A stretch of DNA of 64,000 bases from Planktothrix tepida PCC 9214 (GTDB lineage: Bacteria; Cyanobacteriota; Cyanobacteriia; Cyanobacteriales; Microcoleaceae): NCBI RefSeq assembly GCF_900009145.1, contig NZ_LN889782.1:1354922-1418921 (forward strand). Reading direction: 5' to 3'. The notes beneath the pieces were generated by a model. The model saw nothing but the letters and a program-made list of their open reading frames with translations. It searched no databases and was not told the DNA's origin. Position numbers and translations under genes: made by a program. Of the stretch, positions 1-64,000 are shown piece by piece (position 1 is the stretch's first letter; each line of letters starts with the position of its first letter).

Positions 1-76
1 AAAGAGGGATTAGGACATCAATAAAACCATCAAACTAGAATAACAGGAGACTTTCTTTGCGGTTTCCTATTCCCTT

Positions 77-1003
77 CTATAACACTTTGGCCCTTAATAG
101 GGCCACAGGTAATGCCATCATTTTCCGCCATTTTGGAACATAAGCCCGCTTGCTAAAAACATCATATTCATTGCGTTCAATTTCATCTAAAATTTGCCGA
201 TAAAGCACTAATGCTGCCCAAACCGGCCAACGAATATCCTCACTTAAAATGCTAATTCCTCGTTCTGCTTCTGCATAGAATTTTCGCGCCCTCTGAATTT
301 CAAAGCGCATTAATTCCTGCCAACGATCATCAACAATTCCCTTAAATAAATCCTCTTCTGTATAATTAAATAAGGCTAAATCATCTAAGGGTAAATAAAT
401 CCGTCCTCGTCGCGCATCTTCCCCCACATCCCGCAGAATATTGGTGAGTTGATTAGCAATTCCTAATGCGATCGCTTCTTGATTCGGAATTATAATTTCT
501 GGGTTAGGATTCCAAGGAGTAATCACCGGAGGAGCAACACCCATCACCGCCGTTGACATTAACCCCACTGTTCCCGCGACCCGATAACAATACAATTCTA
601 ACTCCTCAAAGGTTTGATATCGGTTGCGGTATAAATCCATGCGTTGACCCGCAATCATATCTCGAAAGGGTTGAATATCCAGAGGGAAACGACCCAGGGT
701 ATCCACCATTGCCACATCTACATCATCCCTAGGATGCCCTGCAAATAAAGCTTCCAGGTGTTCTTCCCAACGATCTAAGGTTTCCTCCGTTGTTGTTGCT
801 GCCATTGGCCCATCGACCAACTCATCAGTCCGACGGCACCAAACATAGATCGCCCAGATCGCCCGACGCTTGGCTTCTGGCATCAATTGAGTGCCTAAAT
901 AAAATGTCTTGGCATACTCCGCAGTAACCTGACGGCAGAGTTCATAGGAGTCTTCCAGTGATGCCAGAGTTCTCATGCACGGAGATTTAGAAAGTTGTAG
1001 CAT
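77..1003 (-). CDS. crtB: Phytoene synthase
   Basis: Condenses two geranylgeranyl diphosphates to phytoene, the first committed step of carotenoid synthesis. At 308 residues it has the normal length. The trans-isoprenyl diphosphate synthase signatures are clear: the first Asp-rich motif in RRTDELVDG (about residues 57-65) and the second in [14 protein letters not shown] (about 189-202). The segment [13 protein letters not shown] is typical of cyanobacterial and plant enzymes. It lies 30 bases downstream of crtP on the same strand, the usual cyanobacterial crtP-crtB order, so the two are probably cotranscribed. The ATG at 1003 gives the expected N-terminus, but a second Met at residue 10 (MRTLASLE) is a possible internal start. 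Identity is secure. Confidence 0.97.
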
Positions 1004-1033
1004 TCGTTGTTCTGCTGACCGACGATGGATGGG

Positions 1034-2509
<1,476 letters not shown>

Positions 2510-2589
2510 TTATACGTTACATCTTGTTACATTTAAACCCAACGGGGTCAAAAATTCTGGGGTGGGGGTTGAGGTTATAAGAGATTTCA

Positions 2590-2609
2590 GGGTGAGGCGC
2601 GCCTCACCC
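2590..2609. repeat. REP-like palindrome, copy 1
   Basis: Perfect 20-bp inverted repeat with half-site GGGTGAGGCG. On the minus strand it is preceded by GTAG (complement of CTAC at 2611-2614), the tetranucleotide that marks REP elements handled by RAYT transposases. The same palindrome recurs at 3400-3419 in the same orientation, and a close variant sits inside the intervening transposase gene. It lies about 120 bases upstream of the crtP start. Confidence 0.85.
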
Positions 2610-2639
2610 CTACGGGTTGGGTTCAAGGATGAGCCTTAA

Positions 2640-3278
2640 TTAAAAGGGTAGATCAATCAGTAATTCAGGTTTAATGGGATTTAAAGGGGGATGTTCTGGA
2701 TCGTCATCCCAACGGGCAGGATTTTCAACGATATATTTTCTAATATGATTTAAAGCCCTTTCATCTCGGATAATTTCTTCATAATAATCTCGTTGCCAAA
2801 TTAATCCTTGACCGGAATTATTACAAATTCTATTAATCAATTTAGAAACAGAAGATTTATACCAACCCACAACAGCACCCAAGGATTTTGGGGCAGCACC
2901 ATGAGGTTGTTGTGTTGATTTTGCTGAGATTTCTAGTTGTGATAATGATGTCCGGTGTAGGGGCGAGGCGCGCCTCGCCCCTACGGGGAATTGAGGATCT
3001 GAAAGGATTTCATGAAAGATTAAAATGCCATGAATATGATTAGGCATGATGACAAAATAATCTAATTCAACATGAGGAAATGTTTCAGGAATTTGTTGCC
3101 AAGTATTAAAAGCGATCGCACCTAAAGAATTAAATCGCATTTCACCTTGAACAATATCTCCAAACAAACATTGTTTTTCTTTTGTACAAATTGTAACAAA
3201 ATATCCTCCTGGTTGAGTATAATTATATCCTTTTAAACGAATAAAACGACGATGATGAATTTGTGGATTGTAGGGCAT
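2640..3278 (-). CDS. REP-associated tyrosine transposase (Y1_Tnp/RAYT family)
   Basis: Single-strand DNA transposase of the HUH/Y1 superfamily, 212 residues. The N-terminal module reads YTQPGGYFVTICT, followed by MPNHIHGIL, where the HIH at residues 81-83 is the metal-binding HUH motif. The catalytic tyrosine is in WQRDYYEEII (Tyr165 or Tyr166), followed by the family's IRKYIVENPARW. Unlike true IS200/IS605 elements there is no partner TnpB and no visible insertion-sequence ends. Instead, GTAG-headed palindromes lie on both sides (2590-2609 and 3400-3419), as expected for a domesticated RAYT that acts on dispersed REP repeats. A third palindrome is inside the gene and translated as residues 99-108, in the linker between the HUH and tyrosine parts. 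The frame is intact, so the gene may be active. ATG start at 3278. Confidence 0.9.
   Translation of the reverse strand: MPYNPQIHHRRFIRLKGYNYTQPGGYFVTICTKEKQCLFGDIVQGEMRFNSLGAIAFNTWQQIPETFPHVELDYFVIMPNHIHGILIFHEILSDPQFPVGARRASPLHRTSLSQLEISAKSTQQPHGAAPKSLGAVVGWYKSSVSKLINRICNNSGQGLIWQRDYYEEIIRDERALNHIRKYIVENPARWDDDPEHPPLNPIKPELLIDLPF
2957..2984. repeat. REP-like palindrome inside the RAYT gene
   Basis: Perfect 28-bp palindrome, GTAG + GGGCGAGGCG + its reverse complement. It shares its core with the copies at 2590 and 3400 (C for T at one position of each arm). It is read in frame as residues 99-108 of the transposase. Because it is palindromic through the tetranucleotide, GTAG is present on both strands. 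Confidence 0.9.
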
Positions 3279-3399
3279 ATTAGTTTAAAAATAACTTAGT
3301 AGAGTAAACATCCGAATTCTACATTTTTAGTGCGATGATAGCAATCCTAAATTGATTTTAGAAACGATAATTAAGATATGAATCTAAATTTCTGTGTCA

Positions 3400-3419
3400 G
3401 GGTGAGGCGCGCCTCACCC
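3400..3419. repeat. REP-like palindrome, copy 2
   Basis: Same 20-bp palindrome as at 2590-2609 and in the same orientation, with GTAG on the minus strand (CTAC at 3421-3424... read as TAC after the final C of the arm). It lies between the RAYT gene start (3278) and the end of the NACHT gene (3458). Confidence 0.83.
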
Positions 3420-3457
3420 CTACGATAAAATGGATTTCTGATTAGGCTTTCTATAGC

Positions 3458-5764
3458 TCATCTAGGGTTGATTTCAGAGATTGGTAATAATAATGTTTGC
3501 TCAATCTCATTACGCACGTTGGGCGATACTTTACAACCGCTATTGAGACAATCAATCAATAATTTATTAGCATTGTAATATTGATTTAAAAGGTGTTTTT
3601 GTGAATCTTTAAAATCCCAATAATGACCAACGTTTCGATATTTAATGATTGCATATCTTAATTTTTTTACTAAATGTCGAACGCTATCATCCCACCAGTA
3701 TTGATAGGCATCTAAGTCAAAAGTAAGATAGTAATCAGGTTTTTTACTGCTTATTTCAAGCAGTAAATACTTAAGTTCAGGCTCAAATTCTAGTTCAGAG
3801 TCATTGATAAAAGCGGGGGCATCGCCGAGGATACGACAAAGCTCAAAATCAAGGTTAATATCACTATGCTTTACAGCATCATGCTTTAGATTAAGACCTA
3901 GAGAAACGGCAATCTCAGAGTCGAAGCACTCCTCAAAAAGGTCAATATAAGGGTTAGGATTAAGGCAAGCAGCATCCAGAGAAAGAGATATGTCATAGTA
4001 AAATGCTCGTATGGCTGACAGCTTGTACGGAACTTTAACTGAACTAGATTTCTGTTGAACCCATATTAGAAATGCTTGTAAATGGTCATCTTCAGCTACC
4101 AAAACATCAATTTTTTTCTTTATTAACCTCAATAGCTCATCAGCATTCTTTAACATCCCAGTAATCAGCAAAAATACTTCACGCCACCTTGGATCAGTGA
4201 TATGGTTGATGCTAACTAAGTTTGGCCAATCTGTACACTTCGCAAAGCTTTTAGCTGTGAAATACTCCTGAAATGTTAAGTGAGAAAAAGAGTAAATTTT
4301 TTGCGCCCGCTCCACCAATAACCCATGCTGCGCTTCAATTGATTTCAATATCGCCTCACTATCCAGTTGTAGAGCTTCTGGGTCATTTTGAGCATCAGGT
4401 AAATTGCGAATATAATCAGAAATATACTGCTCTAATTCTTTTTGTTTAAAGAAATAATCTCCTCGCTCAAATGTTGTTAAAGCAATTTGACTTAGTAAAT
4501 CTTTTTTACGCTGTAATGATAGATTTTTATAAACCTGATCTCGTTCTATGTTTCGTGTTTCATCCCATTTTTTTAGTAAAATATTAATTCCTTCTTCATA
4601 AAGTTCTGAACGATTAGCCGGAAATTTGAGTGAGTCTTCAAAAACTAAACATAGTAACGTTAAAAGCAGTGGATTAGTTGCTAATTCTCGAATTCGACTA
4701 TTTTGTTCAAGTTCTTGAATAAATTCATAGAAATTTCCAAGATCGTTAAGTTGAAACCAGTTTTGAACAAAAGTAAAAATCTGTTTATTATCGAAATCTG
4801 CAACTGCAACCTCTCTAAATTTCTCAAAATTATAAGTTTTCGCTGCACTTCGACAAGTGATTACAAATTTATTCTGGCGAAATTTTTCCGACAAATCACG
4901 AACTTGCTTGATAACACGGCTATTATCCTCTATTTTTACTTCATCCAAACCATCTAATAAAATTAGTAACTTCCCCTGTTTCAAAAGAATAGATACCTGT
5001 TCACAAGAAACATCATAATCAGAAAATATCTCGGTGATGTATTCCAATAAGCTCGGTTTTTCTGCGACTTCTGCAAATTGCTTGAGTGTAATAAAAATTG
5101 GCACAAGTTCAGCTTTAAAATTAGCTTGATTACATTGGATAGCTAAATATTTTAAAAACGTGGTTTTTCCTGACCCTGGCTTACCTAATACCATCAATTT
5201 TGAGTATTTCTTAACCGCTTCTTGTCCTGATATCGCTTTTTCAGTTATTCTACCCAGCCCAACGCGATCAAAGTTTTCAGGGTTGCAGTCTTGCAACAGT
5301 TCATCAATTTCGCATCGTCGATGACTGGTAATTTTTTCCAGAACATTAACGTTAGTGTAAAGGTCACTGACATCAATGGGTTGTGACATCGTGAGCGATC
5401 GCATTGTACCACATTGATCTTGAATTATTTCATAACACTTCTGGCGGACTTCTTGCACTAAATCATTTAGCTCATCCTCTGACAGATTAGAGGTTTGAGA
5501 GTCAGAAACCTTAAATTTTTGATACTCAGTAGTTAGAAAATTGAGCAAGCGACCATATTTCCCTGGGCCTTTGCCATTAATACTAAACTTCTTGTAAACA
5601 TGACTCATTCGAGTGCGAAGTGCCGTATCAGAAATATGAAGTTCTGTTGCTATCTCTAATTCTGTCTTTTTACTATTAAACCAGATTACAAAAGCATCCT
5701 CTTGCTCTGGTGAAAGATCATATTTACGAGCCATTTCCATTAAAAATTCACGGGGTAGCGACAT
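3458..5764 (-). CDS. HTH-NACHT STAND NTPase, possible defence or stress sensor
   Basis: 768-residue signal-transduction NTPase. Residues about 18-60 form a LuxR/sigma-like helix-turn-helix (ELEIATELHISDTALRTRMS). A NACHT domain follows: Walker A GKPGSGKT at 194-201, Walker B LLILLDGLDE at about 266-275, and the downstream segment FSHLTFQEYFTA at 493-504 typical of NACHT winged-helix regions. The C-terminal 260 residues are helical with no recognised repeats and may be the sensor part. NACHT proteins of this type are common in cyanobacteria, and some bacterial NACHT proteins protect against phage; neither function is shown here. It is divergent from a PD-(D/E)XK-like gene, with three 10-bp direct repeats between them that its HTH could bind. 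No toxic effector domain is visible, so the nuclease-like neighbour is a candidate partner. Confidence 0.85.
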   Translation of the reverse strand: MSLPREFLMEMARKYDLSPEQEDAFVIWFNSKKTELEIATELHISDTALRTRMSHVYKKFSINGKGPGKYGRLLNFLTTEYQKFKVSDSQTSNLSEDELNDLVQEVRQKCYEIIQDQCGTMRSLTMSQPIDVSDLYTNVNVLEKITSHRRCEIDELLQDCNPENFDRVGLGRITEKAISGQEAVKKYSKLMVLGKPGSGKTTFLKYLAIQCNQANFKAELVPIFITLKQFAEVAEKPSLLEYITEIFSDYDVSCEQVSILLKQGKLLILLDGLDEVKIEDNSRVIKQVRDLSEKFRQNKFVITCRSAAKTYNFEKFREVAVADFDNKQIFTFVQNWFQLNDLGNFYEFIQELEQNSRIRELATNPLLLTLLCLVFEDSLKFPANRSELYEEGINILLKKWDETRNIERDQVYKNLSLQRKKDLLSQIALTTFERGDYFFKQKELEQYISDYIRNLPDAQNDPEALQLDSEAILKSIEAQHGLLVERAQKIYSFSHLTFQEYFTAKSFAKCTDWPNLVSINHITDPRWREVFLLITGMLKNADELLRLIKKKIDVLVAEDDHLQAFLIWVQQKSSSVKVPYKLSAIRAFYYDISLSLDAACLNPNPYIDLFEECFDSEIAVSLGLNLKHDAVKHSDINLDFELCRILGDAPAFINDSELEFEPELKYLLLEISSKKPDYYLTFDLDAYQYWWDDSVRHLVKKLRYAIIKYRNVGHYWDFKDSQKHLLNQYYNANKLLIDCLNSGCKVSPNVRNEIEQTLLLPISEINPR

Positions 5765-5835
5765 TAACCAATTTCTCCATAGCTTGAAAGCGAATCCAGT
5801 CTTTCTAATCTAGCCTAAAACTATAGTTAAGACTA

Positions 5836-5877
5836 CTCTAATATTACTGATTCGGGAATAAGAATAATATTAAAGAG
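5836..5877. repeat. Imperfect inverted repeat in the divergent promoter region
   Basis: CTCTAATATTA at 5836-5846 faces TAATATTAAAGAG at 5865-5877. The arms match except for a two-base extension in the second. It lies between the divergent NACHT and nuclease-like genes and could be an operator or simply AT-rich promoter sequence. Confidence 0.4.
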
Positions 5878-5901
5878 CAGCCTAAAATTGAAGATTGTAG
5901 A

Positions 5902-5931
5902 TAAGTCAGCCTAAGTCAGTCTAAGTCAGCG
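5902..5931. promoter_or_regulatory. Three 10-bp direct repeats (iteron-like) between divergent genes
   Basis: Three head-to-tail copies of TAAGTCAGYS occupy 5902-5911, 5912-5921 and 5922-5931, differing only at the last two positions. The period of 10 bp places each copy on the same face of the helix. A shorter related motif, AGCCTAA, occurs at 5812, 5879 and 5908. The block lies 137 bases from the NACHT start and 70 bases from the nuclease-like start. Operator function is inferred from phasing and position. Confidence 0.55.
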
Positions 5932-5987
5932 TTAACTTGAGAGATATCTCCAAAACAAAATTGCGACATTGAATTTAGCAATTTTTT

Positions 5988-5991
5988 GGAG
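5988..5991 (+). promoter_or_regulatory. Ribosome binding site GGAG for the nuclease-like gene
   Basis: GGAG ends nine bases before the ATG at 6001. It overlaps the in-frame TTG at 5986 and lies too close to the ATG at 5992, so it decides the start in favour of 6001. Confidence 0.65.
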
Positions 5992-6000
5992 ATGGTTTTT

Positions 6001-6654
6001 ATGAAAAGAACCTACATTAATGGACGGGTTTACTACCAAGACGAAAAAGGCATTCGGCTACCATCCGTTACTACCATACTGAAGGCTACACAACCTATTG
6101 AGTCTGTTGGGACTCTTTCTAATTGGCGCAATAAGGTAGGAAATACAGAAGCAACTCGTATGACTTCAACGAGTCGTCGCCGAGGAAAATTATTGCATCA
6201 GTGGGTTAAGGACTATTTACAAGGGTTATCTCCTGTTGCTGATAGCCTAATTCAACCTTATTGTTATAGTCTGAAATCGGTTTTAGAGAAACTCAGCGAT
6301 GTACAGTTAATTGAGACAGTTGTGCCAAATTATGTCGAAGGATATGCTGGGAAAGTTGATTTAGTTGCTCGTTATCAAGATGTTCCCTGTATTATTGAAT
6401 TGACAACGGCTGAACAACCGAAACAGCAAATCAGAAAACTTTACGATAAGCCGTTACAATTGGTTGCTTATGGAGGTGCAATTAATCGCTATTACAGAGA
6501 TAGTTTGTTTGGTGCTAAAATTTCTAACGGTTTGATTATTGTTGCACTTCCAGATCAAGATGCAGAAGAATTTCTGATGGAACGGAAACAATTAATTATT
6601 TATTGGCAGGAATGGTTAAAACGATTGGAAAAGTATGTTAAAAAAGCTGCCTGA
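6001..6654 (+). CDS. PD-(D/E)XK nuclease-like protein (RecB/MGME1-type fold)
   Basis: 217-residue protein resembling the small RecB/MGME1-like nucleases. In order: LPSVTTIL (residues 20-27) like the family's start, RGKLLHQWV with His66, Glu105 in LIETVV, YAGKVDLVARY with Asp120, IIELTTAE with Glu133, and LQLVAYGGA with Gln153 where the family has QLAAY. The spacing fits a PD-(D/E)XK core, but the lysine of the (D/E)XK motif is threonine here (Glu133-Leu-Thr135), so catalysis may use another residue or be lost. The GGAG at 5988-5991 picks the ATG at 6001. It is divergent from the NACHT gene and shares a promoter region with iteron repeats. No helicase or other RecB partner is nearby. Confidence 0.7.
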   Translation: MKRTYINGRVYYQDEKGIRLPSVTTILKATQPIESVGTLSNWRNKVGNTEATRMTSTSRRRGKLLHQWVKDYLQGLSPVADSLIQPYCYSLKSVLEKLSDVQLIETVVPNYVEGYAGKVDLVARYQDVPCIIELTTAEQPKQQIRKLYDKPLQLVAYGGAINRYYRDSLFGAKISNGLIIVALPDQDAEEFLMERKQLIIYWQEWLKRLEKYVKKAA

Positions 6655-6720
6655 TCAATGATTTTCTCTGTCTTTACTCTTTCTGACCTAAATAGAAAAT
6701 ATCCCTGGTGGCTTTCCTCA

Positions 6721-6770
6721 TAGGGGTGGGTTCAACACGTTAACCTAAAATATCCTAAAATCCACCCCTA
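6721..6770. repeat. Long-loop inverted repeat between convergent genes
   Basis: TAGGGGTGG at 6721-6729 pairs with CCACCCCTA at 6762-6770 across a 32-base loop. It sits between the nuclease-like gene (ends 6654) and the converging DUF3177 gene (ends 6781), so it may act as a bidirectional end structure. No T-run follows on either side, so a classic terminator is not supported. Confidence 0.4.
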
Positions 6771-6780
6771 AAAGATTAGT

Positions 6781-7401
6781 TTACCCCATAGCTGAACGTC
6801 CTTGTTTTCCTAATTTAAAGAATACAAAATAACCTAAACACAGAATATAAAATGCTAAACCCACTAAAGCTAAAAAGCCTAAAAACTGCTCAGTTAAGTT
6901 GGGATGAAAGGTTGCTTTATATAACCAAGGGGGATCTAACCAGATCCGACAATTTGGATCAGCTAATAATTCTTTTTGACCTTTAAAAAATGCACAATGT
7001 AGAAAAGGAACTAAAGCGATCGCACCTAAACTATTATAAACGGTCACAGCCCACCGCCAAGCAGTAAAAACTAACTTGATGGCTGAAGCTGGCATTTCTG
7101 AAACTTCTTCATTGAGATCCGCCCAAAACCAAAGGCTAATCGGAATTAAAATCCGTGCCATAATTGAGGAAAGAAAGCTAATTGGCAGAGCAGCGATCAT
7201 TAAATACACGGTAATCATTAACAAACTAGCAACACGCCAATAGATAACCATTAACCGTTGAATCGCTTCTACTTTCCCAACAAACGCCCAAATGGAGATT
7301 ACTAACGGCAGGATAACTGTAAAGATAACCGCTAATCGATAATCCATCCAGACGAACGGTTGAATCCAAGGAGATTGTACAGCCAGTAAAGGATTGAACA
7401 T
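6781..7401 (-). CDS. DUF3177 family cyanobacterial membrane protein
   Basis: 206-residue membrane protein conserved in cyanobacteria; function unknown. About five hydrophobic segments are seen: residues 21-42 (LAVIFTVILPLVISIWAF), about 50-75, 80-95, 110-135, and 172-197 near the C-terminus. A polar loop with NCRIWLDPPWLYKATFHP lies before the last helix. It lies downstream of cp12 on the same strand with 119 bases between. The family name is from memory of the pattern. Nothing indicates a substrate. Confidence 0.75.
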   Translation of the reverse strand: MFNPLLAVQSPWIQPFVWMDYRLAVIFTVILPLVISIWAFVGKVEAIQRLMVIYWRVASLLMITVYLMIAALPISFLSSIMARILIPISLWFWADLNEEVSEMPASAIKLVFTAWRWAVTVYNSLGAIALVPFLHCAFFKGQKELLADPNCRIWLDPPWLYKATFHPNLTEQFLGFLALVGLAFYILCLGYFVFFKLGKQGRSAMG

Positions 7402-7520
7402 TCTGAATCATCAAACCCAATATTATAAAAATTAAGCAACTGGGTTAACTCTAGTTAAATCCCAGTTGCTTATCAATCAGCAAACTTTAGAGAAGAGTTC
7501 TTCCCTGATCAAACGGTTGA

Positions 7521-7742
7521 TTAATCTTCATAAAGCCGACATTCAGCAGCATCGGGGTTATCGTCGCAATAAACTTGGAAAGAGGTTTTGGGTTTTTCTT
7601 GTTTTTGGTGTGAAGCTTCCGCTTGTAATTCTTCCACAGCATCCCAAGCTGCTGCACATTCTTTAGAAGTGGCGCCGCTAACATCGCAGACTGCACGCGC
7701 TTCTTCCAGTTCTTTTTCGATGAGTTCGTTGATGTTGTTCAT
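7521..7742 (-). CDS. cp12: Calvin cycle protein CP12
   Basis: 73-residue intrinsically disordered linker that, in oxidised form, binds GAPDH and phosphoribulokinase into an inactive complex in the dark. Both redox cysteine pairs are present: C-DVSGATSKE-C (residues 19 and 29) and C-DDNPDAAE-C (residues 59 and 68). The AWDAVEELQAE core is also present. The C-terminal CRLYED matches the GAPDH-binding tail. This is the canonical short form without a fused CBS domain. An AAAGG just upstream of the ATG is a plausible ribosome binding site. Confidence 0.97.
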   Translation of the reverse strand: MNNINELIEKELEEARAVCDVSGATSKECAAAWDAVEELQAEASHQKQEKPKTSFQVYCDDNPDAAECRLYED

Positions 7743-8101
7743 AAACCTTTCGTTAAATCCAATCTACTAAGTACAGGTTCTAATCCCACTTTAGAACATT
7801 AAGCAAGGGTTACTCACTGTGTCCATTTTACTGCCCAGTGCAGCCAAAGTTTGGATTTCCCCCCTCACTGTAATACATCAGCCTTAATCTAACCACAACT
7901 TCAAGCTGGATTTTTTAAGATTTGCTGACGTTGAACTAATTGTGTTACAGATCAATAAATTATGCCAGATTGGGTCACTCTTTGACATTTGCAACCCTTG
8001 AGCTAACCCAGATGGCAACGGTCAGAAATAGTGTATCTGCTGTATTTCTACACAATCTGCTATCTTAACACAAGAGAGCAGACTATTCAGGGAGGGCGAA
8101 A
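7743..8101. other. Divergent intergenic region between cp12 and the FIST gene
   Basis: 359 bases carrying the presumed promoters of cp12 (leftward) and the FIST gene (rightward). A GGAGGG ribosome binding site for the FIST gene is at 8091-8096. A TTGACA hexamer occurs at 7982-7987 without a convincing -10 partner. No repeat, hairpin or small gene was found. Confidence 0.6.
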
Positions 8102-9385
8102 ATGGCAGAATCGACAACCAAACCGATGCGCTGGGTTAGTGCTTTATCCCAACGTCCTTCATTAGAAGCGGCGATTAAGGAAGTCGTGGAACTAGCTCAA
8201 GATCACCTACGCGCTTCTCCAGATTTAGGCTTAGTCTTTATTTCCTCTGCCTTTGCTAGTGACTATTCCAGATTAATGCCGTTACTCCAAGAACAGCTTT
8301 GTCTTCCCACTTTGATTGGTTGTGGTGCTGGGGGGGTTGTAGGGATGAATTCTAGGCACCAAGCTCAAGAAATCGAGGGAGAACCTGCTCTCAGTTTGAT
8401 GTTGGCCCATTTGCCTGATGTTAAAGTTCATCCGTTTCATTTATCCGCCGACGATTTACCCGATTTGGATAGTCCCCCGGATCAGTGGGTGGACTTAATT
8501 GGGGTAAAACCGGAAGATCAGCCGCAATTTATTGTTCTCGTTGATCCGTATTTCGGTCAAATCAATGATTTTTTGCAAGGTTTAGATTATGCCTATCCGG
8601 GTTCGGTGAAAGTGGGAGGACTGGCCAGTACGGGTGTCATGGGAGGAACAACGGGAGTGTTTTGTGGTTCCCGACTGTACTCGGAAGAAATTGTCGGTTT
8701 AGCCTTGCACGGGAATATTGTGATTGAAACCATTGTTGCCCAAGGTTGCCGTCCCATTGGCTATCCCTATCGAGTCACCCAAGGGGAACGCAATATTGTC
8801 TTAGAAGTGGAAACTCAAGCAGAGGATGCGGATTTGGAAATGGCTTCTTCTGGGGTATCCGTGCGTTTATCCCCCTTAGAAGCGTTGCAAGACCTAGTAC
8901 AGGACTTAAACGAAGAAGATCGACAACTTGCTCAAAATTCCCTGTTTGTTGGGGTTGTGCGGGATGAATTTAAACAAAAATTAGAACCGGGAGATTTTTT
9001 AATCCGTAATTTAATTGGGGTTGATCCTAGGGCTGGGGCCATTGCCATTGGCGATCGCGTTCGTCCAGGACAACGGATTCAATTTCACCTGCGCGATTCT
9101 CGCACCTCCGCAGAAGATTTAGAATTGTTAATGGAACGCTATCAACGACAAGCTTCTTCTTTTCCCGAAGAAATGACCAATGCGGCGGCGTTAATGTTTT
9201 CTTGTTTAGGACGGGGAGAGGGACTTTATGGGGAACCTAACTTTGATTCTGAACTCTTCCGACGGTATTTGAACATTCCTCTGAGTGGCTTTTTCTGTAA
9301 TGGTGAGATTGGCCCGGTTGGAAATGGAACATTTTTGCATGGTTATACCTCGGTCTTTGGCATTTGTCGGCAAAGGAAAAATTAA
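8102..9385 (+). CDS. FIST domain sensory protein (FIST_N + FIST_C)
   Basis: 427 residues with an N-terminal FIST domain (about 20-225; LGLVFISSAFASDY, LIGCGAGGVVG, SVKVGGLASTGVMGG) and a FIST_C domain (about 230-415; GCRPIG, LFVGVVRDE, ALMFSCLGRGEGLYG, GFFCNGEIGPVG). FIST is a predicted small-ligand-binding domain found in signal-transduction proteins. No kinase, methyl-accepting or membrane segment is fused, so output must go through partners. The next gene, 74 bases on, encodes a CheC-like protein, which suggests a two-protein sensory unit. Start ATG 8102 is preceded by GGAGGG at 8091-8096. The ligand is unknown. Confidence 0.88.
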   Translation: MAESTTKPMRWVSALSQRPSLEAAIKEVVELAQDHLRASPDLGLVFISSAFASDYSRLMPLLQEQLCLPTLIGCGAGGVVGMNSRHQAQEIEGEPALSLMLAHLPDVKVHPFHLSADDLPDLDSPPDQWVDLIGVKPEDQPQFIVLVDPYFGQINDFLQGLDYAYPGSVKVGGLASTGVMGGTTGVFCGSRLYSEEIVGLALHGNIVIETIVAQGCRPIGYPYRVTQGERNIVLEVETQAEDADLEMASSGVSVRLSPLEALQDLVQDLNEEDRQLAQNSLFVGVVRDEFKQKLEPGDFLIRNLIGVDPRAGAIAIGDRVRPGQRIQFHLRDSRTSAEDLELLMERYQRQASSFPEEMTNAAALMFSCLGRGEGLYGEPNFDSELFRRYLNIPLSGFFCNGEIGPVGNGTFLHGYTSVFGICRQRKN

Positions 9386-9459
9386 CCTTTCTACGATGAT
9401 CAAAAGAGGAATAAAGAGTTGTACCAACCTATCGAGTAAAAATTCAGTTTTTAAAATTT

Positions 9460-10059
9460 ATGAAGCGAAATTCAGAACATTTTTTAGTCTTGGAACAATT
9501 ATTTAAAGTGGGCATTGATCGGGCTGATTCGATGCTAGAAACAATTACTCGATCCCCGATAAAATTAAAATTACTTTCTTTGGATATATTTCCCCCACAG
9601 CATTTGACGCTTCAACTGGAAAAACAGTTAGGTTCAACGGATCTCAAGGCAATGGAATTGGTATTTACTGGAGAGTTTCAAGGAAATAGTCAACTCATGT
9701 TTCCTAAATCCACTGCCGGGATGTTAATTGATTTAATTGACAATCAAGAGCGGCGAAAATTAGATAAAGATGTGTTTGAAAAAGCCATTTTTAGTGAAGT
9801 TGGTAATATTTTTTATAATGGGATTATGGGAGTCATTAGCACCCTATGTGAATATGGAATTACTTATATGATTCCTAAATATAAAGAAGGAAATCTCAGA
9901 CAGTTACTCTTAGGAACGTTATCTCCTAAATATTCACTAGCCGTTATTGGAACAGTTCAAACGTTCCCCGACCGCAATCTTGTTTTCTGGTTTCAATTTG
10001 ATACCTTAGATAAATTGTTAGCCCAAAGCAGTAATCTTTCAGATTATTTTGATGTTTAA
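9460..10059 (+). CDS. CheC/CheX-like protein
   Basis: 199 residues. The segment AIFSEVGNIFYNGIMGVISTL (about 109-129, described here by its key residues Glu113 and Asn116) matches the E-x2-N active-site pattern of CheC/CheX/FliY CheY-phosphate phosphatases. A partly related N-terminal copy may be present around ADSMLETITRSPI (22-34), lacking the Glu/Asn pair. So one full catalytic half-site is visible, and the position four before Glu113 is Ala rather than Asp/Ser. It follows the FIST gene on the same strand, so a role in adapting a response-regulator signal is plausible but inferred. No chemotaxis or pilus genes lie in the window. Confidence 0.65.
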   Translation: MKRNSEHFLVLEQLFKVGIDRADSMLETITRSPIKLKLLSLDIFPPQHLTLQLEKQLGSTDLKAMELVFTGEFQGNSQLMFPKSTAGMLIDLIDNQERRKLDKDVFEKAIFSEVGNIFYNGIMGVISTLCEYGITYMIPKYKEGNLRQLLLGTLSPKYSLAVIGTVQTFPDRNLVFWFQFDTLDKLLAQSSNLSDYFDV

Positions 10060-10119
10060 GGGAACAGGGAACAGGGAACACTTCGACAGGCGAGCGTGCA
10101 AAGCAGGGAACAGGGAACA
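10060..10119. repeat. Interrupted (GGGAACA)n heptanucleotide repeat
   Basis: Three exact copies of GGGAACA (10060-10080) and two more (10106-10119) are separated by a 25-base non-repeat segment starting CTTCGACAGG. It begins immediately after the stop of the CheC-like gene. Short tandem heptamers of this kind are typical of filamentous cyanobacterial genomes. Confidence 0.85.
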
Positions 10120-10163
10120 GGAAAGAAATTATTAACTTTTAGTCCCTGAGTCCTGAACTTTTT

Positions 10164-11249
10164 TTAGGATAAGATTAACTGAGCAAAATTATCAATCTGA
10201 TCCGTTGCACTAAATCCTTCAAAGTAACGGCGAACAGTCGGTGGAAACACTTCAAAGTTAAATTGAGCATCTCCGTTAGCAATATCTGCCCAAAAATAGC
10301 GGAGATGAGGAACTAATTTCTCAGCTTCTTGAACGGTTAATTTTAAGGGTGGATTCGTTAATAATTTCATCATAAAAGGAAAGGAACGCTCACCCATCCA
10401 TTCTCTTGATTTTAACGGTAAATCTGGCCAATCTTCAACGGCGGTAATCCGATGGGATTCTATTTTCAATACAGGTTTCCCTTGAGCATTTGTATTGACA
10501 TGAATGACTCGATAGGGATGGGGATAACTGACTAATGATCCCGTTGTAATATCATAAATTCCTTGCCATTGGGCAATATCTTGGACGTGCAAATGTCCGG
10601 TAAAAACTAACTGCACTCCGGCTTGTTTTAATAAATTCAAAAAGCGAGGGGCGTTTTCTAACATATAGCGTCGTCCCAACGAATTTGTCGCTTGTCCAGG
10701 TAAATGTTCAATCACATTATGATGAATCATCACGAAAACCAATTGATTTTTGACATCAAATAAAACCTGTTCTAGCCACTCTAACTGTTCTTCTCTTAAA
10801 CAACCGATTTGATTACCCTGGGCATCAAAATGATTAGAATTTAATCCGATTAATTGTAAACCGGGTAAAATTTCCTGGGTATAATCTAAACTTTGAGTTT
10901 GTTGATATCCAAAGGAACGATAATACTGAGGGAATTCCCTAAAACCGATTAAATTTTTCTGACTTTCTAAGACAGGAAGATCATGATTTCCGGGAATAAC
11001 ATAAACTGGGTAAGGAAGCTGGCTTAACCGTTGACTTAACCATTGATGATTCTCTCGTTCTCCATGTTGGGTTAAGTCTCCGGGTAAGAGGAGAAAATCT
11101 AAATCTAACTGTCCTAGATGCTCTAATACCAGTTCTAAAGCAGGAATACTCACTTCAACTAAATGAAAGCGATTTGGATGATCCCAAATGGTCTGGGGTA
11201 GGGCAATATGCAAATCACTGACAACGGCAAATTTAAAATTTAAGCTCAT
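10164..11249 (-). CDS. Metallophosphoesterase (calcineurin-like, CpdA-type)
   Basis: 361-residue phosphodiesterase of the class III cyclic-nucleotide phosphodiesterase / 3',5'-cAMP phosphodiesterase type. All metal motifs are present in order: VVSDLHI (Asp12, His14), LLPGDLTQHGE, VIPGNHDLP, FVMIHHNVI, and FTGHLHVQD. The C-terminal 110 residues after the catalytic domain are an extension of unknown role. An upstream TTG would add 28 residues (start 11333), but those residues look random, so ATG 11249 is preferred. Substrate is not determined. Given that cyaC lies 14 kb away, cAMP is one option, but related enzymes use many phosphodiesters. Confidence 0.85.
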   Translation of the reverse strand: MSLNFKFAVVSDLHIALPQTIWDHPNRFHLVEVSIPALELVLEHLGQLDLDFLLLPGDLTQHGERENHQWLSQRLSQLPYPVYVIPGNHDLPVLESQKNLIGFREFPQYYRSFGYQQTQSLDYTQEILPGLQLIGLNSNHFDAQGNQIGCLREEQLEWLEQVLFDVKNQLVFVMIHHNVIEHLPGQATNSLGRRYMLENAPRFLNLLKQAGVQLVFTGHLHVQDIAQWQGIYDITTGSLVSYPHPYRVIHVNTNAQGKPVLKIESHRITAVEDWPDLPLKSREWMGERSFPFMMKLLTNPPLKLTVQEAEKLVPHLRYFWADIANGDAQFNFEVFPPTVRRYFEGFSATDQIDNFAQLILS

Positions 11250-11745
11250 AAAGAAATCAGTACAAGGGGAAATAAAAAGGCATTGCTTAACACAAAAATT
11301 GACCGGATTAGGGTATGAGATAACCGGAATCAATGTGTTTCATGAGATTGATTTTGTAAATCGGCTTTGATATCTTTCTTAAAAGAATATAGCGAAATTA
11401 ACGGGGTTTTTTAAAGTATATTAAGAATTTTAATATTTACGTTACATTTCTTGATATATTCCTGACGATTTGTTTGAGTAAAAATCTCTATTTTGTTTAA
11501 GGATTGGGATTAAAGTTTTTATATTTTTTTCTTTATGTAAATAAAATAAGACGAGATCTTCATCCTTGAAAAAAGTTCATCTGTAACAACGATCTGTATT
11601 TTTGAATACAGACAAATGATTTGTTTTCTGAATGTCAATCTGTACATATACTCATTTTTAACATAACTCTAAAAAGAGTTGAAATTCTTTAAGAAGTGTA
11701 ATACAATCCTTAAAGAATTGTTAAAAATTTTTTAGCAGTATACCG
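11250..11745. other. AT-rich divergent intergenic region
   Basis: About 500 bases between the metallophosphoesterase and the 92-residue gene. Very AT-rich. It holds one good hairpin (11593-11612) and a weaker palindrome CAATCCTTAAAGAATTG (11704-11720, one mismatch pair) just before the 92-residue gene. No small gene with a ribosome binding site was seen. Confidence 0.55.
11593..11612. repeat. 8-bp stem hairpin
   Basis: TCTGTATT, loop TTTG, AATACAGA. It lies about 130 bases upstream of the 92-residue gene. There is no following T-run, so it may be regulatory or an RNA leader structure. Function is unknown. Confidence 0.55.
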
Positions 11746-12024
11746 ATGCACAAGGACTATTACGGCTTATTAATCTCCGCGCTAAGTGTCCGTCATCGCT
11801 GGAAATGGCAAATTATTCTTCCTTATGGCGGGTATTTGACCTCCAGCGAAGACTATTCATCTGCCGAAGATGCTCTCAGTGGCGGAAAATGTTGGGTAGA
11901 ACGAGAGTCAACCTTTAATGCAATTAATAGCTGTTTGGCTCAGTTTTATAGCGCGGGTGTGCTCAATCCTTCGGAATATAGTAGTTTAATGGATTCTCTG
12001 CGGGGTATTACTCAACGCTGTTAA
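11746..12024 (+). CDS. Small conserved-looking hypothetical protein, 92 residues
   Basis: Not recognised. The protein is soluble-looking, with an aromatic-rich first half (RHRWKWQIILPYGGYLTSSEDYSSAEDAL) shown here only by its pattern: a beta-strand, then Gly-Gly-Tyr, then a helix starting SAEDAL that resembles small DUF-type domains with an extended sheet plus helix. Two cysteines occur (about residues 49 and 63), plus a terminal one. Its codon use and composition match its neighbours. It overlaps the converging isochorismatase-like gene by 17 bases. There is no clear ribosome binding site. A long AT-rich upstream region with a hairpin precedes it. Confidence 0.6.
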   Translation: MHKDYYGLLISALSVRHRWKWQIILPYGGYLTSSEDYSSAEDALSGGKCWVERESTFNAINSCLAQFYSAGVLNPSEYSSLMDSLRGITQRC

Positions 12025-12631
12025 TTTGAGCCTCCAGTTGTTGAATTTGAGAGTGCCAAGTTTCTAAACAGGAGGGAATTTCTTCCAAGGTCACGACCTC
12101 TAATAAATAGTTTAAATAACGCTTAAGGGTAATCGCGTGAGATTCTGGATAATCGGCACAACAATCAGAAATCATCACGGTTAAAAATCCCAATTGAGCA
12201 GTTGAAGCGGCGGTAAACAAAACGCACACAGAAGTCGCTAATCCGGCGGTGAGTAAAAAACGTTTGCCTCTTGTCTGAAGATAATCAATGAGTTGGGTAT
12301 TTTGACATCCATCTAAAGTGTATTTTTCAAAGACTTTTTCCCCTGGAAGTTCCCTCGCCCAATCTAATACCTCAGCACCGGATGTTCCTCGAATGCAAAT
12401 CGCACGTTCTCTCAAACGATATCGGGGTAGCCAATTAGAGCCATTCGGTTCAAAGACTTCGCGTAAATGAATCACTTCTAGTTCTTCTTGGCGACAAAAG
12501 TTGAGCAGGCGACGAATATTGTTGGGAAATTCGGGAAAGGCTGCTTGGAGTTGAGGTTCCCAAAAATCATTTTGAACATCAATCAGCAGTAGTGCAAAAG
12601 GTTGCCATTGATGAGAAAAATTAACAGTCAT
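12008..12631 (-). CDS. Isochorismatase-family cysteine hydrolase
   Basis: 207-residue member of the isochorismatase/nicotinamidase superfamily. The catalytic triad is visible: Asp18 in LLIDVQNDF, Lys103 in FEKYTLDG, and Cys136 in TSVCVLFTA; the cis-peptide region GLATSVC precedes the nucleophile. The family splits C-N or C-O bonds in small metabolites (nicotinamidase, ureidoacrylate hydrolase, others); the exact substrate cannot be read from sequence. An upstream TTG at 12637 is rejected in favour of ATG 12631. It is last in a close-packed four-gene row with 21 bases to the leucine-rich-repeat gene. Confidence 0.88.
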   Translation of the reverse strand: MTVNFSHQWQPFALLLIDVQNDFWEPQLQAAFPEFPNNIRRLLNFCRQEELEVIHLREVFEPNGSNWLPRYRLRERAICIRGTSGAEVLDWARELPGEKVFEKYTLDGCQNTQLIDYLQTRGKRFLLTAGLATSVCVLFTAASTAQLGFLTVMISDCCADYPESHAITLKRYLNYLLEVVTLEEIPSCLETWHSQIQQLEAQINSVE

Positions 12632-12652
12632 AAACAAATAAAGGGTAAACGT

Positions 12653-14185
12653 TTAAAACAAACAAATGGATTCAGGAGAAACGGGACATTCTTTTTTTGA
12701 AAGCGGATTTCCGATTAAGTTCAATTCTTTTAACTGGTTTAACCCGGATAAGGATTTGACTTCTGAAATTTTATTTTTTTGCAAGGAAACTGTATGTAAA
12801 TTCTTCAGAGAAGAGAGGGAATTTAAACTGTTAATTTGATTTTGACTTAAATCTAAGGTTTTAAGGGCTTTTAAGGAAGAGATAGACTTAATATCAATAA
12901 TTTGATTTTGGTTTGCATTCAAATCTGTTAAATTTGTTAAAGACGCTAACGGGTCAAGACTTTTAATTTGATTTGAACTAATATTGAGTTGAGTTAAATT
13001 CCTTAAAGGGGAGAGGGGTTTTAATTCGGATATTTGATTTTGGCTTAAATCAAGAACCACTAAATTTTTTAAGGAAGATAGAGGAGTCAGGTTAGAAATT
13101 TGATTATCATTGAGATAAAGTTCTTGAAGGTTGGTTAAGTTGGATAAAGGACTAATATCTTGAATATTATTAGATGTAAGGTACAGTTTATTTAATTGGG
13201 TTAGAGTTGCTAAAAAATTTAAGCTTGAAATTTGATTTGCGTTTAACGCTAGAATTTTGAGGTTGGTTAAGGATTCTAAAGAAGGAATCGTGATAATTTT
13301 ATTAGATTTAATATAAAGTTCAGTCAGTTGGGTTAAATTTTCTAAGAAACTCAAGTTAGAAATTTGATTAGAGTTTAAATACAGTTTATCTAACTGAGTT
13401 AAGGAGGATAAGGCTTGAATATCTTTAATTTGAGTGGAATCTAAATGCAGTTCTGTTAAGTTTTTTAAAGGGGTTAAAGCGCGAATATCACCCAGGGGAT
13501 TTGAATCTAAATGCAGTTCTTTTAAACGGGTTAACTTGGCTAAAGGGCTGAGATTAGCAATTTGATTAGTAAATAGTTGAAGTCGCGTAAGTTGAGTTAA
13601 TGTATTTAAGGGACTCAGATCAGAAATTTGGTTTTTGAATAATGCTAGGTCGGTAAGATTGGTTAAATTAGATAAGAAAGTCAGATCAGAAATTTGATTA
13701 ACACTGAGATCTAATTGAGTTAGCTGGGTTAAGGAGGATAACGGACGAATATCAACAATTTGGTTAGCACTCAAATGCAGTTGGGTTAAATCAGTTAAGG
13801 CGGAAAGGGGGGTTAAATCAGAAATTTGATTAGAGTTTAAATTTAGGGTTTTTAGACTAACTAAAAACTTTAAGGGAGTTAGGTCAGAAATATAGGTATT
13901 ACTGAGATTGAGTTCGGTCAGATTTAATAAAGTTTGATTCGCTTGTAAACAATCGGTAGTCTCTAATTTTTTTAATAATTCATGAATAGTTTTTGCAACG
14001 TCTGAGGAAAGATTAGAGCGATTTTTACATAAATTTGTGAAATCTTGAACTTCAGGGGGTATTGAGGGAGAAGAACTAGAGGAAACGGGTTCAAACCCTT
14101 GAGAAATCACAGCACAATTGGATAATCCCAAGGTCAGTATAATTCCTACAGGGAATAACCTCGATAAAATAGGGATTAAGATCAT
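12653..14185 (-). CDS. Leucine-rich-repeat protein, probable lipoprotein
   Basis: 510 residues. An N-terminal hydrophobic stretch ends LTLGLSNC (Cys24), a possible though not ideal lipobox because Asn precedes the Cys. From about residue 85 to 495 there are some 18 tandem 22-residue repeats of the internalin/LRR_4 type, consensus LTxLxxLxLxxNQISDLSP. Near-identical repeat units make the DNA internally repetitive and prone to copy-number change. Such proteins are usually extracytoplasmic binding scaffolds. The gene lies 20 bases after the PPP phosphatase. The C-terminal cap has two cysteines in KKECPVSPESICLF. No enzymatic domain is present. Confidence 0.88.
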   Translation of the reverse strand: MILIPILSRLFPVGIILTLGLSNCAVISQGFEPVSSSSSPSIPPEVQDFTNLCKNRSNLSSDVAKTIHELLKKLETTDCLQANQTLLNLTELNLSNTYISDLTPLKFLVSLKTLNLNSNQISDLTPLSALTDLTQLHLSANQIVDIRPLSSLTQLTQLDLSVNQISDLTFLSNLTNLTDLALFKNQISDLSPLNTLTQLTRLQLFTNQIANLSPLAKLTRLKELHLDSNPLGDIRALTPLKNLTELHLDSTQIKDIQALSSLTQLDKLYLNSNQISNLSFLENLTQLTELYIKSNKIITIPSLESLTNLKILALNANQISSLNFLATLTQLNKLYLTSNNIQDISPLSNLTNLQELYLNDNQISNLTPLSSLKNLVVLDLSQNQISELKPLSPLRNLTQLNISSNQIKSLDPLASLTNLTDLNANQNQIIDIKSISSLKALKTLDLSQNQINSLNSLSSLKNLHTVSLQKNKISEVKSLSGLNQLKELNLIGNPLSKKECPVSPESICLF

Positions 14186-14205
14186 AGAAATTTTTGGGTT
14201 TCTAA

Positions 14206-14922
14206 TTATGAAATCGTAAACAATCTTCTACTGGAATTAGAGGGTTTAAATTCATCAATCCAAGCCGTTCGAGAGTGACTCATTTGATTAGCTTGCCAAA
14301 TTTTACCGCTATTAACCTCTAAACCTGTTAACCAACCATTCCCATAAACCCAAGTATCAATACAAATGGCATAGCCTAAATTCAGAGGTTTACCATTCTT
14401 TTGACGGGTATGACCACAAATCATGGTTTTTCCTGAAATATGGGGTTTAGCCGAATAAAATTTAGTTGTCAAGAGTTGCTGAGTAGATTGCTGATTTAAG
14501 GGAAGTTGGGAGTCAACATTCCCATGAACAAAAAAATGGTTTTCTGTTTCCCAATAGTCTACACAACTCTTTTCCAGAAATTCCCAATGGTGGGGGGGAA
14601 TATTTTCTAAATCGGTTGTTGTTTGGCTGGTTGGATAGGAAGCTAAGGTTTCATATCCCCCCCACTTACACCAAGCATCAAACTGTTTAGGAGAATTCCG
14701 CGCCTCTAACATTAAAATTTCATGGTTTCCTCGCAACGCCACTAACTGTCCGGTTCTGTGGAGGGTGATTAATCGTTCGAGTACCCCGTTAGAATCGGGC
14801 CCTCGATCAACATAATCCCCTAAGGTAATGATTAAATCATCAGCTTGAAGTTGAATCATCGACATGAGAGTATCCCACGCCATTGAACAACCGTGAATAT
14901 CCGCAATCGCAATAATTCGCAT
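14206..14922 (-). CDS. PPP-family serine/threonine protein phosphatase (metallophosphatase)
   Basis: 238 residues, the size of bacterial PrpA/lambda-type phosphatases. The signature motifs are all present: ADIHGC (Asp8, His10), LGDYVDRGP (Asp36, Arg40), LRGNHEIL (Asn66, His67, Glu68), FFVHGN and ICGHTRQ. It probably removes phosphate from Ser/Thr/Tyr proteins with Mn2+; diadenosine tetraphosphate hydrolysis (ApaH-like) is a less likely alternative. It starts two bases after the L,D-transpeptidase stop and is followed by the LRR gene after 20 bases, so the three are very likely cotranscribed. Confidence 0.9.
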   Translation of the reverse strand: MRIIAIADIHGCSMAWDTLMSMIQLQADDLIITLGDYVDRGPDSNGVLERLITLHRTGQLVALRGNHEILMLEARNSPKQFDAWCKWGGYETLASYPTSQTTTDLENIPPHHWEFLEKSCVDYWETENHFFVHGNVDSQLPLNQQSTQQLLTTKFYSAKPHISGKTMICGHTRQKNGKPLNLGYAICIDTWVYGNGWLTGLEVNSGKIWQANQMSHSRTAWIDEFKPSNSSRRLFTIS

Positions 14923-14924
14923 AG

Positions 14925-15506
14925 TTAGTCATGCACAATAACGGGGGTTCCGACCGATGCCCATTCAAACAACCATTTGGCATGATTGACTGCAACATTG
15001 GTACAACCGTGAGAAACCGGAGTCCCAAATAAATTATGCCAATAGGCTCCATGAATTGCCATCCCTCCATCGTAGTACATCGTGTAGGGAACATCCGGGA
15101 CGTCGTAGTCTGGGCCGGTCATACGGGTCGTTTCATATTTGGTATAAATTTTAAAGACTCCGGTACGGGTGGGGGTGTCCGCTTTTCCGGTGGAAACAAT
15201 CACCGCATAAACGGGTTGATTTCCTTCCCAAGCAATTAACCGTTGTCGAGATAAATCTATTAAAATCCAGCGTTCTGAGGATTGCTGTAATTCCATCATA
15301 TTACGCGCAATTAAGTTGTGTTCTTCATCGGCGATCGCTAAATTTCCTTCGGTTAATCCTACCATAACTGTTAGAATTGCCCCCGTTGCTAAAATTCCTA
15401 AAGGCTGGAATTTTTTTAAAGAAAAAATGGGGGTATAATTAAACGGATTGAAGGAGTTAAAGTGGGAAAAAACGATGGGTTTTATGAAAGAGTTTGGGGT
15501 TTTCAT
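14925..15506 (-). CDS. L,D-transpeptidase (YkuD domain)
   Basis: 193-residue periplasmic enzyme that forms 3-3 peptidoglycan cross-links or attaches proteins to the wall. A membrane anchor/signal segment spans about residues 33-51 ([19 protein letters not shown]). The YkuD domain covers about 78-193, with [16 protein letters not shown] at its start and the catalytic motif His152 ... Ser165-His166-Gly167-Cys168 (HGAYWHN, SHGCTN). GAGG about seven bases before the ATG supports the start at 15506. It is the first gene of a tight row with a PPP phosphatase, an LRR lipoprotein and an isochorismatase-like hydrolase. Confidence 0.92.
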
Positions 15507-15712
15507 GAGCTACTCCTCTTATTGAATTCAATTCAGATGAATGGGTTGGGGGATTAGATAGAATTAGAGGTTCAAATCCCTAGAGATTGATGACCGGATC
15601 GCGACGCTATCCTTGCTAATTTCTCTTAATTACAGGGTAATTCTAAGACCGAAAATTGTCAAAGGGGATTGGCAACAAATTTTGATTCCCCTTGCCCTAT
15701 CGCTTCACCTAT

Positions 15713-16357
15713 TTAATTGGAAATTTCGGATAACTGTTGCAGGAGTATTTGGGTTTTTTGCGCGATCGCATCCCAATTTTGTTCTACCATTACAGCAGGG
15801 GGAAATAAATCTCCGGCTAGTCCTACCGCGATCGCTCCGGCTTGAATAAAGGCAACGGCATTGTTTAACGTTACCCCTCCAGTGGGAATCAGAGGGATAT
15901 TTCCCATCGGCCCTTTTATACTTTTAAGATAATCCACACCGCCAACGGCAGAAATTGGAAATACTTTCACACAACTGGCTCCTGCTTGCCAGGCTGTGAT
16001 AATTTCTGTAGGGGATAAAGCACCCGGAATGATCGGAATTTCTGCTTGTTTTGCGGCTTGAATCATTGCCGGGTTAGTATGGGGAGAAAATAGAAATTGA
16101 GCACCCGATGCGATCGCATTTTTGACATCTTCAACGGTGAATAAAGTTCCGGTTCCAATCACACAGTCAGGTAATTCAGAACGTAACTCTGCAATTAATT
16201 CAGGAGCTTGATCACTATTCCAAGTAATTTCAATTAACCCCATTCCTCCGGCGGCGGTTGCTTGTGCCATTTGTTTTCCCAGTTGCCGTTTAGGAGCGCG
16301 GATAACCGCGATCGCTCGATATTGTTTTAACAAAGATAGCCAAATTTTAGAAGTCAC
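15713..16357 (-). CDS. eda: KDPG/KHG aldolase (2-dehydro-3-deoxyphosphogluconate aldolase)
   Basis: 214-residue class I aldolase of the Entner-Doudoroff pathway, splitting KDPG to pyruvate and glyceraldehyde 3-phosphate. The Schiff-base lysine is Lys131 in ASCVKVFPIS, and the general base is Glu43 in GLIEITWNS. IPTGGV forms the phosphate site. It starts with GTG at 16357; no in-frame ATG lies near the N-terminus, and the homologous start (ALxxxRAIAVIR) needs this length. It stands alone; no edd gene is in the window. Cyanobacteria are known to carry Eda. Confidence 0.93.
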   Translation of the reverse strand: MTSKIWLSLLKQYRAIAVIRAPKRQLGKQMAQATAAGGMGLIEITWNSDQAPELIAELRSELPDCVIGTGTLFTVEDVKNAIASGAQFLFSPHTNPAMIQAAKQAEIPIIPGALSPTEIITAWQAGASCVKVFPISAVGGVDYLKSIKGPMGNIPLIPTGGVTLNNAVAFIQAGAIAVGLAGDLFPPAVMVEQNWDAIAQKTQILLQQLSEISN

Positions 16358-16527
16358 TGTCAGTTTAAAATGCCTTTAAATTTTATAAATACTGTAATTA
16401 TTATATAAAAGATCGTCCTTTTCCCTGGTTTGTTCAGATCCCTTGCCTACGGTTGTTTTTCATGCCCCCTTAAATTGTTAACTGAGTTATAATGAAGGGG
16501 TTATTGAGTTTTCATGGAGCGTTAGAC

Positions 16528-16866
16528 ATGGATCGAGATCAACGGCTAATTTTATCAGCATTTAGTCATGGTGCAATTTTCTTTAGTGCTACGATAGTCG
16601 CCATTGGAATTCCCATTGGCATTTTATTTTTCTCCAAAGATCCGGTTGTTAAAGCAAACGCGAGAGAATCGTTAAATTTTCATATTAATTTATACATTTA
16701 TGGATTTGTATTCTGGATTCTCACCTTTCTATTAATTGGATTTCCTTTATTATTGGTTTTAGCCCTCGTTAGTTTTATTATGCCCATTTTGGCAATTATT
16801 TCTGTGGTTTCTAACCCGGATAAACCCTATTCTTATCCATTCATTTTTCGGATTATTGAAGGATAA
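16528..16866 (+). CDS. DUF4870 family membrane protein
   Basis: 112 residues from this start. It has the DUF4870 (Tic20-like) pattern: RLILSAFSHGAIFFS, then PIGILFFSKDPVVKANARESLNFHIN, then two more hydrophobic helices and the tail VVSNPDKPYSYPF. Three to four membrane segments. GGAG at 16516-16519, eight bases before ATG 16528, supports this start; an upstream ATG at 16492 has no such site and adds 12 residues. It overlaps nothing and converges with the bestrophin gene 12 bases on. Function is unknown. Confidence 0.85.
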   Translation: MDRDQRLILSAFSHGAIFFSATIVAIGIPIGILFFSKDPVVKANARESLNFHINLYIYGFVFWILTFLLIGFPLLLVLALVSFIMPILAIISVVSNPDKPYSYPFIFRIIEG

Positions 16867-16878
16867 GAGCCTTTATTT

Positions 16879-17829
16879 TTATTCGGGAAGGGTGATCAAG
16901 TTATCTCCATCAAGGGGAGCTTTTAGATCTGGATCATAGGTTTTAACACTGGGAGGGAGAGAGACTAAATCCTCAATATTTCTTAACATGGCTTGACAAA
17001 TGGCATCAAGCTGTAAATCGTTTTCGTCATAACCAAACGGATTTTCAATTTGGCGGGCTATTTCTTCAATTCCCAGTAAGGTAAAACTGATAATTGCCAC
17101 CACTAACCCTGTAAATGCTTCTAAATTATTGACAACTTTTAACGGTAAAATTAAACAATAAATTAATAAAATTTGTTGCAGATGAATTTGATAAGCCAAA
17201 GGAATCGGAGTTTTTAAAATACGTTCACAAGCTCCTAAAACATCCACCATAGTATCTAGGAGTTTATATAAAGCAGTCAATTGATAAATATGCAGATGAT
17301 GCTTTTTATTTTGATTTTGTAAATAATCGCCTATCCAAAAGGCAATTTCCAAAGGGGGATGATTCATGGTTTTTAGTTTTTTATATTGTTCTGGAGACAC
17401 TAAAGCTTCAATTTCAGAATTAATTTTTTCTCCTCTGAGATGAATTTTTGTAGCGACGGCAAAAGCAACTAATAATTTTAATATCGCAATTTTATCATCA
17501 GTCTCACTGACTTCTTTTTCGGGAACCATTAACCAAATTTGACGTGCAAAATTTCTAACGGTATTGACTAAAGTTCCCCACAGTTTCCGACCTTCCCAAA
17601 ATCGATCATAAGCCGTATTGGTTCTAAAAACTAATAATAAACCGAGAACTAAATCTGGAAAAACTAAATAGCTCAATGCTTCAGTAGGGAGTAGAAAACC
17701 ATAAATATGAAATATAGAAACTAGAATGCCCAATGTTGTGCATAAAATTACACGGGGCATAATGGCTGGAATGACAGAGCTTTTAACACGAATTGCTAAC
17801 TGAAACCAATTGTTTTCAATCGTAGACAT
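16879..17829 (-). CDS. Bestrophin-family anion channel
   Basis: 316 residues, the usual length of bacterial bestrophins (UPF0187). Hydrophobic helices lie at about 25-70 and 210-250. Family hallmarks are VFRTNTAYDRFWEGRKLWGTLVNTVRNF (about residues 67-94, cited by its core RTNTAYDRFWEGR) and LGIEEIARQIENPFGYDENDL near the C-terminus, the bestrophin IEDPFGxDxxDL signature. Bacterial homologues form pentameric ion channels. It lies 45 bases after the cyclic-nucleotide-binding gene on the same strand, making a plausible transporter/ligand/channel operon. Confidence 0.9.
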   Translation of the reverse strand: MSTIENNWFQLAIRVKSSVIPAIMPRVILCTTLGILVSIFHIYGFLLPTEALSYLVFPDLVLGLLLVFRTNTAYDRFWEGRKLWGTLVNTVRNFARQIWLMVPEKEVSETDDKIAILKLLVAFAVATKIHLRGEKINSEIEALVSPEQYKKLKTMNHPPLEIAFWIGDYLQNQNKKHHLHIYQLTALYKLLDTMVDVLGACERILKTPIPLAYQIHLQQILLIYCLILPLKVVNNLEAFTGLVVAIISFTLLGIEEIARQIENPFGYDENDLQLDAICQAMLRNIEDLVSLPPSVKTYDPDLKAPLDGDNLITLPE

Positions 17830-17874
17830 AGAGGATTTTAACTTGTTCTTCTCCTGACAATTTGCGTTAACAGA

Positions 17875-18360
17875 TTATCCGGCTGAGGGTCGCAATTCTA
17901 CTATTTTATTTCCTTCTACAGTGGGGGTTGGAGTTTGAGCATTTAACTTTTGATTCAGTTCTCGAATTCGTCGAGATAAGAGGCGAATAATATTAATCGC
18001 AATACCCGGAGTTTCATCAATGGCATCATAAAGCTGCATTTGCGTTAACACCAGACATTCACACTGTTCTAAGGTGCTCACAGTGGCTGAACGAGGTTCG
18101 GCATCAAATAAAGACATTTCGCCAAAGCAGGTTCCTTTTCCTAACTCGGCTAAATTGCGATCGCCAATATGAACTCGCACCCGTCCAGAGACGACAATAT
18201 AGAGTGCGCGCCCTTCTTGACCTTCGGTAAAAATACTATGTTCTTCGGGGAAGGATAATTCATCCATTACCGATGCTAGACGTACTAAAAAATCGTCTCG
18301 CAATTCTTTAAAAATCGGGACACCCCTGACAAATAAAAGGCGTTCAACGCTGGTTAACAT
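17875..18360 (-). CDS. Stand-alone cyclic nucleotide-binding domain protein
   Basis: 161 residues. A single CNB domain covers about residues 12-135, with the phosphate-binding cassette FGEMSLFDAEPRSATV containing the Glu and Arg that hold the cyclic phosphate. There is no DNA-binding or enzymatic output domain; the C-terminal helix RLLSRRIRELNQKL is followed by a polar tail. It sits between the nucleotide-transporter-like HEAT protein and the bestrophin, all on the minus strand. From memory, in other bacteria a CNB domain is often fused to the C-terminus of the same Npt-HEAT architecture, so this may be a separate subunit of that system. Confidence 0.9.
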   Translation of the reverse strand: MLTSVERLLFVRGVPIFKELRDDFLVRLASVMDELSFPEEHSIFTEGQEGRALYIVVSGRVRVHIGDRNLAELGKGTCFGEMSLFDAEPRSATVSTLEQCECLVLTQMQLYDAIDETPGIAINIIRLLSRRIRELNQKLNAQTPTPTVEGNKIVELRPSAG

Positions 18361-18395
18361 AGGTTTACTAAAAAATTAAAAATTCATATCTAGGA

Positions 18396-18423
18396 GGGAA
18401 CAGGGAACGGGGAACAGGGAACA
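18396..18423. repeat. (GGGAACA)4 heptanucleotide repeat
   Basis: Four tandem copies, the second with a final G. Located between the CNB gene (start 18360) and the transporter-like gene (end 18478), inside the probable operon. Confidence 0.85.
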
Positions 18424-18477
18424 GGGGGGAAATCTTAACTTCTGTAGTCTGTACTCTGCACTCCATAATTCTTATCA

Positions 18478-21400
18478 CTACTTCACTCCAAGCTGCACCA
18501 TAAATTCCTCAACTTGGGCTGCGACTAAACGATCGGGATCGTTTTGTAGCATTGGCAATAATTCTATCAAAGCCCGTTGAGAGGCAATCTTTAGATATGC
18601 TAAGACCGCTTCTCGGACAAACCCGGTGGGATGGCGCAAGGACATCAAAGTTTGTTCCGCCGTTAAGCTCCAGCGAGCGCTTCTAGCCAGATGGAAACAA
18701 CAAGCTAAGGCCCAGTCCGATAGAAAATGACGGTATTCTAATAAACGGCGGAGGCGATCGCTAGGTTTGAGCGGTTGATAACTGACCAAATCCGATAAAT
18801 TCTCCAATTTCTCGAATTTAGAGTGCTGATCCAGAACGCTAATTAAAGCGCGCTTATGAACAATATCAACGACATTATCCAGGATTTCTAAACCCCGCGC
18901 CACATTAGAAGAAGAATTAGACTGAATATTAAAAGAAGCCGCTTGAATAGAGCTATGAGGATACAAAAACTTCATCAGCAAAAAGCAGCGATCCACCGCA
19001 TCAACTTCTAATCCTTCTAAAGCTCGTTTTAACAACTGTTGAGGAGATTGCAGATTGGGGACACCCGGATCAAACGGATCAAACGTATCGGAATCTTCTG
19101 AGTCCGACAGCACCGGTTTTTCTAAGGACAAATCCAGCAAAGCGGCATAAATTTGACCAATAAACATTAACTCCTGCTCAATTAAAACTTCTACCCCCGT
19201 TCGTCCCACCCGATCTAACACCCCTTCAATTCCAGCATCTTGAGGAATTTTAAGTAAAATTTTCAAGATATTGCGCCGGGTGGTTCCCCAGGAAATCATC
19301 AACTCACTGATCAAGGTATCAAGGGCTTCTGTGGTGGCAATTTCACCCAAAGCTGTCCAAGCCTGTAACCGCACTAAATCCGGTTTATAGATATCACTGG
19401 CTTGCTGCATTAATAGAGGAATTGCTTCATTCCCCAATCTTACGAGAGCTTGTAAGGCCGTATCCCGTGTAGAACGATAGGACAGTGCCTTCATTAACGA
19501 GGGATAGTATTCTTCTAAATGGGTTGAAGCAATAACATCCAACAACGCACAACGCACCCGCAAAGATTCATCCTGTAATAAATCATTGAGATAGAGGCGG
19601 AGTCCTTGTAAATAATCCGCTTCTCCCAGGGCACGAACCCCCATCACCCGTTCCCGTTCAAGGCTAGAAGTGATCATGCGCCGGATGGTATTGGTAGCGG
19701 CGGCTTTTTGTTCGCGATCGCCTCGACGTAAAATTAAGGCGGCGGCGGTTCCCCGAACAACCGGATCAACTTTATTTTGGAGATAGGGACGCAACTGTTC
19801 AATATCGGGGCTAGTTTCCGTTAACCACAGATATCGTAACGCCAGAGCGAGAACCTCTGGGGGAAGATTGCTTTGGGTAAAGGCTCGAATATCTTCCAAA
19901 TAGGCCGGATTTGGATGATTGAGCATAATTTCCAAGCTCTGACGCTGGAGGCTAGGGGAAAGGCTACCCAGGAGGGGAACCAAAGTTTCCCCAACGTTTT
20001 TCGCATCCAGTTGGCTCAGGAGTTCAATACAAGATCGTTTATCCGCGTCTTCTCCAGGTTTTTTCAAGGTTTCAACGACATTGCGCTTGAGTTGGGGCAT
20101 ATCGATGTCTGAGACACTCAGCCGTCCCCGTTCCGCACTGCGAACCAGTAAACTGACATATTGGGCTCGAATCAACCAAACGACAAACAACCAAACCAAA
20201 GCCATTAGGATGATCAAACCCACGAACACTAATCCCTGTTCACTGTGTAACTGGGTTTCGCTAGAGTTGGGTAAAATGATACTGGTGAGCCAAAGGGTGA
20301 TTAAAATCAGTACCCCCGTCACCCCCGTTGACATGGGTTCAAATACCCCGTTCACCATGGATTGAATATCGCTGCGAACGTGATCCGGTAGGGGTTGAAA
20401 TAAAACGGCTCCGGTGGTTTCAATTAAGGTGTAATGGAATAGTTCATCTAAAAACCGCAGGATCACAAATCCTACAAACACAGAAAATAGTCCAGTGATC
20501 CCACCAATGAAGGAAAATGTTCCTAAAATAATCACCCCAACGGGTAAAACAATTGCCGTGACAAATACCCCCGTGCGTTCGACCAAACGGCTAGAACCGA
20601 ACCATTGAGTTAAGACTTGAGAAACACTTAAAATCCCTTCAAAAATTCCCAGGAAGCTAACAATGCCACTGGCTCCGGTTGTATCATTTTGAAATTCCAA
20701 CTGACTAAAAAATTGGAAATCCACTAAAACATATAACGCTTCTGCCAGAACAAAAAAGGAGACTAAAGGAATCACATACCCTAATACGGGGCCTTTGAGG
20801 TTGCGAGTGCTAAATTCTTGTTCTTCGTCGTCCGGTGTCCAGCGTGTGGAATCAGGGAACGATTGACCATAGCGTTGAGACAGATAAAATAAAATTCCGG
20901 CGGCTAGGAGTACCATCACACCGGAAACCAAGGTAACATTATTCAATCCAACGACTCTTAATAGCACGGGCAGGGAAAATCCACTAATCACCCCAGCCAC
21001 TAAAAATCCGCTACTAATAATCGGATAGGTGCGTTTAATTTCTCGAATATTAAACAGTTGGTTAGCGGTGATGGAATTATTTAAGTCGTTGAGAACATAA
21101 GACGCTTCCACCCATAACCACATTAAAAATAGGGTAATAAATTGAACGCTTAACCCTAATATTTTAACCTCGGATAATCCAATTCCCCAACGAAATAAAA
21201 ACAAAGGAATTGCCATCATCACAAAGATAATCACAATTGCCCGACGCAGGGGAAATACTTTTTGTAGCGACGAATAGATAAAGCCTAGCCCTGAACCCAT
21301 TCCCGCACTGGCGATATAGATCCAAGGCAATTTATCGGCACCGTATTCATCCAGAAATAAACCTACGGTACTGAGTTCTAACCAAATTAACCCGACTGAT

Positions 21401-21516
21401 GCCAAGGTATACACTAAAAACATCAGTAGGGTTCTTTCTACTTCTTCCTGACGGAGATTCAGTCCCCGCAGCACCCCTTGTCCCACCAGAGCGGAACTAC
21501 TCACTGGCTTGTCCAT
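18478..21516 (-). CDS. Npt/ATP-ADP-translocase-like membrane protein with HEAT repeats
   Basis: 1012 residues in two halves. Residues about 25-450 carry some 12 membrane helices in an MFS-like arrangement resembling the Npt1/Npt2 nucleotide transporter group (start RQEEVERTLLMFLVYTLAS; internal loop NQLFNIREIKRTYPIISSG, which resembles that group). Residues about 470-1010 are HEAT-type alpha repeats (VRGTAAALILRRGD, RVMGVRALGEA, VRCALLDVIAS, DTALQALVRLGNEAIPLL). Substrate is unknown. True nucleotide exchange is typical of intracellular parasites, so in a free-living cyanobacterium another role is likely. It is the first gene of a row with the CNB protein and the bestrophin. Confidence 0.75.
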   Translation of the reverse strand: MDKPVSSSALVGQGVLRGLNLRQEEVERTLLMFLVYTLASVGLIWLELSTVGLFLDEYGADKLPWIYIASAGMGSGLGFIYSSLQKVFPLRRAIVIIFVMMAIPLFLFRWGIGLSEVKILGLSVQFITLFLMWLWVEASYVLNDLNNSITANQLFNIREIKRTYPIISSGFLVAGVISGFSLPVLLRVVGLNNVTLVSGVMVLLAAGILFYLSQRYGQSFPDSTRWTPDDEEQEFSTRNLKGPVLGYVIPLVSFFVLAEALYVLVDFQFFSQLEFQNDTTGASGIVSFLGIFEGILSVSQVLTQWFGSSRLVERTGVFVTAIVLPVGVIILGTFSFIGGITGLFSVFVGFVILRFLDELFHYTLIETTGAVLFQPLPDHVRSDIQSMVNGVFEPMSTGVTGVLILITLWLTSIILPNSSETQLHSEQGLVFVGLIILMALVWLFVVWLIRAQYVSLLVRSAERGRLSVSDIDMPQLKRNVVETLKKPGEDADKRSCIELLSQLDAKNVGETLVPLLGSLSPSLQRQSLEIMLNHPNPAYLEDIRAFTQSNLPPEVLALALRYLWLTETSPDIEQLRPYLQNKVDPVVRGTAAALILRRGDREQKAAATNTIRRMITSSLERERVMGVRALGEADYLQGLRLYLNDLLQDESLRVRCALLDVIASTHLEEYYPSLMKALSYRSTRDTALQALVRLGNEAIPLLMQQASDIYKPDLVRLQAWTALGEIATTEALDTLISELMISWGTTRRNILKILLKIPQDAGIEGVLDRVGRTGVEVLIEQELMFIGQIYAALLDLSLEKPVLSDSEDSDTFDPFDPGVPNLQSPQQLLKRALEGLEVDAVDRCFLLMKFLYPHSSIQAASFNIQSNSSSNVARGLEILDNVVDIVHKRALISVLDQHSKFEKLENLSDLVSYQPLKPSDRLRRLLEYRHFLSDWALACCFHLARSARWSLTAEQTLMSLRHPTGFVREAVLAYLKIASQRALIELLPMLQNDPDRLVAAQVEEFMVQLGVK

Positions 21517-21629
21517 GCGATGCCCAAACCCCTTTGTGTGATTATCGGAAGTCTAAAATTAGAGTTTAACCGATTTGTTGCGACTATCGGGTGTGAGTTG
21601 ACCCTTGATGATTGAGCGTTAATTGTTGA

Positions 21630-21660
21630 CCGTTGACCATTGGCGGTTAACCGTCAACGG
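21630..21660. repeat. Hairpin downstream of infC
   Basis: CCGTTGAC (21630-21637) pairs with GTCAACGG (21653-21660); the loop contains the palindrome GGTTAACC (21645-21652). It lies just past the infC stop. It may shape the end of the infC transcript, but without a T-run it is not a standard terminator. Confidence 0.5.
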
Positions 21661-21675
21661 CCAACACAATCACGT

Positions 21676-22209
21676 TTACTTTTTAGGCGAGAGCAACATC
21701 ATCATGCTGCGTCCTTCTTGTTTGGGTTCTTGTTGCACCTCAGCCAATTCTTGTAAATCAACAGCCATACGGTCGAGGAGTTCTTTAGCGAGGTGACTGT
21801 GTTGAATTTCTCGACCCCGGAACATAATTGTGGCTTTGACTTTATCTCCTGATTGCAGGAAGCGTTTGGCTTGATTGACGCGCACTTTGTAATCGTGATC
21901 GTCAATAATGTAGCGCATCTTGACTTCCTTAACGTCAATGGTGTGTTGTTTTTTCTTGGCTTCTCGAACTTTCTTTTCCTGTTCGTACTTATACTTGCCA
22001 TAGTCCATAATGCGACAGACGGGGGGGTCGGCTTTGTCGCTGACTAATACCAAGTCGAGTTCTTTTTCCTCCGCTACCCGCAAGGCTTCACGCGGTGTGA
22101 TAATCCCCAGTTGAGAGCCATCTGCATCGATGACCCGGATTTTGGGAAACCGGATATTTTCATTGATTGGAGGCAAATTGCGATTGATTTTTTTATCGGT
22201 CACAGGCAT
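21676..22209 (-). CDS. infC: Translation initiation factor IF-3
   Basis: 177 residues. IF-3 binds the 30S subunit and proofreads start-codon choice. The N domain ([21 protein letters not shown]) and the C domain ([26 protein letters not shown], cited by its core VKEVKMR and [33 protein letters not shown] end) match the family fully. ATG 22209 gives [10 protein letters not shown], the usual cyanobacterial start; a TTG at 22224 is rejected. There is no strong ribosome binding site. The partner genes rpmI and rplT are not adjacent. Confidence 0.97.
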
Positions 22210-22352
22210 TAAAGAAGTTTGCAAGCGATTTATAGGATGGTGAGATAGATCTACAATTTCTTATTGTACTCACTCCCATCGATATTTTGTCCTTAATTTA
22301 ACCTAAATTCCAGAAACGTTAAGATTAGAAATTGTAAAGTTATATTTTGATC

Positions 22353-22358
22353 GGAGGA
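22353..22358 (+). promoter_or_regulatory. Ribosome binding site GGAGGA for the alpha/beta hydrolase
   Basis: GGAGGA lies 3 bases (5 from the GGAG core) before the TTG at 22362. It is inside the longer frame that starts with TTG 22347, so it argues for 22362 as the start. Confidence 0.55.
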
Positions 22359-22361
22359 CAT

Positions 22362-23288
22362 TTGGTTACTTCCACAAGCTGGCAAAACCAAGTTGGGTGT
22401 CAACGAAACTGGATTTGGCGAGGTTGGCGCATTCGCTATGCTTATAATCGCCCTCGTTTGTCCCCTTCCTCCATTCCCCGTTACCCGATGATTTTTTTAC
22501 ATGGGTTTGGGGCCTCTATTGGACATTGGCGATACAATTTAACGGAATTGAGTCAAAGCAATACGGTTTATGCTTTAGATTTATTAGGGTTTGGAGGCTC
22601 TGAAAAAGCGATCGCTCCCTACACGGCTCAGTTATGGGTTGAGCAAGTTTATGATTTTTGGCAAACGTTTATTGGAGAACCTGTGATTTTAGTGGGAAAT
22701 TCCATCGGTTCTTTGATTAGTTTAATGGTGGCTTCTCAATATCCTGAATTAGCAAAAGGATTAGTTTTAATTAGTCTTCCTGACCCTGGATTACAGTTAG
22801 AAATGTTACCGCCCTGGGCAATTCCTGTGGTGGAAACGGTACAAAATATTGTGGCTTCTCCTCCAGTTTTAAGATTATTCTTTTCTCTTGCCCGTCGTCC
22901 GAGTTTTATTCGTCGTTGGGTAAAATTAGCTTATGAGAATCCCAATGCGATTACTGATGAATTGGTTGAAATTTTAGTAACTCCTGCCCTGGAACGGGGT
23001 GCAGCACGGGCGTTTTGTTCTGTTTTTAAAACAATGGGCAGCCCTCGCTTAGGGCCTGCGGTTAAAACTTTATTCCCTCAATTAAATGCGCCTATTTTGT
23101 TGCTTTGGGGTTTACAAGATCGATTAATTCCCATTCAATTTGCCAACCCTCGTCAATATTTACAATATCACTCGAATTTAAAATTAGTTGAGTTGGAAAA
23201 TGCTGGACATTGCCCTCATGATGAATGCCCGGAACGGGTGAATGCTGAAATTTTAACTTGGCTGAAGGAAAGCTTTGATTGGGGTTAA
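22362..23288 (+). CDS. Alpha/beta-fold hydrolase
   Basis: 308 residues. The N-terminal segment NQVGCQRNWIWRGWRIRYAY is typical of a cyanobacterial group of alpha/beta hydrolases. Motifs: oxyanion region FLHGFGASIGHWR, nucleophile elbow LVGNSIGSL with the catalytic Ser, acid in LLWGLQDRLIP, and catalytic His in ENAGHCPHDECPE. The substrate is unknown; related plant and cyanobacterial proteins act on pigments or esters. A TTG start at 22362 is chosen because of the GGAGGA just before it; TTG 22347 is possible and no ATG is near. Divergent from infC. Confidence 0.88.
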   Translation: MVTSTSWQNQVGCQRNWIWRGWRIRYAYNRPRLSPSSIPRYPMIFLHGFGASIGHWRYNLTELSQSNTVYALDLLGFGGSEKAIAPYTAQLWVEQVYDFWQTFIGEPVILVGNSIGSLISLMVASQYPELAKGLVLISLPDPGLQLEMLPPWAIPVVETVQNIVASPPVLRLFFSLARRPSFIRRWVKLAYENPNAITDELVEILVTPALERGAARAFCSVFKTMGSPRLGPAVKTLFPQLNAPILLLWGLQDRLIPIQFANPRQYLQYHSNLKLVELENAGHCPHDECPERVNAEILTWLKESFDWG

Positions 23289-23435
23289 GGGTTGATGTTT
23301 TTATGTTGAATATTAAATCAAGCGTACCCCCATGTCAGCCCTAACAAAATTGTCTCATTCCAGGCGGCGTTTGTCAAGTTCGTCAGTTACCTTCTGAATT
23401 GATAGAATCTATAGCAAACAGATTTGACAAAAATC

Positions 23436-24290
23436 ATGAGATTTATCAACCCCAAAACGGACTACGCTTTTAAAAAAATATTTGGTTCTACCGAAAGCAA
23501 AGACATTTTGATTAGCTTTCTCAATGCCTTGGTTTATGAAGGTAATTCTACCATTGAAGACTTAGAAATTATCAATCCGAACTTACCGCCTAAAATCGCC
23601 GGTTTTAAAGATACCTATCTCGATGTTAAAGCCAAACTGAATAACGGCACACTTGTCCTTATTGAAATGCAGGTTTTAAACGTGCAATCTTTTGGCAAAA
23701 GGGTTTTGTTTAATGCGGCGAAAACCTATTCTTTTCAATTGCAAGCTGGAGAAGGGTATCGAATGCTTAAACCCGTTATTGCTTTAACAATTACTGATTT
23801 TGAAATGTTCCCAGATCAGGAGCAAATGATTTCTCGTTTTGTTTATCGAGAAAAATCTGAAGGTTGGTACTATCATGATAATGATATTGAGTTATTATTC
23901 GTTGAGTTACCTAAGTTTACCAAAGAACTCGACCAGCTTGAAACCATTACCGATAAATGGATTTACTTTATCAAATTTGCGCGATCGCTGACATCTATTC
24001 CTGAAAATATGGAGGATATTCCTGAACTACACCGAGCTTTTGAAATTGCTAATCAAGCCGACTTAACGGCTGAGGAGTTAGAAGATTTAGAACGTCGGGA
24101 AATGTTTATTTATGATCAGCAAGGAGCGATCACCCTGGGACGTGAACAGGGACGCGAGGAGGGACGCGAGGAGGGACGCGAGGAGGAAAAGCGTGACATT
24201 GCTCGAAACCTACTGGATCGACTGAGTGATGAAGCGATCGCTCAAGTCACAGGATTAAGTCTAAAAACCGTTCAAGAGTTGCGCTCTTAA
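23436..24290 (+). CDS. Rpn-family PD-(D/E)XK nuclease (putative transposase)
   Basis: 284 residues of the Rpn / PDDEXK_2 family (recombination-promoting nuclease). The start INPKTDYAFKKIFG and the following ESKDILISFLNALV are diagnostic. The active-site pattern is Asp63 (YLDVKA) and Glu77-x-Gln79 (LIEMQ), the ExQ variant usual here. The C-terminus has a charged tandem tract (REQGREEGREEGREEE) and ends with AIAQVTGLSLKTVQELRS, a short HTH-like tail common in this family. TTG 23424 is rejected for ATG 23436. Rpn genes are abundant and variable in cyanobacterial genomes, so horizontal spread is likely. Confidence 0.9.
   Translation: MRFINPKTDYAFKKIFGSTESKDILISFLNALVYEGNSTIEDLEIINPNLPPKIAGFKDTYLDVKAKLNNGTLVLIEMQVLNVQSFGKRVLFNAAKTYSFQLQAGEGYRMLKPVIALTITDFEMFPDQEQMISRFVYREKSEGWYYHDNDIELLFVELPKFTKELDQLETITDKWIYFIKFARSLTSIPENMEDIPELHRAFEIANQADLTAEELEDLERREMFIYDQQGAITLGREQGREEGREEGREEEKRDIARNLLDRLSDEAIAQVTGLSLKTVQELRS
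24137..24184. repeat. 12-bp in-frame tandem repeat in the Rpn gene
   Basis: Three perfect copies of GGGACGCGAGGA (24149-24184) preceded by one diverged copy (24137-24148). They encode the repeating Gly-Arg-Glu-Glu tract. Copy-number changes keep the frame. Confidence 0.85.
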
Positions 24291-24306
24291 AGTGAGTCCT
24301 AATTAA

Positions 24307-24876
24307 CTATTGAGGAAAAGCAATATTTAAGAAAGGAAACTGTGCTTTGATATTCCAGTTTTGTCCGTTATGAATTAATAAAGTTAACTCAGAGATGGTA
24401 AAGTCAAAATAAATCGAACGTTGGGCAAATTCTAGCCATGCGGTTTTAAATGCTGTTCGAGTTAAATCTTTAAATGCTACGGTGACATGGGGAGAAAACA
24501 AACGTTTTTTCGAGACTTCATGAACAATATTAAGCTGTTGTTCTAAGTCATCCATTAACTGTTGATGAATCTTGATTAATTCAGGGGTTTTAATTACATC
24601 CACATAAATAACACGGGGTGGAAAGGCATTAAACCCCGATAAGGTGATCGAAATCGAAGACTGTTTGAGCGCAAATTCACTTAACCGTTGTTCTAAAGTT
24701 TGTAGGTCTTCTATTAACCATTTAAACGGAGGTTGTAAGGTTATATGAGGTGGGGATTTTAACGCATGGTGGCTATTATAGGTTTGGGCAAAATAGTGTT
24801 TAATTTCTGTAATTTGATTTTGAATTTCTTGCGGAGGAAGTAAGGCAATAAAAAAGAGTCGTTCTGATGGTTTCAT
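24307..24876 (-). CDS. 2H phosphoesterase (2'-5' RNA ligase / ThpR-like)
   Basis: 189 residues. Two HxT motifs define the 2H superfamily: PPHITLQ (about residue 43) and SPHVTVAF (about residue 129). The length matches bacterial RNA 2',3'-cyclic phosphodiesterase (ThpR). The opening RLFFIALLPP also fits. The enzyme opens 2',3'-cyclic phosphates on RNA, or hydrolyses related nucleotides. Downstream of the CcbP-like gene (49 bases), on the same strand as cyaC, with a degenerate GGGAACA pair in the gap. Confidence 0.88.
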   Translation of the reverse strand: MKPSERLFFIALLPPQEIQNQITEIKHYFAQTYNSHHALKSPPHITLQPPFKWLIEDLQTLEQRLSEFALKQSSISITLSGFNAFPPRVIYVDVIKTPELIKIHQQLMDDLEQQLNIVHEVSKKRLFSPHVTVAFKDLTRTAFKTAWLEFAQRSIYFDFTISELTLLIHNGQNWNIKAQFPFLNIAFPQ

Positions 24877-24893
24877 AAAATTAATCTATAGCA

Positions 24894-24907
24894 GGGAACT
24901 GGGAACA
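24894..24907. repeat. Degenerate GGGAACW heptamer pair
   Basis: GGGAACT followed by GGGAACA and a further GGG. It is a short member of the same heptamer family seen at 10060, 18396, 53601 and 61124. Confidence 0.6.
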
Positions 24908-24925
24908 GGGAGGACAAGAATTAAC

Positions 24926-25306
24926 TTAAAAGTGATAACCTTGCTCTATCCAATATTGCCAATCTCCCAAAGCTTGTTGATTTTTTTCATCGGGGTCTAT
25001 GGCTTCTATATCTGACAGTCGGACGGTATGAACATTATCTTCATTGTTACCCACATCAACAACTTCTACATACATATCACTTAAACATTCATCTTCTGAT
25101 GCCATTCCTAACACCTTAACTTCTTTCTCTTGAATTTTTCCCGTTTTCCTAACTTTTCTGCTCCATTTCCCAGCAAACGGAAAATTTATATTATCATTGA
25201 GGTAGTAGTACCAACCCATGGCAACTTCTTGTTCATCGTAAGCATCCACAATGATTTCGTAGGTAATGCGCTCTTCTCTGCTTTCATCCTTTTCAATACT
25301 AACCAT
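24926..25306 (-). CDS. CcbP-like calcium-binding protein
   Basis: 126-residue acidic protein. The segment EIIVDAYDEQEVAMGWYYYL and the later DWQYWIEQGYHF end match the cyanobacterial calcium-binding protein family of CcbP, which in Anabaena binds Ca2+ and influences heterocyst formation. Identification is from the pattern. Acidic side chains in the loops (EDECLSDMYVEV, DIEAIDPDE) could hold calcium. A GTG directly upstream (25309) is possible, but the ATG at 25306 is preferred. It starts 36 bases after the cyaC stop on the same strand, so it is likely cotranscribed with the adenylate cyclase. This is one of the more suggestive pairings in the window. Confidence 0.75.
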   Translation of the reverse strand: MVSIEKDESREERITYEIIVDAYDEQEVAMGWYYYLNDNINFPFAGKWSRKVRKTGKIQEKEVKVLGMASEDECLSDMYVEVVDVGNNEDNVHTVRLSDIEAIDPDEKNQQALGDWQYWIEQGYHF

Positions 25307-25342
25307 CACTTGAATTCCAACTTTTAATAACGTAAGAAAGCC

Positions 25343-28300
25343 CTAGATTTGGGGAGTAATCATAACCGTTAATACTTTGTCGCCAATGCCTTTTAACTTA
25401 TGGAATTCTTCGATAAGAATATCCTGGGAAGGGAGATAATCAGCCACCTCTTTAGACACTAAAATACTATTGGGATGGGCAACTTCCTGTAATCTTGCAG
25501 CCATATTCACCGCAGGGCCAATAGCGGTATAATCAGAACGTTCTGGAGATCCGAACATCCCAACAACGGCTGTCCCGATATGAATTCCACAGCGAAAACG
25601 CACGGCTTCAACGCCATTTTCACCGAAAATACCCTGTTCTCGCCAGCGTTGATTGAGTTTATCAAGGGATTGTAACATCTGTCGTGCCGAATTCACCGCC
25701 TGTTCAACCTGTTTTTCGGGGGGTAACTCCTCCGGGGCGCCATAGAGTGCCATGACCGCATCCCCAACAAACTTATCCACTGTACCGCCATTGGCAAAAA
25801 TTACCCGTGTCATTTCAGCTAAATACTCATTCAAAACCACCGCAATGCCTTGAGATTGTAACTGATTTGACATTTGGGTAAATCCGACAATATCACTAAA
25901 TAGAATAGTAATTAATCGAGGTTCGGGACTCAAATCCAAGGCTAATTGGCCCGTTGCCGCTTTTTTCACCATGGTTTCCGGTAAAAAGCGTTTCAAAACA
26001 GACTCCGTTAAATACCGATTTAACTCAGCAACTCGCCGTTCATTCTCTTTTAACGATTGTAAATTCTTCACTTCTGCTAACAATTCTCGATCATTAAAGG
26101 GTTTGGATAGGTAGGCATCAGCCCCCCGTTCAACGCCTTCTAAGCGGGTATCTTCATCGGCTTTAGCCGTTAATAAAATCATCGGAGTCCCCTTCAATTC
26201 AGCGTTTTCTCGAATTAAGCGAATTAAATCCAACCCCGATACTAACGGCATCATTAAATCAGTAATAATCACTTCTGGATGATATTTTTGAGCCATTTCA
26301 AACCCTTCATGACCATTACAAGCCACAACAACATTGTATCCCGACTGGCGGAGAATTTTTGAGACATAGCGCCGTAAATCTGGGTTATCATCCACGACTA
26401 AAACTAAATTTGTGGAGGTGCTATTGTCCCCTAAAGCTATTATTTCTTCAGGAGTTTCTGACCCATCAGTATTGTCTTCATCACTAATATCAACATCAAT
26501 ATCTGCAAATTCCACCGAGGCGCGACTTGAATTTAATTCCGCCGGAATTTCTAATACTTGTTCTCCGGGTAAATGGGAGGTTCCTAATGGTAACCAAACG
26601 GTAAAAGTTGTGCCTTTTCCATAAACCGACTCCACAGAAATTTGTCCTTTGTGAAGTTCCACTAATTCTTTCACTAAAGCTAATCCTAAACCCGATCCTT
26701 CATAGGAACGATTCGCCGAGCCTTCCGCTTGACGAAATCGTTCAAATAAATAGGGAATTTGTTCCGGTTTAATTCCAATTCCAGTGTCTTGAACTTGCAG
26801 ACGACAATGATCCCCCAAAGGTTCAACCCTCAACGTAATCGTGCCTCCGCCGGGGGTAAACTTCATGGCATTCGAGAGTAAATTATAGAGAACTTTATCA
26901 AATCGTTCTAAATCTAAATATAACAACGGACAGGAGTGTAAATCCGTTTTTAAGTAGATTTCTTTCTTCTGACAATAAGGTTGAAACGACTCAACGGTAC
27001 TATGACAAAAGGCAATCAAATCACAGGGACGGAAACTCGGCTGCATTCGTCCGGCATCAAACCGTTGTAAATCTAATAATTGATTGACTAACCGTAACAA
27101 ACGTCGAGAATTTCTCAGGGCAATTTTAGCTTGTTCTTGGGGTAAATCTTGCTGTTGATTAATCGCAGATTCTAACGGCCCAATCATTAACGTTAAGGGA
27201 GTCCGAAACTCATGGGAAATATTTTGAAAAAATTCCGTTTTAATCCGATCAGCTTCTAACAATCGTTCCGCTTGTTGTCGAGTTTTTTGATATAAACGGG
27301 CTTGTTGCACCGCTAAAGCCGCTTGTACCGCCACCACTTCCACTAAATTAATTTCTGAATCATGCCATTTGCGGGTACGATTATTTTGTCGTAGGGAAAT
27401 ACTGCCAATAATCTGACCATCCGAGAGTAAAGGCATCACCATTAAAGCTTTAGAAGCCGAACGCAGAGGTAATTCAGCAATATGAGATTCCGGCTGTAAA
27501 TCTAAGTCTTGAATCACAACCGGTTGTCGGGTGCGTAATAGTTGTTGTAAGACCGGATTTCCCCGAATGGGAACTAAAGACTGCGGCAACATTTCCAAAG
27601 GTTGCTGGGGGTGAAGGTCAGCATCGACAGTAGCCATAGGAGACTCAGACGACCATTCTTCGCTCACTAAAGAAGCTTGTCGAGCCGCATCATACAATCC
27701 CACACACTGAACATATTCATCATCTCTTGTCCACAACGATAAGGCACAGCCATCAACTTGTAACGCTTCTCCCAATTGTTGGGTAATGGCGGCAAAAATC
27801 GTGCGGGGATCAAGACTAGACCGAATGGCGGATGTAATCGTATTGACTAACGCTTCTCGTTTAGCCAGTTCTCGGACTTGTTCATAGGCGCGAGCTTGAG
27901 ATAATGCTAACGCGGCTTGATCTGCGACGGTAATCACTAACTGCACTTCATGATCCTGCCAAATATGAGGTTCTTGGCAGTGATGCAACCCTAAAACAGC
28001 CATTAAGTCCAGTTTGTAAAATAGGGGGACGACTAAACTAGAGCGAATTTGAGTTTGACTGTAAGCTTGTTGACGTTCGATCACCGAGACGACCCGTTCA
28101 TCGGTTTCTGCTTCTTGGATAACTTCCACATCAGTCGTTTCCCACACTAATAATTGCAAGAGATCCGTTGAGGGCTTTTGATGATCCGAGGTGTCCAAAA
28201 GTTCTCCCCGTCCTGACTGATACATAAACCATTCATCCACCATTTGCCCATCTTGAAACGGTCGCAAAAGGCAATAACGAGCTTCAAACATTTGACCCAC

Positions 28301-28813
28301 CGTTTCCACAATCCGTTGTAGCATTTCCCGGTAGTTAGGGGCAGAACGAATGGTATTCGTAACAGCATAGAGAAGGGACTCTTGTTGTAGCGCACGTCGC
28401 AGTTCTTCGGTGCGGGATTTGAGAACGGTATGGGTTTCTAAGGCTTGTTTAACGATCGCTTTGAGTTCGTCTGCGTCCCAAGGTTTAGTAACGTATTTAA
28501 AGACTTTACCCGAATTAATCGCTTCAACTAAATCTTCAACATCGGTGTAACCTGTAAGAATAATCCGAATAATATCGGGATATTGAGCCGCCGTTAAACT
28601 CAAAAATTCCGTCCCGCTCATTTGCGGCATTCGTTGATCGGAAATAATCACAGCCACGTCAGATTGAGACGCTAAGATGTCTAGCGCCGTTGGCCCGCCT
28701 TCTGCTCGCAATACACGGTATTCCCGATGAAAAGTGCGATACAGCAGATCTAGGTTATCGGGTTCATCATCGACAACTAAGATAGTCGGCTTAGATTTTT
28801 TCAGGGAATTCAT
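25343..28813 (-). CDS. cyaC: CyaC-type adenylate cyclase fused to two-component modules
   Basis: 1156-residue multidomain protein in the order receiver (about 10-125, phospho-Asp59), GAF (160-310), GAF (330-505), HisKA (525-585, His534 in NISHEFRTPL), HATPase (630-745), receiver (803-920, Asp852), class III cyclase (965-1150). The order and size match CyaC of Anabaena and Arthrospira. Cyclase metal ligands Asp974 (LFSDIVGFT) and Asp1018 (FVGDAV) are present, with Lys1014 as expected for adenine specificity and Asn1103/Arg1107 for catalysis. It should make cAMP in response to phosphorelay input and GAF-bound signals. No transmembrane segment is seen. The CcbP-like gene follows after 36 bases. 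A REP-like repeat lies 60 bases upstream. Confidence 0.93.
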   Translation of the reverse strand: MNSLKKSKPTILVVDDEPDNLDLLYRTFHREYRVLRAEGGPTALDILASQSDVAVIISDQRMPQMSGTEFLSLTAAQYPDIIRIILTGYTDVEDLVEAINSGKVFKYVTKPWDADELKAIVKQALETHTVLKSRTEELRRALQQESLLYAVTNTIRSAPNYREMLQRIVETVGQMFEARYCLLRPFQDGQMVDEWFMYQSGRGELLDTSDHQKPSTDLLQLLVWETTDVEVIQEAETDERVVSVIERQQAYSQTQIRSSLVVPLFYKLDLMAVLGLHHCQEPHIWQDHEVQLVITVADQAALALSQARAYEQVRELAKREALVNTITSAIRSSLDPRTIFAAITQQLGEALQVDGCALSLWTRDDEYVQCVGLYDAARQASLVSEEWSSESPMATVDADLHPQQPLEMLPQSLVPIRGNPVLQQLLRTRQPVVIQDLDLQPESHIAELPLRSASKALMVMPLLSDGQIIGSISLRQNNRTRKWHDSEINLVEVVAVQAALAVQQARLYQKTRQQAERLLEADRIKTEFFQNISHEFRTPLTLMIGPLESAINQQQDLPQEQAKIALRNSRRLLRLVNQLLDLQRFDAGRMQPSFRPCDLIAFCHSTVESFQPYCQKKEIYLKTDLHSCPLLYLDLERFDKVLYNLLSNAMKFTPGGGTITLRVEPLGDHCRLQVQDTGIGIKPEQIPYLFERFRQAEGSANRSYEGSGLGLALVKELVELHKGQISVESVYGKGTTFTVWLPLGTSHLPGEQVLEIPAELNSSRASVEFADIDVDISDEDNTDGSETPEEIIALGDNSTSTNLVLVVDDNPDLRRYVSKILRQSGYNVVVACNGHEGFEMAQKYHPEVIITDLMMPLVSGLDLIRLIRENAELKGTPMILLTAKADEDTRLEGVERGADAYLSKPFNDRELLAEVKNLQSLKENERRVAELNRYLTESVLKRFLPETMVKKAATGQLALDLSPEPRLITILFSDIVGFTQMSNQLQSQGIAVVLNEYLAEMTRVIFANGGTVDKFVGDAVMALYGAPEELPPEKQVEQAVNSARQMLQSLDKLNQRWREQGIFGENGVEAVRFRCGIHIGTAVVGMFGSPERSDYTAIGPAVNMAARLQEVAHPNSILVSKEVADYLPSQDILIEEFHKLKGIGDKVLTVMITPQI

Positions 28814-29322
28814 GCACCGATCTCCTGCTGCAAGGGCTGTAGGGGGCTTGCGTTCTTTGTGGGTAACAGATTGGGGTGAACCCGCCCCTACCGGGTTATC
28901 AGGGTTAAGAACGTGTCAAGTGGTTTGGTGATTGAGGATGCCCCCTATTAATCTTATGCTTCTAGGGTGTTAGGTGTTGGATGTTGGGTCTTGAGGATGG
29001 ATAGCTAACCGTCAACTGCTCATCAACAAGCCAAGCCCCCTTTTGTACCCATCCGACTAGAAGGAATCGCTGCTCTCAGTTGAATCGGTTTTCCAGTGTC
29101 AGATGCCGTTTGTGGTTCAATTGTTAACCCCAGAAACCCCGACCCTCTCTCAATCTTTGTTGATTCTTGTTGGACATCTGCATCCAACCTTTGATGATCA
29201 AGATACTCATTGATTACTTATCCGATGCAGGTATAACCACAATCAGGATATTGATGCACAATATTTATTGTACCTTGATCATCCTGGGTGCGGAATTGTT
29301 GGATGTTCTCAGGAAGAGATAG
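28814..29322. other. Divergent intergenic region between cyaC and the GNAT gene
   Basis: 509 bases. It contains a REP-like hairpin (28873-28891) near the cyaC start and an exact 10-bp inverted repeat, GATGATCAAG at 29193-29202 and CTTGATCATC at 29274-29283, 71 bases apart, which could be an operator pair upstream of the GNAT gene. Promoters for both genes must lie here but no clear -35/-10 pair was read. Confidence 0.55.
28873..28891 (-). repeat. REP-like GTAG-headed imperfect hairpin
   Basis: On the minus strand GTAG is followed by GGGCGGGTTCACCCC, an imperfect hairpin. It resembles the 2590/3400 family in its GTAG-GGG start. It lies 60 bases upstream of cyaC. Confidence 0.55.
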
Positions 29323-30048
29323 GTGCAAGGATTTTATATACATTCTTGTGATCTTTATTATTCCTGTGCGATCCCTAAACTGGTGAATCATTTGTTTTTC
29401 TCTTCCCCATCTAACTCATCCTTTTTCGGATGCGAAAACCTCACTGGGCCGGGAACTCCTCCTCCGGTAGGAGGTTCTGTGGATTATTCTCGGTTACAAA
29501 TTCGAGCGGCTACTTTGGCAGATCTCAGTGCCTTAACGGATGTTTTAGCCGAGAGTTTTCATTCCCGTGAGGGGATTTTTGGCTGGGTTTATCCGATTTT
29601 GCGGTTCGGGATTTATGAAGATTTACGCCATCGTCTGGTCATGGGTTCCGAACACTATCTGTGTTTAGTTGCTGTTGCATCATCGGTCGGGGTTTCGTCA
29701 TCGGTTTATAGACTCAATCAGGAATATATTTTAGGAACGGTGGAAATGAGTTTGCGATCGCGGTATGCTTGGCAATTATCGTTAACCTCTCGCTATCCCT
29801 ATTTATCTAATTTAGCGGTTCATCCCCATTATCGACAGCAGGGAATTGCCCAACAGTTACTGAGAATTTGTGAACAAACCGCCCAAGGTTGGGGATTTTC
29901 TCATCTTTATCTTCATGTGCTGGAAAATAATCGCCCAGCGAGACAGCTTTATTACAAACAAGGTTATCGATTAAAAGAAATTGATTCAGGTTGGGATTCG
30001 GTATTATTTGGACAGCCTCGACGTTTGTTTTTACAAAAACGAATTTGA
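29323..30048 (+). CDS. GNAT-family N-acetyltransferase
   Basis: 241 residues. The GNAT fold covers about residues 57-235: LQIRAATLADLSALTDVLAESF at its start (core IRAATLADL), then motif A YLSNLAVHPHYRQQGIAQQLL, where RQQGIA holds the acetyl-CoA pyrophosphate, and motif B HLYLHVLENNRPARQLYYKQGY. The target is unknown; RimI-like protein acetylation is possible. The start is uncertain: GTG 29323 has AGGA eight bases before it, but the first 20 residues look unstructured; GTG 29383 would also fit. It is divergent from cyaC. Confidence 0.85.
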   Translation: MQGFYIHSCDLYYSCAIPKLVNHLFFSSPSNSSFFGCENLTGPGTPPPVGGSVDYSRLQIRAATLADLSALTDVLAESFHSREGIFGWVYPILRFGIYEDLRHRLVMGSEHYLCLVAVASSVGVSSSVYRLNQEYILGTVEMSLRSRYAWQLSLTSRYPYLSNLAVHPHYRQQGIAQQLLRICEQTAQGWGFSHLYLHVLENNRPARQLYYKQGYRLKEIDSGWDSVLFGQPRRLFLQKRI

Positions 30049-30056
30049 ACCTTTTT

Positions 30057-30842
30057 TTAAGGTTGAATTCGTTGTTTTAATCGTTCTCCCAGACGTAAAA
30101 TTTGACACGCTAAAATCCCCGCCCCAAAGCCATTATCAATATTAACAACACCCACTCCCACCGCACAGGAATTTAACATGGTTAACAGAGGGGCTAACCC
30201 ATTAAAACTGGCACCATAACCGACACTGGTTGGAACTGCAATCACCGGACAATCGGCTAAACCCGCAACGACACTGGGTAAAGCACCTTCCATTCCAGCC
30301 ACCACAATTAACACATCCGCATCGGCAATTAAAGGCCAACTACTGAGTAAGCGATGAATTCCAGCAACTCCCACATCCCATAACCGTTTCACGGAAAAAC
30401 CACATAAAGTGGCGGTTATAGCTGCTTCTTCCGCAACGGGTAAATCGGCAGTTCCGGCTGTTAAAATGGTGATTGTTCCGTTAGTATGAACCTGGGGAAT
30501 GGTATCCGGTTGAATGGCACAAATTTTAGCCGATTCATAATAGCGTAAATCTGGTATTTGTGCTTTTAATTGCTGATAAATATCGGGTTCAATGCGAGTC
30601 GCCATCACCACCGGATTTCGAGATCGCATGACCTCGATAATTTTTATAATTTGTTCGGGGGTTTTATTGAGTCCCCAAATCACTTCAGGAAATCCGGTTC
30701 TTAATTTGCGGTGGTGATCAATCCTAGCAAAATCGCCAACGGGTTCAAAATCAAAGTATTTAATTTTATCTAACGCATCTGTTGGGGTCAGTTGACCGGA
30801 TGCAACGGATTCGAGTAACTGTTGTAAAGCTTCAGGATTCAT
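30057..30842 (-). CDS. larB: Nickel-pincer cofactor biosynthesis protein LarB
   Basis: 261 residues, AIR-carboxylase-like (PurE-related). LarB carboxylates and hydrolyses nicotinic acid adenine dinucleotide, the first step to the nickel-pincer cofactor of lactate racemase-type enzymes. Typical segments: PTDALDKIKYFDFEPVGDFARIDHHR (core FEPVGDFARIDHHR), LTAGTADLPVAEEAA, AGMEGALPSVVAGLA, PTSVGYGASFNGLAPLLTMLNSC and NIDNGFGAG. The larC, larE and larA partners are not in the window. The upstream neighbour, 17 bases away, is a family 5 solute-binding protein, a family that includes nickel binders. Confidence 0.93.
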   Translation of the reverse strand: MNPEALQQLLESVASGQLTPTDALDKIKYFDFEPVGDFARIDHHRKLRTGFPEVIWGLNKTPEQIIKIIEVMRSRNPVVMATRIEPDIYQQLKAQIPDLRYYESAKICAIQPDTIPQVHTNGTITILTAGTADLPVAEEAAITATLCGFSVKRLWDVGVAGIHRLLSSWPLIADADVLIVVAGMEGALPSVVAGLADCPVIAVPTSVGYGASFNGLAPLLTMLNSCAVGVGVVNIDNGFGAGILACQILRLGERLKQRIQP

Positions 30843-30859
30843 TGAGGTTTAAAAACTAA

Positions 30860-32626
30860 TTATTCAGCAATTTTGAGTTCATACAAATTCCAAAAACCTC
30901 CTCCTAAAGGGGTGAATTGAATGCCTTGAATGCGATCGCGAATCGCTTCAAAGGAGAGGGGATTAACCATATATAATAACGGCACTTGTTCGGTAATAAT
31001 TTTTTGAGCTTTGCCATAAAGTTCTTTCCGCTTTTTCGGATCAAATTCTTGGGACGCTTTCACAAATAAATCATCAATTTCTTTTTCCCAATCGGACACT
31101 TGCCAACCTTTAATTTCAGGTTCTCCTGGTTGTGGCCCTTGATTGAACGTGTGTAACCGTCCAGTCACTGACCAAATATTATAACCTCCATGGGGTTCTA
31201 TTCCTCCTCCAGTAAATCCCCCTAGATAAGTATCCCAATTTCGGGAACTTGAAAGACGTTCAACTAAAGTATTAAAGCTGAGAAATAATAAATCAACTTG
31301 AATCCCAATTTTAGCGAGATCTTGGTTAATTTGAGTTCCCATTTGTTCCCGAATTTTTTTACCCGCACTGGTTAATAGGGTAAAGCGAACCAAATTCCCC
31401 TCACTATCGGTTAATTTTCCTTGATTATTATACTTAAATCCAGCATTAATTAACAGTTTTTTCGCTTGTTCAGGATCATAGAGAAAGGTTCTTAATCCTT
31501 CTTTTGGAGATAAATAAAAGGGACTTTGTACAGGAATGGGAGAAAATTGCAGTTCTCCTAACCCTAAATAGAGATTATTTTTCATCACGTCCCGATTAAT
31601 CGCATAATAAACGGCTTGTCGGAACGCTTGATTATTAAACCATTTAGATTTAATCGGATCGACAAAGGGTTTACCTTGGGCATTTTTACCTTGATTTAAG
31701 TTAAATGCCATAAACACAGTCCCCATATCTGGCCCTGCATTAAAAATGGTAAATTTTCCCCGTTCTTCTTCGGGTTTTAATAAGGGAAATGCTTCGGGTT
31801 GAATCTGTAAATTATCTAAAGAACCTGAACGAAAATTCAATAATTGAGTATCGGTACTTTCAATAATTTGCCAGACAATTTGTTCAATATAGGGTTGGGG
31901 ATTTCCTTGTTTATCTTTGCGCCAATAATAAGGATTTCGTTGTAAAATTACCCGTTGATAGGGAGCATAGCTTTGGATGCGATATTGACCATTCCCGACA
32001 ATTTCTTGGGGGTTTGTATCAGTTCCCCAAGTGGTTAAAAATTTGGGGTTTCCCTGAGCATCAGTTTCGTTGATTGAGGGTTTTAAAATATGAGCCGGTA
32101 AAATTGTTAGTCCAGCTACATATTGTAAAAAAGGAGCAAAGGGTTCTGCAACGGCAAATTCAACCCGACGATTATCTAATTTTTTAACCGTTGGAAAAGT
32201 TCGACTTTTTCCGACTCGTAAAATATCTTTAAAACTGGTTGGAATTTTATCGTTTAAATAAATTTCATTATAGGTAAAAATAATATCATCAACTGTAAAG
32301 GGTTCACCATCTGACCACTTCAACCCATCTTTTAAGGTAATAATAATTTTTTGTTTATCTTGAGAAATTTCCCAAGATTCCGCTAACCCAGATTTAGGGA
32401 TTAATTCTCCGGTTACGGGGTCTTCTTGAATTAACGGGTCATATAAATAGCCAAATACATTATAAGCAGATTGACTCATGGGCGGATTAAACGTCGCTGG
32501 GCCGCTAGGGGTGGGAATCACCAATCGAGACGGAATTTGGGATTGAACGGCACTACAGGCGCTCAGAACCAGTGCTAATAGAATAATTACAGTCTTTTGG
32601 AACCAATAAGGTTTAAATGGAATCAT
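30860..32626 (-). CDS. ABC transporter solute-binding lipoprotein, family 5 (peptide/nickel type)
   Basis: 588 residues. The signal peptide ends LALVLSACSAV, a good lipobox with Cys23. The body is SBP_bac_5: SAYNVFGYLYDPLI, KDGLKWSDGEPFTVDDIIFTY (core LKWSDGEPFTVDDI), RQAVYYAINRD and the C-terminal QIITEQVPLLYMVNP. The family binds oligopeptides or nickel complexes for ABC import; no permease or ATPase genes are adjacent. It may share a transcript with larB, which follows after 17 bases. A 16-bp perfect palindrome lies 17 bases upstream of its start. Confidence 0.9.
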   Translation of the reverse strand: MIPFKPYWFQKTVIILLALVLSACSAVQSQIPSRLVIPTPSGPATFNPPMSQSAYNVFGYLYDPLIQEDPVTGELIPKSGLAESWEISQDKQKIIITLKDGLKWSDGEPFTVDDIIFTYNEIYLNDKIPTSFKDILRVGKSRTFPTVKKLDNRRVEFAVAEPFAPFLQYVAGLTILPAHILKPSINETDAQGNPKFLTTWGTDTNPQEIVGNGQYRIQSYAPYQRVILQRNPYYWRKDKQGNPQPYIEQIVWQIIESTDTQLLNFRSGSLDNLQIQPEAFPLLKPEEERGKFTIFNAGPDMGTVFMAFNLNQGKNAQGKPFVDPIKSKWFNNQAFRQAVYYAINRDVMKNNLYLGLGELQFSPIPVQSPFYLSPKEGLRTFLYDPEQAKKLLINAGFKYNNQGKLTDSEGNLVRFTLLTSAGKKIREQMGTQINQDLAKIGIQVDLLFLSFNTLVERLSSSRNWDTYLGGFTGGGIEPHGGYNIWSVTGRLHTFNQGPQPGEPEIKGWQVSDWEKEIDDLFVKASQEFDPKKRKELYGKAQKIITEQVPLLYMVNPLSFEAIRDRIQGIQFTPLGGGFWNLYELKIAE

Positions 32627-32642
32627 TTTACAAAAACTAGCT

Positions 32643-32658
32643 GATTGCTATAGCAATC
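32643..32658. promoter_or_regulatory. 16-bp perfect palindrome upstream of the SBP gene
   Basis: GATTGCTATAGCAATC, self-complementary, centred about 24 bases before the ATG at 32626. Its position suits an operator or the promoter/leader of the SBP-larB pair. It could equally be a dispersed repeat; TATAGCA also occurs near 23411 and 24888. Confidence 0.5.
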
Positions 32659-32775
32659 TTAAATCATTTTTGAAAAAAACTGTAGGGGGTAATGTTTTTC
32701 CAACACCCTAGAATAAAATATTATAACTAATTGAGTCGGAGGGTGATATACTTTATATCGCTTTCAGCTTTAATA

Positions 32776-33888
32776 TTAACGAGAACCCGTATTTTTAATT
32801 TCTAACTGAATTTGATCAAAAATCCCATTATCTTTAAAAAATTTGTCTTGAATATTATTCCATCCGCCTAGATCTTCGGCGTTAAATAATTTCTTAATGG
32901 GGGGAAATTTTTGAGAGGCAATCGGATCTAAGGGTCTAAATCCTACTTTAGTAAAAGCCCTTTGTGCTTCAGGAGTAAAGAGGAATTTTACAAAGGCCTC
33001 TGCGACTTCACGAGTTTCTCTGCGATCAACATATTTATCTACAATGGCGATGGGATTGTCAATAGAAATATTAACATCAGGAATAATTACTAAAGTATTT
33101 TTAGCGAGTCCATTTTGAGCCGATAAAATCATTTCATTTTCATAATTAATTAATACATCTCCTTGATTTTGTCGTAGAAATAAATCCGTTGATTCCCGCG
33201 CATCTTTAGCTAATACAGCGACATTTCTATAAACTTGAGTCACAAAATTTAAGGCTTCGGTTTCCGTCCCCCCGGTTTGTGTAATCGCCCCCCACAACGC
33301 CAGGAAATTCCAACGCGCAATTCCTGATGTTTTGGGGTCAGCCGTAATCACCGAGACTCCGGGTTTTGCCAAATCAGACCAAGTACGGATGTGTTTAGGA
33401 TTTCCTGCCCGGGTAACAATCGCGCCGACTGAATGGGCGACAATCCCCTGATTGGGGACTTCCTGTTCCCAACCCGGTTGAATTAAGCCAGCTTCCTGAA
33501 TTTTGTTGGTGTCGAGGGCTAAGGCTAAATGCACAACATCCGCCGGAAATCCATTAATCACGGCGCGAGTTTGGGTGCTAGATCCAGCATAACTTTGTCT
33601 AATTCTCACGTCCTGGTGATGTTCCCGATGCCATTTTTCTTTAAACATAGGAATAATTTCGGCATAGGCGGCGCGAGTCACCGCATAGGACACTAAACTC
33701 AGTTCAATAGGTTGACGTCGAGGCGTGATCTCGTCTGTGGGAGGAAGGGGAGAGGGAGAAACGGTATATCGATTACAGGCGGGGAGGAGGAGACTAAAAC
33801 TCAGACTGGCTAGCAACAAAAACAAAAAGCTATGAGAGAGTATCCAAAATCGAGAGTCCATCCATTTCTGCAACTGACGATAGAACAT
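32776..33888 (-). CDS. sbpA: Sulfate/thiosulfate-binding periplasmic lipoprotein
   Basis: 370 residues. An N-terminal membrane segment (about 14-38) ends SLLLPACNRY, a lipobox with Cys38. The sulfate-binding protein family pattern follows: LSLVSYAVTRAAYAEIIPMF, QSYAGSSTQTRAVINGFPADVVHLAL (core YAGSSTQTRAV), VRAGNPK-like TRAGNPKHIRTWSDL, DPKTSGIARWNFLALWG and LINYENEMIL. It should deliver sulfate to an ABC importer, but cysT, cysW and cysA are not next to it, so it may be an extra binding protein. Upstream region to the divergent kinase holds nothing clear. Confidence 0.92.
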   Translation of the reverse strand: MFYRQLQKWMDSRFWILSHSFLFLLLASLSFSLLLPACNRYTVSPSPLPPTDEITPRRQPIELSLVSYAVTRAAYAEIIPMFKEKWHREHHQDVRIRQSYAGSSTQTRAVINGFPADVVHLALALDTNKIQEAGLIQPGWEQEVPNQGIVAHSVGAIVTRAGNPKHIRTWSDLAKPGVSVITADPKTSGIARWNFLALWGAITQTGGTETEALNFVTQVYRNVAVLAKDARESTDLFLRQNQGDVLINYENEMILSAQNGLAKNTLVIIPDVNISIDNPIAIVDKYVDRRETREVAEAFVKFLFTPEAQRAFTKVGFRPLDPIASQKFPPIKKLFNAEDLGGWNNIQDKFFKDNGIFDQIQLEIKNTGSR

Positions 33889-34153
33889 AGCCCGTGAAAC
33901 TCCTCAGTTATTGATTAAGATTTTAATCAAAAAATACTATAAGTTGGTAGGATTAGTGTACTTTATAATCAATAATATAACATTTTCGAGGATCAGGCGA
34001 TCGCCAATCGCGGATTAATGTTGTTTTAAATACAAAAGAATTCAGGGGACAATTAGGGTTATAAACCTTTGCTAAAATATGAGGATGTATTGACTGTTTA
34101 CCCACTCAATTCGGATTTTTTAGACTTTGAGTAGCTCCCGTAGGAAAAATAAT

Positions 34154-37100
34154 ATGGTTCGTTTTCATAAAAAGTTATTTCCTCAATCCAAAAGTTCAAT
34201 TACCCGTGAAACTCTGATAAAAATGGCGGTTAGAATTGCGTTTGTTATCTTGGGATCAACCGCCCTCAGTTATCTCCATTTAATGTCTATTTTAGAAACT
34301 CAAACTATCAAACAATTAGATAAATATATTGTAGAACGGGGACAACGGGAAAGCAATATTTTCACCTTAGCAGAAGATAACCATGCTGTCTTAGAACAGG
34401 AAATTAAACGTCGTTTAGAAGAATGGGAAGATTATGACCCTCAAGCAGAATTTGATCAACGATTTGTCCGTTCTCATGATGGAGTGATTCGCAATCAACC
34501 GGAAAAGTTTGATCGCAGCCGTCAAGCCGGAGTTTATATTGGCAAAAATGTTGAACTTACTCCCGAAATTCGTCGTCGCGTTCTCATATTTTATGATTTA
34601 GTTATTTCCTTTGGAATGGCTTGGAGAAGTCGCTTTCAAAATACCTATATTAATACACCTGAAAATATAGGAATTATGTATTGGCCGGAGGTGCCTTGGG
34701 CGGAAAATACAACATCAGATCTCTATATTCCAAATGAAGACTCTTTTTGGATTACCAACTCCCAACATAACCCAAGTCGTCAGACAGTTTGTACTGGACT
34801 TTCTTATGATCGCATTGCCAGAGATTGGACGATTTCCTGTGGAACTCCTGTTGATATTGCAGGTAAACAGGTAGCGACTATTGGTCATGATATTGTTTTA
34901 AATGAACTCCTAGAACGAACCTTACAAGACCGCCTCCCCGGAACTTATAATCTGATTTTTCGCTCCGATGGTCGTTTAATTGCCCATCCCGATAAAATGG
35001 ATGAAATCAAGGATAAGCAGGGAAAATTTGAGATTACTCAATCTCAAGATTTGCATTTAATCCGAATTTTTGAGTTAGTCAAACATTTAGAATCAGGACA
35101 AGTTGTTGTAAAAAATGATCAAGATCAAGAATATTTAGCCGTTGCCAAACTGGAAACGCCTGATTGGTATTTTGTTACAGTATTTCCCAAATCTATTTTA
35201 GCAGAAGTTGCCTTTAAAAATGCTCGTTTTGTTTTGATTTTAGGAGGAATTTCTCTAATTTTTGAAATTGTGATATTATTATTTGTTTTGCGTCAACAAG
35301 TGGCTGAACCGTTAAGTCAACTGATGGTTGCAACGGAACAAATTGCGACGGGGGATTTTAATATTAATCTCGATATTAAACGCTCAGATGAATTAGGGCA
35401 ATTAGCATCATCCTTTAATACAATGGCTGGGGAAGTTCAGGCGCGAGAAGTAAGACTCAAGCAAGCACAAAATGCTTTAAAACGAACCGATAAACTTAAG
35501 GATGAATTTTTAGCGAATACCTCCCATGAACTTCGCACGCCCTTAAATGGAATTATTGGGATTGCGGAATCGTTAATTGATGGTACAACAGGTCAGTTAA
35601 CCTCGGCTACCCTATCTAATTTAAGAATGATTGTATCCAGTGGCAGAAGGTTAGCAAATTTAGTTAATGATATTTTAGATTTCTCTAAACTCAAACATAA
35701 AACCCTGGAACTTCAACTCAAACCCGTCGGGTTACGAGAAGTTGTCGAAGTTGTGATTACCCTGAGTCAACCCTTGATTGATCAAAAAAAATTACAGATT
35801 CACAATAAAATTTCACCCTTATTACCTGCGGTAATAGCGGATGAAAATCGCCTACAACAAATTTTTCATAATTTAATTGGAAATGCTTTAAAATTCACCG
35901 ATAGTGGTAAAATTGAAATTACCGCTCAGGCTATTTCTAATTCAGCATCACAACAGCTACAAATTACCGTTTCTGATACTGGAATTGGCATTCCAGAGGA
36001 TAAATTAGAACGAATTTTTGAGTCCTTTGAACAAGCGGATGGTTCCACAGCTAGAATTTATGGCGGGACAGGATTAGGACTGGCGATTACCAAGCAATTA
36101 ATTGAATTACAGGGCGGAGAAATTTGGGTAGAGTCAACACTTAATGAAGGGTCTCAATTTCATTTTACTTTACCCATAAGTCTGGATTTAGAAAGCCATT
36201 CTTCTAGTATTTCTATCTTGAATTTAAGAGATCATTTTCCTTCATCTGTGGTGATGAGTTCTGCTGTTTCGGTCTATTCTGAAGACAGGTTTACGGAGAA
36301 TGAAGAACAGGTAATTGAGGAAAATTCATCAACTTTGATTCAAGATCAACAACAAGTTTACAAAATTTTAGTAGTTGATGATGAACCTGTTAATCGTCAA
36401 GTTTTAGTCAATCATTTATCTTTATATCAATATGAAATTACAGAAGCCGCTTCAGGTTATGAAGCCTTGGATTTGCTTAGAAACGGTTTTAAACCGGATT
36501 TAATATTACTGGATGTGATGATGCCTCGAATGACGGGTTATGAAGTGACGCGCAAAGTTCGAGAAATTTGGCAACCGAATGAGTTACCTATTGTGTTACT
36601 GACAGCTAAAAATCAAGTTTCTGATCTCGTCATTGGTTTACAAGCAGGGGCAAATGATTATGTAACGAAACCTATTACAAAAAGTGAATTAATTGCCCGA
36701 ATTACAACCCATTGTACTCAAGCCGCAACTTTCTTAGAAAATGCCCGTCTTTATTTAGAATTACAAGCTTCAGAAGCCAGGGAAAGAGAAAGATCCATGC
36801 AGCTTGAGCAATCTTTAGAACAACTCAAAAATGTTCAATTACAAATGATTCAAGCGGAAAAAATGGCAAGTATTGGTCAATTAGTCGCTGGAGTGGGTCA
36901 TGAAATTAATAATCCAATTTCTTTTATTTTAGGTAATCTCAGTTATGCCGAAACATCGGTTAAAGATTTAATTGAGTTAATTCTTCTTTATCAGGACAAA
37001 TATCCTCAACCTTGTTTAGAAATTGTTGAGAAAATTGAGAAAATTGATTTATCTTACTTAATTGAAGATTTACCCCAGGTGATAACTTCTTTAAAAATGG

Positions 37101-37669
37101 GATCAGAACGAATTAGACAAATTAGTATTGCTTTACGCACATTTTCTAGGAGAGATACAGATCAGAAAGTAGAATTTAATCTGCATGAAGGAATTGAGAG
37201 TACCCTGATGATTTTAAAACACCGACTTCAGGGGAATTCTAAGCGACCTGAAATTACTATTATTAAAGATTATGGAGATTTACCTCCGATTAATTGCTAT
37301 CCTGGACAACTAAATCAAGTATTTCTTAATCTTGTCGCCAATGCTATTGATGCGTTAGATGATGCGATGGAAGATCGAGCTTATCGAGAGCATTACAATT
37401 CTCCTCAAAAAATTAGTATCCACACAGAACTCTCTCAAGATGAACAATGGGCAATAATCCGAATTAAAGATAATGGTATGGGGATGATAGAATCAGTAAA
37501 ACAAAAAATATTTGAGCATTTATTCACAACAAAACCTGTGGGGAAAGGAACAGGAATTGGTTTATCAATTAGTCATCAAATTATTATGGAGAAACATGGA
37601 GGTAAACTCAGTTGTGTTTCTTCTTGGGGAGAAGGTTCAGAGTTTATCATTGAAATTCCAGTCGAATAA
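34154..37669 (+). CDS. Membrane hybrid sensor with two histidine kinase modules
   Basis: 1171 residues. Order from the ATG: TM1 (about 22-43), a 300-residue periplasmic Cache-like sensor (IPNEDSFWITNSQHNP; DIVLNELLERTL), TM2 (about 357-380), HAMP (385-435), HisKA with His458 (TSHELRTPLNG), HATPase (GGTGLGLAITKQL), receiver with Asp787 (LLDVMMP), coiled coil (about 865-905), second HisKA with His916 (GVGHEINNPISF), second HATPase (GKGTGIGLSISHQ). The second module is of the type with HEINNP and a long helical insert. ATG 34154 has AGGA eight bases before it; TTG 34127 is rejected. Two complete kinases in one chain plus a receiver suggest an internal relay. The signal is unknown. Confidence 0.9.
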   Translation: MVRFHKKLFPQSKSSITRETLIKMAVRIAFVILGSTALSYLHLMSILETQTIKQLDKYIVERGQRESNIFTLAEDNHAVLEQEIKRRLEEWEDYDPQAEFDQRFVRSHDGVIRNQPEKFDRSRQAGVYIGKNVELTPEIRRRVLIFYDLVISFGMAWRSRFQNTYINTPENIGIMYWPEVPWAENTTSDLYIPNEDSFWITNSQHNPSRQTVCTGLSYDRIARDWTISCGTPVDIAGKQVATIGHDIVLNELLERTLQDRLPGTYNLIFRSDGRLIAHPDKMDEIKDKQGKFEITQSQDLHLIRIFELVKHLESGQVVVKNDQDQEYLAVAKLETPDWYFVTVFPKSILAEVAFKNARFVLILGGISLIFEIVILLFVLRQQVAEPLSQLMVATEQIATGDFNINLDIKRSDELGQLASSFNTMAGEVQAREVRLKQAQNALKRTDKLKDEFLANTSHELRTPLNGIIGIAESLIDGTTGQLTSATLSNLRMIVSSGRRLANLVNDILDFSKLKHKTLELQLKPVGLREVVEVVITLSQPLIDQKKLQIHNKISPLLPAVIADENRLQQIFHNLIGNALKFTDSGKIEITAQAISNSASQQLQITVSDTGIGIPEDKLERIFESFEQADGSTARIYGGTGLGLAITKQLIELQGGEIWVESTLNEGSQFHFTLPISLDLESHSSSISILNLRDHFPSSVVMSSAVSVYSEDRFTENEEQVIEENSSTLIQDQQQVYKILVVDDEPVNRQVLVNHLSLYQYEITEAASGYEALDLLRNGFKPDLILLDVMMPRMTGYEVTRKVREIWQPNELPIVLLTAKNQVSDLVIGLQAGANDYVTKPITKSELIARITTHCTQAATFLENARLYLELQASEARERERSMQLEQSLEQLKNVQLQMIQAEKMASIGQLVAGVGHEINNPISFILGNLSYAETSVKDLIELILLYQDKYPQPCLEIVEKIEKIDLSYLIEDLPQVITSLKMGSERIRQISIALRTFSRRDTDQKVEFNLHEGIESTLMILKHRLQGNSKRPEITIIKDYGDLPPINCYPGQLNQVFLNLVANAIDALDDAMEDRAYREHYNSPQKISIHTELSQDEQWAIIRIKDNGMGMIESVKQKIFEHLFTTKPVGKGTGIGLSISHQIIMEKHGGKLSCVSSWGEGSEFIIEIPVE

Positions 37670-37684
37670 AAATGAACAGGAATT

Positions 37685-38167
37685 TTAATTTACTTTTTCT
37701 AATAACGCTACTGCATAAGCTGCAATGCCTTCCTCACGACCAACGGGGCCTAATTTTTCATTAGTGGTTGCTTTGACACTAATTTGATCAAGATCTAAGT
37801 TTAATGTTGTAGTCAGCATATAGCACATGGCTTTAATATGAGGTTTTAATTTCGGACGTTCTGCAACAATTACAGAATCAATATTCCCGACTTTCCAACC
37901 CCGTTCTAAAATCAGTTGATTCACCTGCTTTAATAATACTAAACTATCTGCACCCGCCCATTTTTCATCCGTTGGTGGGAAGTAATGCCCAATATCTCCT
38001 AAACTTAAAGCGCCTAACATAGCATCCATAATGGCATGGGTTAAAACATCCGCATCACTATGTCCTAATAACCCTAATTCATGGCTAATTTTTATCCCGC
38101 CTAAAATTAAGGGTCGTCCGGTAACTAATTTATGAATATCATACCCATTGCCAATGCGAATATTCAT
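37685..38167 (-). CDS. ispF: 2-C-methyl-D-erythritol 2,4-cyclodiphosphate synthase
   Basis: 160 residues, the fifth enzyme of the MEP isoprenoid pathway, forming MEcPP and releasing CMP. The zinc ligands Asp10 and His12 are in [28 protein letters not shown] and [19 protein letters not shown] match the family exactly, as does [21 protein letters not shown] (core [14 protein letters not shown]). ATG 38167 ([10 protein letters not shown]) is preferred to TTG 38227, which would give a 20-residue tail unlike the family. It lies 63 bases after the pyruvate-kinase-like gene on the same strand. Confidence 0.97.
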
Positions 38168-38230
38168 CAGATATTGTTTCCTATTAAAATCAACATAGTT
38201 TTTTATTTTACCATCAATTCGGATCAAGTT

Positions 38231-40099
38231 TTATAAATCGGAAATACTCAACTTTCTTAACATTGAGGTTTTTTTGTCTTGGTGGGCTTGCATTCGTCCT
38301 AAGACATCACAGAGAAATTGTAATGCTTTATCAATATAAGCGCCTTTATTTAACATCACACATTCTGCCCGACTTCCCATGGCTGCATCCGTTACTTCTG
38401 CACGAGATGGCATTCCTCCTTTTGCCAAAGATTCTAACACCTGAGTTGCCCAAATAACCGGAATATGAGCGGCTTCACACAGCCATAAAATCTCTTCTTG
38501 AACTTCTGAAAGTCGTTCAAATCCTAATTCTACACCTAAGTCTCCCCGTGCGACCATAACAGCCAGGGGAGGATGTTGCATCGCTGTTAATAACAATCGA
38601 GGAAGTTGATCAAAAGCTTGTTGATTTTCAATTTTTAAAATGATCCCTAAATGTTCTCCTCCGGCTCGTTTTAATTCTGTAATTAATTGTTCAATATCTT
38701 CAGGTTGCTGCACAAAAGAAAGTGCTACCATATCTCCAAATTGAGCAATAAATTCTAAATCTTGAATATCTTTTTCTGTTAAAGCTGGAAGATTTAACGT
38801 AGTATCGGGAAGATTAATGCCTTTTTCACTTTTGAGTTTATCTTTCCCATTGACAACGGATGTAATTTCAACTCGAAACCGATTTTCAAATACTTCTCGA
38901 ATAATACCTGCTATTTTTCCATCATCAAAAAAGATCCGTTCCCCGATTTTTACATCTCGAAAAACTTCAGGTAAACTACAACCGATACAAGCTGGTTGGA
39001 TGAGATTTCCCTGTTCATCTAAAACCGCCGATTTTCCTAAAATTTCTCCTTGAATAATCAGGAGTGAATCGCCTTCTGCTAAGGTAATGGCTTGAGGTTG
39101 GGGCGAAATTTGAGTAACAGTATCTTTGGCGATTAATTTCTTCCCTCGATACAAAGATAATTTAGTATCAGAAACAAGATAAGTTGTTTTATTACTTTCA
39201 CAAATACAAGTGGTTTTATTGACTTCGATTACGTTCAAAAATCGACGGCTTCCCCTGGTATCAGTCAAGCGAATTTGATCCTCAACTTTTGCCAGTTCTA
39301 GTAAATTTCCTTGAATCGGAATTACATTATTTTTATCGGGTAAGGTATGAGGTTGAGAAGTAAAATAAATTTTTTCCGGTTTAATAACTTGTCCTAAAAC
39401 GTTGCGCGTCGGTTTGCATTTGATTAATTCTGGCCCAGGTTCAATCTGTTCTGTGCGTAATTTTGGCCCCGCTAAATCAAAGGAAATGCGGCAGGATTTC
39501 CCTAGTTGTCGTTGAGCAGCGCGTAAATTTAGGATCATTTTTTCCCAAGCTTCAGGATGATCATGGGCGCAATTAATTCGCATCACATTCATCCCTTGAG
39601 CTAATAAATTATAAATAATTTTAGGATCATGGGCGGCTTCACTGGGAATTGTTACCATGACGCGGGTGTTATGTTGTTTAGGACTAGGGCCTAATATGGC
39701 GACAGCGTTTTCTGCTAATAGGGCACTCCCGACCGCAAAGGTGATGGGGGCTTCCTGTTCTAAATCAGAGGGAATAGGGCGTTGATCTAAGCGATATAAT
39801 GTGCCTAAAACAGCATCTAAAGATGCCATTACATGGGCTTCCATACGTCCTAAAGAACTTAATCCTAATCGAATTAATTCCCGTTGTAATTCCCGCAGAT
39901 CATGACGACGGATGGCTAAATAGTGAACTAAATTATAGGCACTTTCTCGACAAGCTGGAGAGGTTTTTTGTAGTAAATCAGCTAATTCTTCTTCTAGGGA
40001 TATGGCGGTTTGTCGGAGTTCGGTTACAGAACGAATCGCTCTTTCAATGGTAATCGCACGAGACAGTTCAGCAGATGTATATCGCTGTTGTGGTTTCAT
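38231..40099 (-). CDS. Atypical pyruvate kinase with N-terminal extension and no C domain
   Basis: 622 residues. The catalytic A domain is clear: VMRINCAHD, ISFDLAGPKLRTEQ, ALSFVQQPEDI, ILKIENQQAFD, VMVARGDLGVELGFE, IPVIWATQVLESLAKG and PSRAEVTDAA. A helical extension of about 140 residues (ERAIRSVTELRQ...) precedes it, and the B domain is enlarged (about 210-425). The chain ends soon after the last A-domain helix, so the regulatory C domain of ordinary pyruvate kinase is absent. Lys replaces the Glu of GPEIRT, the change that marks K+-independent enzymes, and the K+ ligands Ser and Thr are Ala and Leu. It probably makes pyruvate and ATP from PEP, but substrate and regulation may differ. Confidence 0.85.
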   Translation of the reverse strand: MKPQQRYTSAELSRAITIERAIRSVTELRQTAISLEEELADLLQKTSPACRESAYNLVHYLAIRRHDLRELQRELIRLGLSSLGRMEAHVMASLDAVLGTLYRLDQRPIPSDLEQEAPITFAVGSALLAENAVAILGPSPKQHNTRVMVTIPSEAAHDPKIIYNLLAQGMNVMRINCAHDHPEAWEKMILNLRAAQRQLGKSCRISFDLAGPKLRTEQIEPGPELIKCKPTRNVLGQVIKPEKIYFTSQPHTLPDKNNVIPIQGNLLELAKVEDQIRLTDTRGSRRFLNVIEVNKTTCICESNKTTYLVSDTKLSLYRGKKLIAKDTVTQISPQPQAITLAEGDSLLIIQGEILGKSAVLDEQGNLIQPACIGCSLPEVFRDVKIGERIFFDDGKIAGIIREVFENRFRVEITSVVNGKDKLKSEKGINLPDTTLNLPALTEKDIQDLEFIAQFGDMVALSFVQQPEDIEQLITELKRAGGEHLGIILKIENQQAFDQLPRLLLTAMQHPPLAVMVARGDLGVELGFERLSEVQEEILWLCEAAHIPVIWATQVLESLAKGGMPSRAEVTDAAMGSRAECVMLNKGAYIDKALQFLCDVLGRMQAHQDKKTSMLRKLSISDL

Positions 40100-40345
40100 A
40101 TCTTTAAGTAGACCTAAGTTAAGTCCAGGAAAAAGTTTTATTCTGGACTTAACTTTGATTTTAGAGTAAGAATCCTTCCTCGCGCAATCCCATTGTTAAA
40201 AAGCCTCAATAAACTTAAAAATTATTAGGAATCCGCAAGAAAAATTACCAGGGGAAATGTAGGGATATTTTGCTGAACTGGACGTTAGGATAAAATTTAA
40301 ACTTAACTTAAACTGTTCTTAAACAATCTAGGCTATACCCGATGT

Positions 40346-40537
40346 TTAAAAACTCTGTGAAGATGAATGAATAGAAGGTGCAGAAACGGGATGGGACTGA
40401 GAAGCAGCAACACCAAAAAAAACAAATAAAATCAGGAATACGCTAACCACATAACTTAAACTGATCATCGCGTAGGAATTAGCCATACCATTGAGGAATT
40501 GTTTAATCAGCAAGAAATTGATGAGTAAGGTGTTCAT
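40346..40537 (-). CDS. Small single-pass membrane protein, 63 residues
   Basis: Not recognised. The start MNTLLINFLLIKQFLNG is preceded by a strong GGAGG (complement of 40546-40550), eight bases from the ATG at 40537, which is why the longer reading to 40600 is rejected. A hydrophobic helix covers about residues 25-46 (ISLSYVVSVFLILFVFFGVA). The polar tail is rich in Ser, His and Pro. Size and topology recall small thylakoid or stress membrane peptides, but no named family was matched. It has its own upstream region and no operon partner. Confidence 0.6.
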   Translation of the reverse strand: MNTLLINFLLIKQFLNGMANSYAMISLSYVVSVFLILFVFFGVAASQSHPVSAPSIHSSSQSF

Positions 40538-40913
40538 GATTGTAACCTCCATTGTGGAATTTATGAATCGGTGATACTCAACCCGCAAAAGAGTTAGCAC
40601 CCGGTTGATTTCATTGGGTGATGTTAGCGTTGTTCTATAGGGATGACTCTTTTGGAGGATGTTGCTTCTAATGCAAACTCATTCAGATCAAACTAGCAGG
40701 CATAGAAATTATAACAACTGCCACCAGGGCTTTTCAGGTTGTTTTTTGCAGCTATCTTACAAGCATTTACTTCTTGTCTGAGGAGTTGCAAATCTATAAT
40801 ACCACAATCACTGTTCAATGAAAAGTTAAATCGAGGATTATAATCCCGTAGTAGGATGGCTTATGCCCACCCCTAATCATATTGAAGAGTGAAAATAAGC
40901 CGTTTTTTCAGTT
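40538..40913. other. Intergenic region with ribosome binding site and REP-like element
   Basis: 376 bases. It carries the GGAGG of the 63-residue gene (40546-40550) and a GTAG-headed imperfect hairpin at 40851-40873 (GTAG then GATGGCTTATGCCCACC). Nothing else was recognised. Confidence 0.5.
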
Positions 40914-42032
40914 TTATTCAGACTTTAAAAAGGGTTCAAATGGGGGGACATTAACCCAAGTTCCGGTTTCATTGGATTCATGGGTTAAATCCATTAGCAA
41001 TTGAGAATAAACCCCTTCTTTTAAGGAGGGTTCTAAACTTTTTCCTTGTTCAATTCCGCTTATCCATTGATTAATAACTCGCATTAAAGGCGCAATCCGA
41101 CCATCAGGATAAATTTGAGGAAATTCTAATTGTTCAGGAATCGAAATTTCGCTTAAAGCTTCACCTTTCTTGCTTCCCCATAGCCGAAATCCATGTACAT
41201 AATCTTGTTGATTATCACTTCCTAAAATTAAGGTTCCTTCACTGCCATAAACTTCTACCCAATGTCCTCGTCCTTGATAGGTGACAGAGCTTAAACAAAC
41301 TTGACAAGGCGTGCCATCATTGAGTTCTAAAATTAAGGTACAAATATCATCCGCATCAACGGGTTTTAATTCCCCTCCCGCTTCAGGATCAGGACGTAAG
41401 GGAATGGTAGTATTGAGTTGCCCACAGAGGCGTTTAATTGAACCAAATAACCAGGAAATATAATCAAAACTATGGGAACCAATAGCGCCTAATACACCGC
41501 CTCCTTTGTCTTTTTGAGCATACCAATTCCAAGGACGGCTTTCATCGGCACGACTGGAGACTAACCAATCAATTTTGATCAATCTTTTTTGACCGACATA
41601 ATTTTCGGTTAAGAGTTGGGCAAACTGTTGCCAAGGGGGAATAAACCGAAATTCAAAATCTAAGCTGGTTATACGGCCTTTAGATTCAGCAAGTTGATAG
41701 AGATATTTGGCTTCTTGAACTGTAAGTGTTGTCGGTTTTTCTAATAATAAATGTTTGCCAGCATTGAGGGCTTGTTTTGCCATTTCAAAATGTAAAAATG
41801 GGGGCGTTGAAATCGCCACTCCTTGGACTTCAGGTAAGGCAAAAATCTCATCAATGCTATTAAAAGCATAGGGAATATTATGGCTAGATGCGATCGCTTT
41901 TGCTTTTTCTAAATCTCGATGATAAACGGCTACAACTTCGGTTTTAGGATGGTCTTGAAAGGCAGGAATATGAACTTTTTTACCGAATCCTGTCCCAATT
42001 ACAGCAATACCAACTTTTGTGTCTGTTGTCAT
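40914..42032 (-). CDS. Gfo/Idh/MocA-family oxidoreductase
   Basis: 372 residues. N-terminal Rossmann fold VGIAVIGTGFGKKVHIPAF binds NAD(P); VYHRDLEKAKAIA and GVAISTPPFLHFEMAKQAL follow, then the catalytic-lysine motif LLLEKPTTLT. The C-terminal domain includes GGGVLGAIGSHSFDYISWLFG. The family oxidises or reduces sugars, inositol or biliverdin-like compounds; the substrate is unknown. ATG 42032 has AGGAG five bases before it; the reading from 42083 adds 17 residues without such a site. Confidence 0.9.
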   Translation of the reverse strand: MTTDTKVGIAVIGTGFGKKVHIPAFQDHPKTEVVAVYHRDLEKAKAIASSHNIPYAFNSIDEIFALPEVQGVAISTPPFLHFEMAKQALNAGKHLLLEKPTTLTVQEAKYLYQLAESKGRITSLDFEFRFIPPWQQFAQLLTENYVGQKRLIKIDWLVSSRADESRPWNWYAQKDKGGGVLGAIGSHSFDYISWLFGSIKRLCGQLNTTIPLRPDPEAGGELKPVDADDICTLILELNDGTPCQVCLSSVTYQGRGHWVEVYGSEGTLILGSDNQQDYVHGFRLWGSKKGEALSEISIPEQLEFPQIYPDGRIAPLMRVINQWISGIEQGKSLEPSLKEGVYSQLLMDLTHESNETGTWVNVPPFEPFLKSE

Positions 42033-42169
42033 GGTTTCTCCTGATGAAAATATCCGCAGTTTTAGATCGGCATTAAACGACATCTCTGTCTTGATTGAAA
42101 TTAAAAATATTGTGATTATTTTAACATAAATAGGTATAATATCAACAAAGGTTGTTTTGATTAAAATAG

Positions 42170-42448
42170 CTAAAGGATGAAAGAATGGGTTATCGCACCT
42201 CTCAACTTTTGAGTATTGTTCAAGCTAATGTCAGGGTATTTGTATTTGCTTCAACAAATTTGTCAGGAGATGCGATCGCTTTAACTTTTGTTAATACTTT
42301 GTCCCAAATGACAAGATTTGCTTTAAATAATTAACCCCCTTTTATTGCTAAAATTTATCACCCTGGACGAGTTACTCTTTGGATAAACAATACAAAATGC
42401 TCCGAAAAATCAAACCCTATACCCGCTAAGATTACAAACGAGTCTTAA
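42170..42448 (+). pseudogene. Decayed PIN-like (VapC45/DUF5615-type) toxin, C-terminal part
   Basis: Read in one frame from 42170 the sequence gives LKDERMGYRTSQLL, VRVFVFASTNLSGDAI and QMTRFALNN, then an in-frame TAA at 42332-42334, then PPFIAKIYHPGRVTLWINN to a stop at 42446-42448. The KDxR start, the VFVFASTNLSG strand and the PPFIAKI..GRVTLW end look like the C-terminal third of PIN-like toxins of the VapC45 type. A TAG just before 42170 and no readable N-terminal half upstream point to truncation as well. The first part alone could be translated as 49 residues (ATG 42185, AAGGA at 42173), so residual expression is possible. The family match is from memory. Confidence 0.55.
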
Positions 42449-43406
42449 TTTTATTTTCTACCCATGCTATTACTTTTTCTCCTAAAGAAACGTTATCTAA
42501 TAAATCAATTTCTCGAATTCCCGTCGGACTGGTAACATTCACTTCTGTTAAATAGCCTCCAATCACATCAATTCCGACAAAATATAAGCCATCTGCAATT
42601 AATTTAGGGGCTAATTTCTGACAAATTTCATACTCTCGATCTGTAATTTCTGTTTTAGCGACTCGTCCGCCCACAGCCATATTTCCTCTAAATTCTTGAC
42701 CTGTGGGAATGCGATTAACTGCACCAATGGCTTCTCCATCTAATAGAATAATTCGCTTATCTCCGTCTTTAGCTTCGGGTAAAAATCGTTGAATCATCAC
42801 TGGATATAACCCTTGTTGAGTGCTAATTTCAATTAAAGAATTGAGATTGCGATCGCTAGGTTCTAAAAATAAAATTCCTTCTCCTGCTTTTCCACCTAAT
42901 GGTTTCAAAACTGCGGCACTTTCTTGTTCAACAAATTCTCGAATGACCCGTTTATCTCGACTCACAATCGTTGTCGGGATACAATCTTTAAATTGCAGCG
43001 CATACATTTTTTCATTCGCTGTTCTTAACCCATGAGGTGAATTAATCACCAAAGTTTTTTCAGAGTTAATATAATCTAAAAGATAGGTAGCATAGAGATA
43101 GGGAATTGTTACAGGGGGATCGGTTCGCATAAACACCGCATCCATATTTTCTAAAGGTTGAAGGGTCGGTTGCTCAATAGAAAACCAAATTTCACCGACA
43201 ACCCAACGACCTTGATCCCTAACAATGGGGGTGAGGCGAACTGGCGTTAAAAGTGCCCAGGTTTGACCCTCAATCACATTTAATTGATGCACTTGTGTCA
43301 CCCAGATTTCATGTCCTAAAACTTGCGCGGCTTCCATTAAAGCAACGCTGGTATCATGGCTGGGATTTAATTTTCCGATGGGGTCAATGATGAAGGCAAA
43401 TTTCAT
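42432..43406 (-). CDS. gshB: Glutathione synthetase
   Basis: 324 residues, ATP-grasp enzyme joining gamma-glutamylcysteine and glycine. MKFAFIIDPIGKLNPSHDTSVALM is the family opening (core FIIDPIGKLNPSHDTS). ATP-binding segments are VLKPLGGKAGEGILF, RIILLDGEAIGAVNRIPTGQEFRGNMAVGG (core LLDGEAIGAVNR) and GIDVIGGYLTEVNVTSPTGIREI. The C-terminus, 17 bases of which overlap the converging PIN remnant, is intact. Length is normal. No gshA nearby. Confidence 0.97.
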   Translation of the reverse strand: MKFAFIIDPIGKLNPSHDTSVALMEAAQVLGHEIWVTQVHQLNVIEGQTWALLTPVRLTPIVRDQGRWVVGEIWFSIEQPTLQPLENMDAVFMRTDPPVTIPYLYATYLLDYINSEKTLVINSPHGLRTANEKMYALQFKDCIPTTIVSRDKRVIREFVEQESAAVLKPLGGKAGEGILFLEPSDRNLNSLIEISTQQGLYPVMIQRFLPEAKDGDKRIILLDGEAIGAVNRIPTGQEFRGNMAVGGRVAKTEITDREYEICQKLAPKLIADGLYFVGIDVIGGYLTEVNVTSPTGIREIDLLDNVSLGEKVIAWVENKIKTRL

Positions 43407-43587
43407 CTTTATTCACAGTTAACGGTTAACAACTTAAAGGGACGTTACAACAGAAGACAAATTTTAAATCCTGACTTTGAAACCGTCCTTTCATCCCTTG
43501 GGACTGTCAAAGTGCCAGGATTTAGAATAAAATTAAACTAGCCAAGGATCAAGTTTTCCTTAATTATATTCATTTAAGTTCAGCGAA

Positions 43588-45039
43588 ATGTCAACTTCTT
43601 TAACGGTAATTGCACCTCAACCTCGGATTTCAGTTCCCACCTCTAATCCCAATAATCCGGCTTATCTTGTACAACCTGGAATGGGGTTAGATGGTGTTGT
43701 TAAAATTCAAGAAATTAATGGTCATAGCTGTAGCGGATCATTGCTAACAACCGGACGTCATATTTTAACGGTTGCCCATTGTGTCACAGATGAATTCGGA
43801 CAAGCTGATTATAGTTCTCCTTCAGAATATACGGTTTATTTTGATTTACCGTCTGGGACAGTCTCGATTCCCGTTTCTCAAATTTATATTCATCCCGATT
43901 GGACTTCTGATACTAATTATAACAATGATATTGCTATTTTAGAACTTTCTCAACCTGCACCTGAAGCCGCTAATCGCTATGAAATTTATACCGGGGCTGA
44001 TGAAGTAGGACAGATTATGCAAAAAGTAGGCTATGGTGTTCCAGCAACGGGAAATTCTGGAGAAGCCGATTATTCTGATCTAGTTTTAACTAAACGAATG
44101 GGGCAAAATCGTTATGAAGCTTCTGGCGAATTATTTAATAGTTATCCTTATTATTATAGTAACCAACCTGGAAAACAATTAGTTTATGATTTTGATAATG
44201 GCTTACCCCAAAATGATGCCTTTGGGCGAGAATTTGGCATTAACGATTTAGGATTAGGATTATCAGAAGTTAATATTAGCCCTGGAGATTCAGGGGGGCC
44301 AGCCTTTATTAATGGAAAAATTGCGGGTTTGACCTCTAATGGTTTTAGGTCAGCCACACCGGGTATTGATGTTACTAATGCCTTAGATGATAGCTTTGGA
44401 GAATATGCTTCCGATACGAGGGTTTCAGTTTATGCAGATTGGATTAATCAAATTATTAATTCTTCTCCCTATAGTGGTAATGATGATATTGTTGGCACGA
44501 TTAATAATGATTTTCTCTATGGATATCAAGGGAATGATACCCTCAACGGTTTAGGGGGAGATGATCATTTATTTGGGGGAAAAGGGGAAGATAATCTTTA
44601 TGGAGATGAGGGAAATGATCTTCTTTATGGAAATTTAGAGTTTGATATTCTCTGGGGTGGATTGGGAGATGATTTTTTAGCGGGAGGTCAAGATTTTGAC
44701 TATCTCTATGGAGAAGAAGGAAATGATACCTTAACAGGAGATCAAGGCAGTGACTATTTAACCGGAGGAAGTGGCTCTGATCTTTTTATTTTGTCTTTAG
44801 CAACGGCAAATTCAGATCAATTGTTAGCAGATACTATTGATGATTTTGAACCCAGTTTTGTTGATAAGATTGGCTTAACAGAAGGTCTAACAGAAGCCAA
44901 TTTAACCTTAGAACTTTCGACCAATTTCTATTCTAACTTACCTGAAACGGTCATTCGGGTCACAAGCTCAAATCAAATTTTAGGGGTAGTTTCTAATATT
45001 TCTCCTGAACAACTTCAAGGTCGTTTTATTTCTGTTTAA
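43588..45039 (+). CDS. Trypsin-like serine protease with C-terminal RTX calcium-binding repeats
   Basis: 483 residues. Residues about 35-290 are a chymotrypsin-fold protease with the full triad: His64 (TVAHCV), Asp114 (NNDIAIL), Ser235 (GDSGGPAF). Residues about 297-400 hold roughly nine RTX nonapeptides of the GGxGxDxLx type (GNDTLNGLGGDDHLFGG). The last 80 residues form an RTX-like C-terminal region. There is no Sec signal peptide, so type I secretion using a C-terminal signal is expected, with folding on external calcium. No type I exporter genes lie nearby. Start ATG 43588. Confidence 0.92.
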   Translation: MSTSLTVIAPQPRISVPTSNPNNPAYLVQPGMGLDGVVKIQEINGHSCSGSLLTTGRHILTVAHCVTDEFGQADYSSPSEYTVYFDLPSGTVSIPVSQIYIHPDWTSDTNYNNDIAILELSQPAPEAANRYEIYTGADEVGQIMQKVGYGVPATGNSGEADYSDLVLTKRMGQNRYEASGELFNSYPYYYSNQPGKQLVYDFDNGLPQNDAFGREFGINDLGLGLSEVNISPGDSGGPAFINGKIAGLTSNGFRSATPGIDVTNALDDSFGEYASDTRVSVYADWINQIINSSPYSGNDDIVGTINNDFLYGYQGNDTLNGLGGDDHLFGGKGEDNLYGDEGNDLLYGNLEFDILWGGLGDDFLAGGQDFDYLYGEEGNDTLTGDQGSDYLTGGSGSDLFILSLATANSDQLLADTIDDFEPSFVDKIGLTEGLTEANLTLELSTNFYSNLPETVIRVTSSNQILGVVSNISPEQLQGRFISV

Positions 45040-45060
45040 CAACGGATAAAACTTAGAAAT

Positions 45061-45960
45061 TTATTTTCTAGCCCAACCATTAATTGTAAATCGACTATCC
45101 GCAAATTGTTTAGACGGACAATAAACGGGTAAAACTTCGTGCATTAAACCGCTATAAAAAAAGATAATGCGATTATTCAAAGGTTCGATGGTTTTAAAAT
45201 TTTCTAATTTTGAGTAAGCATCTTCACCGTGCCAATGGGTATCATAAATTAATAATTCTCCTCCGGTAAAAGCTTTGGGTTCTCGATAGAAATAATAAAC
45301 ATAAGTTAACGTTCGAGTTGCATCTCTTTCTGAACCATTATCATTATGAATGCGGAAATAGTGGCCGTGATTATGGGCGGTGAGTTGAGCATCAATATGA
45401 GTAATCGCAAAAGGAGGAATATTCAGGTGTTCTAAAGCTTTCCAAAACACAGCCCTAACTCGGTTGAGAATAATATCAGCAAATTCTGGAGAATAATACA
45501 ACACTAAAGAATTTCGATGTTCGGGATAATCAGCCGTGTTTGTTGCGGGGCCAGTTAATTCATAGTTTCCTTCTTGTTTAATCGCATAATCGAGAAGAGT
45601 TTGATGTTCTTCTGGAGATAAAAAATTATCAATTTGCCAATAGTTAATATTAAAAAGTTCAGCTTTCGGTGTCGGGGGAAGGGAAGGAGATTGAGTTTTA
45701 ATAAAAATTGGAGGTTCGGTGATCACCCCCACTAAAGAATCACTGGAAAACCATAAGGCTTGCTGCTGTCCATTGACCGGAATTTGAAACAATTTAGGCG
45801 GTTCATCTCGATTTTGTTCTGTTCGATGAACCACTGCATTTAATAAATTTAAGAGTAAAGGAGAATTAGAGGGTAACGTGATCCCATATTGATAGCCACC
45901 GAGAAGCAGTAACGTCACCTGAATGTCTTGAATAGTCGGTGTGAGTGTTGGGTTGTGCAT
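45061..45960 (-). CDS. 2OG-Fe(II) oxygenase (prolyl 4-hydroxylase-like)
   Basis: 299 residues. The double-stranded beta-helix domain spans about 105-299. Iron ligands are His and Asp in YFRIHNDNGS and His in SGLMHEVLPV; the 2-oxoglutarate-binding Arg is in DSRFTINGW. The N-terminal 100 residues (DIQVTLLLLGGYQYGITLPSN) form a separate domain; a decayed copy of exactly this part lies upstream at 46117-46182. Function may be hydroxylation of a peptide or small molecule. It converges with the RTX protease gene, 21 bases apart. Confidence 0.88.
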   Translation of the reverse strand: MHNPTLTPTIQDIQVTLLLLGGYQYGITLPSNSPLLLNLLNAVVHRTEQNRDEPPKLFQIPVNGQQQALWFSSDSLVGVITEPPIFIKTQSPSLPPTPKAELFNINYWQIDNFLSPEEHQTLLDYAIKQEGNYELTGPATNTADYPEHRNSLVLYYSPEFADIILNRVRAVFWKALEHLNIPPFAITHIDAQLTAHNHGHYFRIHNDNGSERDATRTLTYVYYFYREPKAFTGGELLIYDTHWHGEDAYSKLENFKTIEPLNNRIIFFYSGLMHEVLPVYCPSKQFADSRFTINGWARK

Positions 45961-46056
45961 AAATTCCTGAAGCCACTGGAAAAGTTGATGTTGATTTTAA
46001 CTTGAATCCTATACGGCTGATGATCACTTCAAAAATTTTATAGGAACAGAACCCCA

Positions 46057-46080
46057 GTTTCTTCAAGAAACCGGGTTTCT
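46057..46080. repeat. Two overlapping 15-bp palindromes
   Basis: GTTTCTTCAAGAAAC (46057-46071) and AGAAACCGGGTTTCT (46066-46080), each self-complementary except for the central base. The pair resembles a dispersed cyanobacterial repeat. It lies in the region between the 2OG oxygenase and its decayed copy. Confidence 0.6.
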
Positions 46081-46116
46081 GCGTATGTGAGCAAAGAATG
46101 TTGGGGGTGATCGCAA

Positions 46117-46182
46117 CTTATTAGACGCTAAGGTGACAGTATCTTGATGGCTCCCTAGCAGTAGTAATGTAACTTGAACGTC
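46117..46182 (-). pseudogene. Remnant of a second copy of the 2OG oxygenase N-terminal region
   Basis: The minus strand reads DVQVTLLLLGSHQDTVTLASNK, split here as DVQVTLLLLG and SHQDTVTLASNK. It lines up with DIQVTLLLLG and GYQYGITLPSNS of the intact gene 160 bases away, with about 13 of 21 residues identical. The frame is bounded by TAA just upstream and TGA downstream and has no start codon. It is therefore a fragment left by an old tandem duplication or by replacement of a diverged paralogue. Confidence 0.7.
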
Positions 46183-46408
46183 TCCAAGGTCAAGGGAATT
46201 TTAGAAAGAAACGAGGCAATTGTCAACCGGGAACCACCGTAATTTTACGGAGAATTCTTTTTAAGATTAAACGCTTAAAATTCCGAATAATTACTGAGTT
46301 ATTTCTAGGTAAAATCTGTTACCATAAAGCAAAACAATTAAATAGTTATTGATTGCGATCTACCCAGATCATCGATTTTAATTCACAACTTTAGGGTTTA
46401 AAAGTTCT

Positions 46409-46633
46409 ATGCTTAGACAGTCTGACGTAGCCCGAATTTTAGGAGTTTCCCATCAGCGAGTCTCTCAATTAAGATTGAGACACCGCATTGAGTTTGCTTG
46501 GGATGAGGACTTAAGAACGTGGGTGACAACACCCGAAGAAGTGGAACGCTTCTTAGAATGTCGAGCCAAGCGTTCTGCTCTGGTTTATCATCAGGAACCC
46601 TCCTTATCTATAGTGCGTAGCACTAGAGAATAG
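46409..46633 (+). CDS. Small helix-turn-helix DNA-binding protein
   Basis: 74 residues. The N-terminal half is a clear HTH: LRQSDVARILGVSHQRVSQLRLRH, cited by its core DVARILGVSHQRVSQL (about 6-21), of the MerR/excisionase-like type. The tail from residue 50 is basic and unstructured. The last codons (STRE and the stop) overlap a tandem heptamer repeat that begins at 46625, so the C-terminus may have been rewritten by repeat growth. Target unknown; it is divergent from the 2OG region. Confidence 0.72.
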   Translation: MLRQSDVARILGVSHQRVSQLRLRHRIEFAWDEDLRTWVTTPEEVERFLECRAKRSALVYHQEPSLSIVRSTRE

Positions 46634-46652
46634 GGAATAGAGAATAGGGAAT
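46625..46652. repeat. (AGRGAAT)4 heptanucleotide repeat
   Basis: Four alternating heptamers AGAGAAT and AGGGAAT. The first copies encode the last residues and stop codon of the HTH gene. It lies between that gene and the converging kinase gene. Confidence 0.8.
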
Positions 46653-46697
46653 AAGTTGGCTAAATTTAGACGTGTCAACCACTGTTTAAGTTTGTTT

Positions 46698-49487
46698 TCA
46701 GGCGGTGGAGGACTGTACTTCTAACAGCAGGGTAGGATTTTGTCTAAACTCTTGTTTTAAAGGGAGTTCAATAACAAATTCTGTGCCTTTTCCTAATTCT
46801 GAATAGCAGGTTAATTTACCCTGATGTTTGGCAATAATTTGATAACTAATAGCTAATCCTAAACCCGTTCCTTTTCCAACGGGTTTTGTCGTAAAAAAGG
46901 GTTCAAATAAACGATGTTTGACTCGATCTGTCATCCCAGCGCCATTGTCAGTAATGCGGATCACTACTCGATTCATGTCATTTAATTCGGTGTGAATCCG
47001 AATGGTTGGGGTTGTGGAAGAAATCTGCCATCCCACCGCCGGGGAATTCAAGCACTGGGGAGGATGAATAAACTTAGATTCTCCTTCTAATAACGCATCA
47101 ATGGCATTACTGAGAACATTCATAAAAACTTGATTCAACTGACCGGGATAACATTCGGTTTTCGGTAAGTTACCATATTCTTTAATCACTTGAATGGAGG
47201 GATTTCGTTTTTCCCTAGGGCTACCTGCTTGGGGGCGAAGCCGATGTTGTAAAATTAATAAAGTATTCTCCAACCCATCATGAATATTCACAGGTTTCAT
47301 GTCTGCTTCATCCAAGCGAGAAAAATTCCGTAGGGAGAGAACAATTTCTCGAATACGGTTGGCTCCGACTTCCATAGAAGATAAAATTTTAGGTAAATCA
47401 TCGAGGATAAAATTTAACTCAATGGTTTCTTGATGTTGTAGAATTTCAGCATCGGGTTGGGGATAATACTGTTGATACAGAGCGATTAATTCTAATAAGT
47501 CTTGGATATATTGACTGGCATAGGTAATATTGCCATAAATAAACGTAATGGGGTTATTAATTTCATGGGCAATTCCGGCGACTAATTGACCTAAACTGGA
47601 TAATTTTTCGGTTTGAATCAGTTGCGCTTGTGCTTGTCCTAATTCTCTTAAAGTCAGTTCTAATTGTTGCGCTTTAGCGCGTTCTCTAGCTTCTGATTGG
47701 CGTAGAGCTTCTTCTGTTTTTTTGCGATCGCTAATATCTTTAACGGTTCCCGTCATGCGGATGGGTTGTTGTTGCTCATCGTGCACCACAACTTTACCAT
47801 GATTGAGAATCCATTTCCATTCCCCAGCATGGCTTAACATTCGATGTTCCATTTCACAAAATGGGGTTTCTCCGGCTAAATGTTGTTTCAGAACAGCAAT
47901 TACGGATTCTCGATCATCAGGATGAACTAACTTTAACCAAGAACGAGCTTTTCCTTGAATTTTGTTGCTGTCATACCCCAACATCGAACTCCATTGGGGA
48001 CTAAAATAAACCTCTCCACTGACTAAATTCCAATCCCATAATCCTTGATCGGTTCCGGCTAACGCTAATTTTAACCGTTCTTCACTGGCTTTCAAAGCTT
48101 CCGATGCTTGGCGTTTTTCAGTAATATCAAAAATAGCACCATTTAACCAACAAGTTGATTCTTCATCGGTCACAATAACTTGTCCTTTTTCATAAACCCA
48201 GCGAATGGTTCCATCAACTCCAATTAAGCGATATTCTAAAATGTAAGGCTGTCGAGATTCTAAACTGACCCGAATCTTACGCTTGACTTTATCTACATCA
48301 TCGGCATGAATAATACTATTAAAAGAGCGGACTCGATTTTGAATAAAATCACTGGGGGGATATCCCGTAATCGTTTCAATCCCTTGACTGAGAAACACCA
48401 TCATCCGGTCTTCTTCTAAGATTCCCCGATAGACTGCACCGGGAATATTAGAGACTAAGGAACGAAATTCTCCTTGACGTTCGCGTAATGTTCGTTCAAT
48501 TTGTTTGCGATCGCTAATATCTCGTGCAAAGGCACATTGATATTCTTTTCCATTAAAATTGAGATGACTAATCGTAATTTCAACCGGAAAAACTCGGTTA
48601 TGTTTGGTACGATGGCGAGCTTCAATATTCAAAGATCCACAACGCCTTAAAATTTTCCAATGTAATGACCAAGAGGATTCAGGAAAATCAGGATTAATAT
48701 TATGAATGGTCAACTTTAATAATTCTTCAGGTGCATAACCCAGAGATCGACAAGCAGCATCATTCACATATAAAATTTGTCCGTCTTCTCCCACCCAAAA
48801 AATCGCATCGGCGGCTTTATCAATGGAAAATTTAGTTAGTTTCAGGACTTCTTCTAGGGGTTCCTGGAGATTTAATTTAATGGGAAAAGTTGTATCTAAT
48901 CTAAATAAGTAAGAGAAATTGGCTCGAAGTTTATCTAATTTTGAAGAGCTTTGAGAAGAAATAATTTGATGATGGCAACTTTCACAACTATTGAAAAATT
49001 CAACCGATGGGGTAGGTGGGAAAATCCCCGTGGCGGATTGAGTCAGTAGGAGAATCAATCTCCCGACGCTCCCCAAAAACAGAACTGTAAACACAGCTTG
49101 ACTGATAGCGAGGGCATTATGGGTGGGATAGAATTCTCGCAACAGATAGATCAGATGAAGTGTTCCATTGGCGATTAAACCCAAGATTAACAATGTTCCC
49201 AGGGACAATTGAGGTTGAGCGGTCGAAGGCTTGAAGGAAAACCTGGTTAAAACTCGACGCACCCAGGACGTTGATTCTACCGTTGGGGATGTCTGTAATT
49301 CTGAACCTCTGAGTTGACGATAAATCAGCCACCCCGCTAAGGCGTACTGAGCTATAATCATCAGCCCTTCTGTACCCAGAATAGAGGATTGTAAGGGAAT
49401 ATTACTGATGGCATTGGGATAACAGAGGGGTGCAAATCCCTCTAAAATAATGGTATTTTCAAAAAAGGCTTTAAAAAATTCAAACAT
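46698..49487 (-). CDS. Membrane PAS-domain sensor histidine kinase
   Basis: 929 residues from ATG 49487. Three membrane helices (about 40-58, 97-117, 126-149), PAS1 (220-328), PAS2 (342-458), PAS3 (470-590), each with its PAC ending (ISDRKQ, ITEKRQ, ISDRKK), a coiled coil, HisKA with His641 (GIAHEINNPITF) and HATPase (GKGTGLGLAISYQ). It is the same HEINNP kinase type as the second module of the gene at 34154. GTG 49577 would add 30 residues; the start MFEFFKAFF resembles the opening of related membrane sensors and is preferred. A CxxCH sequence (CESCH, 168-172) lies between the helices and PAS1. No receiver domain is fused and no response regulator is adjacent. Confidence 0.9.
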   Translation of the reverse strand: MFEFFKAFFENTIILEGFAPLCYPNAISNIPLQSSILGTEGLMIIAQYALAGWLIYRQLRGSELQTSPTVESTSWVRRVLTRFSFKPSTAQPQLSLGTLLILGLIANGTLHLIYLLREFYPTHNALAISQAVFTVLFLGSVGRLILLLTQSATGIFPPTPSVEFFNSCESCHHQIISSQSSSKLDKLRANFSYLFRLDTTFPIKLNLQEPLEEVLKLTKFSIDKAADAIFWVGEDGQILYVNDAACRSLGYAPEELLKLTIHNINPDFPESSWSLHWKILRRCGSLNIEARHRTKHNRVFPVEITISHLNFNGKEYQCAFARDISDRKQIERTLRERQGEFRSLVSNIPGAVYRGILEEDRMMVFLSQGIETITGYPPSDFIQNRVRSFNSIIHADDVDKVKRKIRVSLESRQPYILEYRLIGVDGTIRWVYEKGQVIVTDEESTCWLNGAIFDITEKRQASEALKASEERLKLALAGTDQGLWDWNLVSGEVYFSPQWSSMLGYDSNKIQGKARSWLKLVHPDDRESVIAVLKQHLAGETPFCEMEHRMLSHAGEWKWILNHGKVVVHDEQQQPIRMTGTVKDISDRKKTEEALRQSEARERAKAQQLELTLRELGQAQAQLIQTEKLSSLGQLVAGIAHEINNPITFIYGNITYASQYIQDLLELIALYQQYYPQPDAEILQHQETIELNFILDDLPKILSSMEVGANRIREIVLSLRNFSRLDEADMKPVNIHDGLENTLLILQHRLRPQAGSPREKRNPSIQVIKEYGNLPKTECYPGQLNQVFMNVLSNAIDALLEGESKFIHPPQCLNSPAVGWQISSTTPTIRIHTELNDMNRVVIRITDNGAGMTDRVKHRLFEPFFTTKPVGKGTGLGLAISYQIIAKHQGKLTCYSELGKGTEFVIELPLKQEFRQNPTLLLEVQSSTA

Positions 49488-49782
49488 TCGCTTTAAATTG
49501 CCGATGATTTTAGAGAGGGCAATAGCAGAGTTAATAGACTTTTTGGAGAAAAAGCCCTGATCTTGATTGTGTACCACCCTGAATCTGCGGACTCTGTTAT
49601 TCTGGCTTTATTGTAAGAAATTATTTAACGTTACTCTACAAATTAATACAAGTTGTTATACTTTTATGGAGTTATTTAAAGTTTTCTATCATTTTATCTC
49701 AATTTATCCACCTAAATCCCCCTTAAAGAGGGAGACTTAGAAGGGTGATTCCCCAAAAAAAAGGGGGGGTTCAGGAGATGAT

Positions 49783-51252
49783 CTAATTTAAGACCCAGTT
49801 GACTAACATTCGCACGCCATAACCCGTTGCTCCGGCAGTATTATAACCGTTGTCTTTATCTGTCCAAACCGGGCCAGCCACATCTAAATGAGCCCAGGGG
49901 GTTTTTTCTACAAATTGTTTCAGGAATAAGGCGGCTGTGATCGAACCCCCAGCCCTTGGCCCGGTATTTTTCATGTCGGCGTGCATGGCTTTTAACCCTT
50001 CAAAATATTTCTCTTCTAAGGGCATTCGCCAAAGTTTTTCGCCGGATGTTTTGGCGGCGGTTTCTAACTCTTGAGCTAACCCATCATCAGGACTCCATAA
50101 CCCCGCAATATCATCCCCTAACGCAATAATACAAGCGCCTGTTAAGGTGGCTAAATCAATCATGGCATCCACCCCTAATTTGTCTGCAAAAACCAGGGCA
50201 TCCGCTAAGGTTAATCGTCCTTCTGCATCGGTATTATTAACTTCAATAGTTTTACCATTAGAAGCTTTGAGAAAATCTCCAGGGTGCATGGCGTGACCAC
50301 TAATCATATTTTCGGTCACGGCGCTAATAAAATGCACTTCCACATCGGGTTTTAATTGACCAATCACTTTAGCTGCGCCAAAGGTAGCTGCCGCTCCTCC
50401 CATATCCATTTTCATCATTTCAATACCACTGCCACTCACTTTCAGATTCAACCCTCCAGAATCAAAGGTTAATCCTTTACCAATAATGGCTAATTTGCGG
50501 CGGGGCGTTCCTGTAGGACGGTAGATTAAATGAATAAATTTAGGCGGTAAATCCGAGGCTTGGGCAACCCCTAAAAAAGCTCCCATTCCTAATTTTTCAC
50601 AGTCTTCTTTTTCCAGAATCTTGAGTTCAAACCCGTAGGTTTCAGCGAGATTTTTTGCCATATCTGCCATTGTAATCGGGTTAATTTCGTTAGCAGGAGC
50701 AGCGACTAATTCCCGTGCTAAAATGACACCGGAACAGATATTTTGAGCGCGAGTAATGGCGGCTTCAGTTCCCGGTAAACTCAATAATTCAATTTGTTCA
50801 ATTCCATGCCCTTTTTGATCGGGGTCTGATTTAAAACGGGTATCTTGATGTAAGGCTAATTCAATGCCTTCTGTTATGGCTTGGGTGCTCGCATCAGCGC
50901 TTTCACAAACGGGTAAACTCACGCCAACCGTTTTACATTTCAGGGATTTTGCCGCCTTAGCAAGGGATGCCCCCGCCCGACGCAAGGTTTCTAAGTTTAA
51001 GGTGTCTGACTTCCCTAAACCCACGATAATCACTTTGCGAATCGGGCTATTTCCACCGACGCGAGTGGAGATACTGCTATCCGGTTTACCCTTAAATTCA
51101 GTCTCCTCAATTAATTCTTTTAAAGTTCCAGCGAGTTTTTCATCTAACTGGGCTAACTCGCCTGTTAATTCGATGTTTTCTTCAAATATACCAACGGCCA
51201 GAACATCGCCTGACCAATCCAAGGGGGATGTGTTCGTTGCTATAAATTGCAT
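49783..51252 (-). CDS. pepA: Cytosol (leucyl) aminopeptidase
   Basis: 489 residues, M17 family, a two-metal exopeptidase. Signature [14 protein letters not shown] is complete, with the metal-binding lysine and aspartates in [12 protein letters not shown] and MKMDMGGAA. The C-terminal [11 protein letters not shown]-like segment ([13 protein letters not shown]) is present. ATG 51252 (MQFIATNTS) is chosen; a longer reading to 51321 adds 23 basic residues unlike the family. Length is normal. Confidence 0.96.
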
Positions 51253-51376
51253 TCTCGTTTTTTGTCTTGATTTGACTTGACTATAAAAAACTATAAACCT
51301 TTTTTGGCTGTCAAGGTTCAAGAACGATTCAAAAACATTAATTTTATAATCAATTTAATCTAATCAAGATCAAAGA

Positions 51377-52411
51377 ATGAACCGACTTTTTACTTACCTA
51401 TACCCTCAAGCGTTTTTCACTTCCAAGCCAATTCAGGAAATTGCTTTTGAAACGTTTTCTCTTCCTTACTACAACCAAGTTCGACATACCCTTGCACAAT
51501 CCCTTCGCGACTACCCAGTTTTATCCTTGAGAAAAGCACAAGTTGTTGATTATCTCAGGGTTCATACCCATCATTATCTACGAAAGTTAGCTCTCAAAGC
51601 GCGTGATCAACCCTTAGACGAGATCAGTCTATCCTTACCTGAATTAAGTATTGAATGCCGAGGATTGGAATACGCGATACCGGGTTATCTTTATGGCTTA
51701 GGAGGAATGTTAGAAGCCATTGACCAAATGAAACGAGGAATTGTTGAGCGTGCCTATTGTTTTAGTATGGTGGGTCATCATGCTCATCCAGATTGGGGAC
51801 ATGGTTATTGTCTTCTTAATCCTCTGGCTGCTGCAACTCGATATGCTCAACTTCAGGGATTTGCCAAAATACTAATCATTGATTGGGATATTCATCATGG
51901 AGATGGAACTCAGGCAATTTTTAGTCATGATCCCAGTGTTTATTGTATTAGTATTCACAATGCTGTCGATCTTTATATGGCGAAAGCTTCCGATTTGAAA
52001 GTGGGAACAACGGATGCTGCTCAAGTCGTTGGACACTGTAATATTCCGATTATTCCTGCATCTTTTCCCATTGAAGTTTTACAAGAAGAAGGGATTACAG
52101 GAACGTTTTATTATGGTTATGAAAGTCTGAATAAGTTTCAAAAAGCGTTGGAAAAAATGCCTTGGCAACCGAATCTAATTGCTATTTTTTCCGGTTATGA
52201 TTCCCATCAAGAAGATTGTGGTGCAAGTACGACAGGTTGGACAAATGATGACTTCTGTAAACTGACTCAAATTACGCTAGATTTTGCCAATAAACATGAA
52301 TGTCCAGTTCTGTCCTGTCATGGGGGTGGCTATAATTTACCCGTCACCGTTTCAGCCACACTTTCTCATCTCAAAACATTAGCAACTTACGTTGGACGTG
52401 CGGTTATTTAA
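51377..52411 (+). CDS. Histone-deacetylase-family protein (class II, acetoin-utilisation-like)
   Basis: 344 residues. The zinc-dependent deacetylase motifs are complete: GHHAHPDWGHGYCLLN (His134, His135), DWDIHHGDGTQ (zinc ligands Asp171 and His173), SGYDSHQED (third ligand Asp) and HGGGYN at the C-terminus. Bacterial members remove acetyl groups from polyamines, acetoin-linked enzymes or other amides; the substrate is not clear. Divergent from pepA, with 124 bases between the starts. Confidence 0.9.
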   Translation: MNRLFTYLYPQAFFTSKPIQEIAFETFSLPYYNQVRHTLAQSLRDYPVLSLRKAQVVDYLRVHTHHYLRKLALKARDQPLDEISLSLPELSIECRGLEYAIPGYLYGLGGMLEAIDQMKRGIVERAYCFSMVGHHAHPDWGHGYCLLNPLAAATRYAQLQGFAKILIIDWDIHHGDGTQAIFSHDPSVYCISIHNAVDLYMAKASDLKVGTTDAAQVVGHCNIPIIPASFPIEVLQEEGITGTFYYGYESLNKFQKALEKMPWQPNLIAIFSGYDSHQEDCGASTTGWTNDDFCKLTQITLDFANKHECPVLSCHGGGYNLPVTVSATLSHLKTLATYVGRAVI

Positions 52412-52445
52412 AGTTATTAGTATTGTTTTTAGGATTTTCTAGCAA

Positions 52446-52466
52446 GATGGGCTTTACCCATCCTAC
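52446..52466 (-). repeat. REP-like GTAG-headed hairpin between convergent genes
   Basis: On the minus strand GTAG is followed by GATGGG, TAAAG, CCCATC, a perfect 6-bp stem. It lies between the converging deacetylase (ends 52411) and tocopherol cyclase (ends 52471) genes. Confidence 0.65.
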
Positions 52467-52470
52467 GAGC

Positions 52471-53574
<1,104 letters not shown>

Positions 53575-53600
53575 TCAAGACCTATTAAAATTATAGAGTA

Positions 53601-53628
53601 GGGAACAGGGAACAGGGAACAGGGAACA
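53601..53628. repeat. (GGGAACA)4 heptanucleotide repeat
   Basis: Four exact copies, followed by a partial fifth. It lies 50 bases upstream of the tocopherol cyclase start. Confidence 0.88.
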
Positions 53629-53725
53629 GGGAAAAAATAACCGCAGTATTAGTATTTTAGGGTATTTCTATACCTAAATTATGGCTTTGAGTGCTATCCT
53701 TAAATCATGAATAAAAATCAAAATC

Positions 53726-53796
53726 GTAGTGAGTCCTTTAGGACTCTCTTCCCTATCTTAAATCTTAAATTAAGAAAGCCCTGAAGGGCTTACTAC
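53726..53796. repeat. Head-to-head pair of GTAG-headed hairpins (BIME-like)
   Basis: On the plus strand GTAG (53726-53729) precedes GAGTCC-TTTA-GGACTC (53731-53746). On the minus strand GTAG (complement of 53793-53796) precedes AAGCCC-TTCA-GGGCTT (complement of 53776-53791). The two face each other across 29 bases, the arrangement of bacterial BIMEs. It ends six bases before the flavoprotein ATG at 53802. Confidence 0.7.
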
Positions 53797-53801
53797 AGGT
53801 T

Positions 53802-54386
53802 ATGAATGATATTCCAGGTTGGCGTTTATCTTTAACAAGTGCATTACACCGAAATCGCCATTTAGTTTATTCCCGTTATTTCCAATTAGCCACGGTTGGT
53901 TTAGAAGGTCGTCCCGCAAATAGAACGGTTGTTTTTCGGGGGTTTTTACCGGAAACAAATCAACTGCAAATAATTACGGATAGTCGCAGTCAAAAAGTTA
54001 ATCAAATTCAGAATCATTCTTGGGGAGAAGTTTGTTGGTATTTTCCAGAAACCCGTGAGCAATTTCGCCTGTTAGGTGAATTAAAATTGATTTCCGATAG
54101 TTATCCTGATTTAACGTTAACCACCGCTAGAACAACCCTTTGGCAATTTTTATCAAATGCGGCGAAACAACAATTTTACTGGCCAGATTCTCGCCAACCT
54201 CGTTCAGAATCTACCGCTTTTCACCCCCTAGCCATTATTCCCCTTGAACCTCCGTCTAATTTTATTTTATTATTACTTGAACCCCAGGAAGTTGATCATT
54301 TAGAACTCCAAGGAGAACCTCAAAATCGAACGTTTTATTATTATGATTCTGAACAAGGTTGGTTAGCAGAAATTGTTAATCCCTAA
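53802..54386 (+). CDS. PPOX-class FMN-binding flavoprotein
   Basis: 194 residues, pyridoxamine 5'-phosphate oxidase-like split-barrel fold. RYFQLATVGLEGRPANRTVVFRGF is the conserved FMN-binding strand pair (core QLATVGLEGRPANRTVVFRG). Then SRSQKVNQIQNHSWGEVCWYFPETREQFR (core GEVCWYFPETREQFR), QPRSESTAFHPLAIIP and the end TFYYYDSEQGWLAEIVNP. True PNPO would have a different C-terminus, so this is the Alr4036-like subgroup found in cyanobacteria. Flavin-dependent redox role; substrate unknown. A BIME-like repeat abuts its start, and the SD is weak. Confidence 0.85.
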   Translation: MNDIPGWRLSLTSALHRNRHLVYSRYFQLATVGLEGRPANRTVVFRGFLPETNQLQIITDSRSQKVNQIQNHSWGEVCWYFPETREQFRLLGELKLISDSYPDLTLTTARTTLWQFLSNAAKQQFYWPDSRQPRSESTAFHPLAIIPLEPPSNFILLLLEPQEVDHLELQGEPQNRTFYYYDSEQGWLAEIVNP

Positions 54387-54428
54387 ACAGGCTGTTAACA
54401 GTCAACAGTCAACAGCCAACCTTTGATC

Positions 54429-54815
54429 TCAATTTCCTCTGGAGGCTTTAACATTGGGTACAGCAGAGCCATAATTGACTCGACACCCCAAATTAAATAA
54501 ACTGGAACTACATTCTAGGGGAACAACCTGATCTCCTAATAATGCACTACAGCTAACATAATTATCATTATTTGTATCTTTCAAAACACATTCAATGGGT
54601 TTTGCACCCGAACTATTTGTCCACATTTTCATTCCCAATTCGGCGACATAATGTTGATAAAAGAAAGCAAAAATTCCAATTCCTAACAGCACAATTGCCC
54701 CTAAGGTAATTCTGACTTTCCAACTACTCAGAATATTCCCCAAAAACCCTTTGATACTGTCCATGATTGATGCAGTCATCGGGGTTGCTGTATCTACAGG
54801 TTGATTCTCTGTCAT
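54429..54815 (-). CDS. Hypothetical single-pass membrane protein, four cysteines
   Basis: 128 residues, not recognised. A polar N-terminus is followed by one hydrophobic helix (about 38-56, LGAIVLLGIGIFAFFYQHY cited by core IVLLGIGIFAFF). The C-terminal half, likely extracytoplasmic, has cysteines in ECVL, VSCSALL, LECSSSL and LGCRVNYG, which could form two disulfide bonds. There is no signal peptidase site. It converges with the flavoprotein gene with 42 bases between. Codon use fits the neighbours. Domain family could not be named. Confidence 0.7.
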   Translation of the reverse strand: MTENQPVDTATPMTASIMDSIKGFLGNILSSWKVRITLGAIVLLGIGIFAFFYQHYVAELGMKMWTNSSGAKPIECVLKDTNNDNYVSCSALLGDQVVPLECSSSLFNLGCRVNYGSAVPNVKASRGN

Positions 54816-54976
54816 AGTATCGTTCCTCTAAAATAAGGGCTGCTGAGGTTAAATCCGGTTTAAGTTTAACGCTCAGGGTCTTACTTTCGTATTTTAACTG
54901 ACTTTATCGAAGTTCAGACTGGATTTACACCAATAGGTATAGGGATTTTTAGGGACATCCCATTAATATACCAATA

Positions 54977-56380
54977 CTATTCGGCTTTAATTTTATCTAA
55001 TAATTGATAAAAAGGTTGCCAATTATCCTCAACGGTAATCGGTTCCCAAATTGCCTCAATTTCAGGACGAACAATCACCACTTGAGGATTATAGTCTTTT
55101 AACCGTTGTTTGATTTCATCTAGTTCAGGATAGGATAAAGTTTGTAAATGATGATAATACAGTTGTCGCCAACGATCTAAATGCTGCATGGGTTCAGCGT
55201 CTTTTAAAATATTTTGCGGTTCGTCTTGCCATTGCTCACAAAACTGTTCTCGCAGTTGAATAAAAAAGTCATGATAATGAATCAAATTATCTTTCAGTAA
55301 ATTAATCGTAATTTGCAAAAGTTCTTCCGCTTCTGGTGTGGGAATTTGGGAAAATCCTAAACGATTAATCATCCGTTGACGATAGAAATCTCGATAATAT
55401 TGTTGAAATAAAGTTAACCCGGCTTGAAGGTCTTCTGAAGGAATGACTAAAGATAAGGGTTTTTGTAATAACTCTAAGTTTCCTTCACAAACAAAGGGTT
55501 GATTTCCATAACAATATAATCCCCCATAATCAAAATAAGCGGCGGTAAATCGGAGGTTATAGTGAGGCATAAAGGCGTAGGGGCCATAATCGAAACTTTC
55601 CCCCGTAATTGACAGATTATCGGTATTTAAGACCCCATGACAAAACCCTGAAGCCATCCATTGTGCGGCTAATTCTGCGACTCGTTTGACTAATTCCGCA
55701 TAAAATAAAGCATAGCGATCGCGTTCTGATGTTAAATTAGAATAATAATAAGTAATGACATGATCTAACAATTTTTCGATTAAATCCGGTCGTTTAAAAT
55801 AGTGTAGTCGTTCAAAGGTTCCGAAGCGAATATGAGAGCGACTAAACCGCACCATAACGGATGAGCGAGTCGGGGAAGGTTCATCTCCTCGCCACAGTTG
55901 TTCCCCGGTTTCAATTAAACTTAAACATCGAGAAGTTCTTACCTTCATGCGATGTAACATTTCAGCCGCTAAAACTTCCCGCACTCCCCCTTTTAAGGTT
56001 AGTCTTCCGTCGGCATTTCTGGAGTAGGGCGTTCTTCCCGATCCCTTTGTTCCAAAATCATATAATTCCCCATCAATTCCCCGCACTTGACCATATAAAA
56101 ACCCCCGCCCATCTCCCAAATAGGGGTTATATTCTCCAAATTGATAACCGTGATAGCGCATGGCTAATAACGGTTGCACGGTTTCAAATTTGCCAAAGGC
56201 TTCGATACAATGCTCGTCTGTAACGGTTTCCGGGTTAAGTCCTAACTGGGTTAAAACTGCATCATTACGGAACCGCAGGATATGGAGCGGAAACTCACTC
56301 GCTGCTACAACATCGGAATAGTCACCGCCTAACGCCTCAAATGCGGGTTCATAGTCGAGGTGCAGGAACGGATTAGACAT
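54977..56380 (-). CDS. selO: Protein adenylyltransferase SelO
   Basis: 467 residues, pseudokinase-fold enzyme that transfers AMP to proteins in redox stress. Signature segments: [15 protein letters not shown]-like [23 protein letters not shown] (core [10 protein letters not shown]), [33 protein letters not shown] (core GSGRTPYSR), the Asn-Asp metal region [24 protein letters not shown] (core [16 protein letters not shown]). Length is slightly below the 480-500 typical of proteobacterial SelO. Bacterial SelO often ends with a Cys/Sec pair; no such C-terminal residue is present here. Confidence 0.93.
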
Positions 56381-56560
56381 AAAATCCCCAATGATAACTT
56401 ATTGACAATATTAGCCTGATTTTCAAACCCTGTCAATTTCTTATGTTTAAAAATCTTAAATTCCCTATCAGATATCCAGGGATAAATGCTATTATTTTTC
56501 AGGAATCATTAACCCTATCTCAATATTTTTAAATAGAGTAATAAAACAGGAGTAAAGCTC

Positions 56561-57037
56561 ATGAGTGAATTAATTAAGGCAATTCAAACAGGAGAAATTG
56601 AGAAAGTTCAAGCTTGTTTAAATCAAACCCTTGATCTAAATGCTCAGGATGAAAACGGAAATACGGCATTAATTACCGCCATTAATTTAGGACAAAAAGA
56701 GATAGTAAAACTATTATTAGAAGTCGGAGCCAATGTCAACAGTAGCGATAATGATGGTTGGACTCCCTTAATGGAAGCCTCAGCGAGTGGGAACTTAGAA
56801 ATCGTGCAGTTATTATTAGATTCTGGTGCAGAGATTAACGCTAAAACCAATTTTGATTTAACCGTATTAATGGCAGCCGCAGGAAGCGGACATCAACCGA
56901 TTGTCGAATTCTTATTAAATCGAGGAGCAGATTTAACCGCTAAAGATCAGAATAGTTGGACAGCTTTAATTTGGGCTGCTTCTGAGAAACATACCGAGGT
57001 TGTAGAATACATTAAACAATTTCGAGATCATCATTAA
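56561..57037 (+). CDS. Ankyrin-repeat protein
   Basis: 158 residues made almost entirely of four to five ankyrin repeats (DENGNTALITAINLGQKEIVKLLLEVGANVN pattern; cores GNTALITAI, GWTPLMEA, FDLTVLMAA, SWTALIWAA). AGGAG eight bases before the ATG supports the start. A protein-binding scaffold with no enzymatic part; partner unknown. It converges with rpoC2, separated by a hairpin. Confidence 0.92.
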   Translation: MSELIKAIQTGEIEKVQACLNQTLDLNAQDENGNTALITAINLGQKEIVKLLLEVGANVNSSDNDGWTPLMEASASGNLEIVQLLLDSGAEINAKTNFDLTVLMAAAGSGHQPIVEFLLNRGADLTAKDQNSWTALIWAASEKHTEVVEYIKQFRDHH

Positions 57038-57050
57038 AATAGGGAAGGTG

Positions 57051-57072
57051 AAGCGGGCAGGGATACCCGCTT
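57051..57072. repeat. Hairpin between ankyrin gene and rpoC2
   Basis: AAGCGGG, 8-base loop, CCCGCTT. It sits between the convergent ends of the ankyrin gene (57037) and rpoC2 (57094) and could reduce read-through in both directions. No T-run is seen, so terminator status is not established. Confidence 0.5.
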
Positions 57073-57093
57073 ACAATCCACTATCTAACCGTC

Positions 57094-60000
57094 TTATTCG
57101 TCCTCATCATCCTCATCATCTTCGTATTCATCATCAATCAACTCATCATCGAGAATAGAGGACAATAAGGGATCATCTTCACTATCTTCATAGAACGCTT
57201 TACTGGTTTTACCCGGTTTCGCAGGAGGAGTTTCCCGTTCAAAACTGCTATAAACCCGTGCGGTTTGGTCATCCAAGACCACATCTCGCAGTTCGTCTTC
57301 GTCCTCTTCATCCAAATACAAACTGCCATTATCAAAGCCATAGTCGGCATTCCCCGCTTCCTCATAGGCATTGAAACCAGTTCCGGCTGGAATCAGACGT
57401 CCGATAATCACGTTCTCCTTCAGACCCCGTAACCAGTCGGATTTTCCTTCGATAGCGGCTTCCGTCAACACCCGTGTAGTTTCTTGGAAACTGGCGGCGG
57501 AAATAAAGCTATCGGTATTTAAGGAGGCTTTGGTAATCCCCAATAATACAGGCGTATATTTCGCCGGGGCACTTCCGGTAATGGACATGGCATCATTCAC
57601 CTGTTCCACCTGGCGCAATTCCACCAGTTCACCAGGTAACATCGTCGTATCTCCCCCATCGTCAATCCGAACTTTCGAGGTCATCTGACGGACAATCACC
57701 TCAATATGCTTATCGGAAATATCAATTCCCTGGGACTGATACACCGACTGCACCTCGTTCACCAAGAACGTCTGACACTTTTGGAAACTGCCCAAGGCCG
57801 CATCATACATTCCTTCAGCTTGTTCGAGATAATGATCATAGAACACTTCCAAAATCTCGTGGGGGTTAGAAGGGCCATCGGTCAGGGGTTGCCCCGCATC
57901 TACTTTTTGACCATCAGACACTAACGGGGTTTGACCAGAGGTTAAGGGATAATCCGTAACAGTGCCATCGCTTTCAACTACCCGCAATTCGGGAACATCT
58001 TCATCCATCGATACTTGGGCGGTTCCTGGGCGACGGGCTAAAATACAAGCTTCCTTGGGTTTACGAGCTTCTAACAATTCTTCAATTCGAGGCAACCCTT
58101 GAATAATATCCCCGGTTTTCGCTCGTTCAAACACCAGTAACACCAGGTTATCCCCCCGTTGTACCAAATCTCCATCTTTAACATGGAGAATTGCACCCGG
58201 AGACACCCGGTAAGGACGACCTCGACGCATGGTAATTTGATTTCCCGTTACAGGGGTTGTTCCTGCACCGACAATTTTGTCGCCCAACGCAATGACTTGG
58301 CCCGACTCCGGCAAAATCATCCCTGGAGCAATTTCAGCCCCTTCAACCAACAGTTGACCGAGTTTCACATCCGGTTTCACACCTTCTGGAAAATCAATAG
58401 TGGTTTGGTCAATATCCCGTACCACTAAACAACGGCGCAGAATTTCCGTCCCCGACCGAATCCCCTGAATAATCCCATATTCCTTACACAGAATCTCGGT
58501 GCGGGTGACAACAGCCCCTTTCTCAATTTCCAGTCCATCATGAACCAGTAACCGCGTCCGGGTGCTTCCCTGAGTCGCATCAGCCGTTACGTCCCGACGA
58601 ATCACCAAAGATTCTAAAATCACTAACTGTAACCGCATGACATCGGGGCTACTTTCATCGGGAAGTAACTCAATATCAGCGGCTAACTGCGGAGCTTCCG
58701 TGCCAATACTAATCACCAACTGGGTTCGCAGGAGTTCCACCCCTTCCACAGACCGCACCCGTTCCCCATCTTTGTAGGTTAACCGTTGTACCGCCCGCAG
58801 AGCAATAGACTCATTTAAAGACTCCTGAGATGGAACCGGGGGAGTTTCAGGAACGCTAAACTCCACAACGGGACGCAACAGCAAGGCGGGGCCTTCGGGG
58901 GTTTCTACATATTCCACATAATGCAACTCTGGAGAGATAATCCCTGGAATCACCTCTTGACCGGGATTGACAATCTGACCATCAATCGCCATCACCATTT
59001 CCGGGTCATCCACTAAATGCAGTTCGCCCGGTTTGATCACGATTTCCCGCAGAATATCATTTTTCTGAGTTACTTCTATGACCCCATTGGTTTGACAGAA
59101 GATGTCTTTAACCACTTCGGTTCCAGCTTCTACATACTGCCCATCCTCAGTTAACAGTAAGGAAATATCCTTATTCACCTCATGGCATTCTTCAGGAATC
59201 CATAACAGAGTTCCTCCCTGGGTGACTTCATAACCTTGTTTCCCCTTACCGCGTTTAGCGACTTCCACCCCAGCGTATTTGATAATCCCCCCGGTTTTTG
59301 TCCGGTAGCTGTCGTCCATGAGTTCCGCAATCACATCATGGTTTTCCACCTTGGAACCGGGACTAACTTTCAGCAGGAAGCGGTGGTTGCTATTGGTCTC
59401 AATAATATATTGTTCCCGTCCCTGCATTTGTACCAACCGCACCAAGGCTTCATCCAGGAGCACAGAGGCGGTAATAATCTCAATTTCACGCGGTAACTCA
59501 TCGGGGCTAATTTGTTCGCGAATTCGGACTAATCCCCCATGTTCAGAGACGAGTTTGGTTTGGGCGAGAACGCTTCCCGGTTCTACTGAATCTCCGTTTT
59601 TAACCGCAGGTTCAGCCCCAGGAGGTAAGTTATAAACTTCTCCGCCTAAAACCCAAATCAGACCCCCCCGTTGGGCGATGCGGGTCATATTTCCTTGACG
59701 GTCGGTTTTTTCTTCGGGAACCACATCCGCAAATTTGACTTCCCCAGCCAAATCCGTGGCTACGTCTTTTGTAGCTTTTTCCGTTGTCTTCCGGGCTGTC
59801 CGACCTCCGGCGGGAATTTCAGCTAAGATTTGGTCAGCTTTGACCCGTTGACCATCTTGAACAACAATGGTTGTCCCTTGGGAGAGGCTGTGTTTTTCTT
59901 GTTTTTTCTCTCCATTGTCCACCAGAATATGGCCATTGCTTTCCACAATGAACGCATCATCTCCGTGACGGGTACGGAAGGGACGGGCGCGTAAGGTTTT

Positions 60001-61110
60001 CGGGAACTTAACGACTCCATCCCCATGGGCACGAATCACCGCAGCGGCTTCGGCGGTAAAGACCCCCCCGGTGTGGAATGTCCGCATCGTTAACTGGGTT
60101 CCGGGTTCGCCAATACTTTGAGCCGCGATAATTCCAATGGCTTCCCCTAAATCAACGTTATGACCGTGGGCTAAACTCCACCCATAGCAAGTTTGACAGA
60201 CAGAACGGTTCGCTTCGCAGGTCAGGGGTGAGCGTAAAAACACCTCTTGAACCCCAGCATTCTGAATAGCGACGGCTAATTCTTCACTAACAGCTTGATT
60301 TTTAACCGCCTGTTCCCCTTGATATTCAACAATTTCTCCGGTTTCCGGGTGGCGAACATCTTCCCCTAACACCCGACCCATTAATCGGTCTTTCAGGGGA
60401 ATTAATACCCGGTCGCCATCGGTCATACTGCGAATGCGAATCCCCCGTGTTGTTCCACAGTCAATTTCCCGCAGAATCACATCTTGGGAAACGTCTACTA
60501 AACGACGGGTTAAATAGCCGGAGTCGGCGGTTCGTAAGGCGGTATCCACCAACCCTTTCCGTGCACCGTAGGAGGAAATAATATATTCAGTAACGGTTAA
60601 GCCTTCACGGAAGTTGGTTTTAATCGGTAAGTCGATAATTTCCCCTTGGGGGTCAGCCATCAATCCCCGCATTCCCACTAACTGACGAACTTGGGAAATA
60701 TTTCCCCGTGCGCCAGAGAATGCCATCATATAAACGGAGTTTAACGGATTACTAGCCTTGAAGTTTTCCACCACATGATCTTTCAAGGTTTCGGAAGTAC
60801 CATTCCAAGTATCAATTACCTTTTGGAAGCGTTCAACTTCGGTAATTTCCCCTTTCATATAACGGCGTTCCGTGTTGCGAATTTCTTCTTCCGCTTCTTC
60901 TAAGAGTGCTCGTTTGGACGGGGGAACTTGTAAGTCATCCACACTAATCGAAACCCCGGCTTTTGTGGCATAGCGGAATCCCAAATCCTTTAATTCATCA
61001 GCAATTTGGGCGGTTCTGGCTGTACCATGATTCATAAAAGCCCAGGACATTAATTTTTTTAATTGTCCTTTATCAATAACTTGATTCCGAAAGATTTTTT
61101 TGTTAGTCAT
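57094..61110 (-). CDS. rpoC2: RNA polymerase subunit beta' (C-terminal half)
   Basis: 1338 residues. Cyanobacteria and plastids carry beta' as two chains; this is the larger C-terminal part with the long SI3 insertion. Visible are [29 protein letters not shown] (core [17 protein letters not shown]), [13 protein letters not shown], the zinc segment [41 protein letters not shown] (core [15 protein letters not shown]), and TGFNAY near the end. The C-terminus is strongly acidic. A longer reading to 61215 adds 35 residues encoded by a GGGAACA repeat and is rejected in favour of ATG 61110. No ribosome binding site is visible. Confidence 0.97.
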
Positions 61111-61123
61111 GATTGAGTAAAAA

Positions 61124-61151
61124 GGGAACAGGGAACAGGGAACAGGGAACA
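61124..61151. repeat. (GGGAACA)4 heptanucleotide repeat upstream of rpoC2
   Basis: Four exact copies ending 14 bases before the rpoC2 ATG on the coding strand. It is inside the rpoC1-rpoC2 spacer. Confidence 0.9.
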
Positions 61152-61221
61152 GATTTTTAGGATTTAGACGTGTCAGATACCTTAATTGGCAGTGGTATAT
61201 CAGTCTTTTCAGCAATCAGTG

Positions 61222-61249
61222 GTAGAGACGCGCCATGGCGCGTCTGTAC
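61222..61249. repeat. 28-bp near-perfect GTAG palindrome, rpoC1-rpoC2 spacer
   Basis: GTAG at one end and, after AGACGCGCCA and its near reverse complement, GTAC at the other; one mismatched pair. It is a near copy of the palindrome at 63377-63404 in the other rpo spacer. Confidence 0.85.
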
Positions 61250-61340
61250 TCAGTTTTAAGTTTTGAATTTTAATCTTTAGTCTTGAGTTAATCGTTGTTA
61301 GCTGTTAACTCAAGACTATTAATGATTAACAATTCACGCT

Positions 61341-63239
61341 TTACTGATTATTGATGACTGAAAACACGGTTTTATTGAAAATCACCCGTCCTGGGGTGGT
61401 ACGAATATATTGAGTTAGAATATTACCCTCCTTATCTTCTCGAACTCGACGTAAGAGTTTACCCGTTTTCTTACCCACATAGGTTTTAGTAATTATCCCA
61501 GTGATGGCATCCTCCTGTTCAATATTGACCTGTTCTGCTTCATCGGATAACATTTCCCCCTCAAAGCGTACCATCACATAGGAATGTAACTCTAAAGACC
61601 CTTGTTGATAAGCAACAATGACATCCTCCAAATCGGCAAAATAACGCTCTTTTTGATCTTTAAATTTTGGATTTTCTGCGGTTAGATAGTAACATCCCAA
61701 GACCATATCCTGACTGGGGGTAACAATCGGTCGTCCCGTCGCCGGAGATAGAATATTATTGGAAGCTAACATCAACAATCGGGCTTCAGCTTGAGATTCA
61801 ATGGAGAGGGGAACGTGAACGGCCATTTGGTCACCGTCAAAGTCCGCGTTAAAGGCTGGACACACTAACGGATGCAACTGAATCGCCCGACCATCGACTA
61901 AAATGGGTTCAAAGGCTTGAATCCCTAAACGGTGCAAGGTCGGGGCACGGTTTAACATCACCGGATGTCCTGAAATCACTTCTTCTAAAACATCCCAAAC
62001 ACTGGCATCGTTGCGTTGAATCAGTTTTTTCGCCGCTTTAATATTATTGACTAATCCTTGACGAATTAAGCGATTAATCACAAAGGGTTGGAACAATTCA
62101 ATCGCCATTTCACGGGGTAAACCGCACTGGTGCATTTTTAATTTGGGCCCCACCACGATGACAGAACGACCGGAATAATCTACCCGTTTTCCTAATAAGT
62201 TTTGGCGGAATCGTCCCTGCTTCCCTTCAATAATATCCGACAAAGATTTTAACGGTCGATTATTAGCTCCAACTACCGTCCGACCCCGACGACCGTTATC
62301 AATTAAGGCATCAACCGCCTCCTGTAACATCCGTTTTTCGTTACGGATAATAATTTCAGGAGCTAGAATTTCTTGTAATCGAGCTAATCGATTATTGCGG
62401 TTAATCACCCGACGATATAAATCGTTTAAATCCGAGGTGGCAAATCGTCCCCCATCCAACTGCACCATCGGGCGTAAATCAGGAGGAATGACGGGAATTA
62501 CATTCAAAACCATCCAATCTGGTTTAGAACCCGTTGCCACAAAGTTATCAATTACCCGCAGCCGTTTAATTAGTTTGGCGCGTTTTTGTCCTTTAGCTAC
62601 GGCAATTTCTTCTCGCAGTTTTTCGGCTTCTTCTTCTAAGGGGATATCCTCTAATAAACGGGCAATGGCTTCCGCCCCAATTCCCACTTCAATTCCCGTT
62701 AAAGTGGATTCTTCACTATAAATTTGGTCTTCAATTTCTAACCAAGTATCTTCTGTTAATAACTGTTTATAGGACAAGCTATCATGGTTTCCTGGATTTA
62801 ACACCACATAGGCGTTAAAATAAACCACTTGCTCCACATCCCGTAATGGCATATCTAATAGAATAGCCATATAACTCGGAATCCCTTTGAGATACCAAAC
62901 ATGGGTAACCGGAGCCGCTAATTTGATATAACCCATGCGATGGCGACGGACACGGGATTCTGTGACTTCTACGCCACAGCGTTCGCAGACAATTCCACGA
63001 TGTCTGACCCGTTTATATTTTCCACAATGGCATTCCCAATCCTTGGCAGGGCCAAAAATTCGTTCACAAAATAACCCATCCATCTCCGGTTTTAGCGTTC
63101 TGTAATTGATGGTTTCGGGTTTGGTGACTTCTCCCACCACTTGACCATTCGGCAGCGTTCTCTCTCCCCACTGACGAATTCGTTCTGGAGACGCTAATCC
63201 AATTTTAACGTAATCAAACCGTTGTTCAAGTTTAGCCAT
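61341..63239 (-). CDS. rpoC1: RNA polymerase subunit gamma (beta' N-terminal half)
   Basis: 632 residues. The N-terminal zinc-binding loop is intact: Cys70, Cys72, Cys85 and Cys88 in [20 protein letters not shown]. The catalytic motif [12 protein letters not shown] is present, with upstream [21 protein letters not shown] (core [14 protein letters not shown]) and [14 protein letters not shown]. It joins RpoC2 to make the active site. Start ATG 63239; directly upstream lie nine CAGTTAT repeats where a ribosome binding site would be expected. Normal length for a cyanobacterial gamma subunit. Confidence 0.97.
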
Positions 63240-63243
63240 GTTT

Positions 63244-63306
63244 CAGTTATCAGTTATCAGTTATCAGTTATCAGTTATCAGTTATCAGTTATCAGTTATC
63301 AGTTAT
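63244..63306. repeat. (CAGTTAT)9 heptanucleotide repeat upstream of rpoC1
   Basis: Nine perfect copies, 63 bp, ending four bases before the rpoC1 start codon on the coding strand. The rpoC1 leader is thus a run of ATAACTG units. Sixty-three is a multiple of both seven and three. Confidence 0.95.
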
Positions 63307-63376
63307 GTGGTTTTTAGCTAACATTTATAAACGACTAACTATCAACCATCAACTCTTCATTGACAACTGACAACTG

Positions 63377-63404
63377 GTAGAGACGCGCCATGGCGCGTCT
63401 CTAC
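63377..63404. repeat. 28-bp perfect GTAG palindrome, rpoB-rpoC1 spacer
   Basis: GTAG + AGACGCGCCA + its reverse complement, perfect over 28 bp. It starts five bases after the rpoB stop region on the coding strand. It has the same GTAG...CTAC frame as the palindrome inside the RAYT gene but a different core. Confidence 0.9.
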
Positions 63405-63409
63405 ACTGA

Positions 63410-64000
<591 letters not shown>

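Follow-up and report, generated by a model that had tools for sequence, protein, structure and literature searches.

In filamentous cyanobacteria, the gene for an HTH-containing STAND protein is exchanged in place beside a divergent nuclease gene that stays constant. We describe this pair in a 64,000-nucleotide stretch of DNA from Planktothrix tepida PCC 9214, referred to here as the window, and in related genomes. At about even odds (0.5), the pair is an immune module in which a STAND regulator, sensing infection through an exchangeable sensor, is promoter-coupled to a constant nuclease effector. The HTH-nuclease pair is best read as a variant of bacterial NACHT/STAND immunity, new as a variant. 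A literature search, thin in its coverage of subscription journals and bioRxiv, returned no description of it, and PADLOC and NCBIfam matched no specific system to the window pair, with partial matches to the NTPase only (PDC-S60, 2.9e-15; EruA, 1.7e-15 and far under its cut-off) and a weak match to Cas4.

The divergent pair and its spacer

A sequence-only reading of the locus had described an HTH-NACHT protein without an effector domain, back to back with a nuclease-like protein, and domain and fold matches confirm both open reading frames. The STAND protein, a putative sensor and regulator, is made up of 768 amino acids encoded on the reverse strand (3458..5764). It contains a NACHT NTPase core (residues 190-338, 4745..5209; Pfam, 2.7e-18) and an NCH2 domain (residues 672-761, 3482..3751; 1.2e-29), the latter overlapping a C-terminal sensor segment (residues ~506-705, 3650..4248) that was delimited by its replacement in the nearest Planktothrix genome. 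Both the Walker A (GKPGSGKT) and Walker B (LLDGLDE) motifs are intact, and residues G194..K200, D271, D274, and E275 are invariant across 27 aligned homologues. The AF2 model (pLDDT 76.6) finds its best PDB folds in NOD2, NLRC4, and NLRP3. The N-terminal HTH (residues 1-85, 5510..5764) is outlined by swap boundaries in relatives and by weak Pfam matches over residues ~17-64 to Sigma70_r4_2 (0.054) and GerE (0.17). As the sequence-only reading held, Pfam matched no effector domain in the window protein, nor in the 20 partners scanned.

The setting had been called accessory-looking, which is half right, as a RAYT-like Y1 transposase gene (2640..3278, reverse strand) does adjoin the module, although beyond it lie genes that we take from their sequence to be crtB and pds, and a DUF3177 gene (Pfam) is found on the opposite flank. 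The RAYT is a borderline match to Y1_Tnp (22.7 bits against a cut-off of 23), and the same DNA is found at different positions in other Planktothrix genomes.

The two genes have in common a 236-bp spacer (5765..6000) that carries three 10-bp TAAGTCAG units at 5902..5931, the "iterons" of the earlier reading. These direct repeats (TAAGTCAGNN, forward strand) form a putative operator for the HTH. The triple repeat occurs only once in the 6.78-Mb genome when up to 3 mismatches are allowed, and in none of 100 window shuffles; it is conserved across five aligned type-a spacers, with a single unit carrying one change in locus L083. Iteron-like repeats are not confined to this locus and are found upstream of many HTH-NACHT genes (9-12 bp repeats in 14 of 29 upstream regions, significant repeats being absent from the other 15, versus 0 of 23 controls). 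In relatives, HTH type and spacer repeats vary in step, the nuclease side of the spacer remaining common to types b, c, and d, and the HTH with its putative operator repeats behaves as a second, separate swap unit. In a hairpin at 5946..5993 (forward strand), the ribosome-binding site of the nuclease gene (GGAGAT, 5988-5993) is base-paired; the energy of the hairpin is unexceptional (z -1.6, with 16 of 200 shuffles equally good) and covariation is nearly nil (two-sided change in 1 of 28 pairs), so that it is weakly suggested as a minor feature.

A nuclease with a possibly displaced lysine

The 217-residue neighbour (6001..6654, forward strand) is homologous to MGME1, a mitochondrial exonuclease, and is the putative effector of the pair. 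Its start was set at the ATG at 6001 rather than the TTG at 5986, as five other aligned paired homologues of 217-219 residues begin at the equivalent ATG. Pfam PDDEXK_1 falls under its cut-off (E 0.015), and the earlier label "PD-(D/E)XK-like" is borne out by matches to the phrog_298 exonuclease (1.9e-30) and to MGME1 in the PDB (3.5e-25), as well as by the fold, which compares to that of MGME1 with a TM score of 0.81. The catalytic residues H66, E105, D120, E133, Q153, and Y157 are invariant in 28 of 28 paired nucleases, and the metal and phosphate ligands (H, E, D, D/E, Q, and Y) are also kept in 27 of 27 loci from an E-value-based survey. Purifying selection acts on the nuclease, with dN/dS values of 0.11-0.23 over 12 pairs.

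Despite this conservation of fold, sequence, and catalytic residues, the paired nucleases differ from the MGME1/phrog_298 family at two positions. The lysine of the motif III D/E-x-K (K253 in MGME1) is present in 21 of 21 nucleases that we call K-type, but is replaced by threonine in all 28 paired nucleases (T-type; T135, 6403..6405), where the motif reads E-L/W-T and so departs from D/E-x-K. Conversely, K150 (6448..6450), the first residue of the motif IV helix (150-165), is found in 28 of 28 paired nucleases and in 0 of 21 K-type proteins. One of the two search patterns used in the contig scan was K[LF]YDKPLQ, and K150 is thus partly selected among the loci found in that way; an artefact of pattern selection was rejected, as the E-value-based survey agrees in 27 of 27 loci. 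T135 and K150 together resemble a migrated active-site lysine, for which K150 is the candidate. There is precedent for a motif III threonine with a motif IV lysine among PD-(D/E)XK proteins: in the accessible part of one paper, DUF1626, DUF506, and DUF790 carry threonine or another residue in motif III and lysine or arginine in the motif IV helix (PMC1913061). The paired nuclease makes the same combination but, unlike these families as far as that part describes them, would represent a shift that took place recently within the MGME1 family, half of the genomes still carrying a paralogue of the unshifted kind (14 of 28 T-type genomes hold a 42-48% identical paralogue, K-type by identity). A phage origin was rejected for the paired nuclease, since identity to its best phage homologues reaches only ~30%, and all three of these that were inspected retain the motif III lysine, with tyrosine at position 150. 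Scans of plasmids and of IMG/VR returned one match (29%) and one weak match (28%), respectively.

Linkage and exchange of the partner

The sequence-only reading had named as its check whether the pair co-occurs divergently with a common spacer. It does: an E-value-based search of 217 genomes gave 27 close homologues of the nuclease, and for 25 of them a divergent HTH-type ORF starts between -27 and 159 nt upstream. A further count gave 23 of 24, and a 61%-identical nuclease fragment with a stop (G295) was left out of the counts. Chance adjacency is ruled out by these figures, and the divergent two-gene unit with its common spacer is conserved. Whether either gene occurs widely alone has a divided answer. 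HTH-NACHT proteins are widespread without the nuclease, 136 of the 195 genomes examined in the order containing one at E<=1e-40, and K-type nucleases are also common alone, most of them lacking a divergent HTH-type ORF, but the lysine-shifted nuclease is tied to its STAND partner, and the tie is confined to this form. The partner need not be a NACHT protein as such, as only 7 of the 20 scanned pass the NACHT cut-off, the rest matching other P-loop or STAND families. The GerE cut-off is also passed by 7 of 20 (the window HTH being weak), and four N-terminal types were distinguished among the partners by eye. NCH2 is common to 14 of the 20; 2 have TPRs and 4 have neither.

The partner gene is exchanged in place beside a constant nuclease. 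At the orthologous site in Nostoc, the nuclease coding sequences are 87-98% identical in 91 of 91 locus pairs, while in 87 of these pairs the partner body is not homologous over 80% of its length, and in 57 it is less than 10% covered; partner ends were set by hand for these counts and are approximate for L093 and L098. Between L088 and L090, homology is lost immediately 3' of the partner gene and again 26 nt before the nuclease start. At the window locus, the C-terminal sensor segment is largely replaced relative to the nearest Planktothrix genome, with one 158-bp stretch still matching at 68.5%, and the flanking DNA is 96% identical. A tree-based minimum gave 9 HTH, 5 NTPase, and 5 C-terminal changes. 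These counts are rough, since 15 of 28 inner branches were unresolved and labels were set by eye, and we therefore rely on DNA synteny.

A candidate immune module and its rivals

It is possible to combine these observations in a single scheme. The STAND protein, with its HTH, NTPase, and C-terminal sensor, would be an ATP-dependent transcription regulator that occupies the private tandem operators in the spacer, controlling both its own gene and the divergent nuclease gene. Upon infection, the variable sensor region would recognise a phage-derived cue, whereupon the NTPase module may oligomerise on the operator and switch the nuclease on. The nuclease, a relative of MGME1 and phage exonucleases whose catalytic lysine appears to have shifted out of motif III into the motif IV helix, would degrade DNA, either that of the phage or the host's own as abortive infection. 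Recombination in place would exchange the sensor and leave the nuclease unchanged. HTH-STAND transcription regulators are familiar from the MalT/LAL and AfsR/SARP kinds, which the partners resemble in joining an HTH to a STAND NTPase and a sensor (TPR in two partners), but from which they differ in the swapping of the N-terminal HTH between types, the nuclease as putative target, and allelic hyperdiversity. A defence role is suggested by the architecture, by the allelic diversity, and by defence genes beside the pair in three relatives. The combination of STAND modules, diversifying sensors, and filamentous cyanobacteria also recalls the NTP-dependent conflict systems of multicellular bacteria (PMC7159879) and DGR-diversified NACHT sensors (PMC10907252) as far as the accessible parts of these sources describe them, although diversification here is by cassette exchange.

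The window protein shares a NACHT NTPase, a C-terminal sensor, and an NCH-type domain with the bNACHT, Avs, and STAND antiphage NTPases, and it is conceivable, though unlikely, that the STAND protein directly recruits or oligomerises the nuclease as a split form of a NACHT with fused PD-(D/E)XK. From what the available text of PMC12169576 describes, clade 6 bNACHT proteins likewise use a PD-(D/E)XK nuclease as effector (putative in our case), this N-terminal DNase being required for defence in bNACHT25/32, whereas no effector is discernible in clade 14 proteins. With NCH2 in most partners (14/20), there may be a conserved STAND-nuclease contact. Unlike in bNACHT and Avs proteins, a divergent gene of its own encodes the putative effector here, a DNA-binding-type HTH forms the N-terminus with no effector domain fused in cis, and sensor, NTPase class, and HTH are all exchanged beside a constant nuclease. 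Against direct contact, the same nuclease stands beside TPR partners and partners with neither domain, homology between the partner bodies at one site is mostly absent, and a DNA-binding-type domain always takes the effector position. Transcriptional coupling is favoured over protein contact, as the partner bodies are unlike and the promoter is the sole constant link visible.

A role outside defence is rather improbable; the pair would then regulate DNA metabolism, cell death, or self/non-self recognition in the cell, and its sensor would diversify for reasons other than immunity. Hypervariable NACHT loci do act in fungal allorecognition, and both the window and the Nostoc loci lie between housekeeping-like genes (metabolic ones in the window) outside defence islands, the Nostoc site being fixed. 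Against this, pPIWI-RE, PsyrTA, and a methyltransferase with a TIR-like gene adjoin the pair in the three closest relatives tested, and its distribution in Planktothrix is patchy, with decay. More doubtful still is a guarded decoy, in which a nuclease killed by its Lys-to-Thr change would mimic the host paralogue or a phage exonuclease and the STAND guard would react to the touch of a phage protein. The paralogue found in half of the T-type genomes would provide a model, and inactive enzyme copies are discussed for related conflict systems in the accessible part of PMC7159879, but a decoy might lose catalytic residues, whereas here the remaining ones and K150 are invariant under purifying selection, and the phage homologues are distant. 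Least probable is a toxin-antitoxin-like addiction pair, to which the divergent layout, common operator, HTH protein next to the nuclease, and PsyrTA immediately adjoining the pair in one relative would be suited, but in which the toxin should be lost or silenced with its antitoxin, whereas nuclease frames are open beside broken or short partners in L089/L112, L093/L119, L114, and L128. Such open frames likewise disfavour the repression of a toxic nuclease, one half of the earlier proposal that the NACHT protein senses or represses and its neighbour acts. The module is not always maintained, as several partners (L126 in addition to those above) look broken or short.

The promoter-coupled immune module may be taken one step further, which we do tentatively and at well short of even odds, to a polymorphic NLR-like locus with a fixed site, cassette-exchanged HTH-STAND receptors, private operators, and an invariant, promoter-wired MGME1-type nuclease with a migrated lysine. 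If this is true, sensors are substituted as whole units, and the effector is wired through DNA, at the operator, and not through protein contact. The module, if correctly read, would explain how effector-less HTH-NACHT/STAND proteins could take part in immunity, their effector being a separate gene that they control. The single Nostoc site, with at least 11 different sensors beside one effector, forms a natural series suited to matching sensors with phage cues, and the paired nuclease offers an apparently recent migration of an active-site lysine that can be compared with a K-type paralogue in the same genome.

The divergent pair and its distribution

The NACHT protein of the window (768 aa; 3458 to 5764, minus strand) is encoded back to back with an MGME1-like nuclease of 217 aa (6001 to 6654, plus strand) across a 236-bp spacer that contains three 10-bp direct repeats, of which no second copy was found in the 6.78-Mb genome with up to three mismatches allowed. 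The sequence-only reading, an HTH-NACHT gene beside a nuclease-like neighbor, holds for both genes. The larger protein matches NACHT (2.7e-18) and NCH2 (1.2e-29), with a weak score only for its N-terminal HTH, and its predicted structure is of moderate confidence (pLDDT 76.6), the top fold matches being NOD2, NLRC4, and NLRP3. The nuclease is nearly invisible to Pfam (PDDEXK_1 at 0.015) and was identified through PHROGs (exonuclease phrog_298, 1.9e-30), a phmmer match to human MGME1 in the PDB (3.5e-25), and its AlphaFold2 model (pLDDT 95.5), which matches MGME1 at a TM of 0.81, with all other folds far weaker. A RAYT-like gene lies at 2640 to 3278, with short repeats near 2587 to 2614, 2951 to 2993, and 3397 to 3424; four further Planktothrix genomes carry near-identical copies (88 to 89%) at different positions, and a GC-rich palindromic repeat close to the gene occurs many times throughout the genus.

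A nuclease homolog is present in 51 of 195 genomes of the order, and all four of the closest besides the window (73 to 75%) have a divergent NACHT gene. A 55% homolog (L066) is divergent to an XRE-HTH protein whose NTPase is shortened and whose end is NCH2-like, and in P. rubescens a remnant is all that is left, the C-terminal halves of both genes abutting (L067, about 8511 to 9942) and the spacer and both 5' parts gone. The expectation that the two genes would co-occur divergently in other genomes was borne out in two surveys. Scanning 84,980 species genomes turned up 27 nuclease loci, all with cyanobacterial titles, of which 24 with a whole or nearly whole nuclease and upstream DNA were counted, leaving out L085 (contig edge) and two truncated Planktothrix copies (L106 and L108). 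A divergent ORF starts −27 to 236 nt from the nuclease in 23 of the 24; in the other, L093, a broken-looking one lies at 447 nt. The second, pattern-free survey covered a single family (217 genomes, of which 95 gave a nuclease match), and full-length homologs fell on either side of an identity gap (54 to 65% versus at most 48%). Of 27 newly fetched loci of the upper class, 25 are paired with a divergent ORF that starts at −27 to 159 nt and encodes one of four HTH-type N-termini, and the remaining two (L112 and L119) have broken-looking partners. In the lower class (28 loci: L009 to L031, L076 to L078, L137, and L138) a divergent HTH-type ORF occurs in four, L030, L076, L077, and L078, all of a [DE]-F-K nuclease subgroup; as a control, 13 large loci with lower-identity homologs were checked and gave no NACHT match.

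A candidate lysine shift in the nuclease

In MGME1, H180, E223, D238, D251, K253, Q271, and Y275 are described as serving catalysis and substrate binding (PMC6237815), and the aligned residues in the window nuclease are H66, E105, D120, E133, T135, Q153, and Y157. When 28 paired nucleases were aligned with 21 K-type proteins, homologs that keep the motif III lysine, these seven residues plus K150 were found in 28/28 of the former, while the latter have K135 in 21/21 and K150 in 0/21. The paired pattern recurs without exception in 27/27 survey loci, and three phage homologs retain the canonical lysine. In the AlphaFold2 model, K150 opens the helix bearing Q153 and Y157. Movement of the lysine from motif III, where threonine stands instead, to motif IV has been described in other PD-(D/E)XK families (PMC1913061; also PMC1189080), and dN/dS values of 0.11 to 0.23 in 12 pairs indicate purifying selection. 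Because the residues and K150 are invariant, such a shift has precedent, and selection is purifying, we consider the paired nuclease more likely to be active than dead. A 42 to 48% paralog, called K-type by identity class with only some sequences read, is also present in 14 of the 28 genomes with a paired nuclease. Threonine and lysine also occupy the T135 and K150 positions in a 30% identical, minus-strand nuclease (L156), which has no adjoining STAND gene within the surrounding stretch of DNA.

Other relatives have different arrangements. The [DE]-F-K nucleases, a third subgroup, keep their lysine and lie divergent to an HTH gene with another large gene after it (L139, L140, L141, L142, L148, L076, and L078); such large genes scanned from L139, L140, and L148 gave AAA_35 or nSTAND1/AAA_22-type matches, as did the HTH gene of L078, and this may be a parallel nuclease pairing. 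In a genome of the window's own genus, an HTH-AAA protein with a UPF0175 end (3.3e-20) is divergent to a nuclease (L077, 7899 to 9131, plus strand). A distant family member is fused to a sigma-70 factor (L150, 2704 to 5880, and L151, 3477 to 5831, both minus strand), with sigma-70 regions 1.2-3 or 1.2-4 and then a glycosyl hydrolase 1 domain or TPRs; the accessible portion of a cyanobacterial sigma factor survey (PMC11119718) makes no mention of nuclease or PDDEXK.

Partner exchange at a fixed site

The partners are diverse. Only 7 of 20 scanned passed the NACHT cut-off, the others having AAA_16, NB-ARC, or ATPase_2-like matches; 14 have NCH2, two TPRs, and four neither, and sorting the N-termini by eye gave two types that resemble LuxR and two that resemble XRE. 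In Nostoc, 14 loci occupy the same chromosomal site, flanked on one side by pyrD-like and TROVE-like genes (these, like the mobile-element genes below, named from sequence). Across all 91 locus pairs, coverage of the flank past the partner is 81% or more and nuclease CDS identity is 86.7 to 98.0%, while coverage of the partner body is below 80% in 87, below 30% in 70, and below 10% in 57. At an 80% coverage threshold, the 14 loci hold 11 different bodies. Homology of L088 to L090, for example, ends at 5798, past the partner 3' end, and returns at 7975, with 26 nt left to the nuclease start. L088 shares its entire body with L105, which has a different HTH plus spacer, and its HTH plus spacer with L091, which has a different body; exactly one of these two units is shared in 34 of 91 pairs. 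At L088, the site adjoins the TROVE/Ro60-like gene and is not far from another HTH-type STAND gene, which has TPR-like repeats (4034 to 5635 and 9859 to 12189).

Compared with its nearest relative, G404, the window is 96 to 97% identical over the HTH, the spacer, and the nuclease side and 86% identical over the NTPase part; most of residues ~506 to 705 of the NACHT protein have no counterpart there, after which identity is again 96%. The NACHT gene of G404 is also broken by an IS200/IS605-type element with tnpA and tnpB-like genes (L159, 6000 to 7654).

A PADLOC scan of nine neighbor proteins in three chosen relatives, two of the nine without a match, found pPIWI-RE proteins at L064 (PprPIWI, 5e-64; PprDinG, 5e-152), PsyrA/PsyrT at L063 (1e-141 and 0), and a type II-like methyltransferase with a weak TIR-like match at L062. 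The window and Nostoc sites are unlike these defense-gene islands.

Putative spacer operators and proposed mode of action

STAND immunity with nuclease effectors is already known; a fused PD-(D/E)XK domain is described in bNACHT25 and 32, with clade 14 lacking a recognizable effector (PMC12169576), and inactive or variable modules are known from conflict systems of multicellular bacteria (PMC7159879, PMC10907252). Within the literature accessible to our search, we found no description of a divergent constant nuclease, in-place exchange of a sensor or HTH-operator unit, or the lysine shift. An addiction pair is disfavored, mainly because the nuclease outlasts broken or short partners (L089/L112, L093/L119, L114, and L128); at L126, a stop lies in the nuclease itself as well.

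The conserved element in the spacer differs with the HTH type: type a has three direct repeats of TAAGTCAG, type b a CCTAACTAATACCCAAAATCACGCATTT block, type c GTCATACAC-like direct repeats, and type d, L102 excepted, the palindrome GTACACATCTGTGTAC. Types b, c, and d have in common a AGTTGATGTAGT box on the nuclease side, from which L103 departs. Tandem triplets of 9-12 bp, mostly differing in sequence, also lie close to the start of solitary HTH-NACHT genes elsewhere across the order; 9-10-bp triplets were seen at L034, L035, L037, L042, L046, L049, L050, L055, and L057 (p 0.066 for L034 and L035). Significant repeats (p≤0.05) occur in 14 of 29 distinct HTH-NACHT upstream regions (15 of 30 rows with the window entered twice, one further locus being too short), some from close kin and so not all independent, versus 0 of 23 upstream of K-type nucleases. 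In our reading, these repeats are a putative operator of the HTH itself, one that the divergent nuclease would also use. The proposed coupling of the pair through its promoters is argued chiefly from the partner bodies: since these are so unlike, the divergent spacer is what all of them share with the nuclease.
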